A DNA stretch of 64,000 nt, from NCBI GenBank assembly GCA_009838625.1, contig VXRG01000061.1, positions 1 to 64,000 on the forward strand, read 5' to 3'. This DNA is from Caldilineaceae bacterium SB0664_bin_27 (GTDB lineage Bacteria > Chloroflexota > Anaerolineae > Caldilineales > Caldilineaceae). Below the pieces are notes generated by a model. The model saw nothing but the letters and a program-made list of their open reading frames with translations. It had not been told where the DNA came from and ran no database searches. Shown piece after piece: positions 1 to 64,000 of this stretch. The position numbers and the translations under genes were made by a program. The stretch's first letter is position 1, and each line of letters begins with the position of its first letter.

Positions 1-276
1 CCGCCGACGGGGCACGGCACTGCCCGTCCGAGCCGCTGCCAACTGCCGCGGGACAGGGGTCGGGGCGGCCGCGGCGGGAGCGGTCGCCGCGACGGACGAG
101 GGCGGGCTGGTGTCAGTCGGGGCGCCGATGGAGGAATCAGTGGCGATGACGATGGGCGTGGCCGTGGCGGCCGCGCTTCGGTTCCCGCAGCCGCCGAACA
201 GCAGGACGAGCAGAGCCAGAGTCGAAAGAGAGAGCGTAAGTCTCAACTGTAACTTTCGTAATGCAGCGCTTGCCAT
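1..276 (-). CDS. Putative lipoprotein, N-terminal part only
   Basis: The reading frame starts with ATG at 276 and stays open to the window edge, so only about 92 N-terminal residues are visible. The start shows a basic n-region with Arg and Lys, then a long hydrophobic stretch ending in LLFGGC, a lipoprotein signal with the acylated Cys near residue 30. After it comes a low-complexity Ala/Thr/Pro/Ser-rich segment, typical of a flexible linker that holds a domain away from the membrane. The functional domain lies outside the window, so no role can be given. Lipoproteins of this form are often solute-binding or peptidase proteins, but that is only a general expectation. It is divergent from the M28 peptidase gene to its right. 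Confidence 0.6.
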   Translation of the reverse strand, partial: MASAALRKLQLRLTLSLSTLALLVLLFGGCGNRSAAATATPIVIATDSSIGAPTDTSPPSSVAATAPAAAAPTPVPRQLAAARTGSAVPRRR

Positions 277-760
277 AATTGCTGTGAAATGCGCCCCTGT
301 TCGAGAGGAGGATGCGACGCGATGAGGGGGCCGGCGGAAGATCATCGCAGGGAATGATCAGTCCGCGTGAGGCATTCTGTGTTTGCTTGCACGCTTACGT
401 CAATAGGACCGATAGGCATTCAATAATGGTATCAGGGGGGTGTGGACCGTGTCAATAAAAGACCGAAAGTCGCTGTTGTCAGCCAGTGGGAACAGGCTGG
501 TCTATCGTATATCTTTTGTTCCGGTATTGGGCCTATGCTATGATTTCGTGCAAAAGAGAATCGGCCACCTGGAATGAACTCTGTGCTCGCCCCAAATGCA
601 CGCGCCGCCGAGCACCAGTCTTTGCCGGTTTCCTGGTAAGAGACCCAATTCTACCAGATGGATACAATGTTCGTTCATGCGGAATTCGGGTTATCTCGCA
701 TATAAAGAGGACTACGGTATCTCTCTCCAGCGCTGAAAAACTCCCATAAGGCAGGACTCG
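277..760. other. Intergenic region between divergent genes
   Basis: This stretch lies between two divergent lipoprotein genes and should hold both promoters. It is more AT-rich than the surrounding genes. An 87-codon frame runs from 486 to 749, but it has no recognisable domain and no good ribosome binding site, so I do not call it a gene. No convincing -35/-10 pair, terminator or structured RNA stood out. Confidence 0.4.
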
Positions 761-1786
761 ATGACTGGGCGGACGTTCAAGAGATTTTCACTGGCAGGGC
801 TTTCCCTTCTCGCAGCGATTCTGCTGGTAGCCTGCAGGCCCATCGATGACCAAATTGCTTACTATCTTGCCCACGGCCCGACAAGTGTAAGACCGTACGT
901 CGCAACGGGCCCGTCCTGCACCGAACTCGAAGAGGGTGCGCAGGAGACACTGGCCACTGTCCGTCCGCCGCCCGCTACCGCAAGATTCAGCGCCGCCGAT
1001 CGTAAGGCGCTTGCCATCACCGCTTTCGGCCACCTTTGCGAGTTGACGAGAGAAGTGGGGTGGCGGCAGAGCGCCACGAAGGAGGAATCGAAGGCCGCAG
1101 AGCTCCTGATAGATCGCTTTACCGAATTTGGCTACAGCCCGGAGATCCAGGATTTCCAGGTGCGGATAGGGTCTCTCAGGAGGCAATCCAGCAACATAAT
1201 CCTTGAACTCCCCGGTCAGGGCGAAGAAGTGGTCATCCTGGGCGCACACTACGACACAGTACGAAACTCAGTGGGCGCCAACGACAACGCTTCCGGAGTA
1301 AGCGTGCTGCTGACCCTGGCAGAGAGATTGGCGCAGCCGCCCTGGTCCAGCCAGATGGTATCGGTCTTTCCGTTCACACTGCGATTCATCGCTTTTGGCT
1401 CTGAGGAAACCGGAATGATTGGCAGTCGGCATTACGTGCGCCAATTGACCGATGAAGAGTTAGACGCCATCAAGGTCATGATCAACTTCGATTCGGTGGG
1501 ATCCGGCACATTTCTCCGGGGGCCGGGCGACAGCAGGTTGACCAGTCTTGTAGAAGAAATCGCCAGTAAAGAGGGAGTGTCCTACACAAACATCAACGAG
1601 GGTTACAGCGGTAGCGATCATTTCTCTTTCAGGTACGACACCGAGATTCCGATTATTGGTTTCTACAGCAACGACAAGTCTCGCATCAACACCCGAGGTG
1701 ATACGATAGAGTTCATCAACCCGGTGCTGCTGGGAGACATGGCGGTGCTGGTCCTGGAACTGCTTGCCTCCCTTGAAGATCTGTAA
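761..1786 (+). CDS. M28-family zinc peptidase, lipoprotein
   Basis: A 341-residue protein with a lipoprotein signal: basic start, hydrophobic core, and lipobox LVAC with Cys25 as the likely lipidation site, so it should be anchored outside the cytoplasmic membrane. The M28 aminopeptidase pattern follows: GAHYDT (H163, D165), NDNASG (D175 as bridging ligand), the catalytic pair SEET (E215/E216), NFDSVG (D244) and a GSDH segment (H287). M28 enzymes use two zinc ions to remove N-terminal amino acids from peptides. The last zinc-ligand motif, normally HTxxDT, reads NTRGDT here, so Asn310 stands where His is expected; activity may be altered. The stop codon overlaps the ATG of the gatB frame (TAATG). 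Confidence 0.85.
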
Positions 1787-3375
1787 TGTCGATGCCGCTA
1801 AGGCCATCTCCGCCTGTAGACCATGCAGGCCGAATGGAACCCGGCAGAGATATTGATGAAAAAAGTGAAGCACACAGTTCCACCGAAAGGTCACCGCAAT
1901 TGACACAGGAATACAACGTCGTCGTGGGCATGGAAGTCCACGCACAGCTGCTGACGAATACGAAGATGTTCTGCCGCTGCAGCGCCGACTATCAGGGCGC
2001 GCCGCCCAATACGCACACCTGCCCGGTCTGCCTGGGCCTGCCCGGCGCGCTGCCGGTCAGCAACCGCGCTGCGGTCGAAGCCACCATCCGCACGGGGCTG
2101 GCGCTCAACTGCGAGATCGCGGAGACCGCGGTCTTCGCGCGCAAGAACTACCACTACCCGGACCTGCCCAAGGGCTATCAGATCTCCCAGTACGAGCTGC
2201 CCCTGTGCCGCAACGGCTGGATAGAGATCGAGCTGCCCGACGGCGGCGTCAAGCGCATCCGCATCCACCGCGCTCACTTGGAAGAGGACACCGGCAAAAA
2301 CACGCACGCGGGGCTGCATACGCTGGTCGACCTGAACCGGGCCGGGATGCCGCTGATGGAGATCGTCACAGAAGCCGACATTGCCAGCGCGGACGAGGCC
2401 TACGCTTTCCTGACAAAGCTGCGTTCAATCCTGCGCTACCTGGGGGTCAACAGCGGCAACATGGAGGAGGGCGCGCTGCGCTGCGAGCCCAATATCAGCG
2501 TGCGCACGCCGGAGCAGGCCGCCCGCGATGAGCTCGGCACCAAGGTGGAGGTCAAGAACCTCAACAGCCTGCGCGCGGTGCGCAACGCCATCGCCTACGA
2601 GGCCGAGCGTCAGGCCGGTGTGCTCAACAGCGGCGGCGTGATCGAGCAGGTGAACATGGGCTGGGACGAAGACCGCCAGCGCACCGTCCTGCAGCGCTCA
2701 AAGGAGAGCAGCGAGGACTACCGCTACTTCCCCGAACCGGACCTGCCGCCGCTGGTGGTCGACCGCCAGTGGGTGGAGGCGACCGCGCGCACGCTGCCCG
2801 AGCTGCCGGACGCCAAGGAGCAGCGCTACCGGCAGGATTGGTCCTTGCGCCCGGCCGATGCCGGCGCCATCACCGGCGAGAAGGCGGTGGCCGACTATTT
2901 CGAGGCCGCGGTGGCCGCCTACGGCCAGGAGGACGGCAAACCCCAGCGCATGGCCAACTGGATCACCGATGAGCTGTTCCGCCTGCTCTACGCCGACGGT
3001 GAAGGCCAGGACTTGAGGCAGATCGCCGACACGCGCGTGCAGCCACAGCAGCTGGCCGCGCTGGTGCAGATGGTGGATGCCCGCGAAATCAACGCCAATA
3101 CCGGCAAGAAGGTTCTGGAGCAAATGTACAGTAGCGGAGACGACCCCCAGATCTTGGTCGAACGCGAAGGGCTGGCGATGGTCAGCAATACGGACGTCAT
3201 TGACGCGGCCGTGCAGGAAGCCTTCGACAGCAACCCGGACGAACTGGCCCGCTACCGCGGCGGCGAGAAGAAGCTGTTCGGCTTCTTCATGGGCCAGATG
3301 ATGCGCGCCACCAAGGGCAAGGCCGATCCGCAGGCAGCCCGCCAGCGCCTGCAGGAAATGCTCGACAATTCGTAG
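1786..3375 (+). CDS. gatB: Aspartyl/glutamyl-tRNA amidotransferase subunit B
   Basis: GatB binds misacylated Glu-tRNA(Gln) or Asp-tRNA(Asn) and, with GatA and GatC, converts it to the correctly charged tRNA in the cytoplasm. The family signature [13 protein letters not shown] opens the conserved part, followed by the Cys-rich zinc site ([16 protein letters not shown]), [14 protein letters not shown], the [17 protein letters not shown] segment and a C-terminal YqeY-like tRNA-binding tail. The ATG at 1786 overlaps the upstream stop, but it adds about 38 unconserved residues before the family start. A TTG at 1900, nine bases after GAAAGG, gives a normal-sized protein of about 490 residues and may be the true start. 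gatA and gatC are not in the window. asnS is present at 27339, so the complex may serve mainly Gln-tRNA here. Confidence 0.95.
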
Positions 3376-3396
3376 GGGCAACCCTCGTGGTTGCCT
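3376..3396 (+). terminator. Possible terminator hairpin after gatB
   Basis: Directly after the gatB stop, GGGCAACC and GGTTGCCT form an eight-pair stem (one G-T pair) with a five-base loop. There is no clear T tract, so it may be a weak or Rho-assisted terminator. Confidence 0.35.
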
Positions 3397-3450
3397 CTTG
3401 GGCTGGGCTCAAAAATCTATCAACGAGCCCTGATAATGCCCCACCAATAG

Positions 3451-3497
3451 CCGTCCACTAACCACCGTCCACTGACCACCGTCCACTGACCACTGAG
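3451..3497. repeat. Three tandem 14-bp units (CCGTCCACTGACCA)
   Basis: Three head-to-tail copies: CCGTCCACTAACCA, then CCGTCCACTGACCA twice, followed by a partial copy ending five bases before the next start codon. The same ACTGACCAC core recurs between other genes at about 10274, 41092, 44133 and, inverted, 63961. It looks like a small interspersed intergenic repeat family. Confidence 0.7.
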
Positions 3498-3502
3498 GGC
3501 CC

Positions 3503-4444
3503 ATGACACTTTCTCTCACCCACACCCGCAACGAAAAGACCGCTCCGCACAGTCACCGCACGCCCGGCTTCGCCTCGCTGGAGCTGAAGTGGGAGGCTGT
3601 GACGCTCTTCCGCTACATCTACGATCCGGACATGCCCCAGTCCGAATCGCCCAAGCCCTTCTTCCACCCTGTCAACACCCTCGCCGGCGACCTGATCACC
3701 AACTACCGCCCGCATGACCACGTCTGGCATAAGGGCATCCAGATGACGATCGCCCACCTGGACGGCCAGAACTTCTGGGGCGGGGGCAGCTACCGCCACG
3801 GCGAAGGCTATGTCGACCTGCCCAACAACGGCAGCCAGCGCCATGACGGCTGGGATTCGATCGAGGTGGATGACAACCGCTTCGCCGCGACCGAGAAACT
3901 CTCCTGGATCACGCAGTCCGGCAAGCACTGGATCGACGAGACGCGGAACATCGCCGTGGAGACCATTGACCCGGACGCCGGCTACTGGGCGCTCGACTTC
4001 ACGACCAGCCTGCGCAATGTGAGGGGCAAGTCGCTGCACATCGGCTCGCCTACGACCGCGGGCCGTCCGCTGGCCGGTTACGGCGGGCTGTTCTGGCGCG
4101 GGCCGCGCTCCTTCGACAACGGCGAGGTCATCACCGCGGCCGGGCACGAAGGCGCCGATGCCATGGGCCAGGCTGCGCCCTGGCTGGCCTACACTGGCCG
4201 CCACGACGGCAGTGGCAACGCCTCAACGCTCGCCTTCCTCGACCATCCCGCCAACCTGCGCTATCCCAACAAATGGTTCATCCGCCAGACGCCCTACGCC
4301 TGCGCCAGCTTCGCCTTCATGTTCGACGAGGTGTACGAGTTCGAGGCCGGGGCGACGATTACGCAGCGGTACCGCCTGGTGATCGCGAACGGCGGTTGGG
4401 ATGCGGCGCAGGTGGAGGCCGCGGCGGAGGTTTGGCGGGGTTGA
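3503..4444 (+). CDS. PmoA-like (DUF6807) family protein
   Basis: A 313-residue protein resembling the DUF6807/PmoA family. The pattern seen is PFFHPVNTLAGDLITNYRP, then DHVWHKGI, a GQNFWGG motif, and later LAFLDHPANLRYPNKWF. Despite its name the family is not methane monooxygenase; members are commonly found in carbohydrate catabolic clusters next to Gfo/Idh oxidoreductases, and the biochemical role is largely open. No signal peptide or membrane segment is visible, so it is probably cytoplasmic. The start lies just after the three-unit repeat and no strong ribosome binding site was noted. The neighbours (gatB and a large helicase) give no functional hint. Confidence 0.8.
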   Translation: MTLSLTHTRNEKTAPHSHRTPGFASLELKWEAVTLFRYIYDPDMPQSESPKPFFHPVNTLAGDLITNYRPHDHVWHKGIQMTIAHLDGQNFWGGGSYRHGEGYVDLPNNGSQRHDGWDSIEVDDNRFAATEKLSWITQSGKHWIDETRNIAVETIDPDAGYWALDFTTSLRNVRGKSLHIGSPTTAGRPLAGYGGLFWRGPRSFDNGEVITAAGHEGADAMGQAAPWLAYTGRHDGSGNASTLAFLDHPANLRYPNKWFIRQTPYACASFAFMFDEVYEFEAGATITQRYRLVIANGGWDAAQVEAAAEVWRG

Positions 4445-4504
4445 GCAACTAATGATGTAAGGAGAACATAGACGGAAGCCGTCGTCCCCCGCGGCGCAAC
4501 CTTA

Positions 4505-7500
4505 GTGCCCTACGGGCCAATGGGAAGAAACGCCGTGGGTTCGCTTGACGGAGACAGCCTTCGTTCATTCGATTGCATCTCGCTGGATCTTGAAGTCGGG
4601 GTCAAGGACCGTAGCATCCACAAGTTCGCTGCGGTGCGTCCGGCTACCGGTCAATCGCTGATCTTCCCCGCTGCGGGCGATGGCTTGGCCGCGGCATTGA
4701 TCAAGCTGGATGAATTGGCCGCTAACGCGGACTTTCTGTTGGGCCACAATCTGATCGATTTCGATCTGCCCCATTTGCAAGCCGCGGCTCCCCGTTTGCG
4801 GCTGTTGCGGCTGCCCGCTGTAGATACACTCAGGCTCAATCCTCTGGCCTTTCCCCGCAACCCCTATCACCACCTGGTCAAGCATTATCAGGACGGACAA
4901 CTGAAACGGGGACGAATCAACGACCCGAAACTTGACTGCGACCTAACTCTGGATCTCTTTCGCGACCAGCAGCAAGCCTTGCAGGGCACAAGTCCGGATC
5001 TGTTGACAGCCTGGCACTGGCTGACCACAGCTAAGGACGGGGCAGGATTCGATCGAGTGTTTGCGTCCCTGCGGGGCTCGCGTCGCCCGTCCAACGCCGA
5101 AGCGGATGTCGTGATCCGTTCGTTGCTGGCTGGACTCGCCTGCCAAATACACGCGCGTGATGTCATGACAGAAGCCGTTGGGCACGGCTGGGCACTGGCT
5201 TATGCCCTGGCGTGGTTGTCTGTGTCCGGGGGCAACTCAGTCATGCCCCCTTGGGTGCGACACCAGTTTCCCGAGGCGGGGAGGTTGGTGCGACGGCTGC
5301 GCGACACCGCTTGTGCCGAGCCCACCTGCGAATGGTGCCGGGAGAGGCACGACGCCCGCAAAGAGCTTACGCGCTGGTTTGGTTTTCCCGACTTCCGACC
5401 GGAGCCGGCCGACGATGCCGGTCGGCCTTTGCAGGAGTCCGTCATCGAAACGGCGATGGCGGGCGAGAATCTGCTAGCGATCCTGCCCACGGGCGCGGGC
5501 AAATCCCTTTGCTATCAGATCCCGGCCCTGTCACGCTACGACAAGACAGGCGCGCTGACGGTGGTGATATCGCCCTTGGTCGCGCTTATGGCCGACCAGG
5601 TGGCGGGGCTGGAGAGGCAAGGCATCGACTGTTGTGTCACCGTCAACGGGCTTCTATCGATGCCCGAACGCGCGAATGCGCTGGACCGGGTACGGCTGGG
5701 GGATGCTGGCATCCTCCTGATCTCGCCGGAGCAGCTGCGCAGCGTCTCCTTGCGCCGCGTCCTGGATCAGCGGGAGATCGGAACCTGGGTAATGGACGAG
5801 GCCCACTGTCTTTCGGAGTGGGGGCACGACTTCCGGCCCGATTACCGTTACGTGGGACGCTTCATCCGTGAACGCGCGGGGGAAGAACCTATTCCGCCGG
5901 TATTGTGTCTGACCGCGACCGCCAAGCCAGATGTAAAGGACGGTATCGTCGAGTACTTTCAGAAAGAGCTTGGCATCGAGTTGAAGATCTTCGACGGCGG
6001 CGCCCAGCGCACCAACCTGGAATTTGTCGTCGTCAAAACCAGTAACGCGGAAAAACACGCCCATGTTTACCAGATCCTGATGGCCGATCTGCCAACCGAT
6101 CAGCCGGGAGGCGCCATCGTCTATTGCGCCACGCGGCGACAGACCGAAGAACTGACGGAATTCTTGAAGATAAAGGGCGTGGAAGCGGACTTCTTCCATG
6201 CAGGGGTGCCGCCGGAAACCAAAAAAAATGTCCAGCAAAGCTTTATCGGAGGCGCCCTGCGGGTCATCACCGCCACCAACGCTTTCGGCATGGGTATCGA
6301 CAAGTCGGACGTGCGGCTGGTAATCCACGCCGACATCCCCGGATCCCTGGAGAACTATCTGCAGGAAGCGGGCCGCGCCGGACGTGATCAGCAGGCGGCG
6401 CGCTGCGTTCTGCTCTACACCCAAGACGATGTGGAGCGGCAATTCGGCATGTCGGCCCGTTCGCGGCTGACGCGGCGGGAAATCCACGGTGTCTTGAGGG
6501 CGTTGCGAAACCTGGACCGCAAAAAACGTAGAGGCGACGAGGTTGTAGCCACTCCAGGAGAGATTCTGAGAGAGGATGAAGAAAAAGCTTTTGAACGCGA
6601 TTCCACCACCGACGACACGCGCGTGCGCACCGCGATCGCTTGGCTGGAGGAAGCGGTACTACTGACTCGAGAGGAGAACCGGGTGCAGGTGTTTCCCTCC
6701 TCTTTGCGAGTGAGTTCAAAGGAGGGGGCGCGGGACAAACTTGAAAAGCCCTCCATCTCACATTCCTACCGCCGCCAACTCATGACCATCGCCGAGAAGA
6801 TGATCGAAGCGGACGCGGATGAAGGTATCAGCACCGACGATCTGATGTTCGCTTCGGGCCTGACTCCTGAGGGAGTGAGGAGTGCGCTCGATGATCTGGA
6901 GCAGTTGGGTATCGCCAGCAATGATACTGTTCTTACCGCCTTCGTCCACACTGGGGTGAACCAATCCTCACAGAGACGCTTCCTGGAAGCGGCCGAGCTG
7001 GAGGAAGCCCTTATCGCCACTATACAGGAAATGGCCCCCGATATGGGCAGGGGCGACACATCATTTCTGCATCTCCGCCTCGCCACCCAGCGACTCAAAG
7101 ACGATGGCCATACCTACGCCTTACCGGAACGCGTGCGACGCATAATCCGCAGCCTCGCCGCGGACGGACGCGGCGAAGGAGGCGGTGGGGGAAGCCTCGA
7201 GATACGGGGACGTGACACCGAGACAATGAGAGTGACTTTACAACGCGAGTGGAGTGATTTGGAGAAAACTGCAGCGTTGCGCCGCGAGGCTGCCAAACGA
7301 TTGCTGGATCATCTCCTCAGCGGCCTGCCGCAGGGAATCCGAGGAACGGATCTGCTGGCTGAGACAACCTTGGGCAAGCTTCTCACAGCGATCAAGTCCG
7401 ATCTCATATTGAGAAGTAAATTCAAGCACCCCGACAAGCTTAGGGATCGCGCCCTGCTGTGGCTGCACGAGCAGGAGGTCATTCGGCTGCACAAGGGTCT

Positions 7501-9652
7501 GACAGTGTTTCGGCCGGCCATGACTATTCGGCTGCAGCAGGAACGACGGGGATTCGCCGAAACCGATTTCCGCTCCCTCAAACTCCATTACGATGAACAG
7601 GTGCTGCAGATCCACGTAATGGCAGAATTCGCGCAGCAGGGTTTGGGCTCGATGGCCGACGCCCTGCGCTTGGCCATGGACTACTTCAGCTTGCCCCAAG
7701 AGGAGTTTTTGCATCGCTGGCTACCAGATCGCGACAGAGAAATCTCGCGCCAGACCACGCCTGAATCATGGCGAACTATCGTCGAAAGCTTGAATAATCC
7801 CCTCCAGCGCCGCATCGTGGCAGACGATCGGGAGAGGACGAACGTCTTGGTGCTGGCCGGCCCTGGCTCTGGAAAGACACGGGTTCTGGTGCATCGGATC
7901 GCCTATCTGATACGCGTGAGGCGTGAGAACCCGCGCAGCATCCTGGCGCTAGCGTACAACCGGCACGCCGCTGTCGAAATCCGCCGTCGCCTGGCCGAAC
8001 TGGTCGGCGACGATGCCCGCGGGGTGATTGTGCTCACCTGCCACGCGCTCGCAATGCGCCTGACAGGAGCCAGCTTTTCGGGGCGAGCGAACCAGCTTGA
8101 TGACGAGGACTTCAAGGAGATTCTTCGTCAGGCGACCTCTCTGCTACGCGGGGAAGGACTGCCGCCCGAAGAGGCGGACGAAATGCGGACACGCCTGCTG
8201 ACTGGCTTCCGCTGGATACTGGTGGATGAGTACCAGGATATTGGCCTGGATGAGTACGGTCTGATCTCCGCGCTTGCGGGCCGGACTCTTCCTGAAGAGG
8301 ATGATAAGCTCAGCCTCTTCGCAGTCGGTGACGATGACCAGAATATTTATGCCTTCAGTGGCGCGTCGGTAAAGTTTATCCGCCGTTTCGAGACCGACTA
8401 CAACGCACGGTCTTTCTTCCTGACCGACAACTACCGCTCTACCGCCCATATTATCGAGGCCACCAATGCGATGATCAAGCCTGCGCGGCAAAGGATGAAG
8501 ACAGAAAACCCAATCCATATTGATCGGGCACGCAGTAAGGATCCGCCTGGCGGCGTATGGACCGACCTTGACTCGGTAGCCCAAGGTCGAGTTCAGATAC
8601 TGCCGGTCGGCGACACGCCTATCACTCAGTCGCAGACGGTTGTCGCCGAGTTGAAACGCTTGTCCGACCTTACCCAAGATTGGGACTGGTCTACCTGTGC
8701 GGTGGTGGCCCGAGAATGGAGTTACCTGGATCCGGTGCGCAGTCTTTGCGAACTTGAAGGGATTCCGGTACAGATGGCGAATGAGGAGTTCTCAAACGTC
8801 TGGTTTCTGCGGGAAACGCAGGCCCTCGTGAGCTGGCTGCGAGGACGAGACTCGCTCTTGGTGCAAAGTACCGATCTCAAAGACTGGTTGGAGGGGCAAA
8901 CTGCAAGTCCTTGGACCGAACTGCTGGAGGAAGCGATAGCCGCGTACGAACTGGAGACTGGTGGCGCGGAAACAGCGGTAGCTCAATTCATCGAATGGCT
9001 GGCCGAGTGGGGGCGTGATCTACGCCGCCGTCAGCGAGGTCTGCTCCTGCTGACCGCCCATCGCGCAAAGGGGCTGGAGTTCGACCACGTAGTGGTGCTG
9101 GACGGAGGCTGGGATCGCGTCAGCCGCGGCGAGGATGCAGATGCCCCGCGCCGGTTGTACTACGTTGCTATGAGCCGCGCACGCCAGACTCTCACCCTGG
9201 CATGCTTTCCCAACACGCACCCATTCCAGAAAACCTTGCAAAATAATCCCTCCGTGCTGCGGCGCCAAGCACCTATTACACTCCCGCCGGCACCGCCAGA
9301 ACTCGTCCGTCAATACAAGCAGGCCAGCCTGCGCGACGTCTTTCTGAGCTACGCGGGCTACAGACATCCCAACCATACCTTGCACAGCGCTATTGCCGCA
9401 CTTTCCCCGGGCGACCCACTGCAGATGCAGGCCGGCGCGGGTCAGTGGCAACTGCTGGATCGCAACGGTACGGTCGTCGGACAGCTAGCCGGCAGTTTCA
9501 AAGCCCCGGCGGGAACGCGCTGCACTTCTGCCAGCGTCTTGGCCATCGCTACCTGGAGTCGAGAATATTCAGCGCCGCAGTACCAGAGCGGCCTTAAGTG
9601 CGATACTTGGGAAGTCGTAGTGCCGGAGTTGGTGTTCGAGCCCAGTTCGTAA
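4505..9652 (+). CDS. DEDD exonuclease-RecQ-UvrD multidomain helicase
   Basis: A 1715-residue fusion with three nucleic-acid enzyme modules. Residues about 20-160 look like a DEDD-type 3'-5' exonuclease: LDLEVG (D28, E30), GHNLIDFDLPHL, then a DPKLDCDLTLD stretch. Residues about 300-680 are an SF2 RecQ helicase: PTGAGKSLCYQ Walker A near 327, MDEAHCLSEWGHDFRPDYR near 430, QEAGRAGRD motif VI near 620. A winged-helix-like linker follows. Residues about 1095-1585 are an SF1 UvrD/Rep helicase: AGPGSGKT near 1116, VDEYQD near 1240, DDDQNIYAFSGA, TAHRAKGLEFDHVVVLDG near 1517. The last 120 residues are unassigned. The frame begins with GTG at 4505; a second GTG at 4535 after GGAAG is also possible. 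The protein should process or unwind DNA ends in repair or defence. Ogt and NurA lie convergently next to it. Confidence 0.9.
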   Translation: MPYGPMGRNAVGSLDGDSLRSFDCISLDLEVGVKDRSIHKFAAVRPATGQSLIFPAAGDGLAAALIKLDELAANADFLLGHNLIDFDLPHLQAAAPRLRLLRLPAVDTLRLNPLAFPRNPYHHLVKHYQDGQLKRGRINDPKLDCDLTLDLFRDQQQALQGTSPDLLTAWHWLTTAKDGAGFDRVFASLRGSRRPSNAEADVVIRSLLAGLACQIHARDVMTEAVGHGWALAYALAWLSVSGGNSVMPPWVRHQFPEAGRLVRRLRDTACAEPTCEWCRERHDARKELTRWFGFPDFRPEPADDAGRPLQESVIETAMAGENLLAILPTGAGKSLCYQIPALSRYDKTGALTVVISPLVALMADQVAGLERQGIDCCVTVNGLLSMPERANALDRVRLGDAGILLISPEQLRSVSLRRVLDQREIGTWVMDEAHCLSEWGHDFRPDYRYVGRFIRERAGEEPIPPVLCLTATAKPDVKDGIVEYFQKELGIELKIFDGGAQRTNLEFVVVKTSNAEKHAHVYQILMADLPTDQPGGAIVYCATRRQTEELTEFLKIKGVEADFFHAGVPPETKKNVQQSFIGGALRVITATNAFGMGIDKSDVRLVIHADIPGSLENYLQEAGRAGRDQQAARCVLLYTQDDVERQFGMSARSRLTRREIHGVLRALRNLDRKKRRGDEVVATPGEILREDEEKAFERDSTTDDTRVRTAIAWLEEAVLLTREENRVQVFPSSLRVSSKEGARDKLEKPSISHSYRRQLMTIAEKMIEADADEGISTDDLMFASGLTPEGVRSALDDLEQLGIASNDTVLTAFVHTGVNQSSQRRFLEAAELEEALIATIQEMAPDMGRGDTSFLHLRLATQRLKDDGHTYALPERVRRIIRSLAADGRGEGGGGGSLEIRGRDTETMRVTLQREWSDLEKTAALRREAAKRLLDHLLSGLPQGIRGTDLLAETTLGKLLTAIKSDLILRSKFKHPDKLRDRALLWLHEQEVIRLHKGLTVFRPAMTIRLQQERRGFAETDFRSLKLHYDEQVLQIHVMAEFAQQGLGSMADALRLAMDYFSLPQEEFLHRWLPDRDREISRQTTPESWRTIVESLNNPLQRRIVADDRERTNVLVLAGPGSGKTRVLVHRIAYLIRVRRENPRSILALAYNRHAAVEIRRRLAELVGDDARGVIVLTCHALAMRLTGASFSGRANQLDDEDFKEILRQATSLLRGEGLPPEEADEMRTRLLTGFRWILVDEYQDIGLDEYGLISALAGRTLPEEDDKLSLFAVGDDDQNIYAFSGASVKFIRRFETDYNARSFFLTDNYRSTAHIIEATNAMIKPARQRMKTENPIHIDRARSKDPPGGVWTDLDSVAQGRVQILPVGDTPITQSQTVVAELKRLSDLTQDWDWSTCAVVAREWSYLDPVRSLCELEGIPVQMANEEFSNVWFLRETQALVSWLRGRDSLLVQSTDLKDWLEGQTASPWTELLEEAIAAYELETGGAETAVAQFIEWLAEWGRDLRRRQRGLLLLTAHRAKGLEFDHVVVLDGGWDRVSRGEDADAPRRLYYVAMSRARQTLTLACFPNTHPFQKTLQNNPSVLRRQAPITLPPAPPELVRQYKQASLRDVFLSYAGYRHPNHTLHSAIAALSPGDPLQMQAGAGQWQLLDRNGTVVGQLAGSFKAPAGTRCTSASVLAIATWSREYSAPQYQSGLKCDTWEVVVPELVFEPSS

Positions 9653-9672
9653 TCCAACTTCAGCGGCCCCCC

Positions 9673-10197
9673 TCACACCAACAACACCCCCTCATGCCGC
9701 AGCAGCCACTCCTTGCGCCACAACCCACCTCCGTACCCAGTCAACTTCGCGCGCCCACCACTGCCGACGATGCGATGGCAGGGCACAATGATAGAAACCG
9801 GGTTGCGCCCGTTGGCTGCGCCCACCGCGCGCACGGCCTTGGGGTTGTCGATGGCTACGGCGATGTCCTGGTAGCTGGCGGTCTGGCCGTAGTCGACGCT
9901 AAGAAGCTGCTGCCAGACCTGGCGCTGAAACGGAGTGCCATCCAGCTCCAGGGGTAGATCGAAGGAGCGTAAGTCGCCAGCGAAATAGGCGTCCAGCTGG
10001 CGCCGCACCTCTTCCAGAAGCGGATTCGCGCCCGCCTGCAGCGAGGACGAGTCGCGGACCCAGCTTTGCTCGCCCTTTTCCTCCTCACTCTCTCCTATCT
10101 GTTCCCCGACGAATTTGACGCTGCCTACCGCCGTGTCCGTGGCGTAGATTTCGATGGAACCGATGGGAGAGTCGTAGCTCGTTACCACTAATGACAT
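9673..10197 (-). CDS. ogt: Methylated-DNA--protein-cysteine methyltransferase
   Basis: A 174-residue suicide DNA-repair protein that transfers an alkyl group from O6-alkylguanine to its own cysteine. The active-site motif VPCHR is present with acceptor Cys140, preceded by the helix-turn-helix region (TASYQDIA, then AVRAVGAANGRNP), which reads the minor groove, and followed by GYGGGLWRKEWLLRHEG. The length fits Ogt/MGMT-type proteins without an Ada regulatory domain. It lies downstream of nurA on the same strand with about a 106-bp gap, and its end faces the end of the helicase fusion gene with only 20 bases between stops. Confidence 0.93.
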   Translation of the reverse strand: MSLVVTSYDSPIGSIEIYATDTAVGSVKFVGEQIGESEEEKGEQSWVRDSSSLQAGANPLLEEVRRQLDAYFAGDLRSFDLPLELDGTPFQRQVWQQLLSVDYGQTASYQDIAVAIDNPKAVRAVGAANGRNPVSIIVPCHRIVGSGGRAKLTGYGGGLWRKEWLLRHEGVLLV

Positions 10198-10273
10198 TGT
10201 CTACTCCGTGATGTTAGGGGGTTGAAGTTTACGATGATACAGACCTGCCGAGCACCAATAATCTGCACACTTT

Positions 10274-10304
10274 CTGACCACTGATCACTGACCACTGCCG
10301 TTCC
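10274..10304. repeat. Interspersed ACTGACCACTG repeat
   Basis: The sequence CTGACCACTGATCACTGACCACTG contains two copies of CTGACCACTG around a central TGATCA and runs up to the nurA stop codon. A closely similar stretch, ACTGACCACTGCCGT followed by CTACC, abuts another minus-strand stop codon near 44150. Confidence 0.65.
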
Positions 10305-11518
10305 TACCGCCGCAGCTGCTTGCTGCGCTGCTTGCGCGTGATGGTCATGGCCATGCCCTGCCCCTGCAGAAAATCCTGGTAGAGCCGGTAAAAGCGCTGG
10401 CGGTCCTGCTGTTGGATGACCGCGGTGACGTCTGCCGCCTCCAGCACGTAGGGATAGCCGCTGCCAGCGACCGCCTCCGCCAGCACGAGTGCGACGACCT
10501 CGTCGGCGCGGCCGGACTCCAGCAGCCAACGCGGGATCTCCAGCCGGGCCGGCGGGTTCTCCATGCTGACCCGCGCCAGGCAGAAGCAGACCTGCTTATA
10601 ATAGTCGGCGCGGCCTGTATCGCTCAAGCGGTCCGGGCGTGCACATATCCAGAACGGGCTGCGGTCGCCCCAGCTGGACAGCGTTTCCCGCAGCAGATAG
10701 GCGTCGTTGATTTGCGCTGGCGCCACCAGGCCATGCAGCGCCGCCAGCAGGGTGACGAGATCGCGGCTGTACGTGTTGTCCACATAGCCGACCAGCGGCG
10801 TACACGTGCGCTCGGAGCAGGCCAGTAGTTCCTGCACAGCCTGGATATAGCCGTGTTCGCGGCCGGCGCGCAGCTGCCCGGCGAAGGAGATGATCAGCGA
10901 GCCGTCGAAAAAACAGACCGGCCTGCGCTCAAACGGCCGCTCCGCACAGCGCTCCATGAACTCACACAGCTTGGCGCACTCAAGGATGAAGCGCTCCTGG
11001 TTCACGCGCCAGTTGGGGAAGACACTGTCGTCACCGCCCGAATCAAGCAGCTCGTCGGGGGCCAGCACCTCAAAGGCGATATCCTTCTCGTAGCGGCCGG
11101 CCGCGTCACCATCCGTCGCCGTGCCGCGGTCGTTGAAGAACCAGCCGATCTGCACCGCACCCACCGGGGGAGAGTAGTCGGTGGTGGGAATGATCTGGCT
11201 GCCGTCCACCGCCAGCGCGGGCCGGTCTTCGAGCGTCTCCAATGCCCAGTGACGGGTCTGCTCACGGTTCTGCCAGGTCGCACCCAGGGGGATGCGCATG
11301 CCGGCGGCGCGGTCGAACTCTGCCGTGGGCAGCGCGCCGGGCCAGGCACTATCGATGGCGTCGTCGAGTTTGCGGTTCAGGGAAGCGGCTGAGTCGGTCT
11401 TCAACTCCTCCAGCCAGCCCTTCATGCGCCTCTGCTCCGCCCGCCGATCGTGGTCGTATGCAGAGAACAGCCCCTTCTTCCGGTCCAACGCGGCGGCCGC
11501 CGCGCTTCGCACAAACAT
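10304..11518 (-). CDS. nurA: NurA-domain DNA repair nuclease
   Basis: A 404-residue protein with the NurA nuclease pattern: LAVDGSQI (D105), FFDGSLI (D205), GYVDNTYSRDLV (D247) and a later NDAYLLR Asp, the acidic positions expected to bind the two Mn ions. NurA proteins are 5'-3' exo/endonucleases that in archaea resect double-strand breaks with the HerA ATPase. No herA is present in this window; the neighbouring RecQ-UvrD fusion could supply the helicase function, but that is inference. A possible TATACT -10 box lies on the minus strand at 11618-11623 without a good -35. The gene is divergent from the ATPase gene at 11749. The basic C-terminal tail (RKQRSKQLRR) could help DNA binding. Confidence 0.85.
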   Translation of the reverse strand: MFVRSAAAAALDRKKGLFSAYDHDRRAEQRRMKGWLEELKTDSAASLNRKLDDAIDSAWPGALPTAEFDRAAGMRIPLGATWQNREQTRHWALETLEDRPALAVDGSQIIPTTDYSPPVGAVQIGWFFNDRGTATDGDAAGRYEKDIAFEVLAPDELLDSGGDDSVFPNWRVNQERFILECAKLCEFMERCAERPFERRPVCFFDGSLIISFAGQLRAGREHGYIQAVQELLACSERTCTPLVGYVDNTYSRDLVTLLAALHGLVAPAQINDAYLLRETLSSWGDRSPFWICARPDRLSDTGRADYYKQVCFCLARVSMENPPARLEIPRWLLESGRADEVVALVLAEAVAGSGYPYVLEAADVTAVIQQQDRQRFYRLYQDFLQGQGMAMTITRKQRSKQLRR

Positions 11519-11748
11519 TCAGTCTCACCTCAACAAAATGTGGACACCGGCTCTACTGCACTGCCTGTGGCATGCAGACGGACTCCTGCTACAGATAGCT
11601 CCAACTCAGACATCAACAGTATAGCACATTCGTGCATGTCTTACCTTGCGCATTCCGACTGTGTTATTATAGGGTTACACTAGTCACAGTTGTTATTTGG
11701 ATTCCTGCCGCGTTGGACAGAGTGTAAACATTTCGCGGAGACGCCACC
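11519..11748. promoter_or_regulatory. Divergent promoter region nurA / ATPase
   Basis: This AT-richer spacer separates nurA from the ATPase operon. On the minus strand TATACT (11618-11623) is a -10 candidate for nurA. On the plus strand TATTAT (11665-11670) is a -10 candidate for the ATPase pair. Neither has a convincing -35 at the right distance, so the assignment is tentative. Confidence 0.3.
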
Positions 11749-13062
11749 ATGCTGAAGCGTATACATATACGCGGCTACAAGTCTCTTGAAGACGTAGAGG
11801 TGAATCTGTCCCAGCTTGTAGTCCTGTTCGGACCAAATGCGGCCGGCAAGAGTAATTTTCTCGACGCGCTACAGCTGCTGTCGAAACTGGGGACGAGCCG
11901 CACGCTCAAGGAGGCCTTTGACCCACCTTATCGGGGCAAGCCGCTTGAGTCCTTTACCATCGGGGACGGAGGAATAAAGGGATTACTTGAACAGGAGAGT
12001 CTGCGCTTCTCCATCGAGGCTGATCTCAGACTGTCGGACGCGGTGATCGATGCGGTCAACCGGCAGATACGTGAGATGCGCCGCCCGAGCGGCGAAAACG
12101 GGTTGAGTGAAGGGACTAGGGGCCCCGCGCCCGTACGCGAACGGGAGTTGCGCTACCGCATCGAAGTTGAAATGCTGCCGCAGTCGGGTGTCCTGCGTGT
12201 GACCGACGAGTATCTGGCCGCTTTGAACGCGCATGGCGAGCCGACCGGCAAACGCAAACCTTTCATAGAAGGGCAAGGCGAGAAGATACACCTGCGCTTG
12301 GAAGGGCAGGCGCACCCCACCTACTATGATCGTTACCTGGACCACAGCATCCTGTCGATGCCGCACTATCCTCCGCACTATCCGCACTTGGTGGCGGCAC
12401 GGCGCGAACTGGAAAACTGGTTATTTTTCTATTTCGAGCCGCGGGAACGCATGCGCGCGGCCAATCCGGTCAAGGAAGTGCACCATCTGGGACTGATGGG
12501 GGAAGAGCTCGCCGCCTTTCTGAACACAATGAAGTCTCTTGACGCCGCTCGGTTTAAGGCGGTCGAGAAGGCGTTGCATGCCTTGGTTCCCACTTTCGAC
12601 GGCATAGAGGTCGATGTCAGCGAGCTTGGTGAGGTCGAACTGCGCCTCAGAGAAGGCGGCGTTGCAATGCCGGCCCGCGTCCTCTCTGAAGGCACATTGC
12701 GGCTGCTCGGACTGCTGGCACTGACCGGAGTTGAGGATGCTCCGGCGCTAGTCGGGTTCGAAGAGCCGGAGAACGGCGTCCACCCGCGCCGGGTCCAGTT
12801 GATCGCGGAACTGTTAAAAACACAGGAAATCCTTAAGCAGACCCAGCACATCATCACGACGCACTCGCCAATCTTGCCCGATCTGCTGGCCGACGACTCT
12901 CTTTACGCGGTACGCCGCCTGGATCGGCGCACACGCATCGAGCGCTTTGACACCAGTTGGGGGCCATTGGGGCGAGGCCGTGATATCGATAACGCTTTCT
13001 GTGACGAACCGGAGAATCTCCCTGTATCGGAACGCATCCTGAGGGGAGACTTCGATGCGTAG
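11749..13062 (+). CDS. AAA-family ATPase (RecF/OLD-like), paired with Toprim-like gene
   Basis: A 437-residue ABC/SMC-type ATPase. It opens with LKRIHIRGYKSLEDVEV, typical of RecF/OLD-like proteins, then Walker A GPNAAGKS (residues 28-35), an ABC-like signature LSEGTLRLLGLLAL near 313, a Walker B region GFEEPENGVHPRR near 335, and a TTHSP switch histidine near 368. In this family the ATPase often senses or scaffolds while a partner nuclease acts on DNA or RNA. The stop overlaps the ATG of the next gene by eight bases, so the two are almost certainly co-translated. The pair resembles two-gene systems such as OLD/Gabija- or PARIS-type defence modules, but the family match is by eye only. The clear function is ATP-dependent; the target is unknown. 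Confidence 0.85.
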   Translation: MLKRIHIRGYKSLEDVEVNLSQLVVLFGPNAAGKSNFLDALQLLSKLGTSRTLKEAFDPPYRGKPLESFTIGDGGIKGLLEQESLRFSIEADLRLSDAVIDAVNRQIREMRRPSGENGLSEGTRGPAPVRERELRYRIEVEMLPQSGVLRVTDEYLAALNAHGEPTGKRKPFIEGQGEKIHLRLEGQAHPTYYDRYLDHSILSMPHYPPHYPHLVAARRELENWLFFYFEPRERMRAANPVKEVHHLGLMGEELAAFLNTMKSLDAARFKAVEKALHALVPTFDGIEVDVSELGEVELRLREGGVAMPARVLSEGTLRLLGLLALTGVEDAPALVGFEEPENGVHPRRVQLIAELLKTQEILKQTQHIITTHSPILPDLLADDSLYAVRRLDRRTRIERFDTSWGPLGRGRDIDNAFCDEPENLPVSERILRGDFDA

Positions 13063-13672
13063 TGGTTCACGCGCTGACAGTTCGTTTTCTCAGCGCTATA
13101 TCGCTCTCTTTGTCGAGGATTACGCGCATCAGAAAGTTATCGGCGCCCTCGTGACAAGGGTCGCCGCTGAGTGCGATGTCGAAGTGCGGCTCGACTGGCG
13201 GAACGCAATGGGCGGACATGGCAAAGTAATCGTCGAACTCAGGAACTACATACGCGATCTGAAGCGGCAGGGAACTCCCTGGCCCGACCTGATAATCGTC
13301 GCCACAGATGCAAACTGCAAAGGGCTGAACGAACGCAGCAGAGAAATCGGTGACCTCGATGCCCCGGCACCTGTTCTCCTTGCCATTCCCGACCCGCACG
13401 TCGAGCGCTGGCTGCTACTCGACGGCGCCGCTTTCAGAGCGGTGTTCGGCCGCGGCTGTCAAGCGCCGGATCGCAAGTGCAGCCGTGAACTCTACAAGCG
13501 AAAATTGATCGAAGAGATTCACGCAGCGGGCGGCACACCAATTCTCGGTGGCATCGAGTATGCCGAAGACATACTATGCCATATGGACATTGACCGTGCC
13601 GCGAGGGCGGACGATGCATTGCAGCGTTTCGTCAGTGATTTGCGCACTACTTTTCGCGGCTGGCAGTTGTAA
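13055..13672 (+). CDS. Toprim/DUF4276-like partner of AAA ATPase
   Basis: A 205-residue protein translated from an ATG inside the end of the ATPase gene. The pattern suits a Toprim-like fold: an N-terminal strand ending in an acidic residue (YIALFVED, E21), a strand ending in Asp (LIIVATDAN, D85), and IPDPHVERWLLLD (D113, E117), which recalls the EIEAWLLAD signature of DUF4276 proteins. No signal peptide or membrane segment is seen. Toprim partners of RecF-like ATPases cut nucleic acid in several defence and toxin systems; here that is inferred from fold-like motifs and gene order, not shown. It could instead be an unrelated ATPase regulator. Confidence 0.6.
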   Translation: MRSGSRADSSFSQRYIALFVEDYAHQKVIGALVTRVAAECDVEVRLDWRNAMGGHGKVIVELRNYIRDLKRQGTPWPDLIIVATDANCKGLNERSREIGDLDAPAPVLLAIPDPHVERWLLLDGAAFRAVFGRGCQAPDRKCSRELYKRKLIEEIHAAGGTPILGGIEYAEDILCHMDIDRAARADDALQRFVSDLRTTFRGWQL

Positions 13673-13886
13673 GTTTCTCATTGCCAGCCCACTTCGACAT
13701 TTGAGCGCGTTTGGAGGCAGTAGATCGTACAGGAACACGTTAAACGCTGTTTGTTCACGATGTCCTGTGCCTCTTGACCGGCTTCGACGCAGTTCGTCTT
13801 CTGACGCATAGCCTACGTTTATCGTTGCCTTCACCATGAGTCTGCCGCAGTCATTGCTTCTCACGTCCCCCAAAGTAGAGGAGAGC

Positions 13887-15413
13887 GTGAAGAGAAGAGG
13901 AACACGAACTGCCCACCCCGCTTACGGCGCGCTGGGGATCAGCCTACTACTGCTGCTGATCCTGCTGGCCGCATGCAGCGGACTGCGCCCCTCAACCGTG
14001 GAAGAGGAGGACCCGCTGGCGGCGCTCGGCACCATGCCGCATTATGAGATCGAGTTCTCCCTCAGCGACGATCTGATCTTTCTGCAAGGGTCGGCCCGTG
14101 TCCGCGTCCCGAACACCAGCGCCGACCCCTGGACGCACCTGGTCTTCCGCCTCTACCCGGCATTGCCCCACTACAACGGTGAGTTCAGCATTCAGAACGT
14201 GACGGTCGAGGGCAGCACCGCGCCCTTTACTTATCTGGAGCAGAACAGCGCCATAAGGGTGGAACTGCCGCGGGCGCTGCTGCGCGGGCAGACAACGAAT
14301 GTCTATCTGAGTTGGCAGTTGCGCATCCCCCACTGGGGCGCGGATACGACGGGGGCCTACCGTCTCTTCGGCCTCAGCCAGGAGTTCCTGAGCCTGCCGC
14401 TCTTTTACCCCTCACTCGCCGTCTACATGCCGGGGCCGACCGCGGCCAGTGGACGCTGGTGGCTGGAACGGGGCACCAGCCGCGGGGACGCGGCCTTCAA
14501 CTACATCTCCAGCTTTGTCGTGACCGGCACCCTCCCCATCGATCAGATCCCCGTGGCCAGCGGCCAGTTGATCACTTCCACAGTCATCGATGACCAGCAT
14601 ATTCAACACCGCTGGGAGACGGAGCTTTCGCGCGAGTTCTTCGTCCACATGAGCAACCGCTTCCAGTCCGACAGCCTGGACGCATACGGCACACGCGTCA
14701 CCAGTTACTGGCTGCCGGGACATGAAGAGGCGGGGCGGGCCGTACTGCAGCACACCGCGGCCGCCCTGCGGGTGTACAGCGACTGGTTTGGGCCCTATCC
14801 CTACCCGGAGCTGCGGGTGGCCTCCGCGCCGATCAGCTTCCGGGGCATGGAATACCCGCAGGTCTTTCTATTGGGCGTCCAACTGTATGACCGCTACCGG
14901 GACCAACTGGAGATTCGGGCGGTCCACGAGGTCGCGCACCAGTGGTGGTACCAGCTCGTCCACAACGATCCGGTCAACCAGCCCTGGGTTGATGAGGGGC
15001 TGGCCGAATACTCCAGCCGCATATACTATGAAGCGGTGCACGGCCAGGACGCAGCCGACATTCTGGAATACCGCCGCTGGCAGGTGGTCGTTGACGCGTT
15101 GATCAGCCGCGAAGAAGACGCGGCGCTCGCGCAGCCGGTGACGGCCTTTGCAAACGGAAGCATTTATGAGGGCATCGTCTACGGAAAGGGTGCGCTCTTC
15201 TTCTCCGCGATCCGCCGGACGCTGGGAGAGCGGGCTTTCAAGCAGTTTCTCCAAAACTATCTGACCGACTATCAGTACAAGATCGTAACGCCCGAGGATA
15301 TGTTGGCGGCGTTGCGAGGGGTCGATCCGGAGTTCGCCGACATGCTGTTTACCGAATGGATCGGTCCGCTGGCGAGCCGGCCGCCGCAAGATACAGCGCG
15401 CCAGACCGAGTGA
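13887..15413 (+). CDS. M1-family metallopeptidase, lipoprotein
   Basis: A zinc aminopeptidase-like protein. The chosen GTG at 13887 follows GAGGAG and yields a clean lipoprotein signal (KRRGTR start, long Leu stretch, LAAC lipobox); an ATG at 13836 would add 17 residues before it. Residue numbers count from this GTG. The catalytic motif is HEVAHQWW (H347, E348, H351) with the third zinc ligand E370 in WVDEGLAEY, exactly 18 residues after H351. GMEYP upstream stands where M1 enzymes carry GAMEN, the N-terminus-binding exopeptidase motif, so the pocket is variant. At about 508 residues it lacks the long C-terminal helical domain of classical aminopeptidase N. It likely trims peptides outside the membrane, like the M28 protein at 761. 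Confidence 0.88.
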   Translation: MKRRGTRTAHPAYGALGISLLLLLILLAACSGLRPSTVEEEDPLAALGTMPHYEIEFSLSDDLIFLQGSARVRVPNTSADPWTHLVFRLYPALPHYNGEFSIQNVTVEGSTAPFTYLEQNSAIRVELPRALLRGQTTNVYLSWQLRIPHWGADTTGAYRLFGLSQEFLSLPLFYPSLAVYMPGPTAASGRWWLERGTSRGDAAFNYISSFVVTGTLPIDQIPVASGQLITSTVIDDQHIQHRWETELSREFFVHMSNRFQSDSLDAYGTRVTSYWLPGHEEAGRAVLQHTAAALRVYSDWFGPYPYPELRVASAPISFRGMEYPQVFLLGVQLYDRYRDQLEIRAVHEVAHQWWYQLVHNDPVNQPWVDEGLAEYSSRIYYEAVHGQDAADILEYRRWQVVVDALISREEDAALAQPVTAFANGSIYEGIVYGKGALFFSAIRRTLGERAFKQFLQNYLTDYQYKIVTPEDMLAALRGVDPEFADMLFTEWIGPLASRPPQDTARQTE

Positions 15414-15562
15414 GGACCGTGCAGCCGCAGCAATCCGCAGCGGGCGCCTGCGCGCACAGGCCCGGCGCCTTGTCTGAGATATGGACGCTGCAGGCGCGAC
15501 CGCCCCGACTCCGGCGCGCGAATCCCGGCCGGACGGTGATGGGCGTGCAGGCGAGCTGAGCA

Positions 15563-15946
15563 ATGGCGAACGTTCTTTGGATAGGCCTGGGCGCCATGCT
15601 GGGCGCCAACGCCCGCTACTTCGTCAGCCTGTGGCTGGCAGCGAAGTTGGGGCCGGCTTTCCCTTTTGGAACGCTGACCGTCAATGCCGCCGGCAGCCTG
15701 CTGCTCGGCTTCCTGGTGGCGGCCGGCTCCCACTATCTTGCCCTGTCACCCCAGCTGCGGCTACTGCTGTTTGTCGGCTTCCTCGGCTCCTTCACCACCT
15801 TCTCCACCTTCGCCGTCGAGAGCGTCGACCTCTGGCAGAACGGCCGCGTCTGGGCCGGCCTGGTTAATATCCTCGTCAACAACGGCCTCAGCCTCCTCTG
15901 CGCGGCGCTCGGCATCCTGCTGGCCGGCCAACTTCAGAAGCTGTGA
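15563..15946 (+). CDS. crcB: Fluoride ion channel CrcB/Fluc
   Basis: A 127-residue membrane protein with four predicted transmembrane helices. It carries the Fluc signatures GAMLGANARYFVS near the start, FPFGTLTVNAAGSLLLGF in helix 2 and GFLGSFTTFSTFAVE in helix 3, which line the fluoride pore and the central sodium site. CrcB works as an antiparallel dimer that exports toxic fluoride. Many organisms carry two crcB genes in tandem; only one is seen here. I looked for a fluoride riboswitch in the 150 bases upstream and could not recognise one. The gene follows the M1 peptidase on the same strand with a 149-bp gap, so it may have its own promoter. Confidence 0.95.
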   Translation: MANVLWIGLGAMLGANARYFVSLWLAAKLGPAFPFGTLTVNAAGSLLLGFLVAAGSHYLALSPQLRLLLFVGFLGSFTTFSTFAVESVDLWQNGRVWAGLVNILVNNGLSLLCAALGILLAGQLQKL

Positions 15947-16223
15947 CCTTTGCAGTTGAAAGATGGCTTGCGATTCGAGCCGTTCACAGTGCAGGGAATG
16001 TGATTAACCCGCCGCCCGCTGTCCAATTGCCGGGGTCAGCGGCCGGCAGGAATTCAGCCCGCATGGATTGGACACGACGGGCCTCCCCCTCTATACTGCC
16101 CTGCAACATCAGCCCTCATCAGGTGAAGCCGTAACGCATTGAACCAACCCGCGACCATATTCCAAGCAAGATAACGGCAAACATCTGGTTCGCGCGCGCA
16201 ATAGACCCCTACGGAGCCATGTA

Positions 16224-17627
16224 ATGACCACGGATTTCCGCTACGAACCGAACTGGGATTCCCTGCAGAACTATGAAGTGCCGCAGTGGTTTATGGACGA
16301 TAAGCTCGGCATCTTCATCCACTGGGGCCCCTACTCCGTGCCCGCCTTTGATAACGAATGGTACCCCCGCTTCATGTACCGGGACGAGATCTCTCGCAAG
16401 GGGCCGAACTACCACCAGCACCACACGGAGACCTGGGGCCATCCCTCCAAGTTCGGATACAAGGACTTCATCCCCCTGTTCATAGCGGAAAACTGGGATC
16501 CGGCCCAGTGGCTCGATCTGTTCCAAAAGGCCGGTGCGCGTTACATCGTGCCCGTCGCCGAACATCACGACGGCTTCCCCATGTTCGCTAGCACCCATAC
16601 CCGCTGGAACGCGGCCCAAATGGGGCCCAAGCGGGATGTCTGCAAGGAGTTGGAACGGGAGTCCCGCGCCGCCGGCCTTAAGTTCGGCGTCTCCAGCCAC
16701 CGCGCCTTCAACTGGCGCTACTACACCTACGCCGACGACTTCGACACCACGCATCCTGGCCTGGAAGATCTCTACTGCCCGCCCCACCCGGAGGACGCGC
16801 CCGCCAGTTGGGACTTTCTGCAGAACTGGTACGCGCGCACGCTCGAGATGATCGACTATTTCCGGCCGGACGTGCTCTGGTTCGACTTCGGCTGGCACTT
16901 CGATGAATTCGAGCCCTACCGCCCGCAGGTCGCCGCCTACTACTACAACCGCGCCCTGGAATGGGGCAGCGAGCCCGTCCTTCAGTACAAGGACAAATTC
17001 CCCGACGGCGTCGCCGTTTACGATGTCGAACGCGGCAAGCTCGACGACATCCGCCCGCACTACTGGCAGACCGACACCGCGGTCAGTTACAAGGCCTGGA
17101 GCTACATCGAGGACGACGAGTTCAAGAGCCCCGCAACCATCATTCACGACCTGGTCGACATCGTTAGCAAGAACGGCAACCTGCTCCTGAACGTCGGCCC
17201 GCGCGCCGACGGCGTCATCCCGGCGGAAGCGACCCAACTGCTGCTGGACCTGGGCGCATGGCTGGATGTGAACGGGGAGGCGATCTACGGGACGCGCCAC
17301 TGGGAGCGGTTCGGTGAGGGTGATACGGCTGTGGTGGTTGGGCACCTGACGGAGCGCAGTAATCTCCCCTTCACCGCTAAAGACGTGCGCTTCACGCAGA
17401 AGGACGACGCCCTCTACGCCATCGTGCTGGGCTGGCCCGGCAGCGAGGCCGCCATCACCTCGCTGGGCAGCGGTTCGTCGCTCGGCGGGCGCATCCGCGG
17501 CGTCTCAATGCTCGGCAGCGACGAGCCTGTCTCCTGGAAGCAGGACGAAAACGCTCTGACCGTCAGCACGCCCAATCAGCGCCCCTGCGATCACGCCTAT
17601 ACATTCAAGATTGAACTGCAGGGGTAG
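16224..17627 (+). CDS. Alpha-L-fucosidase (GH29)
   Basis: A 467-residue glycoside hydrolase family 29 protein that should release alpha-L-fucose from glycans with retention. Visible family features are the opening WFMDDKLGIFIHWGPYSVPA, VAEHHDGFPMF, the catalytic nucleophile region LWFDFGW (D221), and SKNGNLLLNVGPRADG near the end of the barrel, followed by a short beta domain. There is no signal peptide, so it would act in the cytoplasm on imported oligosaccharides. A CGGAG sequence lies nine bases before the ATG. The next gene starts three bases after its stop, so they form an operon. The nearby Gfo/Idh, isomerase and enolase-type genes fit sugar degradation, but fucose itself is not proven as the substrate. 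Confidence 0.9.
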   Translation: MTTDFRYEPNWDSLQNYEVPQWFMDDKLGIFIHWGPYSVPAFDNEWYPRFMYRDEISRKGPNYHQHHTETWGHPSKFGYKDFIPLFIAENWDPAQWLDLFQKAGARYIVPVAEHHDGFPMFASTHTRWNAAQMGPKRDVCKELERESRAAGLKFGVSSHRAFNWRYYTYADDFDTTHPGLEDLYCPPHPEDAPASWDFLQNWYARTLEMIDYFRPDVLWFDFGWHFDEFEPYRPQVAAYYYNRALEWGSEPVLQYKDKFPDGVAVYDVERGKLDDIRPHYWQTDTAVSYKAWSYIEDDEFKSPATIIHDLVDIVSKNGNLLLNVGPRADGVIPAEATQLLLDLGAWLDVNGEAIYGTRHWERFGEGDTAVVVGHLTERSNLPFTAKDVRFTQKDDALYAIVLGWPGSEAAITSLGSGSSLGGRIRGVSMLGSDEPVSWKQDENALTVSTPNQRPCDHAYTFKIELQG

Positions 17628-17630
17628 CAT

Positions 17631-18963
17631 ATGTACCGGCGCCATATCGAACCCTCCCACGACCTGTCCCACGCCTGTCAGCGCTTCCTGGATGATCTGC
17701 GCCGGTGGGCATACGAGTCGCTCGACCGCTACGCGGACGAGCCGCCCACCGACGTCCATGATCAGGGCACCTACACGACCGGTTGGGAGCCGCTCCTGCA
17801 CACCGACCCGGACGAACGCATCCTGCGCTTCCTGCAACAGAAACGCGATCGCATTCGCGATCATTTCACCGGGACGCAGCAATGGCGGCATGGCTACTGG
17901 CGCATGCAGGAGGCGCACCACGGCACCGAGCACTATGAGCTCTTCCTGGGGGCCCTGCAGCGGGTCCTGCCGGACGACCGCGAGACGGCGCGGCAGCTGG
18001 ACGATGCCGCAGAGCACATGGGCAACTGGTCGGCCGACACGCCGGATTGGTTCGATTGGGACCGGCGGCGCTTCCACTCGCTCTTCTTCGGCGCCGACGG
18101 ACTGCGTACAGAGCCGGGCATGGCGCTCAATACGCCGGACCATCTGCGCTGCGTCAACATCTGCCTGCTGGCTGCGTCGCAACCGGAAACGGAGACAGCC
18201 AGGAAGCGCTATATCGAGCTGGCAACGGTCTACGCGGGAGAGTGGGCGGACGCCATTCTGGCAGGGGACGCGCTGCCTATCGCTCTAACCCCCGACAGCG
18301 TTCTGTACGAGTTCAGTGACAGCGACAAAGCGCTCTACTACTCCTTCATGGGCGAAGCCCCCGACCTGCTGGCGGAAGTCGACCGGGCGGAGAATCTGCT
18401 TGGCTCCGACGCCGTCAATACGTTCCTGCGCCTGTGGCGGGGGAGCGGTGAGCTCCGCTTCCGCCAGGCGGCCGAACGTCTCCTGGAGCCGCTGGACCGG
18501 CAACACGCGCTACGACAAGGCGGTCTTGGAGGCTGTCGCCAGACTCGACCCCTTCGACATCACCCAAGTCGCACTGGATACGGAGTACAAGCGCCCCGCC
18601 CGCCGCGCATCCGGCGTGGGCAAACGCTCCGACGCGCCGCGCTGGCTGGAAAACAGCCGCGAGCGGCGCCACAATCCGATTACGTTGGCGGTGGCTGCGG
18701 AGATTGAGGGGGACAGCGCGCTGCACGCCCGCGCCGTGGATCTGGCCCGCACCTACTTTCTCTTAGCGCGCGACGCCTTCCCGGACGGTCGCGACCACGG
18801 TTGCTCGGCCCGTTCGGTCAGCGCGATCGCCCGCGGCCATGGCCGCGAAAACCACGCCGGCATGACGACGGCGGTGCTCGGCCCAGCCTTGGGTTACGAC
18901 GGAACGCCAATGCGCCAAGACTTTACAGGGGCTGAACTGACAACGGCATCTGAACTGATCTAG
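17631..18963 (+). pseudogene. Frameshifted conserved protein of unknown function
   Basis: The first frame runs from ATG 17631 and reads as normal protein to about 18500 (end ...RLLEPLD), then turns into Arg/Gly-rich nonsense. From there a neighbouring frame reads as sensible protein (TGNTRYDKAVLEAVARLDPF and onward) to a stop at 18963. A single frameshift near 18495-18505 joins them into one protein of about 444 residues. The sequence is rich in helices and aromatic residues (HGYWRMQEAHHGTEHYELF, HSLFFGADGLR), which could suit an alpha/alpha-toroid such as those in glycan-active enzymes, but I do not recognise the family. It sits in an operon with the GH29 fucosidase. Either the gene is newly broken or the consensus has an indel error. 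Confidence 0.7.
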
Positions 18964-18978
18964 GGCTTCGGAGGGGAG

Positions 18979-19737
18979 CTACTTCTCTGCCAGAAACACC
19001 ATCCCGGCGCTGTCCCGCGTGAGGCTGTCTCCGGCATAGTTCCGGTATGCCGCCGATGCCCGGAAGCCGGCCTGGTTCAACATTCGCTTCACCTCCGGCG
19101 GTGTGTAGGCCCGGATCTGCCAGGTTGTTTCGTGGCGCTGGCCCTGTTGGTCCCAGCGGAAAACCCTGGTGTAGATTCCGCTCAGGATATCGAGGCTCCC
19201 CTTGTCTGAGATGAAGAATTCACCGCCGTCGAGACAGTCGTGGCGATCACCTTTCAGGATCAGCTCGTCGCGATTCACAACAATGTCAAGGAGAAAACGT
19301 CCGCCGCTCTTGAGAACACGCGCCACTTCAGCGAGCACCCGTTGGTTGTCCGACTCGTCCTGAAAGCATCCAAACTCGCTGAGTGTAAGGATGACGAAAT
19401 CGTAGGTTTCCGTCCAGTTCTCTGGCAGGCTGCGCATATCGCCGCGAATCCACTCAAGTTGCGCATCTGCTTGCTCGGCTGACTCCCGGGCGCCTGCCAG
19501 CATTGCGTCGCTGAGGTCGTAACCGGTCACCTGAAAGCCGCGCAGCGCGAGCGGAATCGTCAGCCATCCGAGCCCGCATGCCAAGTCAAGAAACCGTGCT
19601 CCTTCCTGCGCTTTCAGCAGGGAAAGGATTAGCTCCAACTCGGGCGGATTCGAATGCGGTTCATAGGCGGGCGGCCAGATCCAACTGAAGGTCTCATCGG
19701 CATAGAGCCTTTGCCAGGATGGGGCGGGGGCATCCAT
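18979..19737 (-). CDS. Class I SAM-dependent methyltransferase
   Basis: About 252 residues with the class I Rossmann methyltransferase pattern: FLDLACGLGWLTIPLA (motif I, SAM binding), TGYDLSDAML (motif II acidic residue), WIRGDMRSLPENW, then a SGGRFLLDI strand. The substrate is not evident. The start at 19737 is chosen because AAGGAAGG lies five bases upstream; an upstream ATG at 19782 has no comparable site. The gene stands alone on the minus strand between plus-strand sugar genes, and it diverges from the Gfo/Idh gene with less than 70 bases between starts. Confidence 0.85.
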   Translation of the reverse strand: MDAPAPSWQRLYADETFSWIWPPAYEPHSNPPELELILSLLKAQEGARFLDLACGLGWLTIPLALRGFQVTGYDLSDAMLAGARESAEQADAQLEWIRGDMRSLPENWTETYDFVILTLSEFGCFQDESDNQRVLAEVARVLKSGGRFLLDIVVNRDELILKGDRHDCLDGGEFFISDKGSLDILSGIYTRVFRWDQQGQRHETTWQIRAYTPPEVKRMLNQAGFRASAAYRNYAGDSLTRDSAGMVFLAEK

Positions 19738-19805
19738 ATGCGCCTTCCTTTGCGTGAGGGTATGTATCCTGTCAGCTGTCATTGTAGCATGAAGGAACTG
19801 TGCGA

Positions 19806-20867
19806 ATGACCCCCCTAAAGCTCGGCATCATCGGTTGCGGAACGATCGGCGCCGCCCACGCCCACGCTGCCGCGGCCTCCGAACAGATCGACCTGGTTGC
19901 CGTCGCCGATGTGCAGCGGGCGCTGGCGGAGAAGATTGCCGCCGCCCGCTCGGTAGAGACGGTCTACAACAGCGGCTCAGAGCTGCTGACTGATGCGCGG
20001 GTGGAGGCCGTTGTCCTGGCGCTGCCAGCCTCTTTCCGCATCGAACTGGGGTTGCAGGCCCTGCGCGCCGGAAAGCATCTGTTGACGGAAAAGCCGGTCG
20101 CCCGCAGCGCCGGCGAAGTGCGCCAGCTCATCTCCGTCCAAGGGGACCTGGTCGCGGCCTGCTGCTCCTCCCGCTTTCACTTTCTGGAGTCGAACCGGAT
20201 CGTCACCGACTGGATCACACAGGGCAAGCTGGGCCCGCTGCGTGTTCTCCGCTGCCGCGTCATCCACCCGGCAACACCGGCGCCGGAGACGCACCCGCCG
20301 GCCTGGCGGCTCAGCCGCGAGCTGAACGGCGGCGGCATTCTCGTCAACTGGGGCTGCTACGATCTGGACTATCTACTGGGTATCAGCGGCTGGCAGCTGC
20401 GCCCGCAAACAGTCCTGGCCCAGAGCTGGCGCGTTCCATCCATCTTCGCCGACACGGTTGCGCCGGAATCCGACGGCGAGACGCACATCACCGGGCTGGT
20501 GCGCTGCGACGGCGGCGCCGTGATCACCTATGAGCGCGGCGAGTACGCCGCGGCGCAGGCGGAGGCATCCTGGGAGGTGATCGGGGAGACCGGCTCGCTG
20601 CGCCTGCGGATGACGCCGGCGCCGGAGAAGGAGAATCTGCAGTTTGAGGCGACCCGCGCCGAGGGAACCGTCTCCCGGACGTTGTGGTCGGGCAGCGACT
20701 CCTACAACGACATCCACCGCGGCCTGTTGGAGGACTTCGCAACCGCGGTCCGCACAGGCCGTCCTCCCAAGACTACGCTGGCGCAGGCCCTGCTGGTGCA
20801 ACAGATCACCGACGCGATGTACAGGTCGGCGCAGACGGGGAAAGCGGTGAAGATATCTTCAATCTGA
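19806..20867 (+). CDS. Gfo/Idh/MocA family oxidoreductase
   Basis: A 353-residue NAD(P)-dependent dehydrogenase of the Gfo/Idh/MocA type. It opens with LKLGIIGCGTIGAAHA, the Rossmann nucleotide-binding loop, has the family LTEKPVAR motif whose Lys is catalytic, and a downstream GGGILVNWGCYDLDYL segment in the substrate domain. These enzymes oxidise or reduce hydroxyls of sugars and inositols. The ATG at 19806, nine bases after AGGA, is preferred to the GTG six bases earlier. It is the first of three plus-strand genes (oxidoreductase, sugar isomerase, enolase-superfamily protein) that look like a sugar or sugar-acid degradation cassette. Confidence 0.9.
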   Translation: MTPLKLGIIGCGTIGAAHAHAAAASEQIDLVAVADVQRALAEKIAAARSVETVYNSGSELLTDARVEAVVLALPASFRIELGLQALRAGKHLLTEKPVARSAGEVRQLISVQGDLVAACCSSRFHFLESNRIVTDWITQGKLGPLRVLRCRVIHPATPAPETHPPAWRLSRELNGGGILVNWGCYDLDYLLGISGWQLRPQTVLAQSWRVPSIFADTVAPESDGETHITGLVRCDGGAVITYERGEYAAAQAEASWEVIGETGSLRLRMTPAPEKENLQFEATRAEGTVSRTLWSGSDSYNDIHRGLLEDFATAVRTGRPPKTTLAQALLVQQITDAMYRSAQTGKAVKISSI

Positions 20868-20929
20868 TACGACCACTCTTCCAAAATTCAACTCACAGAG
20901 AGAACACGACAGAATAGGAGTTTACAGCG

Positions 20930-21730
20930 ATGAATTATGCATTTATGAGCTTTTCCTGCCCGCAGGCCACCTTCGCGGAGATGCTGACCATTGCGGCTCG
21001 GTACGGCTACGACGGCATCGAGCCGCGCGCCGCCGGCGGTCATGACCACGCGGTGGAACTTGACGCGACCTCGGAACAGCGCGCCGCCTTCCGCCAACAA
21101 GCCGCTGACGCTGGCATCGCCATCTGCTGCCTGGCTGCAGGCAACCGCTTCGCTGATCCCGCAGACCGCGACGCGGAGGTGGAAGAAACGCTCCAGTACA
21201 TCGACCTGGCCGCAGATATCGGCGCGCCTGTGCTGCGCATCTTCGGCGGCCGGATCCCGGACGGTATCAGCCGGGAAGCGGCCATCAGCGGCGTTGCGGA
21301 CGCACTCTCGCGCCTGGCGGGCCGAGCCGGCGACCGCGGCGTGGTTGTATGCATGGAAACGCACGATGACTGGTGCAACCCCGCCGACGTCGCCGCGGTG
21401 ATGGAACGGGTCGACCACCCGGCGATTGCCGTAAACTGGGATGCCGCGCATCCGGTGCGCACAAAGGGCTGGACGCTGACGGACTCCTATCGGACACTGC
21501 GGCGCTGGATCCGCCATGCCCATGTGCACGACCTGTTCCTGGACGCGAATCGGCCGGACTACACAGCCTTTGGCACGGGAGATATCGATCACAAAGAGGT
21601 GATGGAACTGCTGCGCGACGGCGGCTACGACGGTTATCTCAGCGGCGAATGGATCAACTGGGAGCCGCCGGACGTTCACCTGCCGCGCGAGATCGCGACG
21701 CTGCGCGGATACGAGCGCTCACTGGCGTGA
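20930..21730 (+). CDS. Sugar phosphate isomerase/epimerase (xylose isomerase-like TIM barrel)
   Basis: A 266-residue protein of the AP-endonuclease-2/xylose-isomerase-like TIM-barrel family. Metal-binding positions are visible at the strand ends: VVCMETHDDW, AVNWDAAHP, HAHVHDLF and LSGEWINWEPP. Enzymes of this type isomerise or epimerise keto-sugars and inosose using a divalent metal. A TAGGAG lies about ten bases before the ATG. With the Gfo/Idh gene 62 bases upstream and the enolase-type gene 84 bases downstream, it likely handles a keto-sugar made by the dehydrogenase. The precise substrate cannot be read from sequence. Confidence 0.88.
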   Translation: MNYAFMSFSCPQATFAEMLTIAARYGYDGIEPRAAGGHDHAVELDATSEQRAAFRQQAADAGIAICCLAAGNRFADPADRDAEVEETLQYIDLAADIGAPVLRIFGGRIPDGISREAAISGVADALSRLAGRAGDRGVVVCMETHDDWCNPADVAAVMERVDHPAIAVNWDAAHPVRTKGWTLTDSYRTLRRWIRHAHVHDLFLDANRPDYTAFGTGDIDHKEVMELLRDGGYDGYLSGEWINWEPPDVHLPREIATLRGYERSLA

Positions 21731-21814
21731 GGAAAAGACGCTGGCCGCCGCGCCGGTCGCGTAAGCCGGCGACGGTCACAAGTTAACCTTGTACAGACAC
21801 CGAGGGAACGAAAT

Positions 21815-23278
21815 ATGCCCATCCGCCTGCTTGACTTTGATCTCCATATCCTCAACATGCGCAACCGCATGCCCTTCCGCTACGGCATCGTCACCATGAC
21901 CGCGCTGCCGCATCTCTTTTTGCAGGCGCGGCTCGAGGTGGACGGCAGGCAGGCGGACGGTGTCGCCGCCGAGGGTCTGGCGCCAAAATGGTTTACCAAA
22001 GTGCCCGACTCGTCAATGGCCCAGGATATCGCCGAGATGCTCGACGTAATCCAGGCGGCCTGCCGCCACGCTCAGGAAGCCGGCGCGGCCGACACGGTCT
22101 TTGACCTGTGGCAGGCCATCTACAGTTCCCAGGAGACCTGGGCCGCAGACACGGACTACCCGCCGCTGCTGTGGGCCTTCGGCGTCTCGCTGGTGGAACG
22201 GGCGATCATCGACGGCTTCTGCCGGGCGACGGACACAACCTTCGCTCAGGCTGTGCGCGCAAACAGTCTGGGCATGCGCCTGTCCGAGCTGCGGCCGGAA
22301 CTGGCCGGGCATACGCCGGCGGACCTGCTGCCGGCAAAACCTCTGGACCGGGTCATCGTTCGCCATACGGTCGGCATGATCGATCCCCTCACCGACGACG
22401 AAGTCCTGCCCGAAGATCAGGTCGACGATGGTTTGCCCGCATCGCTGGACGCTTCCATCCAGGCCTACGGCTTGACCCACTTCAAGATCAAAATCGGCGG
22501 TGACATCGACACGGACAGAGCGCGGCTGCAACGCATCGCCGCGCTGCTGGACGAGCGCAATGTCGACTACCGGCACACACTCGACGGCAACGAGACCTAC
22601 CACAACGTCGACGACTTTCGCATCCTGTGGGAAGAGTTGAACGCCGACTCGGCCCTCCGCGGCTTCCTGAAACGGCTGATTTTCGTCGAGCAGCCCTTCC
22701 ATCGCGATATCGCCCTCAGCCAGGAGGTGAGCGCGGCCCTGCTCGCGTGGCGCGAGCGGCCGCCTATCATCATCGACGAATCCGACGGAGAGCTTTCCAG
22801 CGCGCCCACAGCTCTCGAAAGCGGCTATGTGGGCACCAGCCACAAGAACTGTAAAGGCATCTTCAAAGGCATCGCCAACACCTGCCTCATCCGTCACCGC
22901 CAGCGCCGGCAGCCGGACGCACTACACATCATCAGCGCCGAAGATCTGTGCAACCTGGGGCCGGTGGCGTTGCTGGAGGACCTGGCCGTGTTGGCGACGC
23001 TGGGCATCGAACACGCCGAACGTAACGGCCATCACTACTTCGCCGGCCTGTCGATGCTGCCGGACGACGTGCAGGCGCAGATTCTGGCTGCGCACGGAGA
23101 CCTCTACCGCCCGCACACGACCCCGGGCGGCCGCCGTTTCCCGACTCTGGCGGTCGAGAACGGCTCTGTCGATGTGAGCAGTGTCACGGCCGCTCCCTTT
23201 GGGCCTAAAACTGTTCTCGACCCATCGCAGTTTACGCCGGTGGCCGAATGGAAATACGAATCGCTGGGGCTGGACTGA
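21815..23278 (+). CDS. Enolase-superfamily (mandelate racemase-like) protein
   Basis: A 487-residue protein with the pattern of the enolase superfamily. HFKIKIGGD holds a KxK pair (K224, K226), followed by metal-ligand candidates LDGNE (D257), FVEQP (E292) and IIDESDGE (D321/E322), and a final basic segment GTSHKNCKG (K344/K347). These enzymes abstract a proton alpha to a carboxylate; many dehydrate sugar acids or racemise. The protein is longer than the usual 370-400 residues, with additions around residues 60-130 and at the C-terminus, so it is a divergent subgroup. A GAGGGAA site precedes the ATG. Clustered with a dehydrogenase and an isomerase, it may act on an aldonic or uronic acid intermediate. 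Confidence 0.8.
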   Translation: MPIRLLDFDLHILNMRNRMPFRYGIVTMTALPHLFLQARLEVDGRQADGVAAEGLAPKWFTKVPDSSMAQDIAEMLDVIQAACRHAQEAGAADTVFDLWQAIYSSQETWAADTDYPPLLWAFGVSLVERAIIDGFCRATDTTFAQAVRANSLGMRLSELRPELAGHTPADLLPAKPLDRVIVRHTVGMIDPLTDDEVLPEDQVDDGLPASLDASIQAYGLTHFKIKIGGDIDTDRARLQRIAALLDERNVDYRHTLDGNETYHNVDDFRILWEELNADSALRGFLKRLIFVEQPFHRDIALSQEVSAALLAWRERPPIIIDESDGELSSAPTALESGYVGTSHKNCKGIFKGIANTCLIRHRQRRQPDALHIISAEDLCNLGPVALLEDLAVLATLGIEHAERNGHHYFAGLSMLPDDVQAQILAAHGDLYRPHTTPGGRRFPTLAVENGSVDVSSVTAAPFGPKTVLDPSQFTPVAEWKYESLGLD

Positions 23279-23483
23279 ACGCATGACAGGAAGTGGCGCG
23301 GCCGGTGAGGCAACCTGATTCAGGAACGAATACTGAAGTGGCAGAAGCGCAACTTTAGGGCGGCTGCCGTGTTTTCTTTTGTAGAACGGCATAAGAATTC
23401 CGTCCTGCTTCCTTCTGCATGCGAGTCTGTTCCCCCGCTCCTGCGCCGGAAGGTCTATAAGCAGAGAATCGCGCTCCCATACA

Positions 23484-24872
23484 ATGGATTCCATAACACC
23501 GCCATCCACAGCGGAAGAAACTGAATCCCAGGAAGCAAGCATCGTACCAGCGCCGAACACCGCGTGGGATACCGCGACCAAGAGAACGGTCCTGATCATT
23601 TTGCTCGTCGTCGGCGCGCTCATCTTCTGGATCAGCCGCCCCGTCCTGCCGATTCTGATTATGGCAGGGCTTGTATCCTACTTCCTGATCCCCATCGTCG
23701 ATCTGTGCGAACGGGTGCGCATTCCCCGCAGCGTGAGCACGATCGTCCTGTACCTGCTCTTCCTGGTCCTGTTGATCCTGGCCCCCGTTCTGCTTGTACC
23801 GGTTCTGCTGTCCCAGCTCACGGCGCTCTATTTTGATGTGCCGGCAGCAGCGCGAACCTTTCTGCTCTTTCTGCAGGAGTCGGTCGCAGACCTGCCCACC
23901 AGTGGGACTATCCTCGGTCTTGATGTCACGTTTGAAGGGGTGGTGGGCCAGATCCAACAGACACTGGCCGACGAGATTGCGGTGGAACGCTTCCTGCCCG
24001 GTGCGCAGCAGATTCTGGACTACGTCAATCAGCTTCTGAGTACGGCGACGAACGTTGTGAGCAGCACCGCGACCATCGGCTTGACGGTGGTTGGCAGCAT
24101 CGTCAATGTCGTCGTGTTCCTGCTGCTTCTCTTCTTCATCAGCCTGTACTTGACCAAAGACGCGCCCCGCATCCAGCGCTATGTGGAAGGGCTGTTCCCG
24201 GTTGAGTACTATTCGGAAGGCGTGGAGTTGATACGCCGGCTGCGCAACATCTGGAACGCCTTCTTCCGCGGGCAACTCATCCTCTCACTATCGATCGGCG
24301 TGGCGACCTATTTCTCGCTGAGCCTGATGGGGATGCGGGGCGCGCTGATTCTGGCGATTCTGGCCGGCGCACTCGAAATCCTGCCCAATATCGGCCCCAT
24401 CCTGGCGATGATTCCAGCCGTGATCATCGCCTTGGCGCAAGGTAGCTCCACGCTTGAGCTGAGCAACCTGAACTTCGCTCTCCTGGTAATCGGTGTCTAC
24501 TTCATCATTCAGCAGCTGGAGCATCAGCTTCTCGTGCCGCGCGTGATCGGCACGAGCGTTCATCTGCATCCGGTTGTAGTGGTCTGCGGCGTCGTCGTGG
24601 GGGCAAGCGTGGGGGGGATACTGGGCGCGTTTCTGGCCGCGCCGGTCATCGCCAGCCTGCGGCTTCTCGGCAGCTATACCCATGCCAAACTGCTCAACTA
24701 TCCACCCTTCAGCGACCGCCGTCCGGTCGCGGAGGGGCAACGCGCCGGCGTCTACCGCAGGGTCGTTGTATCGGAAGCCGACGATCCCGCTGCACGCCCC
24801 GAGGTGGAATTGGAAGAGGACGCGCACGCGCCGCCCGCTTCCCAGACCGCCAATTCACCCGCGGGCGATTAG
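23484..24872 (+). CDS. AI-2E family transporter (PerM/YdiK-like)
   Basis: A 462-residue integral membrane protein of the AI-2 exporter/PerM superfamily. Two N-terminal helices include RPVLPILIMAGLVSYFLIP, a long soluble insert follows, then LLLLFFISLYLTKDAPRIQ and a C-terminal helix group with GALEILPNIGPILAMIPAV and QLEHQLLVPRVIGTSVHLHP, the family hallmarks. Proteins of this group export small molecules or sodium; the substrate is not predictable. The C-terminal 60 residues are acidic and Pro/Ala-rich and should lie in the cytoplasm. The gene converges with tsaD with only 37 bases between stops. No strong promoter was recognised in the 205-base upstream spacer. Confidence 0.9.
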   Translation: MDSITPPSTAEETESQEASIVPAPNTAWDTATKRTVLIILLVVGALIFWISRPVLPILIMAGLVSYFLIPIVDLCERVRIPRSVSTIVLYLLFLVLLILAPVLLVPVLLSQLTALYFDVPAAARTFLLFLQESVADLPTSGTILGLDVTFEGVVGQIQQTLADEIAVERFLPGAQQILDYVNQLLSTATNVVSSTATIGLTVVGSIVNVVVFLLLLFFISLYLTKDAPRIQRYVEGLFPVEYYSEGVELIRRLRNIWNAFFRGQLILSLSIGVATYFSLSLMGMRGALILAILAGALEILPNIGPILAMIPAVIIALAQGSSTLELSNLNFALLVIGVYFIIQQLEHQLLVPRVIGTSVHLHPVVVVCGVVVGASVGGILGAFLAAPVIASLRLLGSYTHAKLLNYPPFSDRRPVAEGQRAGVYRRVVVSEADDPAARPEVELEEDAHAPPASQTANSPAGD

Positions 24873-24909
24873 ACGCAGCCTACACGCGTCGCCTGCATCC
24901 CCAGGTCGT

Positions 24910-26214
24910 TCACCGCTCCACAGAATCCACTAAAGGCAGACTTGCATATACGTCGAGGGCGAGGAAGTCGCGTGCCGGCGGCTCACTTCGCTGGTCGTGG
25001 GGAGTCGAATGTGCGACCTCTTGCGCATGCTGCCGATGCTCGTGGCCCATTGGAGAGGGTTGTCGGGCCGGGACATATGACTGCCTGTAATATGCCGCAG
25101 CGCCGATCATGGCTGCATTGTCCGTACACAGAAAAAGAGGCGGACAGTGCAGCGGCAGACCGATCTTGGCAAAATGCTGTTCAGCGGCCCGGCGCAGCAG
25201 CCCGTTCGCGCTGACCCCGCCGCAAATACAGACCTGCTTCACGCCAAACTCGGCGGCGGCGTCCGCGGTTTTGCCCACCAGCACATCCACCACGGCCATC
25301 TGAAAGGCGGCAGCAATATCGGCCGCGGTCTGCGTCTGGCGCGCCTCCGTTCCCTCCCGTTCGAGCTGCCGCATCAGATTGAGGACGGCGGTCTTCAGAC
25401 CGGAGAAGCTGAAATTGAAGCGGTGCTCGCCTTGGACGGGCAGAACGGTAGGCAGGAGAGACGCCTTCGCGTCCGGTTGGCGTTCTGTCCGCCGGCCCGG
25501 ACGCATGAGCGGGCGGGGAAGATGGAAACGGCCGGCATCCCCGCTTTCCGCAGCCGCCTGAATCGCCGGACCGCCCGGATAACCCAACTCCAGAAGTCTC
25601 GCCACCTTGTCGAACGCCTCCCCGGCGGCATCGTCCAGGGTTGCGCCCAAAAGCCGGTAGCGGCAGTGCCCCTCCATCAACACGAGCTCCGTATGGCCGC
25701 CGGAAACGATCAGGAGCAGCGCCGGGAACTGATCAAATGCGCTGCCGCCTCGTTGTGTGCGCCCGTTGCCGTCCTCTGAGGCTGAAGATTCGACACCGGG
25801 CGAACAATCCGGATACAGCCAGTTGCTGTAGATATGCCCTTCCAGATGATTCACCGGAATCAGCGGGAGGCCACTGGCGAAGGCCAGTCCTTTCGCCAGA
25901 TTGACGCCAACAAGAAGACTGCCGGCCAAGCCGGGTCCATGGGTGACGGCGATGGCGTCCAGCTCGCGCACATGCGCGACCGAGACATCGGCCAGCGCCT
26001 CCTCAACGACGGTCTGAATTGCGAGAACGTGCTGGCGGCTGGCGACCTCCGGGTAGACGCCGCCGAAACGCCGGTGGAGCTCAATCTGGCTGGCAACCCG
26101 GTTGCTGAGGATGTGGCGGCCATCCGCCACAACTGCGGCCGCGGTCTCATCGCAACTGGTTTCGATCGCGAGGATGCGGTATGCGGGCGAGCCGCCTGCG
26201 TTCGTCAAGCTCAT
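24910..26214 (-). CDS. tsaD: tRNA N6-adenosine threonylcarbamoyltransferase
   Basis: TsaD transfers the threonylcarbamoyl group to A37 of ANN-decoding tRNAs, with TsaB and TsaE. The sequence shows [14 protein letters not shown] at the start, the metal-binding pair in VNHLEGH (H123, H127), [29 protein letters not shown] and [13 protein letters not shown] (D365). At 434 residues it is about 90 longer than usual. The excess sits in two Ser/Gly/Arg-rich insertions (about 139-162 and 234-263) and a C-terminal His/Pro/Ser-rich tail after 382. The core motifs are intact, so it is probably functional. It is the last gene of a minus-strand operon; its start overlaps the preceding transferase stop by four bases (ATGA). 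Confidence 0.95.
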
Positions 26215-27296
26215 TTGTCTTCGCTCAGAGTGGACGGGCGCGCTGCCCAGAGCAAGACGAGCAGCCCGATGATGGCCAACCCAATCAACGCCACCAGTTT
26301 GTAGAGTCGATCATCCAGTAATAGGGTCAGGCCGCCGAAAAGTGCGCAGAAGGCCCAATAGCCAACCACGATAGTGTGTTCGGCCAGGCCTTTGTCGCGT
26401 AGACGCAGGTGCAGGTGATCGCGCCCGCCCTGCCCCACCGAGACGCCCCGCCGCAAACGGCTGTAAATCAACCACACAACGTCCAGAATCGGCAGCCCGA
26501 GAATCAGCAGTACAGTGGCAAGCCTGGCCCCGCCGATGATCCCCAATGCGGCCAGGGCAAATCCGAGAAAATAGCTGCCGCTGCTCCCCATGAAGATCCG
26601 CGCCGGCGCAAAGTTGAAGACCAGAAATCCCAATCCGACGCCGAGCAGCGCCACAGGCAGCACCGCCACGCTCAACTGAGGCGGCTGAGTGACGAAGATC
26701 ATGTGAATGCTCAGAATGGCACAGAAAATGACGGTGACACCGGCAACCAGTCCGTTTAACCCGTCAAGAAAGTTGACGGTATTCATCATCCCCATGAACC
26801 AGAACAAGGTCAACGGGGCGAGCAGCCACCAGGGAAAGCCATCCGGCCCGAAGAGGAACCCATCCGCGAACGGATTGTTGACGTGCTTGATAAAGATCAG
26901 GCCGGCGACGGCGATCAGGCCGGCGGCAACCTGAATTGCGAATTGGGGACGCCACGAGAACTCATAGCGATCATCGAGAAAGCCGGCGAGCGCGCAGAAG
27001 GCGCCGCCGATCAGAAGTGCAATAAAACGGCGGCTCTCTTTGGGGTCGTCCTGGGGCGGCAGCCAGGAATCGTCAAGCAGGGGCAGCGCCCCGGCCATGA
27101 GCAGAAGAAGAGCGAGTACGGTCAGGGTAAACGCGGCGAAAATGGCCAGCCCGCCGGTGCGCGGCACAACGCCCGCGTGTTTGCGCCGCTCGCCAGGGCG
27201 GTCCACCAGGCCGAGCCGGTGGCCGAGCCGCACGGAGACCGGCGTAAAAATGAGGGTAAGAATCAGGGCGGCAAGAATAATCGAGAGGTAGAACAC
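26211..27296 (-). CDS. WecA/MraY-type phospho-sugar transferase
   Basis: A 361-residue polytopic membrane enzyme with ten or so transmembrane helices that links a sugar phosphate to undecaprenyl phosphate, the first lipid-linked step of a cell-surface polymer. Key family segments are visible: [27 protein letters not shown] (the DD metal/catalytic motif), [27 protein letters not shown] and [10 protein letters not shown] (HIHH-like loop). The [12 protein letters not shown] loop and overall form suggest a WecA/TagO-type polyprenyl-phosphate GlcNAc-1-phosphate transferase rather than MraY. It starts with GTG. It sits between asnS (42-bp gap) and tsaD (overlap), in an operon of basic cell functions. 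Confidence 0.88.
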
Positions 27297-27338
27297 GGTC
27301 GTGACCGGATAAAGCTGGGAAGCGGGCGCTCCCCGAGC

Positions 27339-28682
27339 TTAAGGACGCATCGAGCCAAGCGTACGCGGGAAGGCGATCGCCTCCCGCAGATGCGTCAGGC
27401 CGCAAATCCAGGCGACGGTCCGCTCAAGGCCCAGACCGAAACCGCTATGCACGACGGTACCATACCGGCGCAAATCGACATACCAGTCAAACGCGGCCAT
27501 CGGAAGTTCATGCTCCTCGATGCCGGCAACCAGCTTATCGACATCGGCCATACGCTCACTGCCGCCGGTGATCTCGCCATACCCTTCCGGCGCCAGCAGA
27601 TCGACACTGCGGCAAACCTCCGGCCGGTCCGGTTCAGGCTCCATGTAGAAGGCCTTCACCTGTGTCGGATAGTGATGGACAAAGACTGGCTTGTCGAACT
27701 GGGCGGCAATATAGGTCTCGTGCGGACTGCCGAAATCATCGCCCCACTCGATATTGGGCACTTTGTCCTCATACCCGGGCACCAGTTCACCGGCCGCCGC
27801 AGCGCGGTTGACGATGTCCACGGCCTCATCGTAATGGATGCGCGGAAAGCTGGGCGTCACCCGTTCCAGGGCGGATGTATCCCGTTCCAGCAGCTTCAGC
27901 TCTTCGCCATTTTCCTCCAGGCAGCGCTGGACGATGTGGCTGACGAACTGCTCCTCGATCTCCATCAGCCCGTCCAGACCGCAGAACGCGATCTCGGGCT
28001 CCACCATCCAGAACTCCTGCAGATGGCGGCGCGTTTTGCTCTTCTCGGCGCGAAAGGTCGGCCCGAAGCAGTAGACTTTGCCGAAGGCCAGGATAGTGGC
28101 TTCACTGTAGAGCTGGCCGGTCTGGGCCAGATAGGCCGGCTCACCGTGGAAATCGATCTCGAAGAGAGTCGTTGTGCCTTCGGCGGCGTTGGGAGTGAGG
28201 ATCGGAGTGTCCACGTTGAGGTAGCCGTTGCTGTCCAACCAGCTGCGGATGGCGCGTATGATGGTCGCCCGAACACGCATTATCGCCCACTGGCGGCTGG
28301 AGCGAATCCAGAGATGGCGATTCTCCATGAGAAACTCCACGCCATGCTCTTTCGGCTGAATCGGATACTCTTCAGCGATCTGGACCACTTCCAATCCGGT
28401 CACGTCCAGCTCATAGCCGCCGGGGATGCCCGGCGCCCGCCTGTCCTCCTTGACAGTGCCGGTAACCCGCAGGCTGCTCTCCTGGGTGAGTGCGCGCGCG
28501 AGTTCAAACGCCTCCTCGCTGACATTTCCTTTGAACACAACCGCCTGGCAGATCCCCCCGCCATCGCGCACCTGCAGGAATTGGAGCCGTCCTTTGCCTG
28601 TCTTGGTATAGAGCCAGCCCTCCAGTGTGACTGCCTCGCCCACATGCGCGGACATCTGCCGAATCGTGATTACCTTGTCCAC
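27339..28682 (-). CDS. asnS: Asparagine--tRNA ligase
   Basis: A 447-residue class II aminoacyl-tRNA synthetase that charges tRNA(Asn). The N-terminal OB fold ([20 protein letters not shown]) binds the anticodon. The catalytic domain carries motif 2 around [23 protein letters not shown] and motif 3 in [18 protein letters not shown]. The ending with FPRTLG, and the [12 protein letters not shown] segment, match AsnRS rather than AspRS. A direct AsnRS means the GatB-dependent route is not needed for Asn-tRNA here. On the minus strand, it follows a small Arg-rich protein gene by about 33 bases and precedes the WecA-like gene. Confidence 0.95.
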
Positions 28683-28715
28683 AAATCGGTCCTCTGCAGT
28701 GATGGGTCAGCGGCC

Positions 28716-29327
28716 CTATTCCCGTAGGGAAAGGTTGTCATCTGCGCGGTTATCATCCGCCATCCCCTGAAAAAAGTCAGGCTCTTCCTCCTGCACCTCG
28801 CCGCCGTCGGTCGAGTCTGTGTCCGGCCTGCTTTCCTCCACGCTTCCGTCGTCTGCGGCTGTCGAGTCTGCGCTCGGCTGAAACCACTCGTCCAGCTGCT
28901 GCCCGATACTTTCCAGAAGATACTCCATGCCCACCGGTGGGCCGACGGCGGTTGCGCCGGCAAGGTTCAGCGAATGATCGGCCTGGAACTCGCCACTGCC
29001 CCCATCCCGATTTGTGGGCCGGATAACATGGGTATAGATATACACGTCGGTTTGCGGCTGACTCTCCTCTTCGGCACGCAGCACCTGACTTTCCTGCCCG
29101 CGCGCCGCCCTGCCGCGCCGCCGGGAAGATCGGCGCCGGTTCTCGCTGCGGCGGCGATTCTGGCTCTTTGAACGAGTTCGCTGTTCCGGGCGGGCTTCAT
29201 CCCTGTCCTCCCTCTGCTCGGCAGCGAGAGAAGCATCCTGGCCGCCCTTCCGCCGGCGGCGGCGGAAGTAGCGTCGCTTTCTGGACCTTCCTCTGTCCTG
29301 CTTATCGGGTGGTTCGGTCGATGCCAT
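28716..29327 (-). CDS. Arg-rich protein of unknown function
   Basis: A 203-residue protein that I do not recognise. The first 80 residues are extremely basic, with runs of Arg and Lys (RSRKRRYFRRRRRKGG and RRSENRRRSSRRRGR), suggesting binding to RNA, ribosomes or DNA. The middle has a short ordered-looking segment (TDVYIYTHVIRP, then SLNLAGATAVGPPVGMEYLLESIGQQLDEWF), and the tail is acidic and Asp/Glu/Ser-rich. The strong split of charge is unusual. It is 33 bases upstream of asnS and 32 bases downstream of the LysM protein, so it is part of the same operon. Codon usage looks like a real gene. Confidence 0.65.
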   Translation of the reverse strand: MASTEPPDKQDRGRSRKRRYFRRRRRKGGQDASLAAEQREDRDEARPEQRTRSKSQNRRRSENRRRSSRRRGRAARGQESQVLRAEEESQPQTDVYIYTHVIRPTNRDGGSGEFQADHSLNLAGATAVGPPVGMEYLLESIGQQLDEWFQPSADSTAADDGSVEESRPDTDSTDGGEVQEEEPDFFQGMADDNRADDNLSLRE

Positions 29328-29359
29328 GGAAAACGATTTCCTTTCGCAAAAGCCTCTGG

Positions 29360-30124
29360 CTATTCGTCGCCGGCCACTGTACTCTGCGCAATCAGTTCAC
29401 CGCCGGGGTTACGCAGAACAACGGTAGAGCCGCTCTCCCAGGCCGCTGCATCCCGGCCCCAATAACGATTGATGCTGTTTTCCTCTCCGGAACCCGTGTT
29501 CAGACGGATCCCACTGCCGGGCAACAAAAGGATGTTGCCGAAAGTATAGATCGGTCCCCCGTCGCGGCTTAGAGTCCACCCTTGCAGATCGACAGCGCCA
29601 TCGCTATCGTTCACGACCCGCACCGACTCCTCCGCTAGTTCGCCGGCATTCTCGATGCGCAGTTGCAGACCCCGTTGCGGCAGACCGACCGCGCTGCCCC
29701 CTGGCGCGCTGCCCTGCTGTTGAGAGATGGGAATCGTCAGACGCTGGCCAACATAGACCAGATTCGGATCGGCCAGATCATTGATCTCCATCAGCCTGTT
29801 CGAAGAGACGCCGTAACGCGCCGCGATGGCCGACAAACTGTCCCCTTCCTTGACGATATAGATCTCCGTTTCGCCTGGATCAGGCGACGGCGCCGCAACT
29901 ACTGTAGGGGTTGCGGCCGGAGAAGCTCCACCTTCCGGGGCCGTCTGAGCATTCCCTGATGTTGGCGTTGCAACCAGAACTACCGCTGGCGCCGATGTCG
30001 CAGGTACGATCAACTCCTCCGGCCTCGGTCGCCGCTGCTCCGCTATCCAAACGACGATCACGGCAATCGTCAAACTGACAAAGGCGTTGACGAGAATGAA
30101 GAAGACGAGAAGGCGGCGATTCAT
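29360..30124 (-). CDS. Membrane-anchored LysM and lamin-tail domain protein
   Basis: A 254-residue protein with one N-terminal transmembrane helix (residues about 5-27), an Ala/Pro/Thr linker, a LysM domain at 88-133 (YIVKEGDSLSAIAARYGVS to VGQRLTIPI), and a C-terminal segment at about 152-250 like the lamin-tail domain (LTD): LRIENAGELAEESVRVVN, LQGWTLSRDG and TVVLRNPGGE. LysM binds peptidoglycan glycan strands; LTD domains are beta-sandwiches often found outside the cell. The pair suggests an envelope structural role. It heads the minus-strand operon to tsaD and diverges from secA. Confidence 0.85.
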   Translation of the reverse strand: MNRRLLVFFILVNAFVSLTIAVIVVWIAEQRRPRPEELIVPATSAPAVVLVATPTSGNAQTAPEGGASPAATPTVVAAPSPDPGETEIYIVKEGDSLSAIAARYGVSSNRLMEINDLADPNLVYVGQRLTIPISQQQGSAPGGSAVGLPQRGLQLRIENAGELAEESVRVVNDSDGAVDLQGWTLSRDGGPIYTFGNILLLPGSGIRLNTGSGEENSINRYWGRDAAAWESGSTVVLRNPGGELIAQSTVAGDE

Positions 30125-30294
30125 TTACCTGCAGTGGCCTGTGGCTCAGGGAAAAGATGGCCAGCGGACACCACTAGCCACTGGCCACGGTCACATTGTA
30201 GCACAGATCGCTGAAACCATGTACTGATGTAGTATTCTTCGCATAGGTCTTTGGCACTTCGACAGACAGCGGCAACAGAACAGTATCCGCTACA

Positions 30295-30322
30295 TTGGCG
30301 GTTTCCCTGTGCATGGTAGAAT
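30295..30322 (+). promoter_or_regulatory. Possible secA promoter
   Basis: TTGGCG, a 16-base spacer and TAGAAT resemble a housekeeping sigma promoter. They sit about 190 bases before the secA start, in the 387-base divergent spacer between the LysM gene and secA. Nothing else clear was found in this spacer. Confidence 0.35.
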
Positions 30323-30511
30323 AGGCGGTGCAGCCTGGACTACGATCCGTATGCTTGAAGGGCAGACTGACAGACGTGCATGCACATCGGAGAGCAACTT
30401 TTCTCCGTACTTCGTATGGTGTAAGGGGAGGCGAGACGCCCCCTTCGATTTTGCCCATTGCTGCATCTCCGGACCGCGGGGGCCGGCAACTGGCAAACAG
30501 AGGGATGCAAT

Positions 30512-33448
<2,937 letters not shown>

Positions 33449-33511
33449 CTTTCCTGGCCTAGGCGGTGCCAATAGACGGTAATTCTGAGGCCGCCTGTAG
33501 AAGGCCTGCCG

Positions 33512-35779
33512 CTAGTCTGGGGTCGCCACCCGTATCAACACCGTCCGCCGGCGCCAGAGCACCGTCCGATTCAGCAGCTGCCCCCGAATCCAACTCTCGA
33601 CCTGCTCCACTTCCTCAGGCTGCATCTGCTGGGCCAGCCGCTCAGCATAGGACTTGCGCTCGCCAGGAGCCGGGCCGAACCAGCGCCGGACATGCGCTTC
33701 AGTAATGCGCAGATCGGTGTCGGTGTCGATCCGCTCCAGCGAGACCCGCCCGGCTCGCGCCTCTGCAGGAAAGACGGCGGAGAGAGCTGCCTGCAAAGTC
33801 TCCTCATCCCAGTTGACCAGCCCATCCGTCGTATCGGCGTAAATCGACTCTTCGGCCGCAACCAGCCGCTCGGCCAGCTCCGGCTGAAGCAGAGAGCGGT
33901 CTCCTAAGTCGTATAATCTCTGCGTATGTCTCGGTATCGTCTCGGCCAGCGCAAGCCAGCCGCCCGCGGCCAGGTGTTCGGCCAGATGCGCCAGGGCAGC
34001 CCCTTTATCCACGCAGCCAAGCAGGGAGTTGCGTCCGATGATCGCATCAAAACGGACATCTTCCGTACCGAGCAGTTGCGCCGTCTCTTCCACCGTCCCT
34101 TGCAGCACAACCGGCCGCTCGACTTCGCCCAGATTTTGTGCCTGCTCCTGCAGCGCATGGCTGTCTGCCTCGCTGAACGCCAGTGCGTAGACACCGCCTT
34201 CGGGCGCGCGCCGCAGCGCCTCCCAGGTCAGCAGACCGCTGCCGGCGTTCACATCCAGTACGACACTGTGCCGCTCAAGGGGGCCGCCGTCCAGAATGCG
34301 GTCCCGCAACGCAGCCATCGCTTCCCCGGCCTGCGCAATCGTCCGCTGCAGCCACCGATCGCGGGCCGACCCGTCGGGTTCGAATGTCAGAATCTCCGGC
34401 GGCGCGCCAACGCCTTCCAGCATGGCGGCCAGCTGGGCTTCGCGTCGCTGGGTGACGGCGAGGCCGATCCGGGCCTCATATCCCTGGTCCGTCGGCTCGT
34501 AAAAGACCCTGCCCTGCAGCGCGCCGGGAAGATATTGCTGCGCCACCCAGTGGTCCCGGTAAGCGTGCGGATAGAGATAGCCGGCACCGTGCCCAAACCC
34601 TTCGCTGTCGCGGTTGCCGTCGCGCAGATGGCTGGGAACATCAGAATCAGGTTCATTGCTCACAGCCTCAAGCGCGTCGAAAAATGCCAGCACCGAATTG
34701 GACTTTTCCGCGGTCGCCAGATAGAGCGCGGCCTGAGCCAGGGGAAAGTTGCCTTCCGGGAGGCCGACGCGGTCAAAGGCCTCGGCGCAGGCGGTGACAA
34801 CCTGAACGGCTTGCGGGTCGGCCAGGCCCACATCCTCGCTCGCCAGGATCAACATGCGCCGAAAGATATAACGCGGCTCTTCACCGGCGTAAATCATCTT
34901 CGCCAGCCAGTACAGCGCTGCATCCGGGTCGCTGCCGCGCAGGCTCTTGATGAAAGCGCTGATCGTATCGAAGTGATAGTCGCCCTCCTTGTCATAGAGC
35001 ACGGCGCGGCGCTGAATCGACTCCTCAGCGATGGCGAGTGAAATCCGAACCGTCCCGTCCACATTTGCGTCAGTCGTCTCCACGGCCAGCTCCAGCGCGT
35101 TGAGCAGGGCGCGGGCATCGCCATTGGCGATAGAGACCAGATGCTCGGTCGCCTCGTCCTCGATTTCAACGCGCCGGCCGCCGTAGCCGCGCTGGGGTGT
35201 GTCGAGAGCGGTCTGCATAATCTGGCGCAGATGCTCTTCTGTCAGCGTCTTCAACTGAAAGATGCGGCTGCGGCTGACCAGGGCCTTGATGACCTCAAAA
35301 TAGGGATTCTCGGTCGTGGCGCCGATGAACGTAACCGTGCCATTCTCCACCCAGGGCAGAAGGGCATCCTGCTGGGCCTTGTTGAAACGATGCACCTCAT
35401 CGACAAAGAGAATTGTCCTCTGATCGTGAAGCGCCAACCTCTCCTGGGCCTCCGCCACCGTCGCGCGGATGTCCTTGACGCCGGCCAGTACAGCGTTAAG
35501 CGCGCTGAAATGGGCCGCCGTGGTGTTGGCGATCACCTGGGCCAAGGTCGTCTTGCCGGTGCCGGGGGGACCATAGAAGATGAGGCTGCTCAGCCGGTCC
35601 GCCTGAATCGCGCGCCGCAGGAGCCGGCCCGGGCCTACAATCGCTTCCTGGCCGATGAACTCATCGAGAGTGCGGGGCCGCATGCGCGCGGCCAGCGGCG
35701 CATTGGCATCGATCCGCTCCGCGCGTGCCTGCGCAAACAGATCCTCCGCTGGCTTCCTTCCTTGAGTATAGGTCACCAC
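33512..35779 (-). CDS. rarA: RarA-type AAA ATPase fused to a methyltransferase-like domain
   Basis: The first part is a replication-associated recombination ATPase (RarA/MgsA): [17 protein letters not shown], Walker [36 protein letters not shown] and the SRSRIFQL arginine finger, with the RarA tetramerisation region ([47 protein letters not shown]). A C-terminal half of about 280 residues follows that reads as a SAM methyltransferase ([19 protein letters not shown]). RarA acts at stalled forks. The GTG at 35779 follows AAAGG and matches the family start; the open frame runs further to 35995, but that part is a transposase scrap in frame by chance. Length from GTG is about 755. Confidence 0.9.
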
Positions 35780-35863
35780 AACGTAGCTGGCCTTTCGCTG
35801 GCGGGGCCCAGGCAGTTCGCCCGCGGTCCGCTCGCTGAATCCGGGAGAAGGGACACAAGAAGT

Positions 35864-35995
35864 TATTCGCAAAGGGTCAATCAGGGGTCGCCCGCCCGGT
35901 TTGGCCGCGGGAGTCAGACGCTGGCCAATAAACCACTGGCTGTCACTCAAATCTGTTGGGTATCGTTTGGTTTTCACATAGACTACGTATACCAC
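35864..35995 (-). mobile_element. IS5-family transposase N-terminal remnant
   Basis: A 37-residue stretch, KRYPTDLSDSQW followed by RLTPAAKPGGRPLIDPLRI, matches the start of IS5-type transposases (KRYPTDLSDAQW, then a PAKPGGRP element). It is continuous with the rarA frame but ends abruptly; no rest of the transposase, no clear terminal inverted repeats and no target duplications were seen. It is a scar of a past insertion at the edge of a decay zone. Because it precedes rarA in frame, automatic start calls may wrongly extend that gene. Confidence 0.7.
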
Positions 35996-36053
35996 ATTTT
36001 GGCCGACAGCCTTTACTTTTCAAACAGCCTCTCAGGAAAGGAGCCAAACTAGC

Positions 36054-36759
36054 ATGCAAACCAAAACCATACCTCAAACTGCGGTCGCCCACGGAAGAGC
36101 TGGATGAAGCGCATCAACTGGAAGTCCAGATTCTGAAATTGAAGAATCTGGGTTACACGATGGTGCGCGGCGCGATCCCGCCAGACATGCTGAAGGAGAT
36201 TCAGAACGCTTCTGATAGGAAAATGAACGAACAGATCGCGCGTATGGGGAGGGATTTCCGCAACACATTCAACCACTTCGACTTAATTCCACTTTGGCAA
36301 GACCCAAGCTTGGCATAACGATGCGCGGGGAATAAGAAACCTTCCGACATGACCCCGCCGATTTATATCCGGCTCAGTTTTCTGATCGAAGATGTGGAGG
36401 AGGACATGGGGCCTACCGCACTGTTGCCCGGCACGCATGGTACCCATGTCAACTCGCCGCCCTGGTTCACAGCACCCGATGGTCAGCCGCGTCAAGTGCC
36501 TGAGATGGTCCTGGCCAGCGGCAAAGCGGGGGACTGCCTGATCAACGACACATCGATCTACCATACCAACACGCCCAATCTGAGCGACCGGGTACGCAAG
36601 GTTATCTGGGCGTTGTACGCCGGGTCGCGGACGCCGATCTGGGTGTGAAAGGATCTGCCGGAAGACTACAGGGACCAAGCCCGCCTGACCAAGACGGATG
36701 CGGGCGCCTCGGATGATCCGGTTATGGCGGCGCTGTTTCGGAACCTGCCTGAGGATTGA
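36054..36759 (+). pseudogene. Broken phytanoyl-CoA dioxygenase (PhyH) gene
   Basis: The ATG at 36054 has a good site (AGGAAAGGAG) but hits a stop after 17 codons. A neighbouring frame then reads LGYTMVRGAIPPDMLKEIQ, the N-terminal part of PhyH proteins. After a TAA at 36316, the same frame continues with YIRLSFLIEDVEEDMGPTAL, LLPGTHGTH and later NDTSIYHTNTPN, the C-terminal half. A further TGA at 36646 interrupts DLPEDYRDQARL, before a final stop at 36757. The iron-binding HxD segment in the middle is missing. So at least one frameshift, two stops and a deletion have destroyed the gene. An intact relative is at 37315. Confidence 0.75.
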
Positions 36760-36815
36760 TGCAGCGCGGGCAACCCTGCCGCGCTTGCCGCCGCGGATCG
36801 CGGCGTGCAATGCAG

Positions 36816-36953
36816 CTATGCTTTTAGTCCGGTGACGATGATGCCGCTCAAATGGTTGGCCATCTTCAAGTCGGCGATGGTGATGTAACGGGGCACAAGA
36901 ACCACTGCAAAGGGGATCATAATCGTAGAGAGCAGCAGGGTGAAGAGCTTCTC
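36816..36953 (-). pseudogene. Relic of a carbohydrate ABC permease
   Basis: The frame gives KLFTLLLSTIMIPFAVVLVPRY, the mid-region of MalG-type sugar permeases, then jumps to the C-terminal end IIVTGLKA and a stop. The sequence between these, including the EAA loop, is deleted, and no start is visible upstream. It is a leftover of a transporter gene and lies beside the broken PhyH gene, so a PhyH-linked importer operon may once have been here. Confidence 0.6.
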
Positions 36954-37118
36954 CTTCCCCCTGTGTGGTCGAATCCTGATTCTCCCCATCCGTGAAAAAA
37001 ACACCGGGAGGATCGTTCCTCTCGGATAGGGAGGTCTGTAGAGATGACGGCACCGGTCCGCCCTGCGATGCACGCAACCTTATCTCATGCACGCTGCAAC
37101 AAGGACTTTGCCGGGGAA

Positions 37119-37167
37119 TTGACATTTCAGATAGCAAGCAATATAGTTGCTTTCGGGTGCAACTATA
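37119..37167 (+). promoter_or_regulatory. Strong promoter overlapped by a palindromic operator
   Basis: TTGACA (37119-37124), exactly 17 bases, then TATAGT (37142-37147) is a near-perfect sigma-70 promoter. An inverted repeat, TATAGTTGC at 37142-37150 and GCAACTATA at 37159-37167 with an eight-base gap, overlaps the -10 and extends downstream, as expected for a repressor site. The intact PhyH gene starts about 150 bases downstream, after a long leader. Confidence 0.65.
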
Positions 37168-37314
37168 GCACGTATTGCCGTTGTGTCAGACGATTTTTCG
37201 ATCCCCGATTCAGACCAGAGATCCGTCCATTCTATCATTCGGGTCACGCGCCCGGGCCTCGATTCCACACGGCGCACTCGCGGCCTGGGGGACTCCACAC
37301 GTGAGGGAGGGAAG

Positions 37315-38130
37315 ATGGAGCTGACATGCAAGCAGAAACAGTTTTTCGAAACCTTCGGATACCTAGCTCTGCCCGGTCTGCTGGAGGATGAAATCGACTG
37401 GATCACCGAGGAGTTCGAGGCGGTCTTCCAAGGACGAAACGTTGTCCATGACGGCAGCAAACGCTCCTGCATCGTGCCCTTTATCGACCAGCGCGAACGG
37501 CTCAGCACTCTCCTGGATCATCCCAAGCTGGTGGGGTTGATTTCCGGCGTGCTGGGCGAGGATTTCAACTACCTGGGCGGCGATGGCAACTTCTACACCG
37601 GCGACACCCGCTGGCACAGCGACGGCTTCCATGAGGTGGGCAAGTTTCTCAAAGTCGCGCTCTATCTGGATGAGGTCGGCCAGGATAGCGGCTGCCTGCG
37701 CGTCATCCCCGGCACGCACCGGCAGGACATGTTCATGGGCTGGGAAGCCCGCCAGGCAAGTGAGTCCCTGGAGCGCTGGGGGATAGAGCAAAATGACGTG
37801 CCGGCGATGGCTCTGGAGACGCGGCCGGGCGACGTGGTCGCCTTCAATCACAACCTGATGCACGCCTCCTTTGGCGGCAGCATACGGCGTCGCATGTTCA
37901 CCCTCAACTGTTGCGCCCACTGCGGGACTGATCTGGAGATTGAGGAGCTGAAGCAATACATCGCCAACCACCACCGCTATTGGATCGATCAGATGCACTC
38001 GGATGTCATGCGCCGGACCGCGTCGCCCGCCCGTATGCGCCACCTGCAGCAGGTAATCGACAACGAGGGGCATCTCCCGGCACTGTCCGCCAAGGCGCGC
38101 ATGGAGATGTCCGAACCTGCGCATGGGTAG
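37315..38130 (+). CDS. Phytanoyl-CoA dioxygenase family protein
   Basis: A 271-residue Fe(II)/2-oxoglutarate-dependent dioxygenase. The iron triad is readable: HxD in RWHSDGF (H101, D103) and the distal His in NLMHASFGGS (H183), with arginines just after it for 2-oxoglutarate binding, and an IPGTHRQD segment in the double-stranded beta helix. PhyH proteins hydroxylate varied small molecules; the substrate is not evident. The ATG at 37315 is preceded by a GAGGGAGGG run and marks the family start; the same frame extends upstream to 37147 without homology. A strong promoter with a palindrome precedes it. It is only distantly similar to the PhyH proteins at 48836-51889. Confidence 0.88.
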   Translation: MELTCKQKQFFETFGYLALPGLLEDEIDWITEEFEAVFQGRNVVHDGSKRSCIVPFIDQRERLSTLLDHPKLVGLISGVLGEDFNYLGGDGNFYTGDTRWHSDGFHEVGKFLKVALYLDEVGQDSGCLRVIPGTHRQDMFMGWEARQASESLERWGIEQNDVPAMALETRPGDVVAFNHNLMHASFGGSIRRRMFTLNCCAHCGTDLEIEELKQYIANHHRYWIDQMHSDVMRRTASPARMRHLQQVIDNEGHLPALSAKARMEMSEPAHG

Positions 38131-38410
38131 TCCCTGCTGACGCGATCGATTCCTATCGCATGTTGGATGAGGGGAATCGCTTCGGATCACGCCCAAGCAA
38201 TCAACTTACGACCAATACTTTGTGGGTGAGTTTGACACCGCCTCGCAACCCATCTCTGTAAAAAACCGCGATAGGCGCCGTCAACCCGGATGAGACGGAG
38301 TTTCTGGCCGAAGCCGCAGCCTCGTCTAAGCAGTTGCCGTGCCCTTCGAGGTCAGGCAGTTCAGCGGTCGTGACCTGGGACGGCCAGGAGGTCCTTTTGC
38401 CAGTATCTGC

Positions 38411-38815
38411 TGTGGATAAACCGTCCACACATGGGAAAAAGGGGGATGACTGGGGATAACTTCGGGGATAACACTGAAAAAAGTGGATAAGGCCTGCTAA
38501 TAACCCTTGCTGTTTCTTTATCCCCATTTCCCGTGAGTTATGCTCACTCGGGCACAACTTTGGGATAATTTCTACATCTTGTGTAGCGCTTTTGTTCGGC
38601 GGATCACTCCATCCAAATCGTTCCTGCGCTTCCCTCTGAATTATCCCCACTAAAATCGCGCTCATCAGACTGCCCAGCCACTACATACAGTCACTCTTCA
38701 ATCGCATTACCACATATAGTTCCTTGGATTCACATATCCACATTTCCCCAGTCCCTACGAAGTCATACTAAAATAATAAAAAAAGATCATGAACAAAAAA
38801 GTGTTTAAAAAAGTC
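38411..38815. other. Candidate chromosomal replication origin (oriC)
   Basis: Seven DnaA-box-like 9-mers lie within 330 bases. On the minus strand: 38411-38419 (exact TTATCCACA), 38451-38459 and 38463-38471 (TTATCCCC plus A or G), and 38482-38490 (TTATCCACT). On the plus strand: 38518-38526 and 38641-38649 (both TTATCCCCA) and 38734-38742 (ATATCCACA). The two groups face each other. An AT-rich tract at about 38764-38815, with runs of A and T, follows on the right and could be the duplex unwinding element. No dnaA, dnaN or gyrB is in this window, so the identification rests on box density. No gene was recognised from 38131 to 38813. Confidence 0.65.
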
Positions 38816-39332
38816 ATTGGGACTCAAAAAGAATCGAATTTGGAGGAAGGTGAGGGAGTGGATTCGAATGACCGCCCCACCCGTCGACCACAACATACGG
38901 AAAAACGCGGATGCCAAAGTGAAAATGCTGTCCTGACTCGGGCAACTGGTTGAAGTAGCCAATCAACTCCCCCCGCTCCACACGCTGCCCTGCGTCGACA
39001 ACGAAGTTCTGAAAACGCGTGTAGAGAGACTCACCCCATGGGTGTGAGATGCGGATAAAGCGGCCGTATCGTTCGCCGTCATTACCGATTGTCGTGACAA
39101 TACCGCTGTCCGCGGCCAAGATTCTCTCGCTGGGGTGCAGTTCAAAATCGACGCCATTATGTCCGAGGAGAGCTTTGGTGCCCACAACGAAGCGGCGGTA
39201 GTGCTCCGGGTGGGCCCCCCACTCCTGAACGATACGCCGCTGGCCTTCAAATGGCGCCGCCAGGTAGACGCCCTCCGGTTCGTAACAACCGTTTTCAATT
39301 GCGCCTTGAAGAAAGTCGAAAGACATCGGCAC
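38814..39332 (-). CDS. M23-family peptidase-like protein
   Basis: A 172-residue protein with LytM/M23 features: GHNGVDF with H58 and D62, a conserved IRISHPWGESLYTRF beta strand, GQRVERGELIGYFN, and HFHFGIR with H138, which together form the zinc site of peptidoglycan endopeptidases. These enzymes cut cell-wall cross-bridges. No signal peptide or membrane anchor is visible at the chosen start, so either the protein is exported another way, acts inside the cell, or the start is misplaced. The C-terminal end lies against the AT-rich part of the putative origin. Confidence 0.8.
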   Translation of the reverse strand: MPMSFDFLQGAIENGCYEPEGVYLAAPFEGQRRIVQEWGAHPEHYRRFVVGTKALLGHNGVDFELHPSERILAADSGIVTTIGNDGERYGRFIRISHPWGESLYTRFQNFVVDAGQRVERGELIGYFNQLPESGQHFHFGIRVFPYVVVDGWGGHSNPLPHLPPNSILFESQ

Positions 39333-39458
39333 GGTGAGGGTCTGATCTTGAGCGGGTCGGTGCCCAGACGCAATGCCTGCGTCTGAAGAAGCTACAAACT
39401 TGGGCCGGCAGAGGCGGACGGAGTCCGCTGCAAACCGAAGTCGAATTCGCTGACAGGA

Positions 39459-39488
39459 TTCGACAACAACTCCGCAAAAAGGTATACT
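39459..39488 (+). promoter_or_regulatory. Possible promoter of the FmdB-like gene
   Basis: TTCGAC, 18 bases, then TATACT form a moderate sigma-70 type promoter in the 275-base spacer between the M23 gene and the FmdB-like gene. It would leave a leader of about 110 bases. Confidence 0.4.
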
Positions 39489-39607
39489 TATCTAATGCGC
39501 CCTTTACGGTACAGGACGCAACAGATCGGGACATGAGAGGACTCCGAGTAGTATAGTTGTGTCCGCGGATTTGACAAAGAAAATCACGACAAAGAAGAGA
39601 CTGTTCG

Positions 39608-39967
39608 ATGCCAATCTATGAACTTGCCTGCAAAGAGTGCGGTCATCAATACGAACGCATCGTGTCATTTTCCAGCACCGTTCTTCCCGCTTGCCCGGCC
39701 TGTAGCTCGGTCGAAGTCACCCGGCTTCTCAGCCAGCCGGCCATTCATTTCAAAGGAAGTGGATGGTACATAACCGATAGCAAGAAGGAGGACGAAAAGA
39801 AGAAAGCCGCGGCCCAGAAGAAAGAGGCGCAAAAGACTGACAGCAACGGTTCCGGGCCGGAAAAGTCCGCAGAGAGCGAATCGAAGAGCGAGGCCAAGAG
39901 CGAAACCAAAGCGGAATCTAATACCAGTTCAACGGGCGAAAAGAGCGCTGCAAAGGAAAAAAGTTAG
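39608..39967 (+). CDS. FmdB-family zinc ribbon protein
   Basis: A 119-residue protein with the FmdB/CxxC_CxxC_SSSS zinc ribbon at its start: MPIYELACKECGHQYERI, then CPACSS, with Cys8, Cys11, Cys29 and Cys32 to bind zinc. The family was first noted next to formamidase and amidase genes and may regulate transcription, but its role is still uncertain. From residue 58 on it is a highly charged Lys/Glu/Ser tail, probably disordered. It is a single-gene unit, with a promoter candidate upstream and a strong terminator about 110 bases after its stop. Confidence 0.88.
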   Translation: MPIYELACKECGHQYERIVSFSSTVLPACPACSSVEVTRLLSQPAIHFKGSGWYITDSKKEDEKKKAAAQKKEAQKTDSNGSGPEKSAESESKSEAKSETKAESNTSSTGEKSAAKEKS

Positions 39968-40075
39968 TTTTCGCCTGTTGCGGCAGCGCCCGCAGTGCGC
40001 TGGAATCCGCATACACTGGCCAGCGTAGCCGCACAACGGAGTGGAAGCGCAATGGTCTGCGCTCCTGACGATCAG

Positions 40076-40105
40076 CACCCTTGCCTATTCAGTAAGGGTG
40101 TTTTT
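40076..40105 (+). terminator. Rho-independent terminator
   Basis: CACCCTT and AAGGGTG form a seven-pair stem around an 11-base loop, followed at once by TTTTT. It ends the FmdB-like transcript. The facing gene at 40190 is on the other strand, so it may help shield both. Confidence 0.8.
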
Positions 40106-40189
40106 GTACCATTCAAAGCAGCGTTTTGGGACGAAGGGCCCTAACTTTGCGGAACGAATCAGGGGAGTTCTGCGGGCAGTTGTTCGCTG

Positions 40190-40948
40190 TCAGGGAGCCG
40201 CTTCCAGTTTGTCCGCCAGAAGGGAAGCAAGAAAGGTGCGCTCCTGGTCGCCGTCGAAGAGGATTTTGATCCGTTTATCCACCCCCTCCCTGCTCACTTC
40301 CGTAACTACACCATCACCGAAATGTGTGTGCACAATCCGCTGCCCGCAAGCGATCTGTGCCAGTGCATGCTGTTGCGATCGGGTCGGCTGCGGCGCTTTC
40401 ACTGCCGCCGCCTCTTGCAACGATGTCGCAATGTTCGCTTCCCGGTCCCGCCAGGCCTCCGCCAGAGTCGCAACCGTCTGCTCCGGATTCCTCGAAAGGG
40501 TGAAACGCAGTTGATTGGCGCTTTGGACCGCCGCGGCCAGCGCATCCATCGAGACGCCTTTCTCACGGTTGGTGCGGCCATCCAGGGCTGTCATTCTGCT
40601 GGCCCGGCTCAACACCATCAAGAATCGGTCCATCTGCTTGACCGGGTCTTCAAACGGGTCGATCACGGCCAGCTGAACGCCACGCAACCGGCACAGTTCA
40701 TCGCGTGTCTGGTCGCGCTGCTCCTCCTCCAAGATCTCCCAGTCCCCGCGGCGGCGCCCTTTGCCGGTCAGGCCGGAGAAGCGCACCGCGACACCGACCG
40801 ACTGGCACAGATAGTCCAGCTTGAGGCGGCGGCGGGTGGCAGGGTTGATCAACCAGTCCGGGCTGACATTGGACTGCAGGTCGGCGTCATCGAATACACG
40901 AGCGAAAATCTCGCGCCAGGCGTTCACCGATAGATACGCGGAGGACAT
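40190..40948 (-). CDS. Protein with UvrD-like C-terminal Tudor domain, function unknown
   Basis: A 252-residue protein. Residues about 200-252 (GQRIVHTHFGDGVVTEV, then KRIKILFDGDQERTFLASLLADKLE) match the Tudor-like domain at the end of PcrA/UvrD helicases, which binds RNA polymerase. The front half, with LKLDYLCQSVGVAVRFSG and VQLAVIDPFEDPVKQMDRFL, has the look of a nuclease or PD-(D/E)XK-like fold, but I cannot identify catalytic residues with confidence. The protein has no helicase motifs, so it is not a shortened UvrD. It may couple a DNA- or RNA-acting domain to transcription. Neighbours (murJ, FmdB) give no clue. Confidence 0.6.
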   Translation of the reverse strand: MSSAYLSVNAWREIFARVFDDADLQSNVSPDWLINPATRRRLKLDYLCQSVGVAVRFSGLTGKGRRRGDWEILEEEQRDQTRDELCRLRGVQLAVIDPFEDPVKQMDRFLMVLSRASRMTALDGRTNREKGVSMDALAAAVQSANQLRFTLSRNPEQTVATLAEAWRDREANIATSLQEAAAVKAPQPTRSQQHALAQIACGQRIVHTHFGDGVVTEVSREGVDKRIKILFDGDQERTFLASLLADKLEAAP

Positions 40949-41091
40949 AAAATAGTTACCTGAGAACCTTTCCGTTTAGAGTCTTTCGTGAGCGCTCGCC
41001 AGTCAACTGACGACTGAAAACAGCACCGAGAAGAATGTATATTGTACAGAACCGTTCCCGCAGGGCAAAAAGGGCAAGCGTTCGCCAGTAT

Positions 41092-41105
41092 CACCACTGA
41101 CCGCC
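41092..41105. repeat. ACTGACC-type repeat copy before murJ
   Basis: CACCACTGACCGCC ends immediately at the murJ start codon. It is one imperfect copy of the repeat seen at 3451-3497, where the repeat likewise runs up to a start codon. Confidence 0.45.
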
Positions 41106-42761
41106 ATGACTACACCGGATAGCCGCAACTCAGATGCCCGGAACAACTATGGAGGCGTGCGGGCGCTGGATAGCAAGGCGATCGCCGGTGCCGCGATGCT
41201 GGTCATGTTGCTGTTCATTCTCAGCCGCGGTACGGGCCTGCTGCGCGAGATGATCATCGGTGCCCGCTTCGGCACCGCGGCCGACCTGGATGCCTATCTG
41301 GCCGCCTTCCGCATCCCGGACCTGCTCTTTCAACTGGTGGCTGGCGGCGCACTGGGCAGCGCCTTCATCCCCACCTTCGCCGCGGCCTGGACAGAGGACG
41401 GCCAGCAGCAGGCGTGGCTGCTCTTCAGCCGCGTCCTGAACCTGTTGACCCTCTTCCTCGTCCTCCTGTGCGGGCTGGCGATGCTCTTCGCCGAACCCCT
41501 CGTCGCCGGCGTGATCGCGCCGGGCTTCCCGGTCGAGCAGCAGAAACTGACCGCCTCTCTGATGCGCTGGATGCTGGCAAGTACGGTCGTCTTCGGCGCC
41601 AGCGGCCTGATCATGGGCGCACTCAACGCGGTGCAGCATTTCCTGCTGCCGGCCGTCGCGCCCGTGCTTTACAATTGCGCCATCATAACCGGCGCCTGGC
41701 TGCTCGCGCCGGTTATGGGCATTCACGGCCTGGTGATCGGCGTGGCCGCCGGCGCCGTGCTGCACCTGCTTGTGCAACTGCCGGCGCTTCTGCGGCAGAA
41801 GGTGCGCTACCGCTTCAGCTTCCGTATTGGCGACGCACAAGTACGGGAAGTGGCGCGGCTGATGGGGCCTCGCGTGCTGGGGTTACTCTTTGTCCAGCTC
41901 AACTTTCTCGTCAACACGATTCTGGCCAGCGGTCTGCCGGACGGCAGTCTCAGCGCCCTCAACTACGCTTGGCTGCTGATGCTCCTGCCGCAGGGTATCT
42001 TTGCCCAGGCCGTGGCAACCGTCGCCTTTCCCACCTTCTCGGCGCAGGTTGCCTCCGGCAACCGCGCCCAGCTTCTGGAAACGCTCTCCCGCCTGCTGCG
42101 GCTGGTCCTCTTCCTCTCGATACCGGCAGCGTTCTTGCTCTACGTTCTTGACGAGCCATTCATCGAGCTTCTCTTCCAGCGGGGCCGCTTCGACGTTGCC
42201 AGCACCCAAGCCGTCGCCTACGCTCTGCGCTTCTATGCCCTCGGGCTGGTGGCCCATGCCGTCGTCGAGATCGTGGTGCGAGTCTTCTACGCACTCCACG
42301 ACACAGCAACGCCGGTGGTTGCCGGCGTTGCCACCATGGCGCTCAACATTCTCCTCAGCCTGGCCTTGATTGGCCGCTTGAGCTTTGGCGGCCTCGCCCT
42401 GGCTAACAGCATCGCCACCGCGCTGGAGATGCTCGTCCTGCTGATCCAGCTGGCGCGTAAAGTGCGCGCACCCAATCAGGAACCAGGGCACACGACGACC
42501 CTGCAAGGCCTGCCCGTGCGCCAGCTGCTGCAGAGCGGCGCTCGCTCACTGCTCGCGTCCGCTATCATGGCCGGCGCACTCCTCTTTGGTCTGGAACTTC
42601 TCCCCGCCGGCAACGCCGTATTCGGGATTCCCGCCGGCTGGGTCGCGGCTGTCGCCGGGGCCGGGCTTGGCGTACTAATCTATGCGCTGGCCAGCTATCT
42701 TCTGGGCGGCGCCGAGATCCGCCAGCTGGCGGCCCTGGCGCGCAGACGCGCGCAAACGTAG
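41106..42761 (+). CDS. murJ: Lipid II flippase MurJ
   Basis: A 551-residue MviN/MurJ family membrane protein with about 14 helices, which moves lipid II to the outer face of the membrane during peptidoglycan synthesis. Characteristic segments include LLREMIIGARFGTAADLDAYLAA, FRIPDLLFQLVAGGALGSAFIP, a central proline/Gly-rich helix block, LLPQGIFAQAVATVAFPTFS and VVRVFYALHDTATPV. The fold and length fit the family well. A few extra N-terminal residues precede the first helix. The closest upstream sequence is a copy of the ACTGACC repeat. With WecA-like and LysM proteins elsewhere in the window it indicates a peptidoglycan-containing wall. Confidence 0.93.
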   Translation: MTTPDSRNSDARNNYGGVRALDSKAIAGAAMLVMLLFILSRGTGLLREMIIGARFGTAADLDAYLAAFRIPDLLFQLVAGGALGSAFIPTFAAAWTEDGQQQAWLLFSRVLNLLTLFLVLLCGLAMLFAEPLVAGVIAPGFPVEQQKLTASLMRWMLASTVVFGASGLIMGALNAVQHFLLPAVAPVLYNCAIITGAWLLAPVMGIHGLVIGVAAGAVLHLLVQLPALLRQKVRYRFSFRIGDAQVREVARLMGPRVLGLLFVQLNFLVNTILASGLPDGSLSALNYAWLLMLLPQGIFAQAVATVAFPTFSAQVASGNRAQLLETLSRLLRLVLFLSIPAAFLLYVLDEPFIELLFQRGRFDVASTQAVAYALRFYALGLVAHAVVEIVVRVFYALHDTATPVVAGVATMALNILLSLALIGRLSFGGLALANSIATALEMLVLLIQLARKVRAPNQEPGHTTTLQGLPVRQLLQSGARSLLASAIMAGALLFGLELLPAGNAVFGIPAGWVAAVAGAGLGVLIYALASYLLGGAEIRQLAALARRRAQT

Positions 42762-43021
42762 AGCTAACCGAACGCTAACACAGGGGTAAGCAACCTCAGC
42801 TATACTGGATTCGTAATGGTATAATAACGCTTCGACGCAGCCTATTCAGCCAGGTGACAGCGCCCTGTCAGGTGCGCGTCAGGAACGGAGCGCCGGGCTT
42901 GTGTAAACTCAGGACGTAGACTTGGAAAAACAGTTCCGAGCCTGCACTCAGCCTGATAACAAACGAATCGACCGCAACCGGAGATTCGTCTGCAAACTGA
43001 AAATTCTCTACGAGGTGAGAT

Positions 43022-43720
43022 ATGTTTTTCTTCGATCCACTTTATTTCATCATCAGCCTGCCTGCGTTCGCGCTGGGCCTGTGGGCACAGATGAAAGTCA
43101 AATCTGCGTTCAACAAGTATTCGCGCGTGTCGGCAGGGCGCGGCGCGGCCGGCGCACAGGTGGCGCGGCGTATTCTCGATGCGAACGGGCTGGGCCACGT
43201 CAACGTCGAAGAGTCGCGCGGCTTCCTCTCCGACCACTACGATCCGAGGTCGAGGACGCTGCGCCTTAGTCCGCAGGTCTATCAGAGCAACAGCGTGGCC
43301 GCGGTCGGCGTTGCCGCCCACGAGGCCGGACACGCCATCCAGCACAGCACCAACTACGCCCCGCTCGCCCTGCGCAGCGCCATCGTTCCCAGCGTGCAGA
43401 TCGGCAGCTGGCTGGGCCCGATCATTTTTATCATCGGCATGTTCATGGGACCCGGGCTGGGGTTCACCATCTCACTGGTGGGCCTGATCCTCTTCGCCGC
43501 GGTCGCCGTGTTTACGCTGGTGACGCTGCCGGTGGAGTTTAACGCCAGCAAGCGGGCCAAGGAGATCCTGGTGACGCAAGGGTTCGTCGGCCAGCACGAG
43601 CTGAAGGGGGTTAACGCGGTGCTCGATGCCGCAGCGCTGACCTACGTGGCCGCCGCGATCCAGGCGATCACGACGCTGCTCTACTATGCCTTCATACTCT
43701 TCGGCCGCAGCCGGGACTGA
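43022..43720 (+). CDS. YugP-like zinc metallopeptidase
   Basis: A 232-residue membrane protein of the neutral zinc metallopeptidase family (Pfam Zn_peptidase_2, YugP). A hydrophobic N-terminal helix precedes a soluble part with VAAHEAGHAIQH (HExxH: H100, E101, H104), the zinc and catalytic motif, then three to four transmembrane helices. YNHYDPRSRTL-like and LSPQVY segments before the motif are family features. Its natural substrate is not established; a role in membrane-protein quality control is often proposed. A CGAGGTGAGAT sequence precedes the start. The following gene encodes a small membrane protein and may be cotranscribed. Confidence 0.9.
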   Translation: MFFFDPLYFIISLPAFALGLWAQMKVKSAFNKYSRVSAGRGAAGAQVARRILDANGLGHVNVEESRGFLSDHYDPRSRTLRLSPQVYQSNSVAAVGVAAHEAGHAIQHSTNYAPLALRSAIVPSVQIGSWLGPIIFIIGMFMGPGLGFTISLVGLILFAAVAVFTLVTLPVEFNASKRAKEILVTQGFVGQHELKGVNAVLDAAALTYVAAAIQAITTLLYYAFILFGRSRD

Positions 43721-43808
43721 GCGGCCCATTTCCGCGCGCAAAGGATAAAGCAGTGCGCAGCGCCCGTATATCGTGAACGCTGCGCATAGTTCCTACGGAG
43801 TCTGAAAT

Positions 43809-44081
43809 ATGTTTACAGGACAACAAACCTCTGTGCGCTTCTTCCGCACAGGGGAGCGAATCTCACAGAAGGCAGGCGGTTTCGGACGCTGGCTGTTTAT
43901 CGCCCCGGGGCTGATACTGATTCTCTTTGGCGTTGCGATTCTTCTCTGGCCGGAGTTGTTGGCCTATATGGTGGCTGGCCTCTTCATTGCAATCGGCTTC
44001 AGCATCACCGGTTGGGGCTGGCGCCTTTCCCAGCGGCAGCGCAACAACGCGGCCCGCTGGGAAACAATCGACGAGTTCTGA
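43809..44081 (+). CDS. Small two-helix membrane protein
   Basis: A 90-residue protein with two hydrophobic helices (about 27-46 and 50-68), WLFIAPGLILILFGVAILLW and LLAYMVAGLFIAIGFS, joined by a short turn and flanked by basic residues. No catalytic motif is visible, and the function is unknown. It lies 88 bases after the YugP gene on the same strand and ends at a strong symmetrical hairpin, so a shared transcript is plausible. An upstream TACGGAGT sequence can serve as ribosome binding site. Confidence 0.7.
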   Translation: MFTGQQTSVRFFRTGERISQKAGGFGRWLFIAPGLILILFGVAILLWPELLAYMVAGLFIAIGFSITGWGWRLSQRQRNNAARWETIDEF

Positions 44082-44087
44082 CAACAG

Positions 44088-44114
44088 CGAGCACCGGCCA
44101 CCGGTGCTCGCTAA
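44088..44114. terminator. 12-bp perfect hairpin between converging genes
   Basis: AGCGAGCACCGG, CCA loop, CCGGTGCTCGCT make a 12-pair perfect stem with a three-base loop. It sits between a plus-strand and a minus-strand gene, so it can act in both directions. No T tract is present on either side. Confidence 0.55.
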
Positions 44115-44132
44115 TCAGTTCCCTCTGCGATC

Positions 44133-44152
44133 GACTGACCACTGCCGTCCTA
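44133..44152. repeat. ACTGACCACTG repeat copy
   Basis: GACTGACCACTGCCGTCCTA runs into the minus-strand stop codon of the zinc-ribbon gene. The copy at 10274-10304 runs into the nurA stop in the same way, and the two share about 20 bases with one indel. Confidence 0.6.
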
Positions 44153-44539
44153 CCCGTCGTCGATCTCGATGGTGTGCTCCTCCTCGCCGGACCGCCATTC
44201 ACCGTTTCGATCGCCGACCGACCACTTCGAACGAATATGGATGAACCGACTGCCCCGTCCTTTTCGGGACTGCGCCGGCGGCCGAGACGCGTTGCGGCTG
44301 AGCGCGTTGGATGCCAACTCCGGCAACTGTTTCTGGAGCAACTTCCACCCGGCCCGCAGCGCAAAGCTGGCCAGACCGGCCGCCACCGGCAAACCGACTT
44401 TCGCCACCACCGCCGGCAGGTTGCTGCGGCTCTCAAGAGGATAGCCGCCCTCCACATTGTAGCCGCATTCGCCGCAGTGCCGCGCCGCCATCGCCACATT
44501 CTGCCCGCAGTTGGGGCAAACCCGAAACACCTCGCTCAT
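44150..44539 (-). CDS. Zinc-ribbon protein with hydrophobic segment
   Basis: About 129 residues from the ATG at 44539, chosen because AAAGGAACC lies seven bases before it; the frame can be read further up to 44644 but that part has no homology. It begins with a four-Cys zinc ribbon (CPNCGQNV, then CGECGYNV), typical of small proteins annotated as zinc-ribbon domain. A moderately hydrophobic stretch, VVAKVGLPVAAGLASFALRAGW, follows, then a basic region (RKGRGSRFIHIRSKW) and an acidic tail. It may be a membrane-associated scaffold or regulator. Function unknown. Confidence 0.65.
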   Translation of the reverse strand: MSEVFRVCPNCGQNVAMAARHCGECGYNVEGGYPLESRSNLPAVVAKVGLPVAAGLASFALRAGWKLLQKQLPELASNALSRNASRPPAQSRKGRGSRFIHIRSKWSVGDRNGEWRSGEEEHTIEIDDG

Positions 44540-44631
44540 ACCTGGTTCCTTTCCCCTGTAAACTGAGTATCCCAAAGTATAGCATCCTTCCCGCGGCCTC
44601 TCAAGCAGGGGCGCGGGCCTCTTTTTTCGGG

Positions 44632-44661
44632 TTGTTGGGGCCAATGAGTTAATGATATAAT
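44632..44661 (+). promoter_or_regulatory. Promoter of the first ABC operon
   Basis: TTGTTG, 18 bases, then consensus TATAAT lie 45 bases before the first permease gene. The -10 is perfect and the -35 moderate. No clear operator was recognised near it. Confidence 0.65.
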
Positions 44662-44705
44662 GTTGCCGGTCGTGGCCACCCCTTCACAGTCCACAGGCAC
44701 AAATC

Positions 44706-45665
44706 ATGGCTGACGTCGTGCAGACTCCACACGCTGACGCGGGCAGCATTCCATTGCATCGCACGGGTCAGGCTTCCCTGGTTCAGAGGGTATGGCGGGC
44801 GAAGCGCTACTACCTGTACCTCGTGCCGATCTTCGCGCTGCTGGGCGTCTTCTCCTACTACCCGCCACTCATGGCGCTCTACTACTCCTTCACCAACTAT
44901 GACGGCCTCAGCGGCAAATTCATCGGGCTGGAAAACTTCACCGACCTCGCCAGCGACCGCATCTTTCGCGCTTCGATCAAAAACGCCATCATTCTCCTGT
45001 TTGCCAATATGGTCACCGGCCTGATCCCGCCGCTTCTGGTCGCGGAGTTGCTGTTCTCGCTGCGCAACCAGCGCATGGGGGACTTTTATCGCACGGCGTT
45101 TCTGATCCCCACGCTCGTGCCGGCCATTGTAATCATATTGACCTGGCGCTATATCTATCATGCCCGCTACGGCCTGATCAACAACGTCCTCACCGCGGTC
45201 GGGCTGGACTTTCTGACGCATGACTGGCTGGGCAGTTTCGATACGGCGCTGGCCGCGCTGGTCTTCTTCAGCTTCCCGTGGATCAACGCCACCATCATGT
45301 TGATCCTGCTGGCAGCCCTGATCGATATCCCCCGCGAGCTGATCGACGCCTTCCGCCTGGATTCCTCTTCGACGTTACAACGGATCAGACACGTCGATCT
45401 CCCCTTTATTGTTGGTGCCATCCGCCTGGTGATCGTTCTGAATGTCATCGGCACCTTGCAGGGGTTCAATCTGCAGTTCGCCATGACCGGCGGAGGCCCC
45501 GGATCAGCTACGATGGTGCCGGCGTTTCATATGTACAGCCAGGCCTTCTTTTCGTCTCGTTTCGGGTACGGCTCGGCGATTGGCACGCTCCTGTTCCTGG
45601 TCATCGTCGGCCTGACCGTTATGACGCGCCGCTATCTGCGGTCCGGCATCGAGTACGAGGCCTAG
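44706..45665 (+). CDS. Sugar ABC transporter permease (MalF-type)
   Basis: A 319-residue membrane protein of the binding-protein-dependent transport family with six helices: YLVPIFALLGVFSYYPPLMALYYSF opens the first, followed by the NYDGLSGKFIGLENF loop typical of sugar permeases. The cytoplasmic EAA loop reads LIDAFRLDSSSTLQRIRHVDLP, where the usual DGA is DSS, a small deviation. It forms a heterodimer with the next gene product. No ATPase gene is in the operon, so a shared MsmK/UgpC-type ATPase elsewhere is likely. It is unusual that the permeases precede the binding-protein gene. Confidence 0.92.
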   Translation: MADVVQTPHADAGSIPLHRTGQASLVQRVWRAKRYYLYLVPIFALLGVFSYYPPLMALYYSFTNYDGLSGKFIGLENFTDLASDRIFRASIKNAIILLFANMVTGLIPPLLVAELLFSLRNQRMGDFYRTAFLIPTLVPAIVIILTWRYIYHARYGLINNVLTAVGLDFLTHDWLGSFDTALAALVFFSFPWINATIMLILLAALIDIPRELIDAFRLDSSSTLQRIRHVDLPFIVGAIRLVIVLNVIGTLQGFNLQFAMTGGGPGSATMVPAFHMYSQAFFSSRFGYGSAIGTLLFLVIVGLTVMTRRYLRSGIEYEA

Positions 45666-45690
45666 AGGAGCACTTCCGGAGGAGAACGGG

Positions 45691-46593
45691 ATGTTGTTTA
45701 ACGTGACAACAGGCGTTAGCCGCACAGGGCCATCGCAGCAAGAGGCGATTCGGGCGGGGTTGCAGCGTCTTCAGGGGCTGTTGCACCTGGTTCTGGTCCC
45801 GATGCTGTTACTGTCCATCGGGCCGCTGGTGTTGCTGCTTATTGGTGCCGGCAAAACGGCCCACCAGTTCGAAGCGCATCCCTGGACACTGACGCTGCCC
45901 TATCACTTCAAAAATTATTGGGTTATGGCCGGCGGTATGGGCCGCTATATCCTCAACAGCAGCATAATCAGCGCCATCGCGATTCCACTTGCCCTGGCGC
46001 TGGCGAGCTATACCTCCTACGTCTTCGCCCGGTTCAGTTTTCCGGGGAAAGAGATGTTCTTCTACGCGATTATCATGTTGATGATGATCCCGTTTGTCCT
46101 CTATCTCGTGCCGCAGTATCTGCTGGTGTTGAGCCTGGGGCTGATGAACACGCGCTGGGCGCTGATCTTTCCCTATGCGGCCGGTGGCGCTGTCTTCGGC
46201 GTCTTTCTCATTCGCCCTTTCATGGCCGGACTGCCCGAGGAGCTGTTCGAGGCCGCGCGCATCGACGGCGCGGGCGACTGGCAAGTGTTCTACAAGATCG
46301 CGCTGCCTCTGTGCCGGCCAATTATGGCGACGCTGATGATCATTCTGCTCCTGGGACAGTGGAATGACATCATCTGGCCGTCGGTGACGTTGACCTCGGA
46401 CAAGGTGTACACGGTAACGCTGGGCATATTCAGCCTTGCCAAATCCGTTTTTCACGGGTCGAGCCTCGGCCAGACACAGTGGGGGTTCATGTTCGCCGCC
46501 TTTGTCATCTCTTCGCTGCCGCTCGTTTTCGTGTTCATACTGGCGCGCAAGGCGTTCATTCAAGGGTTGTCGAGCGGCGCGCTCAAATTCTAG
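45691..46593 (+). CDS. Carbohydrate ABC transporter permease (MalG-type)
   Basis: A 300-residue permease with six transmembrane helices. A canonical EAA motif is visible (EELFEAARIDGAGDWQVFYKIALPL), where the ATPase docks, and the sequence ends with a QGLSSGALKF tail as in the MalG group (usual end GLTxGAVKG). It follows the first permease by 25 bases after a GGAGGAGAA site, consistent with tight coupling. The likely cargo is a sugar or sugar-like solute, judged only by family. A binding protein gene follows downstream. Confidence 0.93.
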   Translation: MLFNVTTGVSRTGPSQQEAIRAGLQRLQGLLHLVLVPMLLLSIGPLVLLLIGAGKTAHQFEAHPWTLTLPYHFKNYWVMAGGMGRYILNSSIISAIAIPLALALASYTSYVFARFSFPGKEMFFYAIIMLMMIPFVLYLVPQYLLVLSLGLMNTRWALIFPYAAGGAVFGVFLIRPFMAGLPEELFEAARIDGAGDWQVFYKIALPLCRPIMATLMIILLLGQWNDIIWPSVTLTSDKVYTVTLGIFSLAKSVFHGSSLGQTQWGFMFAAFVISSLPLVFVFILARKAFIQGLSSGALKF

Positions 46594-46719
46594 ACGTTCA
46601 TGCAGAGCAATAGCCGTGAATGCAGGGAGTGCAGGGGAACAGAGGAGAAGCCTATCGAGCGATGCACAGCAAACGGACAGTTTCAGACGGGACTTGACCC
46701 AGCAAAGGAGAAGCTACCG

Positions 46720-48354
46720 ATGAAATCCGAGGATACGTTTGCGCAAACGCAGAGGAAGTCGTACACAAGCCCGCGGCGCTTGATCTTCACCGTGATCGCC
46801 GTTGCGCTTGTCGCACTGATGGGCGCCTGCGCGCCGCAGGTCGTCGAAGTCGAGAGGGTTGTCGAGAAAGTGGTGGAAGTCCCGGCAACCGGCCCGCCGG
46901 TGCTTGACTATGAGGGTGAGCTTGTCGTCATGTTTGACGGGGGCTACATGCCGCCCGAGGGGCTGACAGACGCCCAGAAAGCGGCCGGTGAGACCGGCAA
47001 CGAGTACATGGCCGAGCTGATCGCCCAGTGGGAAGACATGCACCCGGGCATCGACGTCGTACCCTTCGGCGTACCCGAGGCGCCGCCCGGCGCGCAGACC
47101 GCACTGATCTGGTACATGAAGACTGCGATCGCCGCCGGTCAGGGCCCCGACCTGATGCGCTACTACGGCGGTACCGGCTATGATGGCGCTGAAGGCGACA
47201 GAGGCCTGCTGGTCCCCCTGGATGCCTATTTCCGCCAGCCCAACCCGTATGTGGAGGAGGGCAGAGCCGGCAGCGACCGCTGGGTCGACCAATGGGAGAA
47301 CGGGTTTGATGGCATCCTGGCGCAGAGCAAGAGCTTGGCCGGACGCTACTACTCGATTCCGCTCGAAACCGCCGCGCCATCGCTCATCTACTACAACAAG
47401 ACCGCGCTTGATGAGCTGGGCCTGGAGTTCCCAAGCCCGCGCACAAACATCACAGTACTGGTCGAGTTGTTGAAAGAGTTGAAGGCGGCCGGCCATGAGA
47501 CACCCATGCACCTCATGTGCTGCTCGCCCGCCGGCAACTGGGACAGCCTGATTTTCGACCATTCGATCATCGAGCCAAAAGGACTGGCGGAATGGCGGCT
47601 GGACTACAAGGTCAGCCTGAGCGAAAATGTAATTGAGGCTGAGGAGTTCTCGCGCGCCATCAAGCAGGGCCTGTTCGCGGCGACCGATACCGAATATAAG
47701 GAGACGCTACGGCTTGGAAAGCTGTGGGTGCCCTATGTGACCGAGGAGTGGAAGATCGGCGCGCCGGTGCAGTTGAGCGACTTCCTGACCGGGAAGGTGC
47801 TGATCCGCATGAGCGGCTCCTGGGAGGCCGAGGCCATTCTGGGCAATCCTGAGGTCGATTTTGAGGTGGGCGTGGCCTCCGGCCCGGTGGTCGGAGTGAT
47901 AGATTCCGAGTATTCGATGGAAGAGGAGCCGGGGCCGTTTGTGGGCGGGCCGGCCGGCGCCTGGGTGGTGAATGCCGCGGCTGTCAAGCGCGGCACGCTT
48001 GAGGCTTCGATTGACTTCCTGCAATTCCTCTCCGCCAACTGGGGCCATGCGGTCAAAGGCCGCCCGGGCCTGGTCCCCGTGATCAAGGACGTGGAGCCGA
48101 ACGTGCGGCCGGAGGTGGCCGAACCTGCCAAGGCGCATATTCCGACAAGTGTGATGCGCTGGTCCTATGCGGACATGGTTGATGCCGGCGCGCGCGAAGA
48201 GGCGTTCATCATCTTACAGGAGTTCTATCTGGACCAGATCACTATCGATGAGGCCGCCGAGCGCATGCAACAGGTCTGGGAAGAGTGGGCCGACCGTGCC
48301 ATTGAGACGAACAGCACGGAGAACGGCGGCTCCTGGGATCTGAGCAAGTGGTAA
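46720..48354 (+). CDS. Extracellular solute-binding lipoprotein
   Basis: A 544-residue ABC solute-binding protein. The ATG at 46720, ten bases after AAAGGAG, is chosen; the frame extends 40 codons upstream without homology. The signal ends in a lipobox MGAC and the mature part starts with PQVVEVERVVEKVVEV, a repeat-like Val/Glu segment common in such lipoproteins. The family 1 binding-protein pattern follows (GPDLMRYYGGTGYDG, PLDAYFRQ, YYSIPLETAAPSLIYYNK, FLTGKVLIRMSGSWE, GGPAGAWVVNAAAVKRG). It should capture a carbohydrate-like solute for the two permeases upstream. A strong hairpin lies after its stop. Confidence 0.9.
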   Translation: MKSEDTFAQTQRKSYTSPRRLIFTVIAVALVALMGACAPQVVEVERVVEKVVEVPATGPPVLDYEGELVVMFDGGYMPPEGLTDAQKAAGETGNEYMAELIAQWEDMHPGIDVVPFGVPEAPPGAQTALIWYMKTAIAAGQGPDLMRYYGGTGYDGAEGDRGLLVPLDAYFRQPNPYVEEGRAGSDRWVDQWENGFDGILAQSKSLAGRYYSIPLETAAPSLIYYNKTALDELGLEFPSPRTNITVLVELLKELKAAGHETPMHLMCCSPAGNWDSLIFDHSIIEPKGLAEWRLDYKVSLSENVIEAEEFSRAIKQGLFAATDTEYKETLRLGKLWVPYVTEEWKIGAPVQLSDFLTGKVLIRMSGSWEAEAILGNPEVDFEVGVASGPVVGVIDSEYSMEEEPGPFVGGPAGAWVVNAAAVKRGTLEASIDFLQFLSANWGHAVKGRPGLVPVIKDVEPNVRPEVAEPAKAHIPTSVMRWSYADMVDAGAREEAFIILQEFYLDQITIDEAAERMQQVWEEWADRAIETNSTENGGSWDLSKW

Positions 48355-48408
48355 GGCGCGGCGGGCTGCAGGGCAGCCTGCGCCGACGCTGGGAACAATT
48401 ATCAACAG

Positions 48409-48448
48409 GCCGGTCATGGGGAACGCCGCGTGCATCTCCATGACCGGC
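48409..48448 (+). repeat. Strong inverted repeat after binding-protein gene
   Basis: GCCGGTCATGG and CCATGACCGGC are 11-base perfect arms around an 18-base loop. It lies between the binding-protein stop and the small gene at 48469. It has no T tract, so it may stabilise the upstream mRNA or attenuate the downstream genes instead of fully ending transcription. Confidence 0.6.
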
Positions 48449-48468
48449 GCACTGTTCAGGAGACGGAC

Positions 48469-48831
48469 ATGGCGCAGACGGCGATACAACAGCTTGAGGG
48501 CTGTATCGAGGCGCTGCAACAGGGGGAGCTGACGGAAGAGCGGCTGCGGCAGGTCATTGACGTCCTCCGCCGCGGCGGCGCCGGGCAGCAGGATCTGCTC
48601 TATCTGCAGGCCGGCCAGACATCGGTGGCTTCGCAAGTGATAGGGTTTTCGCTGGTGGAGGGCGGTGAGGTGGTGGAGCAGCATCCGGGCGACCCGTGGC
48701 CCTACGAGACCGTGCTTGACGCCATGCAGGACGGCTGGCGGATCGTGCAGTTCCCTAACCTGGCGCTGGTGCCCGATGAGAACCGGCCCACCGGGCTGGG
48801 CTGCGAGTTCATTCTGGAGAGGTGGAGATAG
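48469..48831 (+). CDS. Small protein of unknown function next to PhyH
   Basis: A 120-residue protein starting at ATG 48469 after a GGAGACGGAC site; the frame extends 13 codons further upstream. The N-terminal half has helical composition (QLEGCIEALQQGELTEERLRQVIDVL), and the C-terminal half looks beta-rich (QVIGFSLVEGGEVVEQHP, WRIVQFPNLALVPDE). I do not recognise the family. It ends five bases before the PhyH gene, so the two are probably translated together. A regulatory, chaperone or substrate-binding role for the dioxygenase would fit the position, but that is only a guess. Confidence 0.65.
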   Translation: MAQTAIQQLEGCIEALQQGELTEERLRQVIDVLRRGGAGQQDLLYLQAGQTSVASQVIGFSLVEGGEVVEQHPGDPWPYETVLDAMQDGWRIVQFPNLALVPDENRPTGLGCEFILERWR

Positions 48832-48835
48832 AGCG

Positions 48836-49684
48836 ATGAAAATCTACTACGACTGTGAGCCGACCCTGAACGATATCGACGTCCTGGAGCTCTGCAAACA
48901 GGGCTATATCCGGCTCGAAGCGGTCGTGCCGGACGACGTCAACGCGCGCGCCCGCGCCTTTTTGGAGAAGAATATCTCCCATGAACCGACCGAGATCCTG
49001 TATGAAGACTGGTTCTTGGAGGGCGTGATCAAGAACCCGCAGGCCGCGGGCGCGGTGCGCTCGCTGCTGGGCGTCAATTTCGGGCTGCCGCTGCTGATGA
49101 GCAATCATCGCGTCGAATACCCGACGGAGGCGCAGGGCTGGCACCGCGACGGCAATTCAAAGTTCACGCATGAGCTGCGCAACCTGCAGGTCTTCTATCT
49201 GCCGCAGGACTGCACCATGGAGATGGGGCCGACCGAGATTATCCCCGGGACGCATCTCCTCTACTCCGCCAATGACCACCTCAAGCATCTGGACCGTGTG
49301 CGCGGCAGCGAGTTCATGGCCGGGCCGGCCGGCTCGATTTTCATCACCGTCTACTCGATCTGGCACCGGCGCTCGACTTCGACACGGGCCAAGACGCCGG
49401 GGGTCCGGAATGCGCTGAAGTACAACTATTTCCGCACCGCACCGCCGCAGCGCGACTGGTGCTTCGATCCCGACTTCGATTTCGGTAACGCGCCCTACCT
49501 ACCGGAGGGGGACTCCGGCTACTATCGCGATAGATGGCTGGCCGCCAGCCATGCGGCTGAGATGTTCCTGTGGCTGTGCGGTAAGCACGCGCAGTTCAGG
49601 ACTGAGGGCGGACAGACCTGGCCCCTGAACGCTGCGACGGCCCGCTTCGCCGACGCGCCCTTCGGCGTTCCCCCGGGGCTGTGA
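48836..49684 (+). CDS. Phytanoyl-CoA dioxygenase family protein
   Basis: A 282-residue Fe(II)/2-oxoglutarate oxygenase. The ATG at 48836, after a GGAGAGGTGGAG stretch, is preferred over a long upstream extension. The motif HRD (H103, D105) in GWHRDGNSKF and the distal His in SIWHRRSTS give the iron triad; IIPGTHLLY and NYFRTAPPQRDW are shared with the two PhyH proteins at 50058 and 50978, so they belong to one subfamily. It is in the operon of the ABC importer, and may hydroxylate the imported solute or a breakdown product. Confidence 0.88.
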   Translation: MKIYYDCEPTLNDIDVLELCKQGYIRLEAVVPDDVNARARAFLEKNISHEPTEILYEDWFLEGVIKNPQAAGAVRSLLGVNFGLPLLMSNHRVEYPTEAQGWHRDGNSKFTHELRNLQVFYLPQDCTMEMGPTEIIPGTHLLYSANDHLKHLDRVRGSEFMAGPAGSIFITVYSIWHRRSTSTRAKTPGVRNALKYNYFRTAPPQRDWCFDPDFDFGNAPYLPEGDSGYYRDRWLAASHAAEMFLWLCGKHAQFRTEGGQTWPLNAATARFADAPFGVPPGL

Positions 49685-49784
49685 GCTGGAGGGTTATGCC
49701 GGGCAAGGAACGACGCCTTCACACAATGGCGGCGGCAACGGCCAACTGACAGACGCTGCCTCTGGAACGATAATGCTTCAGACG

Positions 49785-49815
49785 AAATGTTCGCCCAATG
49801 CGAACATTTTTGTTT
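49785..49815 (+). terminator. Rho-independent terminator after the first ABC/PhyH operon
   Basis: AAATGTTCGC and GCGAACATTT make a ten-pair perfect stem with loop CCAAT, followed by TTGTTT. It lies in the 373-base spacer between the PhyH genes at 48836 and 50058. The rest of that spacer shows no gene; it should hold a promoter for the tandem PhyH pair, which I could not pin down. Confidence 0.75.
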
Positions 49816-50057
49816 GGGCACGGATATGTACATTGAATGGAGGACAAGGGGGACCAGGGACAGGCGCTGCCTGGGTGCACGAGCCCGCGAGTGGCTCATC
49901 ACCAGGATCGAACATCATGCTATCGACCCGGCATCGCTGGCCAACTACGACCGGAAAAGCTCGGCTGGCCAGACCGGAACGCATGAGAAGTCGTGTTTTC
50001 AAACACGTGGAGTTGTGCTAAATTGACCGTCACGCAATTCCCACCCAGGAGAGCACA

Positions 50058-50969
50058 ATGATCCACGACAAAACCAATCACACCTGCGACGGCGAACCGT
50101 CCCTGACCGACTCGCAGGTGCTCGAATTCTGTCGCGAAGGACATCTGCTGCTGAAGGGCGTCGTTCCCGAGGAAATCAACCGCCGCACCTGCGACTATCT
50201 CGAAGGCAAGCTCCCGGCCAACCCCAGCTACATTCCCGACGGCCTCACCGAAGCCGACCTCGAACGCATCCGCGCCTCCCACGAACCGAGCACCATCTTC
50301 CTCGAAGACTGGTTCGTCCAGAACGTCCTGCTCAACCCCCATGTCGTCGGCGTCATGCGCTCGCTACTGGGCCGTAGCTTCGGCCTGCCGGTCCTCGCCA
50401 GCCATCACCACGTCCAGTGCCCCATGCCCGCGCAGGGCTGGCATCACGACGCTGACCACGTCTTCGGCCCCGAGCTCAACTTCGTCGAGGTCTTCTACTT
50501 TCCCCAGGATACTCCCGTCGAGCTCGGCCCGACCGAGCTCGTGCCCGGCTCCCACATCATGCCCACCAAGCGCCCCAACGACGAGGGCGGCCTTTTCGCC
50601 GACGGCCCCGCCGGCACCATCGGCATTCACCACCAGAGCATCCTCCACCGCCGCGGCCTCTCCACCGCCAAGGGCACGCGCCACATGCTCAAATACAACT
50701 ACTGGCGCACTGCCCCGCCCCAGAGAGATTGGATCACCGAGCCCGATTTCGACTTCCAGGGCGCCTACTACGGCGGCCATAACCAGGCCCGCTACGTCGC
50801 CCACATGTTTTACTGGCTCTGCGGCAAGGGAGAAGAATACCGCATCATCGGCGGCCAGGCCTGGCCGTGGACCAGTCCCAACCAGATCGGCCCCTCCTAC
50901 GGTTTCGGCAGCACCAACGGCTACCAACCCGACTGGCGCAAACATAACCAGGACGGCTACGCCGTCTGA
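50058..50969 (+). CDS. Phytanoyl-CoA dioxygenase family protein, tandem copy 1
   Basis: A 303-residue Fe(II)/2-oxoglutarate oxygenase. Iron ligands are visible in QGWHHDADHVF (H129, D131) and SILHRRGLST (H197), with LVPGSHIMPTKRP in the core and NYWRTAPPQRDWITEPDFDF near the C-terminus. CCAGGAGAGC lies upstream of the ATG. It is nearly identical in length and about 87% identical by eye to the next gene, so this is a recent tandem duplication. No transporter is linked directly. Substrate unknown; the relatives in this subfamily are environmental proteins with no set role. Confidence 0.9.
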   Translation: MIHDKTNHTCDGEPSLTDSQVLEFCREGHLLLKGVVPEEINRRTCDYLEGKLPANPSYIPDGLTEADLERIRASHEPSTIFLEDWFVQNVLLNPHVVGVMRSLLGRSFGLPVLASHHHVQCPMPAQGWHHDADHVFGPELNFVEVFYFPQDTPVELGPTELVPGSHIMPTKRPNDEGGLFADGPAGTIGIHHQSILHRRGLSTAKGTRHMLKYNYWRTAPPQRDWITEPDFDFQGAYYGGHNQARYVAHMFYWLCGKGEEYRIIGGQAWPWTSPNQIGPSYGFGSTNGYQPDWRKHNQDGYAV

Positions 50970-50977
50970 GCAAAGAC

Positions 50978-51889
50978 ATGATCCACGACAAAGCCAATCA
51001 CACTTTCGACGGCGAGCCGACGCTAACCGACTCGCAGGTGCTCGAATTCTGCCGCGAAGGCCATCTTCTGCTGCGCGGTGTCGTCCCCGACGAGATCAAC
51101 CGCCGTACCTGCGACTTTCTCGAAGGCAAAATCCCCGCCAACCCCAGCTACATCCCCGACGGCCTGACCGAAGCTGACCTCGAGCGCATGCGCTTCTCCA
51201 TCGCGCCCAGCTCCATCTTCCTTGAGGACTGGTTTATGGAGCACGTCCTGCTCAATCCACAGGTGGTCGGCATCATGCGCTCGCTGCTGGGCCGTAACGT
51301 CGGCCTGCCCGTCCTCGCCAGCCACCACCTTGCTGAATGTCCCATGCCCGCGCAGCACTGGCATAACGACGCCGACCACGTCTTCGGCCCCGAGCTCAAC
51401 TTCGTCGAGCTCTTCTATTTCCCCCAGGACACCCCTGTCGAGCTCGGGCCGACCGAACTGGTGCCCGGCTCCCACATCATGCCCACCAAGCGCCCCGACG
51501 ACGAGGGCGGCGTCTTCGCCGACGGCCCCGCTGGCACCATCGGCGTCCATCACCAGAGCATCCTGCACCGCCGCGGCCTCTCCACCGCCACGGGGACCCG
51601 CCACATGCTCAAATACAACTACTGGCGCACCACGCCTCCGCAGCGCGACTGGATCACCGAGCCCGACTTCGACTTCCAGCGCGTCTACTACGGCGGCCAC
51701 AATCAGGCCCGTTACGTCGCCCACATGTTTTACTGGCTCTGCGGCAAGGGAGAAGAGTACCGCATCATCGGCGGCCAGGCCTGGCCCGCGACCCACCCCA
51801 ACCAGATCGGCCCCTCCTACGGCTTCGCCAGCGAGCGCGGTTACAAACCCGACTGGCGCAAGCAAAACCAGGACGGCTACGCCTCTTAA
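50978..51889 (+). CDS. Phytanoyl-CoA dioxygenase family protein, tandem copy 2
   Basis: A 303-residue paralogue of the previous gene, starting eight bases after its stop. The iron ligands are kept (WHNDADHVF with H129 and D131; SILHRRGLST with H197). Differences cluster at residues 71-76 (IRASHE versus MRFSIA), 117-130 (HHVQCPMPAQGWHH versus HLAECPMPAQHWHN) and near the C-terminus. Residues 117-130 lie next to the iron site and could shape substrate choice. Retained reading frames and motifs argue both copies are functional. Confidence 0.9.
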   Translation: MIHDKANHTFDGEPTLTDSQVLEFCREGHLLLRGVVPDEINRRTCDFLEGKIPANPSYIPDGLTEADLERMRFSIAPSSIFLEDWFMEHVLLNPQVVGIMRSLLGRNVGLPVLASHHLAECPMPAQHWHNDADHVFGPELNFVELFYFPQDTPVELGPTELVPGSHIMPTKRPDDEGGVFADGPAGTIGVHHQSILHRRGLSTATGTRHMLKYNYWRTTPPQRDWITEPDFDFQRVYYGGHNQARYVAHMFYWLCGKGEEYRIIGGQAWPATHPNQIGPSYGFASERGYKPDWRKQNQDGYAS

Positions 51890-51966
51890 GTTGTCAGTTT
51901 CTGGGTAACGATTCAGCCGTAGTCAATCCCCGGCCCCGAGCGAGCCGGTCCCACCAGCCTGCTTCC

Positions 51967-52968
51967 TCACGCATCCCATGTCAGGATGATTCCCAGCCAT
52001 CCCTCGCCGCCAGCGGCGGCCTGCGCGTAGATCTTCGGTGCCCGCGTGTAAGGTATCCTGTGACTGATCAGGTGGTCGACCGCCAGTGTCTGGTCAGCAA
52101 TTCGGCGCAGTATGACTGCGCGATCGCGTTGCGGCGTCCAGGGCCAGTAGACGTGCGGCACTTCGAGGTCGAGTTCGTAAGCGCCTAAAACGTGCAGTTC
52201 GCGGCGCAGCAACTCGACCTGGAGACCGATTTCAGCTGTGCCGGGTGCACTGCCTACCATTACCACCTTCGCCCTCTGGCCGGCGGCCTCGAAGACTGTT
52301 TGCAAAATAGTCGGATTGGCTGAAGCGTGAAAAAGACATTGCGCGCCGCCGGAGGTGACTTCTCGAACAGTCTCCACCGGATCCTCCGCACTCGCGTTCA
52401 CAACATGCGTTGCCCCGCTTTGGCGGGCAAGCTGGAGACGCTCCTCAACCAGGTCGACTGCGACGATAGGAAAGGCGCCGACAAGCCGGGCTAGCGCGGT
52501 GACAAGCTGCCCAATGACACCAACGCCGAAGACGACCACCGATTCGTCGATCTGCAGACGCGCCCGCCGGACTGCGTGCAGTACCGTGGCCCCGTTAATC
52601 GCAAACGTCGCCTGTTCGTCGGTCAGAGCGTCGTCCAGCTTCTGAATATAGCCGTTCTGCAGAGGCGAGCCGGTCACGTCGACGGTCCAGTGCGTGGCGT
52701 GGCGCCCCATGATCAAAACCCGGGAGCCCGGCGCGAAGTCGGTGATGCCCTCACCCACATCCAGGACGAGACCCACCGCGGCGTATCCCGGGTAGGCGGC
52801 GCGGTGCCCGCTTCGCTCCATGCCGCGGAGTTGGTTCAACTCAGTGCCGGCGCTGACCTGGCTGCATGAAGCCCGAACGAGCACTTCGTTGGCGCCTGGC
52901 GCCGATACATTGAACTCTTCGACTTCTACCTGCATTCCTGAGCGAAAGACGAGACGGTTGCCGTGCAT
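51967..52968 (-). CDS. Zinc-type alcohol dehydrogenase-like (MDR) protein
   Basis: A 333-residue medium-chain dehydrogenase/reductase. The Rossmann part is clear (VVVFGVGVIGQLVTALARLVG, then VDLVEERLQLARQSGATHVVN). The front domain has SCSQVSAGTELNQLRG and YPGYAAVGLVLDVG, but not the usual GHE catalytic zinc motif; this pattern is like the sub-group with bacteriochlorophyllide dehydrogenase and related proteins without catalytic zinc. It likely uses NAD(P)H on a small alcohol or ketone. It is the last gene of the long minus-strand catabolic run, 18 bases after the Rieske gene. Confidence 0.87.
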   Translation of the reverse strand: MHGNRLVFRSGMQVEVEEFNVSAPGANEVLVRASCSQVSAGTELNQLRGMERSGHRAAYPGYAAVGLVLDVGEGITDFAPGSRVLIMGRHATHWTVDVTGSPLQNGYIQKLDDALTDEQATFAINGATVLHAVRRARLQIDESVVVFGVGVIGQLVTALARLVGAFPIVAVDLVEERLQLARQSGATHVVNASAEDPVETVREVTSGGAQCLFHASANPTILQTVFEAAGQRAKVVMVGSAPGTAEIGLQVELLRRELHVLGAYELDLEVPHVYWPWTPQRDRAVILRRIADQTLAVDHLISHRIPYTRAPKIYAQAAAGGEGWLGIILTWDA

Positions 52969-52986
52969 GGTTCGCTGCAGCGATTA

Positions 52987-53955
52987 CTACGCGGTCCCGA
53001 AAGTAAGCCCCAGCTCGTTCAGCCATCTACGGTAGGCAATGGCAGTGCGGTCGGACCGCAGATGCAGTTCAGCCTGCAAGTCCAGCGGAAGCATCTCAGG
53101 CCGTTGTGATTCCACGACGGGGATGTCCTGGTCGAACAGCTCGTCCTGGAAAGCGCGGATTTCATCTTCAGGAACGTCGTACGCTGTATCCGTGGAAAGC
53201 CACAGCCAGCCGCGGCTAACCAGCTTCTCCACCGGCGTGACTGTGAAGAAAAAGGCGAACCTGGTCTCAACTGTCGGTTTGACGACATAGACTGTCAAGG
53301 GGCGTTGAATGTGGAAAGTGTAGGTTGACGGATGCTCGGGGTCACTCCCGTCCGGCCTGGGTTGCCAGATACGAACATCCTTCGCAATCACGCCATTTGA
53401 TCCTATCTCGACCTCATAATCCTCCATTTGCGGGTAGCGCTGGTCGCCCAACAGACCGTCATGCACGAAGGGGAAATGGGCAACATCGACAAAGTTTTCC
53501 AGGACACGGGGCGCACTGGCTCGGATATCATAGGGTCCACAGAAGGTCTTGTGATAGTGCGGCTCATCCCATTCGGGATACGAAGGAACATCGTGTGCGG
53601 GATTGCCAAGGGAGATCCAGACCATGTCATATCTCTCTTGAACCCGGTACGACCGGGCTCGCGCCTTTTGCGGAGGCACCTGGTCGGGGTGGGCCGGAAT
53701 GTGTACGCATTGACCCTCGCTGTTGTAGGCCCAGCCGTGGTAAGGGCAGACGAGGTTATCATTTTCAATCCGACCAAGCGACAGGCGTGTGCCCCGGTGA
53801 AGGCACAGGTCTCTCCAGGCCAGGACCTCGCCCTTGAGACGCCACAGCACGATATCCTCCCCCAGCACACGCGCAGCGGAGATCCCTCCCTCTTTCAACT
53901 CCTGTGAGAGTTCGACCGGATGCCAGTCGTCGATCAGAACAGGGTCATTGATCAT
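52987..53955 (-). CDS. Rieske non-haem iron oxygenase, alpha subunit
   Basis: An oxygenase subunit of about 322 residues. The Rieske [2Fe-2S] site is CLHRGTRLSLG and CPYHGW (C51, H53, C70, H73 from the chosen start), and the mononuclear iron region reads NFVDVAHFPFVHDGLLGD. Such enzymes insert one or two oxygen atoms into an organic ring or demethylate; reductase and ferredoxin genes are not nearby. The ATG at 53955 lies eight bases after AGAGAG and is preferred to a GTG seven codons earlier. With the M24 protein upstream and the MDR gene downstream it suggests oxidative breakdown of an imported compound. Confidence 0.9.
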   Translation of the reverse strand: MINDPVLIDDWHPVELSQELKEGGISAARVLGEDIVLWRLKGEVLAWRDLCLHRGTRLSLGRIENDNLVCPYHGWAYNSEGQCVHIPAHPDQVPPQKARARSYRVQERYDMVWISLGNPAHDVPSYPEWDEPHYHKTFCGPYDIRASAPRVLENFVDVAHFPFVHDGLLGDQRYPQMEDYEVEIGSNGVIAKDVRIWQPRPDGSDPEHPSTYTFHIQRPLTVYVVKPTVETRFAFFFTVTPVEKLVSRGWLWLSTDTAYDVPEDEIRAFQDELFDQDIPVVESQRPEMLPLDLQAELHLRSDRTAIAYRRWLNELGLTFGTA

Positions 53956-54089
53956 AGTAGCGTCTCTCTGCAACACTTGGGTGATACATGTGAGAATGCG
54001 ATTTCGGCTTCAAGATTCCAAGGCTAACACATCTGCCTGTCAGCTATCGAAAACCAGTTGGAACGAGACCGCATTGAGATTGGCGCTAG

Positions 54090-55241
54090 CTACGGCGCTG
54101 CCTGACCCCGCGTCAATACCTCGCATCCGGTCTCGGTAATCAGAATGGTTTCGCTTGTGCCGGCGCCATACTCGCCCAGGACTCGCAAGGTGAAGGGCAG
54201 GTGAAAGGTCATGCCGGCCTGCAACGGGGCATGATTGTGCAGTTGGATGAAGAAATGGATCGGTTCCAACCAGTCCGGAGGGAAGCCGATTCCGACCGAA
54301 TAGCCGAAATTGTAGTGGAACTGGATGCGGTCCTCAATAGGCTTGATCGCCTTTTGGAGCGCGGCCGTAGCAACATCCGAGGTCGGGACGCCGGCGCGCG
54401 CGGTTTCAACGATTGTTTGTACGGCCAGCTGGGCCGCGTCATTCAGCTCCTGACGTTCAGGCGGGGCCGGTCCCACCACGGTGGTCCGCATGATCGGCGC
54501 CGTGTAGCGCCGCACACAAGCCCCCAACTCGATGAAGACCGAGTCCCCGTGCTGAATCGGGATGTGGCCCACGGTACTGTGGGCCAGGCCGGAACGATAA
54601 CCGGCCGCCACGATGGGCTCTATGCACATGAAATCGCTGCCGTTGCACCGCATGACTTCGTAAGCGGCGCTGGTCACAGTATGATCGTAGACGCCTTCAG
54701 CGACCGCCGCCAGCGCCGCTTCCGCGCCCAACTGGGTGAGCCGGCCGGCCTCGCGCATGTAGGCAATTTCTGCCTCTGACTTGACCAGCCGCACCTCATC
54801 TACAAGACCTGAAGCGTCCGTCCACTGGCTGCCGTCCAGCATCTGCCGCAGGCGGCGGTAGTTTTTCACGCCAAGATTGGGGCTGTTCTCTTCGATACCC
54901 AAGCGTCTGCTGCGCAGTTTCTGGTCATCAAGCAGGTTGACCAATGACGCAACCGGATCGTCCTGCGCCGTGTAAAGCGCCGGTTCGCTCAGCCACGAAC
55001 TGGCCAGGAAACGCCCCAGTTCAAAGTTGAAAATAAGCAGTATGGGATCGCCGCTGTCGGGCACAATACAGCACTGGAAATCCCACGAGTTGACACTGTT
55101 GTAGCCGGTCAGGTAGAACACGTTGCCGGCGCCGAATATGAGCAGCACATCGATTTCCCGGTCCGCCATTTTCTTTCGTGCTGCAGCCAATCGGCTGTGA
55201 TACTCCTCCAATGTGAACCAGTTCTCCTTCGGTATACCCAT
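54090..55241 (-). CDS. M24-family (creatinase/ectoine-hydrolase-like) protein
   Basis: A 383-residue pita-bread-fold protein. The N-terminal domain (LAAARKKMADREIDVLLI, VFYLTGYNSVNSW) is typical. In the catalytic domain the metal motif, normally a D-x-G with a following Asp, reads FIELGACVRRYTAPIMRT, so the usual metal ligands are replaced; NFGYSVGIGFPPDW stands where metallopeptidases have a GHGIG motif. This matches the non-peptidase branch, which includes creatinase and ectoine hydrolase (DoeA), more than Xaa-Pro dipeptidases. It likely hydrolyses an amide-type C-N bond of a small substrate. The neighbouring oxygenase and transporter genes support a catabolic role. Confidence 0.8.
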   Translation of the reverse strand: MGIPKENWFTLEEYHSRLAAARKKMADREIDVLLIFGAGNVFYLTGYNSVNSWDFQCCIVPDSGDPILLIFNFELGRFLASSWLSEPALYTAQDDPVASLVNLLDDQKLRSRRLGIEENSPNLGVKNYRRLRQMLDGSQWTDASGLVDEVRLVKSEAEIAYMREAGRLTQLGAEAALAAVAEGVYDHTVTSAAYEVMRCNGSDFMCIEPIVAAGYRSGLAHSTVGHIPIQHGDSVFIELGACVRRYTAPIMRTTVVGPAPPERQELNDAAQLAVQTIVETARAGVPTSDVATAALQKAIKPIEDRIQFHYNFGYSVGIGFPPDWLEPIHFFIQLHNHAPLQAGMTFHLPFTLRVLGEYGAGTSETILITETGCEVLTRGQAAP

Positions 55242-55393
55242 CGTACGGCTCCGTGAGAAAAAAAATGGTGGATAAGCAAACCTACGGGGACCAGGTCATT
55301 CGCTGGCAATACAACCTGCGGGCCGGCAGGAAGAAGTCAGAACGTGCCGCTTATTCTCGCAACTGAAAGCGATCCCCTGCCTTCGTCGTGAGG

Positions 55394-56413
55394 CTAGGAA
55401 GGAACGTCCAAAGAAATGGCCTGCCCGGTTTCCGTGGAACGGATGATGGCGTCGGCTACCCGTAGTATATCCAGATTGTGTCGACCACTGACATCCGGTT
55501 CCACGCTATCAACAACGTACTCATATAAGAGGCGTGCGACCCAGTTGATACCGTCTCCCGGCTCAACATCAATCCCTGCGTCGAGCGGCAAGGGAACCAC
55601 GCGGCCGTCCTGGTATTCAGCGTGCAACGTGGTTGGAATGTCCTGGAGTGGGCCGCGCTGTACCAGCGTCGCCTCAGCGCACTCGATGCGGAATTCGTAA
55701 GCGCTGCCGCGAGCCTGGGAGGTCGACACCAACGTAAACGGAATGGAGCCATCGAATTCTATAGTCGCCACCGCGGTAGAGGGAGTGGGCCAGTTGCCCC
55801 AGGAAGGCTCGAATGAGTATCCGAAGACGCGCGTTACCTTGTGTTGGGCGAGCACCGACAGCAGCGAATCGATTTCATGCACCGTCATCTGCCACAGCTG
55901 CATGTGATCGCTCAAGGGGTAGTTGCCGGAGCGCGGCTTATAGTGGTGCATGTGGCCGGAGCCGGGGGGGCCATAGGCCTGCTCCAGCATCATCCGGCGC
56001 ATGGTAAGTTCCGTCCGGAAGTAGCGGATCTGCTGGGTCACCACGATCTTGACTCCGTGGGCATCCGCCAATTCAACTAGCCGGACTGCTTCTTCCAGAT
56101 CGCAGGTGAAGGGCTTCTCAACCAGCACGTGCTTGCCGGCGAGGATCGCCTCCCGCACAAACTGCGCGTGCAGCCGGGCGTGGGTTGTCACACCCACCGT
56201 GTCGGCCGGTATATGTCGCAGCGCGTCGGTCAGTGTGGTGAAACAGGCCGTCTCCGGTAGTCCATTGGCCAGGCGTTCACGTTCCAGGATTTCCCGGGAG
56301 ATATCCACGATCGCCACCGGCCGCACATGGGGGGAGTCCTTCAGATGCTCGAGGTAGTGGCGGCCGCGCCCGCCAACCCCCACAAAGATCGCTTTCAGCG
56401 GTTCTTCAGCCAT
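55394..56413 (-). CDS. Gfo/Idh/MocA family oxidoreductase
   Basis: A 339-residue NAD(P)-dependent oxidoreductase: LKAIFVGVGGRGRHYLEHL forms the dinucleotide loop, VGVTTHARLHAQFVREAI follows, and VEKPFTCDLEEAV holds the catalytic Lys. The C-terminal domain includes YPLSDHMQLWQMTVHEIDSL. It belongs to the large family acting on sugar-like or cyclitol substrates. It lies between the Asp/Glu racemase-type gene (69 bases) and the M24 gene (152 bases), on the minus strand. The substrate cannot be told. Confidence 0.9.
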   Translation of the reverse strand: MAEEPLKAIFVGVGGRGRHYLEHLKDSPHVRPVAIVDISREILERERLANGLPETACFTTLTDALRHIPADTVGVTTHARLHAQFVREAILAGKHVLVEKPFTCDLEEAVRLVELADAHGVKIVVTQQIRYFRTELTMRRMMLEQAYGPPGSGHMHHYKPRSGNYPLSDHMQLWQMTVHEIDSLLSVLAQHKVTRVFGYSFEPSWGNWPTPSTAVATIEFDGSIPFTLVSTSQARGSAYEFRIECAEATLVQRGPLQDIPTTLHAEYQDGRVVPLPLDAGIDVEPGDGINWVARLLYEYVVDSVEPDVSGRHNLDILRVADAIIRSTETGQAISLDVPS

Positions 56414-56482
56414 TGGGACGCCTCCCTGGATGGACTCAATCTGAATTCCCGTGCCGGTTCCAACAGTTTCCTGGCGTCCTTA

Positions 56483-57379
56483 TCAGTACTCTGCCAGCAG
56501 GACGCCGCGCCCGAAGACGGGCGCCTTCACGCCAGCCAGGCGCAATGCTGCCCAGATGCTCACCGCCGGCGCACTTACGACCGGTTTACCCAGGTCGGTT
56601 TCCAGCGGCTCAATGATAGCGGCTGTGCGGATGCCGCTGCAGGCCAGCAGTACGCACTCGGCGCGCGGGGAATCCACCGCGCGCGCCAGGTCATACCATA
56701 CCGAGGGCGCCGAGTTACCGATCTGCCATTCGGTTTCCATGCCTGCGCTCTGACTGCCGGTGACCTCGAAGCCGTGCCCTTCGAGGAAATCGACCAGGAG
56801 CTGCGTCACATCCGAGGGATAGGGGCCAGCCACGGCCACCCGCTGCACGCCCAGCGTCCGCAGAGCCTGGACCTGGGCGGTGCTTATCGTAGTCGCTGGA
56901 ATGTCTACGGCTCGCCGGATGGCTGCGGAGATCTTCACGTCACCACCTACGCCGTGCACGAAGCTGCACGAATTGCAGAGAAAAACGATGGCGCCGGGTC
57001 GTGTGATGCGCAGGGTCTCCGCCGCGTCCAGGATGGGCTCCAAGTCGGCGTAGCGGTCCACCATGTCTGGACTGATCGGGTCGAAGCGGGTAGCCGTGCG
57101 GTAGCGCGTGAAAATCAGCGACACGCCGTCCGGCAGATAGAGCCAGAACTCGTCGTCGTTGATGCCATCGTCCGGGGACAGGAGACCGAGACGCGTGCGC
57201 CAGCCAGGCACGCCGCCGCTTAACGTCCGAGCCGAGGCCGTGGTCTGCGCTTCCGGCAAGTCCAACTCTGTAGGGGCAGCAATCCCGGAGCCGGCGCGGA
57301 GCCTGTCGAAGGATGCAGCCGTTTCCCGCGCGGAAGCGTGCCGTCCTCCTCGAATGTCCGGCTTGCCGTCTGCCTTCAT
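56483..57379 (-). CDS. Asp/Glu racemase / maleate isomerase-like protein
   Basis: A 298-residue protein of the Asp/Glu racemase superfamily, nearest to the maleate cis-trans isomerase and arylmalonate decarboxylase branch. The two catalytic Cys are visible in VFLCNSCSFVHG and LLACSGIRT, with IPATTISTAQVQALRTLGVQRVAV and a VSAPAVSIWAALRLAG ending typical of the branch. It starts nine bases after the stop of the permease at 57389 is passed on the other side, so these genes are tightly linked. The first 40 residues are extra, Ala-rich and not conserved, so the true start may be later. A carboxylic acid substrate is likely. Confidence 0.82.
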   Translation of the reverse strand: MKADGKPDIRGGRHASARETAASFDRLRAGSGIAAPTELDLPEAQTTASARTLSGGVPGWRTRLGLLSPDDGINDDEFWLYLPDGVSLIFTRYRTATRFDPISPDMVDRYADLEPILDAAETLRITRPGAIVFLCNSCSFVHGVGGDVKISAAIRRAVDIPATTISTAQVQALRTLGVQRVAVAGPYPSDVTQLLVDFLEGHGFEVTGSQSAGMETEWQIGNSAPSVWYDLARAVDSPRAECVLLACSGIRTAAIIEPLETDLGKPVVSAPAVSIWAALRLAGVKAPVFGRGVLLAEY

Positions 57380-57388
57380 CGCCCCATC

Positions 57389-58291
57389 TTATCCTTTCAA
57401 GCCGGTGAAAGTGACCCCTTCGACGAAATGCTTCTGGGCAAAGAAGAAAACGATCAGAATCGGGATAAGCGTGGCCACTGAGGCAGCCATCATCAGGTGC
57501 AAATCACCGGTGCCCTCCTGGAAATCCAGAAACATGCGCAGCCCTAGAGAGAGAGTGAGGCGACTGTCCTGGCGCAGGTAAATCAGAGGTCCTAGGAAGT
57601 CGTTCCAACTGTCAATGAAAGTGAAGGCTGTTACGGCAGCCAGGGCCGGCTTTGACAGCGGCATGACGATCCGCCAGTAGATGTTCAGTGAGTTGCAGCC
57701 GTCAATGCGAGCCGCATCATCCAACTCTTTGGGTAGGGTCAGGAAGAACTGGCGCAGCAGGAAAATGTAAAAGGCTGTGCCAAAGAAAGCGGGCACCGTG
57801 AGCGGCAGAAAAGTGTTGATCCAGCCCAAATGGTTGAAGATGAGAAAGGTGGGAATGAGGCGCACATGGTAAGGCAGCATCATGCTGCTGAGAAGAATCA
57901 CAAACAGGAAATTGCGGCCGCGGAACCGCGTGTAGGCGAAGCCGTAGGCCGCCAGTGAACAGGACAGCAGCGTGCCAAAAATATTGACAACGGTAATGAA
58001 GGCCGTGTTGAAAAACCAGCGGGTGAACGGTAGGGAGGTCCAGGCAACGTAATAGTTGTCCCAGCGGATCACCTCCGGCAACAAGGGTTGTGGAATCCGC
58101 TGAATCTCTGGCAACGTTTTTAAGGAGGTTGAAACCATCCAGACGAAGGGGATCAGGAAAACGATGCCGCCGGCCACAATTAACAGATACAGGAATGCAT
58201 TGAATAATAGCGCGCGCACCTGAGGCCAGCGCCACCCTGGCGACGAGAGAAGCGAACCTGAACTTCGGACTGCCCCCTGCTCTACTTCCAT
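57389..58291 (-). CDS. Carbohydrate ABC transporter permease (MalG-type)
   Basis: A 300-residue permease with six helices. A canonical EAA loop is seen (ELDDAARIDGCNSLNIYWRIVMPL), and the end HFVEGVTFTGLKG is the MalG-type C-terminus. It is part of the second importer with the MalF-type gene and binding protein upstream. The same C-terminal motif is found as a relic at 63839-63910, which suggests another permease copy was lost there. The gene is followed within nine bases by the racemase-type gene. Confidence 0.93.
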   Translation of the reverse strand: MEVEQGAVRSSGSLLSSPGWRWPQVRALLFNAFLYLLIVAGGIVFLIPFVWMVSTSLKTLPEIQRIPQPLLPEVIRWDNYYVAWTSLPFTRWFFNTAFITVVNIFGTLLSCSLAAYGFAYTRFRGRNFLFVILLSSMMLPYHVRLIPTFLIFNHLGWINTFLPLTVPAFFGTAFYIFLLRQFFLTLPKELDDAARIDGCNSLNIYWRIVMPLSKPALAAVTAFTFIDSWNDFLGPLIYLRQDSRLTLSLGLRMFLDFQEGTGDLHLMMAASVATLIPILIVFFFAQKHFVEGVTFTGLKG

Positions 58292-58397
58292 ACTCCCTCT
58301 CTGTGAACGTGCGCGCCCCCTTGGGTATCTGCCTTGTGGTCTGTATCCCGACAGTATCGGGAGGAAAGCGCGGTTTTCACTGGCAGGTTTTGCCGTT

Positions 58398-59339
58398 TCA
58401 GGTCAGCTCCTCGCCGGCGTAGAACACCCAGCGCCTCGAAAGTTTGAGTTGAATCAGTGTCAGCGCCAGAATGACAAGGAACAGAATCCAAGCCATCGCC
58501 GATGCGTATCCAATGCGCAGCCATTGGAAAGCACTGCGGTACAGATAAAGGATATAGAAGAGCGTCGCGTCTGCCGGCCCGCCTTCGGTCATTACGAATG
58601 CCGCTGTGAAAATCTGAAAGGAGCCTATGATGGTCATGATCATGGTGAAGAAGATCACCGGCGACATCATTGGAATCGTCACGTTGAGCAATTTGTCCCA
58701 CGCGGTCGCGCCATCAATCTCCGCCGCTTCGTAGAGCTCGCGCGGCACGCCCTGCAGGCCGGCCAGATAAAGCACCATCAGGCTGCCGAATCCCCATGTG
58801 CTCATGATGATAAATGCCGGCATCGCCCACTTGGTACTCCCGAGCCAGTTGGGACCATCGATGCCCACCAGACCAATCGCCTGATTTAGCAGACCGTAGT
58901 GATAATTGAAAATAAAGCGCCACAGGATGGCCGTGGCGACCCCCGCCGTCACCGACGGCAGGTAAAAAAGCGTGCGGAATACCCCGATTCCGGGCAGTTG
59001 GCGGTTGAGCAACAGGGCGATGAAAAGGGCCACCACGAGGATGAGGGGAACGTGGAACACGGTGAAATATACGGTGTTCACGAACGATTTTATATACTTG
59101 GGATCGTTCGTGAACATCGTGCGATAGTGCTCCAGGCCCACCCATGTGGGCGGTCGTACCAGGTTCCAGTCCGCGAAGCTGAGAAAGAACGACGCCAGGA
59201 AGGGCCCAAGCACAAAGGCTACGAAGCCGATCAGCCATGGGGCGATGAACAGGTAGCCCTCGATCCTCCGCCAGCGCCACCAGCCAAAAAGGCTCGCTTT
59301 TTCCGCGGGGCGCACGGCAGTCTGCGGTTGTGAAGTCAT
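58398..59339 (-). CDS. Sugar ABC transporter permease (MalF-type)
   Basis: A 313-residue permease: IEGYLFIAPWLIGFVAFVLGP opens the first helix, then DWNLVRPPTWVGLEHYRTMF, and the EAA loop is clear (ELYEAAEIDGATAWDKLLNVTIPM). It sits between the binding protein and the MalG-type permease, the usual order. A gap of about 106 bases separates it from each neighbour. The helices and loop spacing match the sugar permease family. Confidence 0.93.
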   Translation of the reverse strand: MTSQPQTAVRPAEKASLFGWWRWRRIEGYLFIAPWLIGFVAFVLGPFLASFFLSFADWNLVRPPTWVGLEHYRTMFTNDPKYIKSFVNTVYFTVFHVPLILVVALFIALLLNRQLPGIGVFRTLFYLPSVTAGVATAILWRFIFNYHYGLLNQAIGLVGIDGPNWLGSTKWAMPAFIIMSTWGFGSLMVLYLAGLQGVPRELYEAAEIDGATAWDKLLNVTIPMMSPVIFFTMIMTIIGSFQIFTAAFVMTEGGPADATLFYILYLYRSAFQWLRIGYASAMAWILFLVILALTLIQLKLSRRWVFYAGEELT

Positions 59340-59445
59340 GGTTGACTCTCAGTGGCAGATGTCAGAGGGGCGGAGGCGCAACCTGTTATCGCTCACCACA
59401 CAAACAGCCTGCTGCCCCTCCGCGCCTCTGTACGCCTGCTCAACT

Positions 59446-60873
59446 CTACTGGCGTGCCAGTATGCGATCTCCTTCTGCCACAGCCGACGTGATGGCGTCA
59501 GCCAGGGATGCCTCACCAATAAAGGCCTTGGTCAGCTCACCGCCGAAAACGGTCTGGAGCCACTCCGTCTTGCCGTTGAAGATGGGAAGATGCTGAACAC
59601 CCGGCTCGGCGAACATCTCGGGCACGACGCGGATATTTTCGGGCGGTTTGGTGGCGTAATCTTCTTCCACGGCCGGCGTGTAGATCGGTACCTGAATCTT
59701 GGTGCGGCCCGCCCAACGTTGCGAACTGGGGCCGCCCAGCGCGATAGCCAGGTCGGCGTCCAGGTCGGGATGCTCCGACCAGATCGGGCCGGCGAAATTC
59801 TGCATGAAGGTCCAGAGCGCTCGCTGGCCGGTCGCTGGCGACTTCGGGAAGTGCAGAATGTCATAGGTGAAGTCGGTTACGCTCCGGTTGAAGCCTCCGA
59901 CACCGCCGGTACCGCCGTATGTCATGGCGACCCTGCCGCCGTTAAAGAGGCTGCCGATGCCCAGGGCTTGCAGCGCCTCCATCTGCTCGGCCAGCGGCCA
60001 GACCTTGTGCGTGAAACGCAGGTCGTACAGGAACTCTATGGCCCCCGCTGCTTCGGGTGTATCCAGGGGCGTATGAAGCCTGTCTTCGGACACAATCTCG
60101 CCGCCGTTGGCAAAGATCCATTGGGCGAAGTGCTCGTCCCAGCGGGTGCTCTGCATGTAGCCCCATTGGTCGATCTCGCCGTCGCCGTCGGTGTCGCGCG
60201 TCAACTCCTTGGTCACGTCGACAAAGTCATCCCAGGTCCAGTCATCGGATGGCCGCTCGATGCCCGCCTCTTCGAACATGTCCACGTTGTAGTAGAGGAG
60301 CGGTGCACCGTTGATCCAGGGCATCGCGATCTGCTGGCCCTCGTGCCATACCATGCACTCGGCGCCCGTGGGAACATTGTAGTCATCCATATCCACTGGG
60401 GGGGTTTGCATCGGCAAGCGGTCGTCCAGCGGCAGAAAGACGCCCTGGGCGGCCATCTCACAGAACAGGTTGGCGTCCCAGAGCATCACCGGCAACGTCT
60501 TTGCCGCCACCTCGGTCTGCCAGCGCACGTCGATATCCGGCGCGACCTCTACCTCGACCGTGACGCCGGGGTGTGTCGCCTCGAAAATGTCCTTGACCCG
60601 TGTCGTAAACTCACGGCGTACGGGTGAACCGTAATGCGTTACCATTCGCAGGGTCACGTCTTCCATCATCGGCGCGGCAGCCCCATCTCCGGCCGGCGCC
60701 GCGACCGGAACAGCACAAGCGGCCAGTACCCCGGCTGTGCCGGCGAAAGCCGATGTGCGCAAGAACGTACGGCGTGTGATCTTCTTCGTCGAAACCATCT
60801 CTGTTCTCCCTTCCACTAGGTGGATGTCATCCGGTTGAGACCGAGGAACAACAGTGCCTTGAGCTTGTCGCAT
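59446..60873 (-). CDS. Extracellular solute-binding protein, Tat-type lipoprotein
   Basis: A sugar-type ABC binding protein of up to 475 residues. The signal has a twin-arginine RRTFLRTSAF motif and a lipobox AAC, so it is probably exported folded by Tat and then lipidated. Later segments (LWDANLFCEMAAQGVFLPLDD, INGAPLLYYNVDMFEEAGI, DDWTWDDFVDVTKELT, GRVAMTYGGTGG) fit the family. Two starts compete: ATG 60873 has a near-perfect AAAGGAGGT five bases upstream but adds 25 unconserved residues; ATG 60798, with GGGAG upstream, gives the usual MVSTKKITRRTFLR start. The first is recorded because of its stronger site. The next genes encode its two permeases. Confidence 0.9.
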   Translation of the reverse strand: MRQAQGTVVPRSQPDDIHLVEGRTEMVSTKKITRRTFLRTSAFAGTAGVLAACAVPVAAPAGDGAAAPMMEDVTLRMVTHYGSPVRREFTTRVKDIFEATHPGVTVEVEVAPDIDVRWQTEVAAKTLPVMLWDANLFCEMAAQGVFLPLDDRLPMQTPPVDMDDYNVPTGAECMVWHEGQQIAMPWINGAPLLYYNVDMFEEAGIERPSDDWTWDDFVDVTKELTRDTDGDGEIDQWGYMQSTRWDEHFAQWIFANGGEIVSEDRLHTPLDTPEAAGAIEFLYDLRFTHKVWPLAEQMEALQALGIGSLFNGGRVAMTYGGTGGVGGFNRSVTDFTYDILHFPKSPATGQRALWTFMQNFAGPIWSEHPDLDADLAIALGGPSSQRWAGRTKIQVPIYTPAVEEDYATKPPENIRVVPEMFAEPGVQHLPIFNGKTEWLQTVFGGELTKAFIGEASLADAITSAVAEGDRILARQ

Positions 60874-61181
60874 AGGCTACCTCCTTTGCCGGCACTGCCG
60901 GCGCTGCCCTGCTTCCCTCTTCCGCGATAGTTCGTGCCCTTGCCAGGCGCCGGGCTATATGCCTTCTATCCCGGCCGGCATTCAGGGCTGAGCGAGATCG
61001 GGGTGAGCACTCCGGAAACCAGGCGTTCGCTGGGCTGGCGACCCTGCCCCCAACGAGCGTCCAGCCCCCGGCTAAGAGCTGCTTTCGCAGACGTATCTCT
61101 CCCATCGTGTATTGCAATTGCATGTCCTGACACGGTTTCGACTTTCTCTGAACCGGCAGATTGAACAGACAGTGAGTAGGG
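60874..61181. other. Spacer upstream of binding-protein gene
   Basis: About 308 bases without a recognisable gene between the RuvC-like gene and the ABC operon on the minus strand. Apart from the strong AAAGGAGGT site next to 60873, I see no consensus promoter or terminator. A promoter for the transporter operon is expected here. Confidence 0.35.
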
Positions 61182-61817
61182 CTAATCTCCCAACTGGACC
61201 TGCGCGGCATAGGCTATGGCGAGAGCGCCGGCGCAGTTGTCGCTGATCCTGCGGCCGTCGTCCATGCTGAACTCGCGTGAGGTGAATTCCGACACCACCA
61301 GTTTTTCTATCAGCGCAGCCTCCACTGCGGCGCGGGAGGATTCGGGATCGCCGGTCACCGCCTGCTTCGCTTTTGCAGCCGGCACACCCAACACGGTCAG
61401 ACCCCGCTGAAAGCAGAGATTCTTGATCATCCCCTGGCTCTGTCCGTGTCGATAGGTAAATTCCAGACGGTCCTCCACTGCCTTTGTATCACTCCGGTCA
61501 ATGTCTGGGCTCCAATCGGCCACGCACCCGGGCGAGTAACTGTCCATCAGATGCACGAGGCCGAGATGCATGCCGTACAGTCGACGGGTCACCAGTTCGG
61601 TGCGCGTCATGGAGTCGATGTCGGCAGGCTCCAGATAGTCGTCGCTCAGAAACACGCCGCCGTCAACAAGCTGTCGGCCTTCGAGGACCGCCCAGGTGGT
61701 CCACACAAAGCCACACTCCAACCCCAAAATACGCAACGCCGGCCCGCTTGCCGCCGACGCGGCCGCGTTGACCCACGGGAAAACTGCTGACGGCGGTGAC
61801 TCTCTTTGGCTGCTCAC
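61182..61817 (-). CDS. RuvC/RNase H-like protein with degenerate active site
   Basis: A 211-residue protein starting at GTG 61817, five bases after AAGGAGG, which also keeps it clear of the preceding gene. It resembles the Holliday-junction resolvase RuvC: RILGLECGFVWTTWAVLEG matches the first RNase H strand (ILGIDPG in RuvC), GVPAAKAKQAVTGDPESSRAAV matches the RuvC KQAVVGNGRA segment, and DNCAGALAIAYAAQ matches its final DAADALA helix. But the first catalytic Asp is Glu (E34), and the last motif loses its Asp pair (NCAG in place of DAAD; only D193 is near). It sits inside a catabolic operon, an odd place for a resolvase. Function uncertain. Confidence 0.55.
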   Translation of the reverse strand: MSSQRESPPSAVFPWVNAAASAASGPALRILGLECGFVWTTWAVLEGRQLVDGGVFLSDDYLEPADIDSMTRTELVTRRLYGMHLGLVHLMDSYSPGCVADWSPDIDRSDTKAVEDRLEFTYRHGQSQGMIKNLCFQRGLTVLGVPAAKAKQAVTGDPESSRAAVEAALIEKLVVSEFTSREFSMDDGRRISDNCAGALAIAYAAQVQLGD

Positions 61818-61830
61818 CAGGACCTCCTTA

Positions 61831-62727
61831 TCAACCTTCGGCCACGATAGGATTCCGCAACACGCCAACTTCAGCCACTTCCAGCTCTATCACGTCGCCG
61901 GGGTGCAGCGCCTCCGGGTGGGCCGGCGTTCCCGTCGCAATGATGTCGCCCGGTTCCAACGTCATGTACTGGCTGAGGTACTCGATCAGGAAGGGAATCC
62001 GGAACAACATCGTGTTGGTGCTGGCTTCGGCCACGACCTCGCCATTGACTCGCATGATCATCTCCAGGTCGTGCGGATCGCTCACCGCTTCGGGCAGGAC
62101 TAGGTGCGGGCCGACAGGCGTGAAGGTATCAATGCTCTTGGTATATTCCCAGGGACGTTGGATATCCCATGCGGCATTCTGCAGATCGCGGGCCGTAACG
62201 TCGTTCAGCACGGTATAGCCGGCCACATATTGCATCGCTTCCTCTTCGGGTACATCGCTCGCACGGGCGCCGATCACCGCGGCCAACTCGATTTCCGGCT
62301 CCACCTGCTTCATGATTTTCTTGTAAATGATTGGCTCGTCAGATCCGATAACCGAAGTCGCGACTTTGAAGAAGAAGGGTGGCTCTTCAGGGTCCGGGTA
62401 GCCTGGGAAGGAATAGTTGCCGCCGAGAGCAATGATCTTTCCTGGCCGCCTGATGGGCGCCCGCAATGGATGATCAGCTGCCCCTTCGGGAACTGTCAGA
62501 GCTTGCCTCAGGTTGTGCCGGTCAATAAACTCCAACACCGGTTCAATGACCGCCAGATGGACCATATTCTTGTCCAACATCTCATGAATGCTGGTCACCG
62601 GCGCTGTCTGGATGTTCTTGTTGAACAGATCGTATGCCTGCATCGCGCGCGTGAGATCGAAGATGCCATCCTGCTCAACGATGCCCACATGATCTTCCTG
62701 GCCGAAAGCAAACAGAGCGAGCTTCAT
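61831..62727 (-). CDS. Fumarylacetoacetate hydrolase family protein
   Basis: A 298-residue FAH-fold enzyme. Seen are RPGKIIALGGNYSFPG, FFKVATSVIGSDEPI, the metal-ligand strand VEPEIELAAVIG (two Glu) and NDVTARDLQ (Asp), then DTFTPVGPHLV, typical for this family. These enzymes hydrolyse C-C bonds of beta-diketones, or hydrate or decarboxylate 2-oxo acids, with Mg or Mn. AGGAGGACACC precedes the ATG. Co-located with Gfo/Idh, transporter and oxygenase genes, it likely performs a late step in breakdown of a carboxylic acid. Confidence 0.92.
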   Translation of the reverse strand: MKLALFAFGQEDHVGIVEQDGIFDLTRAMQAYDLFNKNIQTAPVTSIHEMLDKNMVHLAVIEPVLEFIDRHNLRQALTVPEGAADHPLRAPIRRPGKIIALGGNYSFPGYPDPEEPPFFFKVATSVIGSDEPIIYKKIMKQVEPEIELAAVIGARASDVPEEEAMQYVAGYTVLNDVTARDLQNAAWDIQRPWEYTKSIDTFTPVGPHLVLPEAVSDPHDLEMIMRVNGEVVAEASTNTMLFRIPFLIEYLSQYMTLEPGDIIATGTPAHPEALHPGDVIELEVAEVGVLRNPIVAEG

Positions 62728-62756
62728 GTTAGGTGTCCTCCTGACGTGCAGCGCAA

Positions 62757-63842
62757 TCAGTGATTAGGTTCCTTACTTAGCTGAGACAGTGTGCCTTCTT
62801 CATTCATCAGTGCCAGCGGGTTTTCCCCTATTGTCAGCGGAAAGTTAATACAAGCCACGCCCTGTCGTTGGGACTCAAATACGGCCATGATCATCTCCAG
62901 GGCGGCCCGTCCTTCACGTCCATTGGATTCCGGCTCACGATCATCGATAACGGCGCTCAGGAAGTCCTGGAGAACAATCGCGATCGGGTCTTCCTCGACC
63001 GTCTCGACAGGCCGCCAGTCGTCAGGCGTGTGTCCGGCGGTCCACTGATAGAAGTGAAATCTGTCCACCCCGTCGGAGAGGTGCAGCCGGCCCTTCACAC
63101 CTTCGAGTTCGGCCATGAACGCAAAGGTACGGTCCGCGCGGTTGCCGCTTACTTCGAAGAATGCCTTGACACCGCTTTCCAGTCCGAAAAGTCCGGTGGC
63201 AGCATCTTCGATGTCTACGTCAGGGCGCCAGCGCTCGACATTGGCGAGGCACCAGAGAGGATCTCCGGCGTAGTAGCGGAACAGATCGAAGAGGTGAGTG
63301 CCCTGGGCCATCATCCATCCGCCGCCATTCAGCCGGTACTGTCCGGCATAGTTTTCAGGACTGCGCGGCGGCCCCACGCACTTCCCCGAAACTACGAGCA
63401 GATCACCGATTTCGCCGGCCTCCACCATTGCCTTCGCCTGGCGGAAGTTACGCTCGAAACGGTAGATGTGGTCGATCTGGAGGAGCGTCCCAGCCCGGTC
63501 ACAGGCATCAAGCATCCGATCAGCCTCGGCCAGATTCATGGCCATCGGCTTCTCACAGAAGATGCCCCGTACGCTGGCCTCAGCCGCAGCGATGGTCGGA
63601 GCACAGTGGGCGAAGGGCGGTGTGCAGACACTGACGATGTCCAACTTTTCCCGCTCCAGCATGACCTCGTAGTCGAGGTAGCGGTTCTCGATACCCCACT
63701 CATCGCCAAATGATTGGAGACGCTCCGGAACGATCTCCGCGGCGGCCGCGATCTCCACCCCCCCGAGTTGACGGTATGCCCGCATGTGCGCCCCGGCAAT
63801 GCCGCCACAACCGATCAAACCCGCTCGCAACGGTTTACTCAT
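62757..63842 (-). CDS. Gfo/Idh/MocA family oxidoreductase
   Basis: A 361-residue NAD(P)-dependent dehydrogenase: LRAGLIGCGGIAGAHMRAY is the nucleotide-binding loop, FCEKPMAMNLAEAD the catalytic EKP, and GGGWMMAQGTHLFDLFRYY the substrate-domain motif. AGGAG lies close upstream of its ATG, and its start overlaps the stop of a permease relic (ATGA arrangement), which shows it used to be the second gene of an operon. It is the first intact gene of the long minus-strand run to 51967. Substrate unknown. Confidence 0.9.
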   Translation of the reverse strand: MSKPLRAGLIGCGGIAGAHMRAYRQLGGVEIAAAAEIVPERLQSFGDEWGIENRYLDYEVMLEREKLDIVSVCTPPFAHCAPTIAAAEASVRGIFCEKPMAMNLAEADRMLDACDRAGTLLQIDHIYRFERNFRQAKAMVEAGEIGDLLVVSGKCVGPPRSPENYAGQYRLNGGGWMMAQGTHLFDLFRYYAGDPLWCLANVERWRPDVDIEDAATGLFGLESGVKAFFEVSGNRADRTFAFMAELEGVKGRLHLSDGVDRFHFYQWTAGHTPDDWRPVETVEEDPIAIVLQDFLSAVIDDREPESNGREGRAALEMIMAVFESQRQGVACINFPLTIGENPLALMNEEGTLSQLSKEPNH

Positions 63843-63910
63843 ATGCGCTCTCCTGATCCTCTCAGGTCGGTTAGCGTTACGCCCTGCACGAAGTGTCTCT
63901 GCTGGGAAAA
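63839..63910 (-). pseudogene. C-terminal relic of a sugar ABC permease
   Basis: The last 23 codons before the Gfo/Idh gene read FSQQRHFVQGVTLTDLRG and a short tail, the typical C-terminus of MalG-type permeases (compare HFVEGVTFTGLKG at 57389). Upstream, the frame quickly becomes random and reaches a stop, so the rest of the gene has been deleted. The neighbouring sequence on the right holds a copy of the ACTGACCA repeat. Confidence 0.6.
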
Positions 63911-63960
63911 GTTAGTGGGAAAAAGTAAGTTGTTAGAGTAGGGACCTCATCGCCGAGTTG

Positions 63961-63970
63961 TGGTCAGTGA
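63961..63970. repeat. Inverted ACTGACCA repeat copy
   Basis: TGGTCAGTGA is the reverse complement of TCACTGACCA, the core of the repeat seen at 3451, 10274, 41092 and 44133. It lies next to the deletion edge of the permease relic. Confidence 0.4.
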
Positions 63971-64000
63971 TAAATCGGTTACCTGAATCAGGCATTCAGA

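Follow-up and report, generated by a model that had tools for sequence, protein, structure and literature searches.

The DNA analysed here (the window) consists of bases 1-64000 of a 65,051-bp contig (C108), which belongs to a draft genome of 5.35 Mb in 188 contigs. Between the ORF of an M23 peptidase and that of a PhyH-family protein, the window contains a non-coding stretch with nine DnaA-box-like 9-mers (38411-38742), followed by an A/T-rich tract. The features of the locus are listed below, with the box sequences given as read on the stated strand; the boxes were assigned by a scan and by alignment, and the neighbouring genes by gene order in relatives.

33512..35995, minus strand: MgsA/RarA-type AAA+ ATPase, conserved neighbour on the other side
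37147..38130, plus strand: PhyH-family gene, adjacent in some relatives only and outside the candidate origin
38411..38419, minus strand: DnaA box, exact TTATCCACA, kept or with one change in most relatives
38451..38459, minus strand: DnaA-box-like TTATCCCCA, third box of a conserved triplet
38463..38471, minus strand: DnaA-box-like TTATCCCCG, second box of the triplet
38482..38490, minus strand: DnaA-box-like TTATCCACT with a T run after it, first box of the triplet
38518..38526, plus strand: DnaA-box-like TTATCCCCA, in the opposite orientation
38538..38546, plus strand: DnaA-box-like TTATGCTCA, with an ATAA core invariant in the genus
38560..38568, minus strand: weak DnaA-box-like TTATCCCAA, less conserved in the alignment
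38641..38649, plus strand: DnaA-box-like TTATCCCCA, variable among relatives
38734..38742, plus strand: DnaA-box-like ATATCCACA, adjoining the presumed unwinding element
38743..38772, plus strand: block TTTCCCCAGTCCCTACGAAGTCATACTAAA, conserved in a 16-genome alignment, linking the last box with the A/T tract
38759..38818, no strand: presumed DNA-unwinding element, the least stable 60-mer of the window
38814..39332, minus strand: M23 peptidase gene, a syntenic neighbour across Caldilineaceae, whose 3' end abuts the candidate origin
40322..40933, plus strand: hypothetical protein, conserved neighbour
41106..42761, plus strand: MurJ, conserved neighbour

Box cluster, A/T tract and neighbouring genes

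An earlier note, made from the letters of this DNA, had reported seven DnaA-box-like 9-mers at the locus, one of them exact, at a density far above chance. Nine were found in our scan, and seven of these lie inside 350 bp with no more than one mismatch to TTATNCACA. The dominant boxes are TTATCCCCA and TTATCCACT, while the perfect TTATNCACA occurs a single time in the 64-kb window, as the exact box at 38411. The density did prove to be far above chance: elsewhere in the window, 350-bp stretches without overlap to the locus had at most two boxes at this threshold; when the window was simulated 300 times with an order-1 model, no 350-bp stretch had more than four (the best stretch having 1.9 on average); and none of 20,000 simulated 350-mers with the AT-rich composition of the locus itself reached seven. 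The arrangement in two facing groups, also described in the note, was recognized as a minus-strand group followed by a plus-strand group, with the exception of the minus-strand box at 38560, which breaks the pattern. A search of the region 37-40 kb of the window against Rfam returned no match.

The stability of each 60-mer was calculated as nearest-neighbour energy. The least stable one in the window, 38759-38818, coincides with the tract of A/T runs that had been noticed beside the boxes, and in all 11 relatives examined the weakest 60-mer of the locus lay on this same side of the boxes. Across the 16 aligned copies, the conserved block TTTAGTATGACTTCGTAGGGACTGGGGAAATGGGGATATG runs into a variable T-rich tract. 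Inspection by eye of positions 38743-38790 for the DnaA-trio motif gave isolated trios and no convincing run.

Relatives keep the order M23, hypothetical protein, MurJ and Zn-peptidase to one side of the locus and MgsA/RarA to the other. PhyH, a variable insertion, is an incidental neighbour; the earlier placement of an origin between PhyH and M23 is correct as a position in this window, but does not extend to the relatives in which PhyH is not adjacent. Some further observations were made on the genes of the window. The MgsA/RarA AAA+ protein has a C-terminal methyltransferase-like domain (residues ~557-685), the H...D and HxH-type positions of the M23 peptidase are retained throughout the family, and the plus strand at 50058-51889 contains two tandem paralogous ORFs of 303 aa, both matching the same single gene in relatives.

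Conservation of the locus in Caldilineaceae

Among named relatives, the nearest are MAGs from sponges and the environment that carry the label Caldilineaceae (phylum Chloroflexota). By DNA search, the stretch was present in 15 of the 16 same-genus genomes at 66-84% identity, and one member of the genus (G010) had no copy detectable by this search. The near-invariant parts of the 16-copy alignment are TTATCCAC, TTATCCCC (twice), GGGGATA and the ATAA core, and the remaining non-coding DNA diverges. TTATCCAC, which is the box at 38482..38490 with its T run, is invariant in the 16 aligned genomes and is also found in other genera. Of the 17 genus members, 16 carry exactly one copy of the triplet TTATCCNC-N8..14-TTATCCNC-N2..6-TTATCCNC, and a reversed control pattern gave zero matches in those genomes.

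Across the family, a looser form of the triplet was present in 9 of the 17 genera. Other Caldilineaceae contigs recovered with an M23-alignment query, some of them labelled Litorilinea aerophila, have 3-9 boxes at 0-800 bp downstream of M23, and the TTATCCACT/TTATCCCCA core was also observed in the closer non-genus M23 contigs. No box cluster was found downstream of several more distant M23 homologues (L250-L253). Conservation of the boxes in relatives, which had been proposed as a check of the origin, was strong, both within the genus and in other genera. That DnaA-box-like words had clustered by chance in AT-rich intergenic DNA might be argued from the one or two mismatches of several boxes and from the stretch being AT-richer than the genome. 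Such a cluster is already refuted by the conservation of box positions while the surrounding non-coding DNA diverges, and its density was unmatched in the simulated windows and 350-mers; we give this explanation practically no credit.

Two other observations concern the distribution of these elements. In G002, a member of the genus, the M23 gene (L221, on contig C14) and the box cluster (on C88) are on different contigs, and the usual linkage of M23 and origin appears to be broken. Triple-box sites by carA (L202) and by GNAT genes (L205, L206) were rejected as orthologous origins, being without the full arrangement.

Position on the chromosome and strand composition

The position of the locus was evaluated in three relatives assembled as a single contig, G012 (5.40 Mb), G016 (5.95 Mb) and G004 (5.06 Mb). 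As the earlier note had proposed, there is no dnaA beside the locus: it is 214, 232 and 112 kb away in G012, G016 and G004, respectively, and on another contig (C8) in the source draft genome. A dnaA gene away from the origin is known in other bacteria. The DnaA of the source genome has all of the domains DnaA_N, Bac_DnaA and Bac_DnaA_C (N-terminal, AAA+ and helix-turn-helix box-binding domains), so that ordinary DnaA-dependent initiation is expected. An origin at dnaA itself was rejected, because no more than 2-3 boxes are grouped at the dnaA loci and the skew of G012 does not switch at that gene. Elsewhere (L002:1084-2595; G000:C51, ~76.3-77.9 kb), we observed a protein of 503 aa that has an N-terminus resembling a zinc finger and, in tandem, two AAA+ domains of the IstB/DnaC type (two separate stretches match Pfam IstB_IS21), with homologous places in the other genus members; from its sequence, it looks like a tandem-duplicated helicase loader.

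Segments that have switched sides between G012 and G016 are mirrored around the locus. A regression on sampled stretches, with one weak, non-fitting pair of 70% identity excluded, gave r -0.9998, an intercept of -105 kb and a slope of -1.115, close to the ratio of the genome sizes (1.10). Such mirror images are classically produced by inversions that are symmetric around the replication axis. Given the intercept, the locus sits on the symmetry axis of the chromosome, the fitted axis passing ~50 kb from it. In the three closed genomes, parS-like 16-mer palindromes were found at 0.24-0.49 Mb from the locus, and in a 1.16-Mb contig of another genus (G069) a parS-like site is ~32 kb from the M23 box cluster. 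All six rRNA operons of the closed genomes are within 0.7 Mb of the locus, and four of the six are co-directional with replication from it. The fusA-tuf (str) operon is head-on to such replication in all three closed genomes, which counts against an origin here. Gene-strand bias and tRNA orientation in the sampled genomes showed no clear bias in either direction (10 of 23 sampled tRNAs were co-directional). A search for dif (ATAANNNNNNTTATGTTAA, one mismatch allowed) in six genomes gave no credible site, and none at the opposite pole.

GC skew was sampled in 20-kb stretches of the closed relatives, so that the skew and divergence results refer to the genomes of relatives, with ~15% of two chromosomes covered. 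In G012 and G016, skew is negative to the right of the locus and positive to its left, with a size of ~0.1 on each side, which places the locus near the maximum, instead of the minimum, of the cumulative GC skew. The switch is gradual, with a zero crossing at about +85 kb in G012 and +20-30 kb in G016 and a dip to the left; blurred over ~100 kb, it does not allow skew alone to place the origin inside this interval. The opposite switch, a minimum, is sharp, diametrically opposite and at the same homologous place in both genomes (~2.728 Mb in G012 and ~1.984 Mb in G016). G004 has weak GC skew only, and a strand-biased 9-mer used as a skew proxy in part of G069, of a second genus, was uninformative. 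Of the two skew tests suggested in the note, the switch expected at the locus was found near it in G012 and G016 with a sign opposite to the usual one, and no skew minimum was found near dnaA, which in G012 is inside strongly positive skew. The window itself (64 kb) has no skew switch at the locus, consistent with G012, in which the switch is displaced.

At four-fold sites, genes leading from the locus had a skew of -0.28 and -0.23, and lagging genes +0.08 and +0.09, in the two genomes (p ~1e-52 and ~1e-54), the ORFs behind the gene-orientation, four-fold-site and divergence figures being mechanical and some of them spurious, which adds noise. Because the signal is seen at four-fold sites and also in non-coding DNA, the skew is linked to replication and is not an effect of gene orientation.

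Which of the two poles is the origin was indicated by gradients along the chromosome. In bacterial chromosomes, substitution rates generally increase and G+C decreases towards the terminus. Between G012 and G016, the median four-fold-site divergence increased from 0.08 at less than 100 kb from the locus to 0.56 beyond 2.5 Mb (rho 0.69), a growth of ~seven-fold in synonymous divergence, and among genes of 80-92% protein identity it was 0.27 near and 0.56 far. G+C drops with distance from the locus in both genomes (rho -0.52 and -0.48). The near-to-far synonymous gradient of this pair (near being within 400 kb) is, to our knowledge, steeper than in other bacteria, and the low divergence close to the locus may be due in part to recombination or horizontal exchange.

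These gradients bear on a reading in which the locus is near the terminus, the skew has normal polarity, the origin is at the opposite minimum given above and the boxes have another role. The skew convention would then be the normal one, fusA-tuf would become co-directional, and the origin would be at the sharp switch instead of the blurred one. The opposite pole, however, is AT-rich, evolves fastest at synonymous sites and is without a DnaA-box cluster (no 500-bp stretch had more than three boxes when up to one mismatch was allowed), while dnaA, parS and all rRNA operons are on the side of the candidate, which holds all parts of an oriC. Five independent signals, namely the divergence and G+C gradients, parS, the rRNA operons and the missing box cluster opposite, point to the pole of the locus as that of the origin; on these grounds the terminus was rejected as an explanation, and we regard it as improbable.

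At the sharp minimum itself, both genomes (L209:8300-9100, at ~2.728 Mb in G012, and L211:17400-18200) have a conserved tRNA-Glu and a terminator-like hairpin upstream of a purine-synthesis operon. In G012, the conserved element consists of the tRNA-Glu with the hairpin after it; no dif was recognized, and the spot is possibly a termination region.

The candidate oriC and its implications

Taken as the origin, the locus makes the leading strand C-rich and puts the origin near the maximum of the cumulative GC skew. We consider that 38411-38818 is very probably the oriC of the Caldilineaceae chromosome, with a C-rich leading strand in the closed genomes of the genus that have clear skew, a reading of sequence data that supports the replication origin proposed in the earlier note. 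That the genus combines a conserved, M23-linked oriC with a strongly inverted skew (a C-rich leading strand, ~-0.25 at the four-fold sites of leading genes) is probable, and its GC skew appears to be reversed relative to the usual excess of G over C. Counted against the oriC were the reversed sign and blurred switch of the skew, the head-on fusA-tuf operon, the mixed rRNA orientation, the missing dif, the lack of a detectable copy in G010 and of a convincing DnaA-trio run. A position at the minimum of the cumulative GC skew is a usual correlate of an origin and not a mechanistic requirement, and its failure does not exclude an oriC.

With the skew switch resolved only to ~100-200 kb, and with 2-3 boxes at the dnaA loci, the cluster might instead serve for DnaA titration or regulation (datA-like or DBC-like), the true oriC being elsewhere within ~200 kb, for example upstream of dnaA. 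Yet the dnaA locus has far fewer boxes than the candidate and in G012 is 214 kb off, in strongly skewed DNA, whereas at the candidate ordered boxes lie next to the 60-mer of the window that melts most easily, in a position kept among relatives, and the box triplet is single-copy in most genomes. A titration cluster seems to us quite improbable, slightly more so than a terminus. For the candidate oriC, we propose that DnaA, encoded elsewhere and with normal domains, would bind the two facing arrays of TTATCCMCA-type boxes, and that its filament would be directed through 38743-38772 into the A/T-rich element. Melting of 38759-38818 would then allow the helicase to be loaded and two forks to depart.

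As in the E. coli oriC, located between gidA and mioC and away from dnaA (PMC10225481), ordered DnaA boxes lie by an easily melted A/T element in an intergenic stretch not beside dnaA. The differences are the neighbours (M23/MurJ and MgsA/RarA), the dominance of the TTATCCCCA and TTATCCACT boxes and a skew polarity that appears reversed. In Thermomicrobium roseum, also of the Chloroflexota, dnaA, dnaN, gyrA, gyrB and gidA are dispersed, so dnaA does not mark the origin, which was placed there by GC-skew transitions alone (PMC2615216). The candidate origin of the Caldilineaceae genus is likewise unmarked by dnaA, but here the evidence from boxes, synteny, divergence and parS fixes the candidate independently and disagrees with the usual skew sign. 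No experimentally mapped origin of the Chloroflexota was found in the open literature.

Among 185 chromosomes, the leading-strand G excess lay between about -0.04 and 0.24, and was significantly negative in five, from two Actinobacteria and three epsilon-Proteobacteria (PMC2031905). The genus would share a C-rich leading strand with these five, and its leading-strand skew of ~-0.1, from sampled replichores of two genomes and set against whole-chromosome values, would fall outside the range.

A DnaA-box origin at the skew maximum breaks the assumption of a G-rich leading strand and offers a test case for the cause of strand asymmetry. Nearly all automatic origin assignment makes this assumption. 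If the candidate is the true origin, predictors based on skew, including Ori-Finder 2022, which scores candidates by how far they lie from the GC-disparity minimum (PMC10225481), would assign the origin to the terminus, and some of the Chloroflexota origin annotations set from skew may be misplaced. The classification of leading and lagging genes, analyses of head-on genes and peak-to-trough estimates of replication rate in sponge-associated and environmental bacteria would be affected as well. For draft genomes of the Caldilineaceae, the M23-linked box triplet would be a practical marker for placing oriC.
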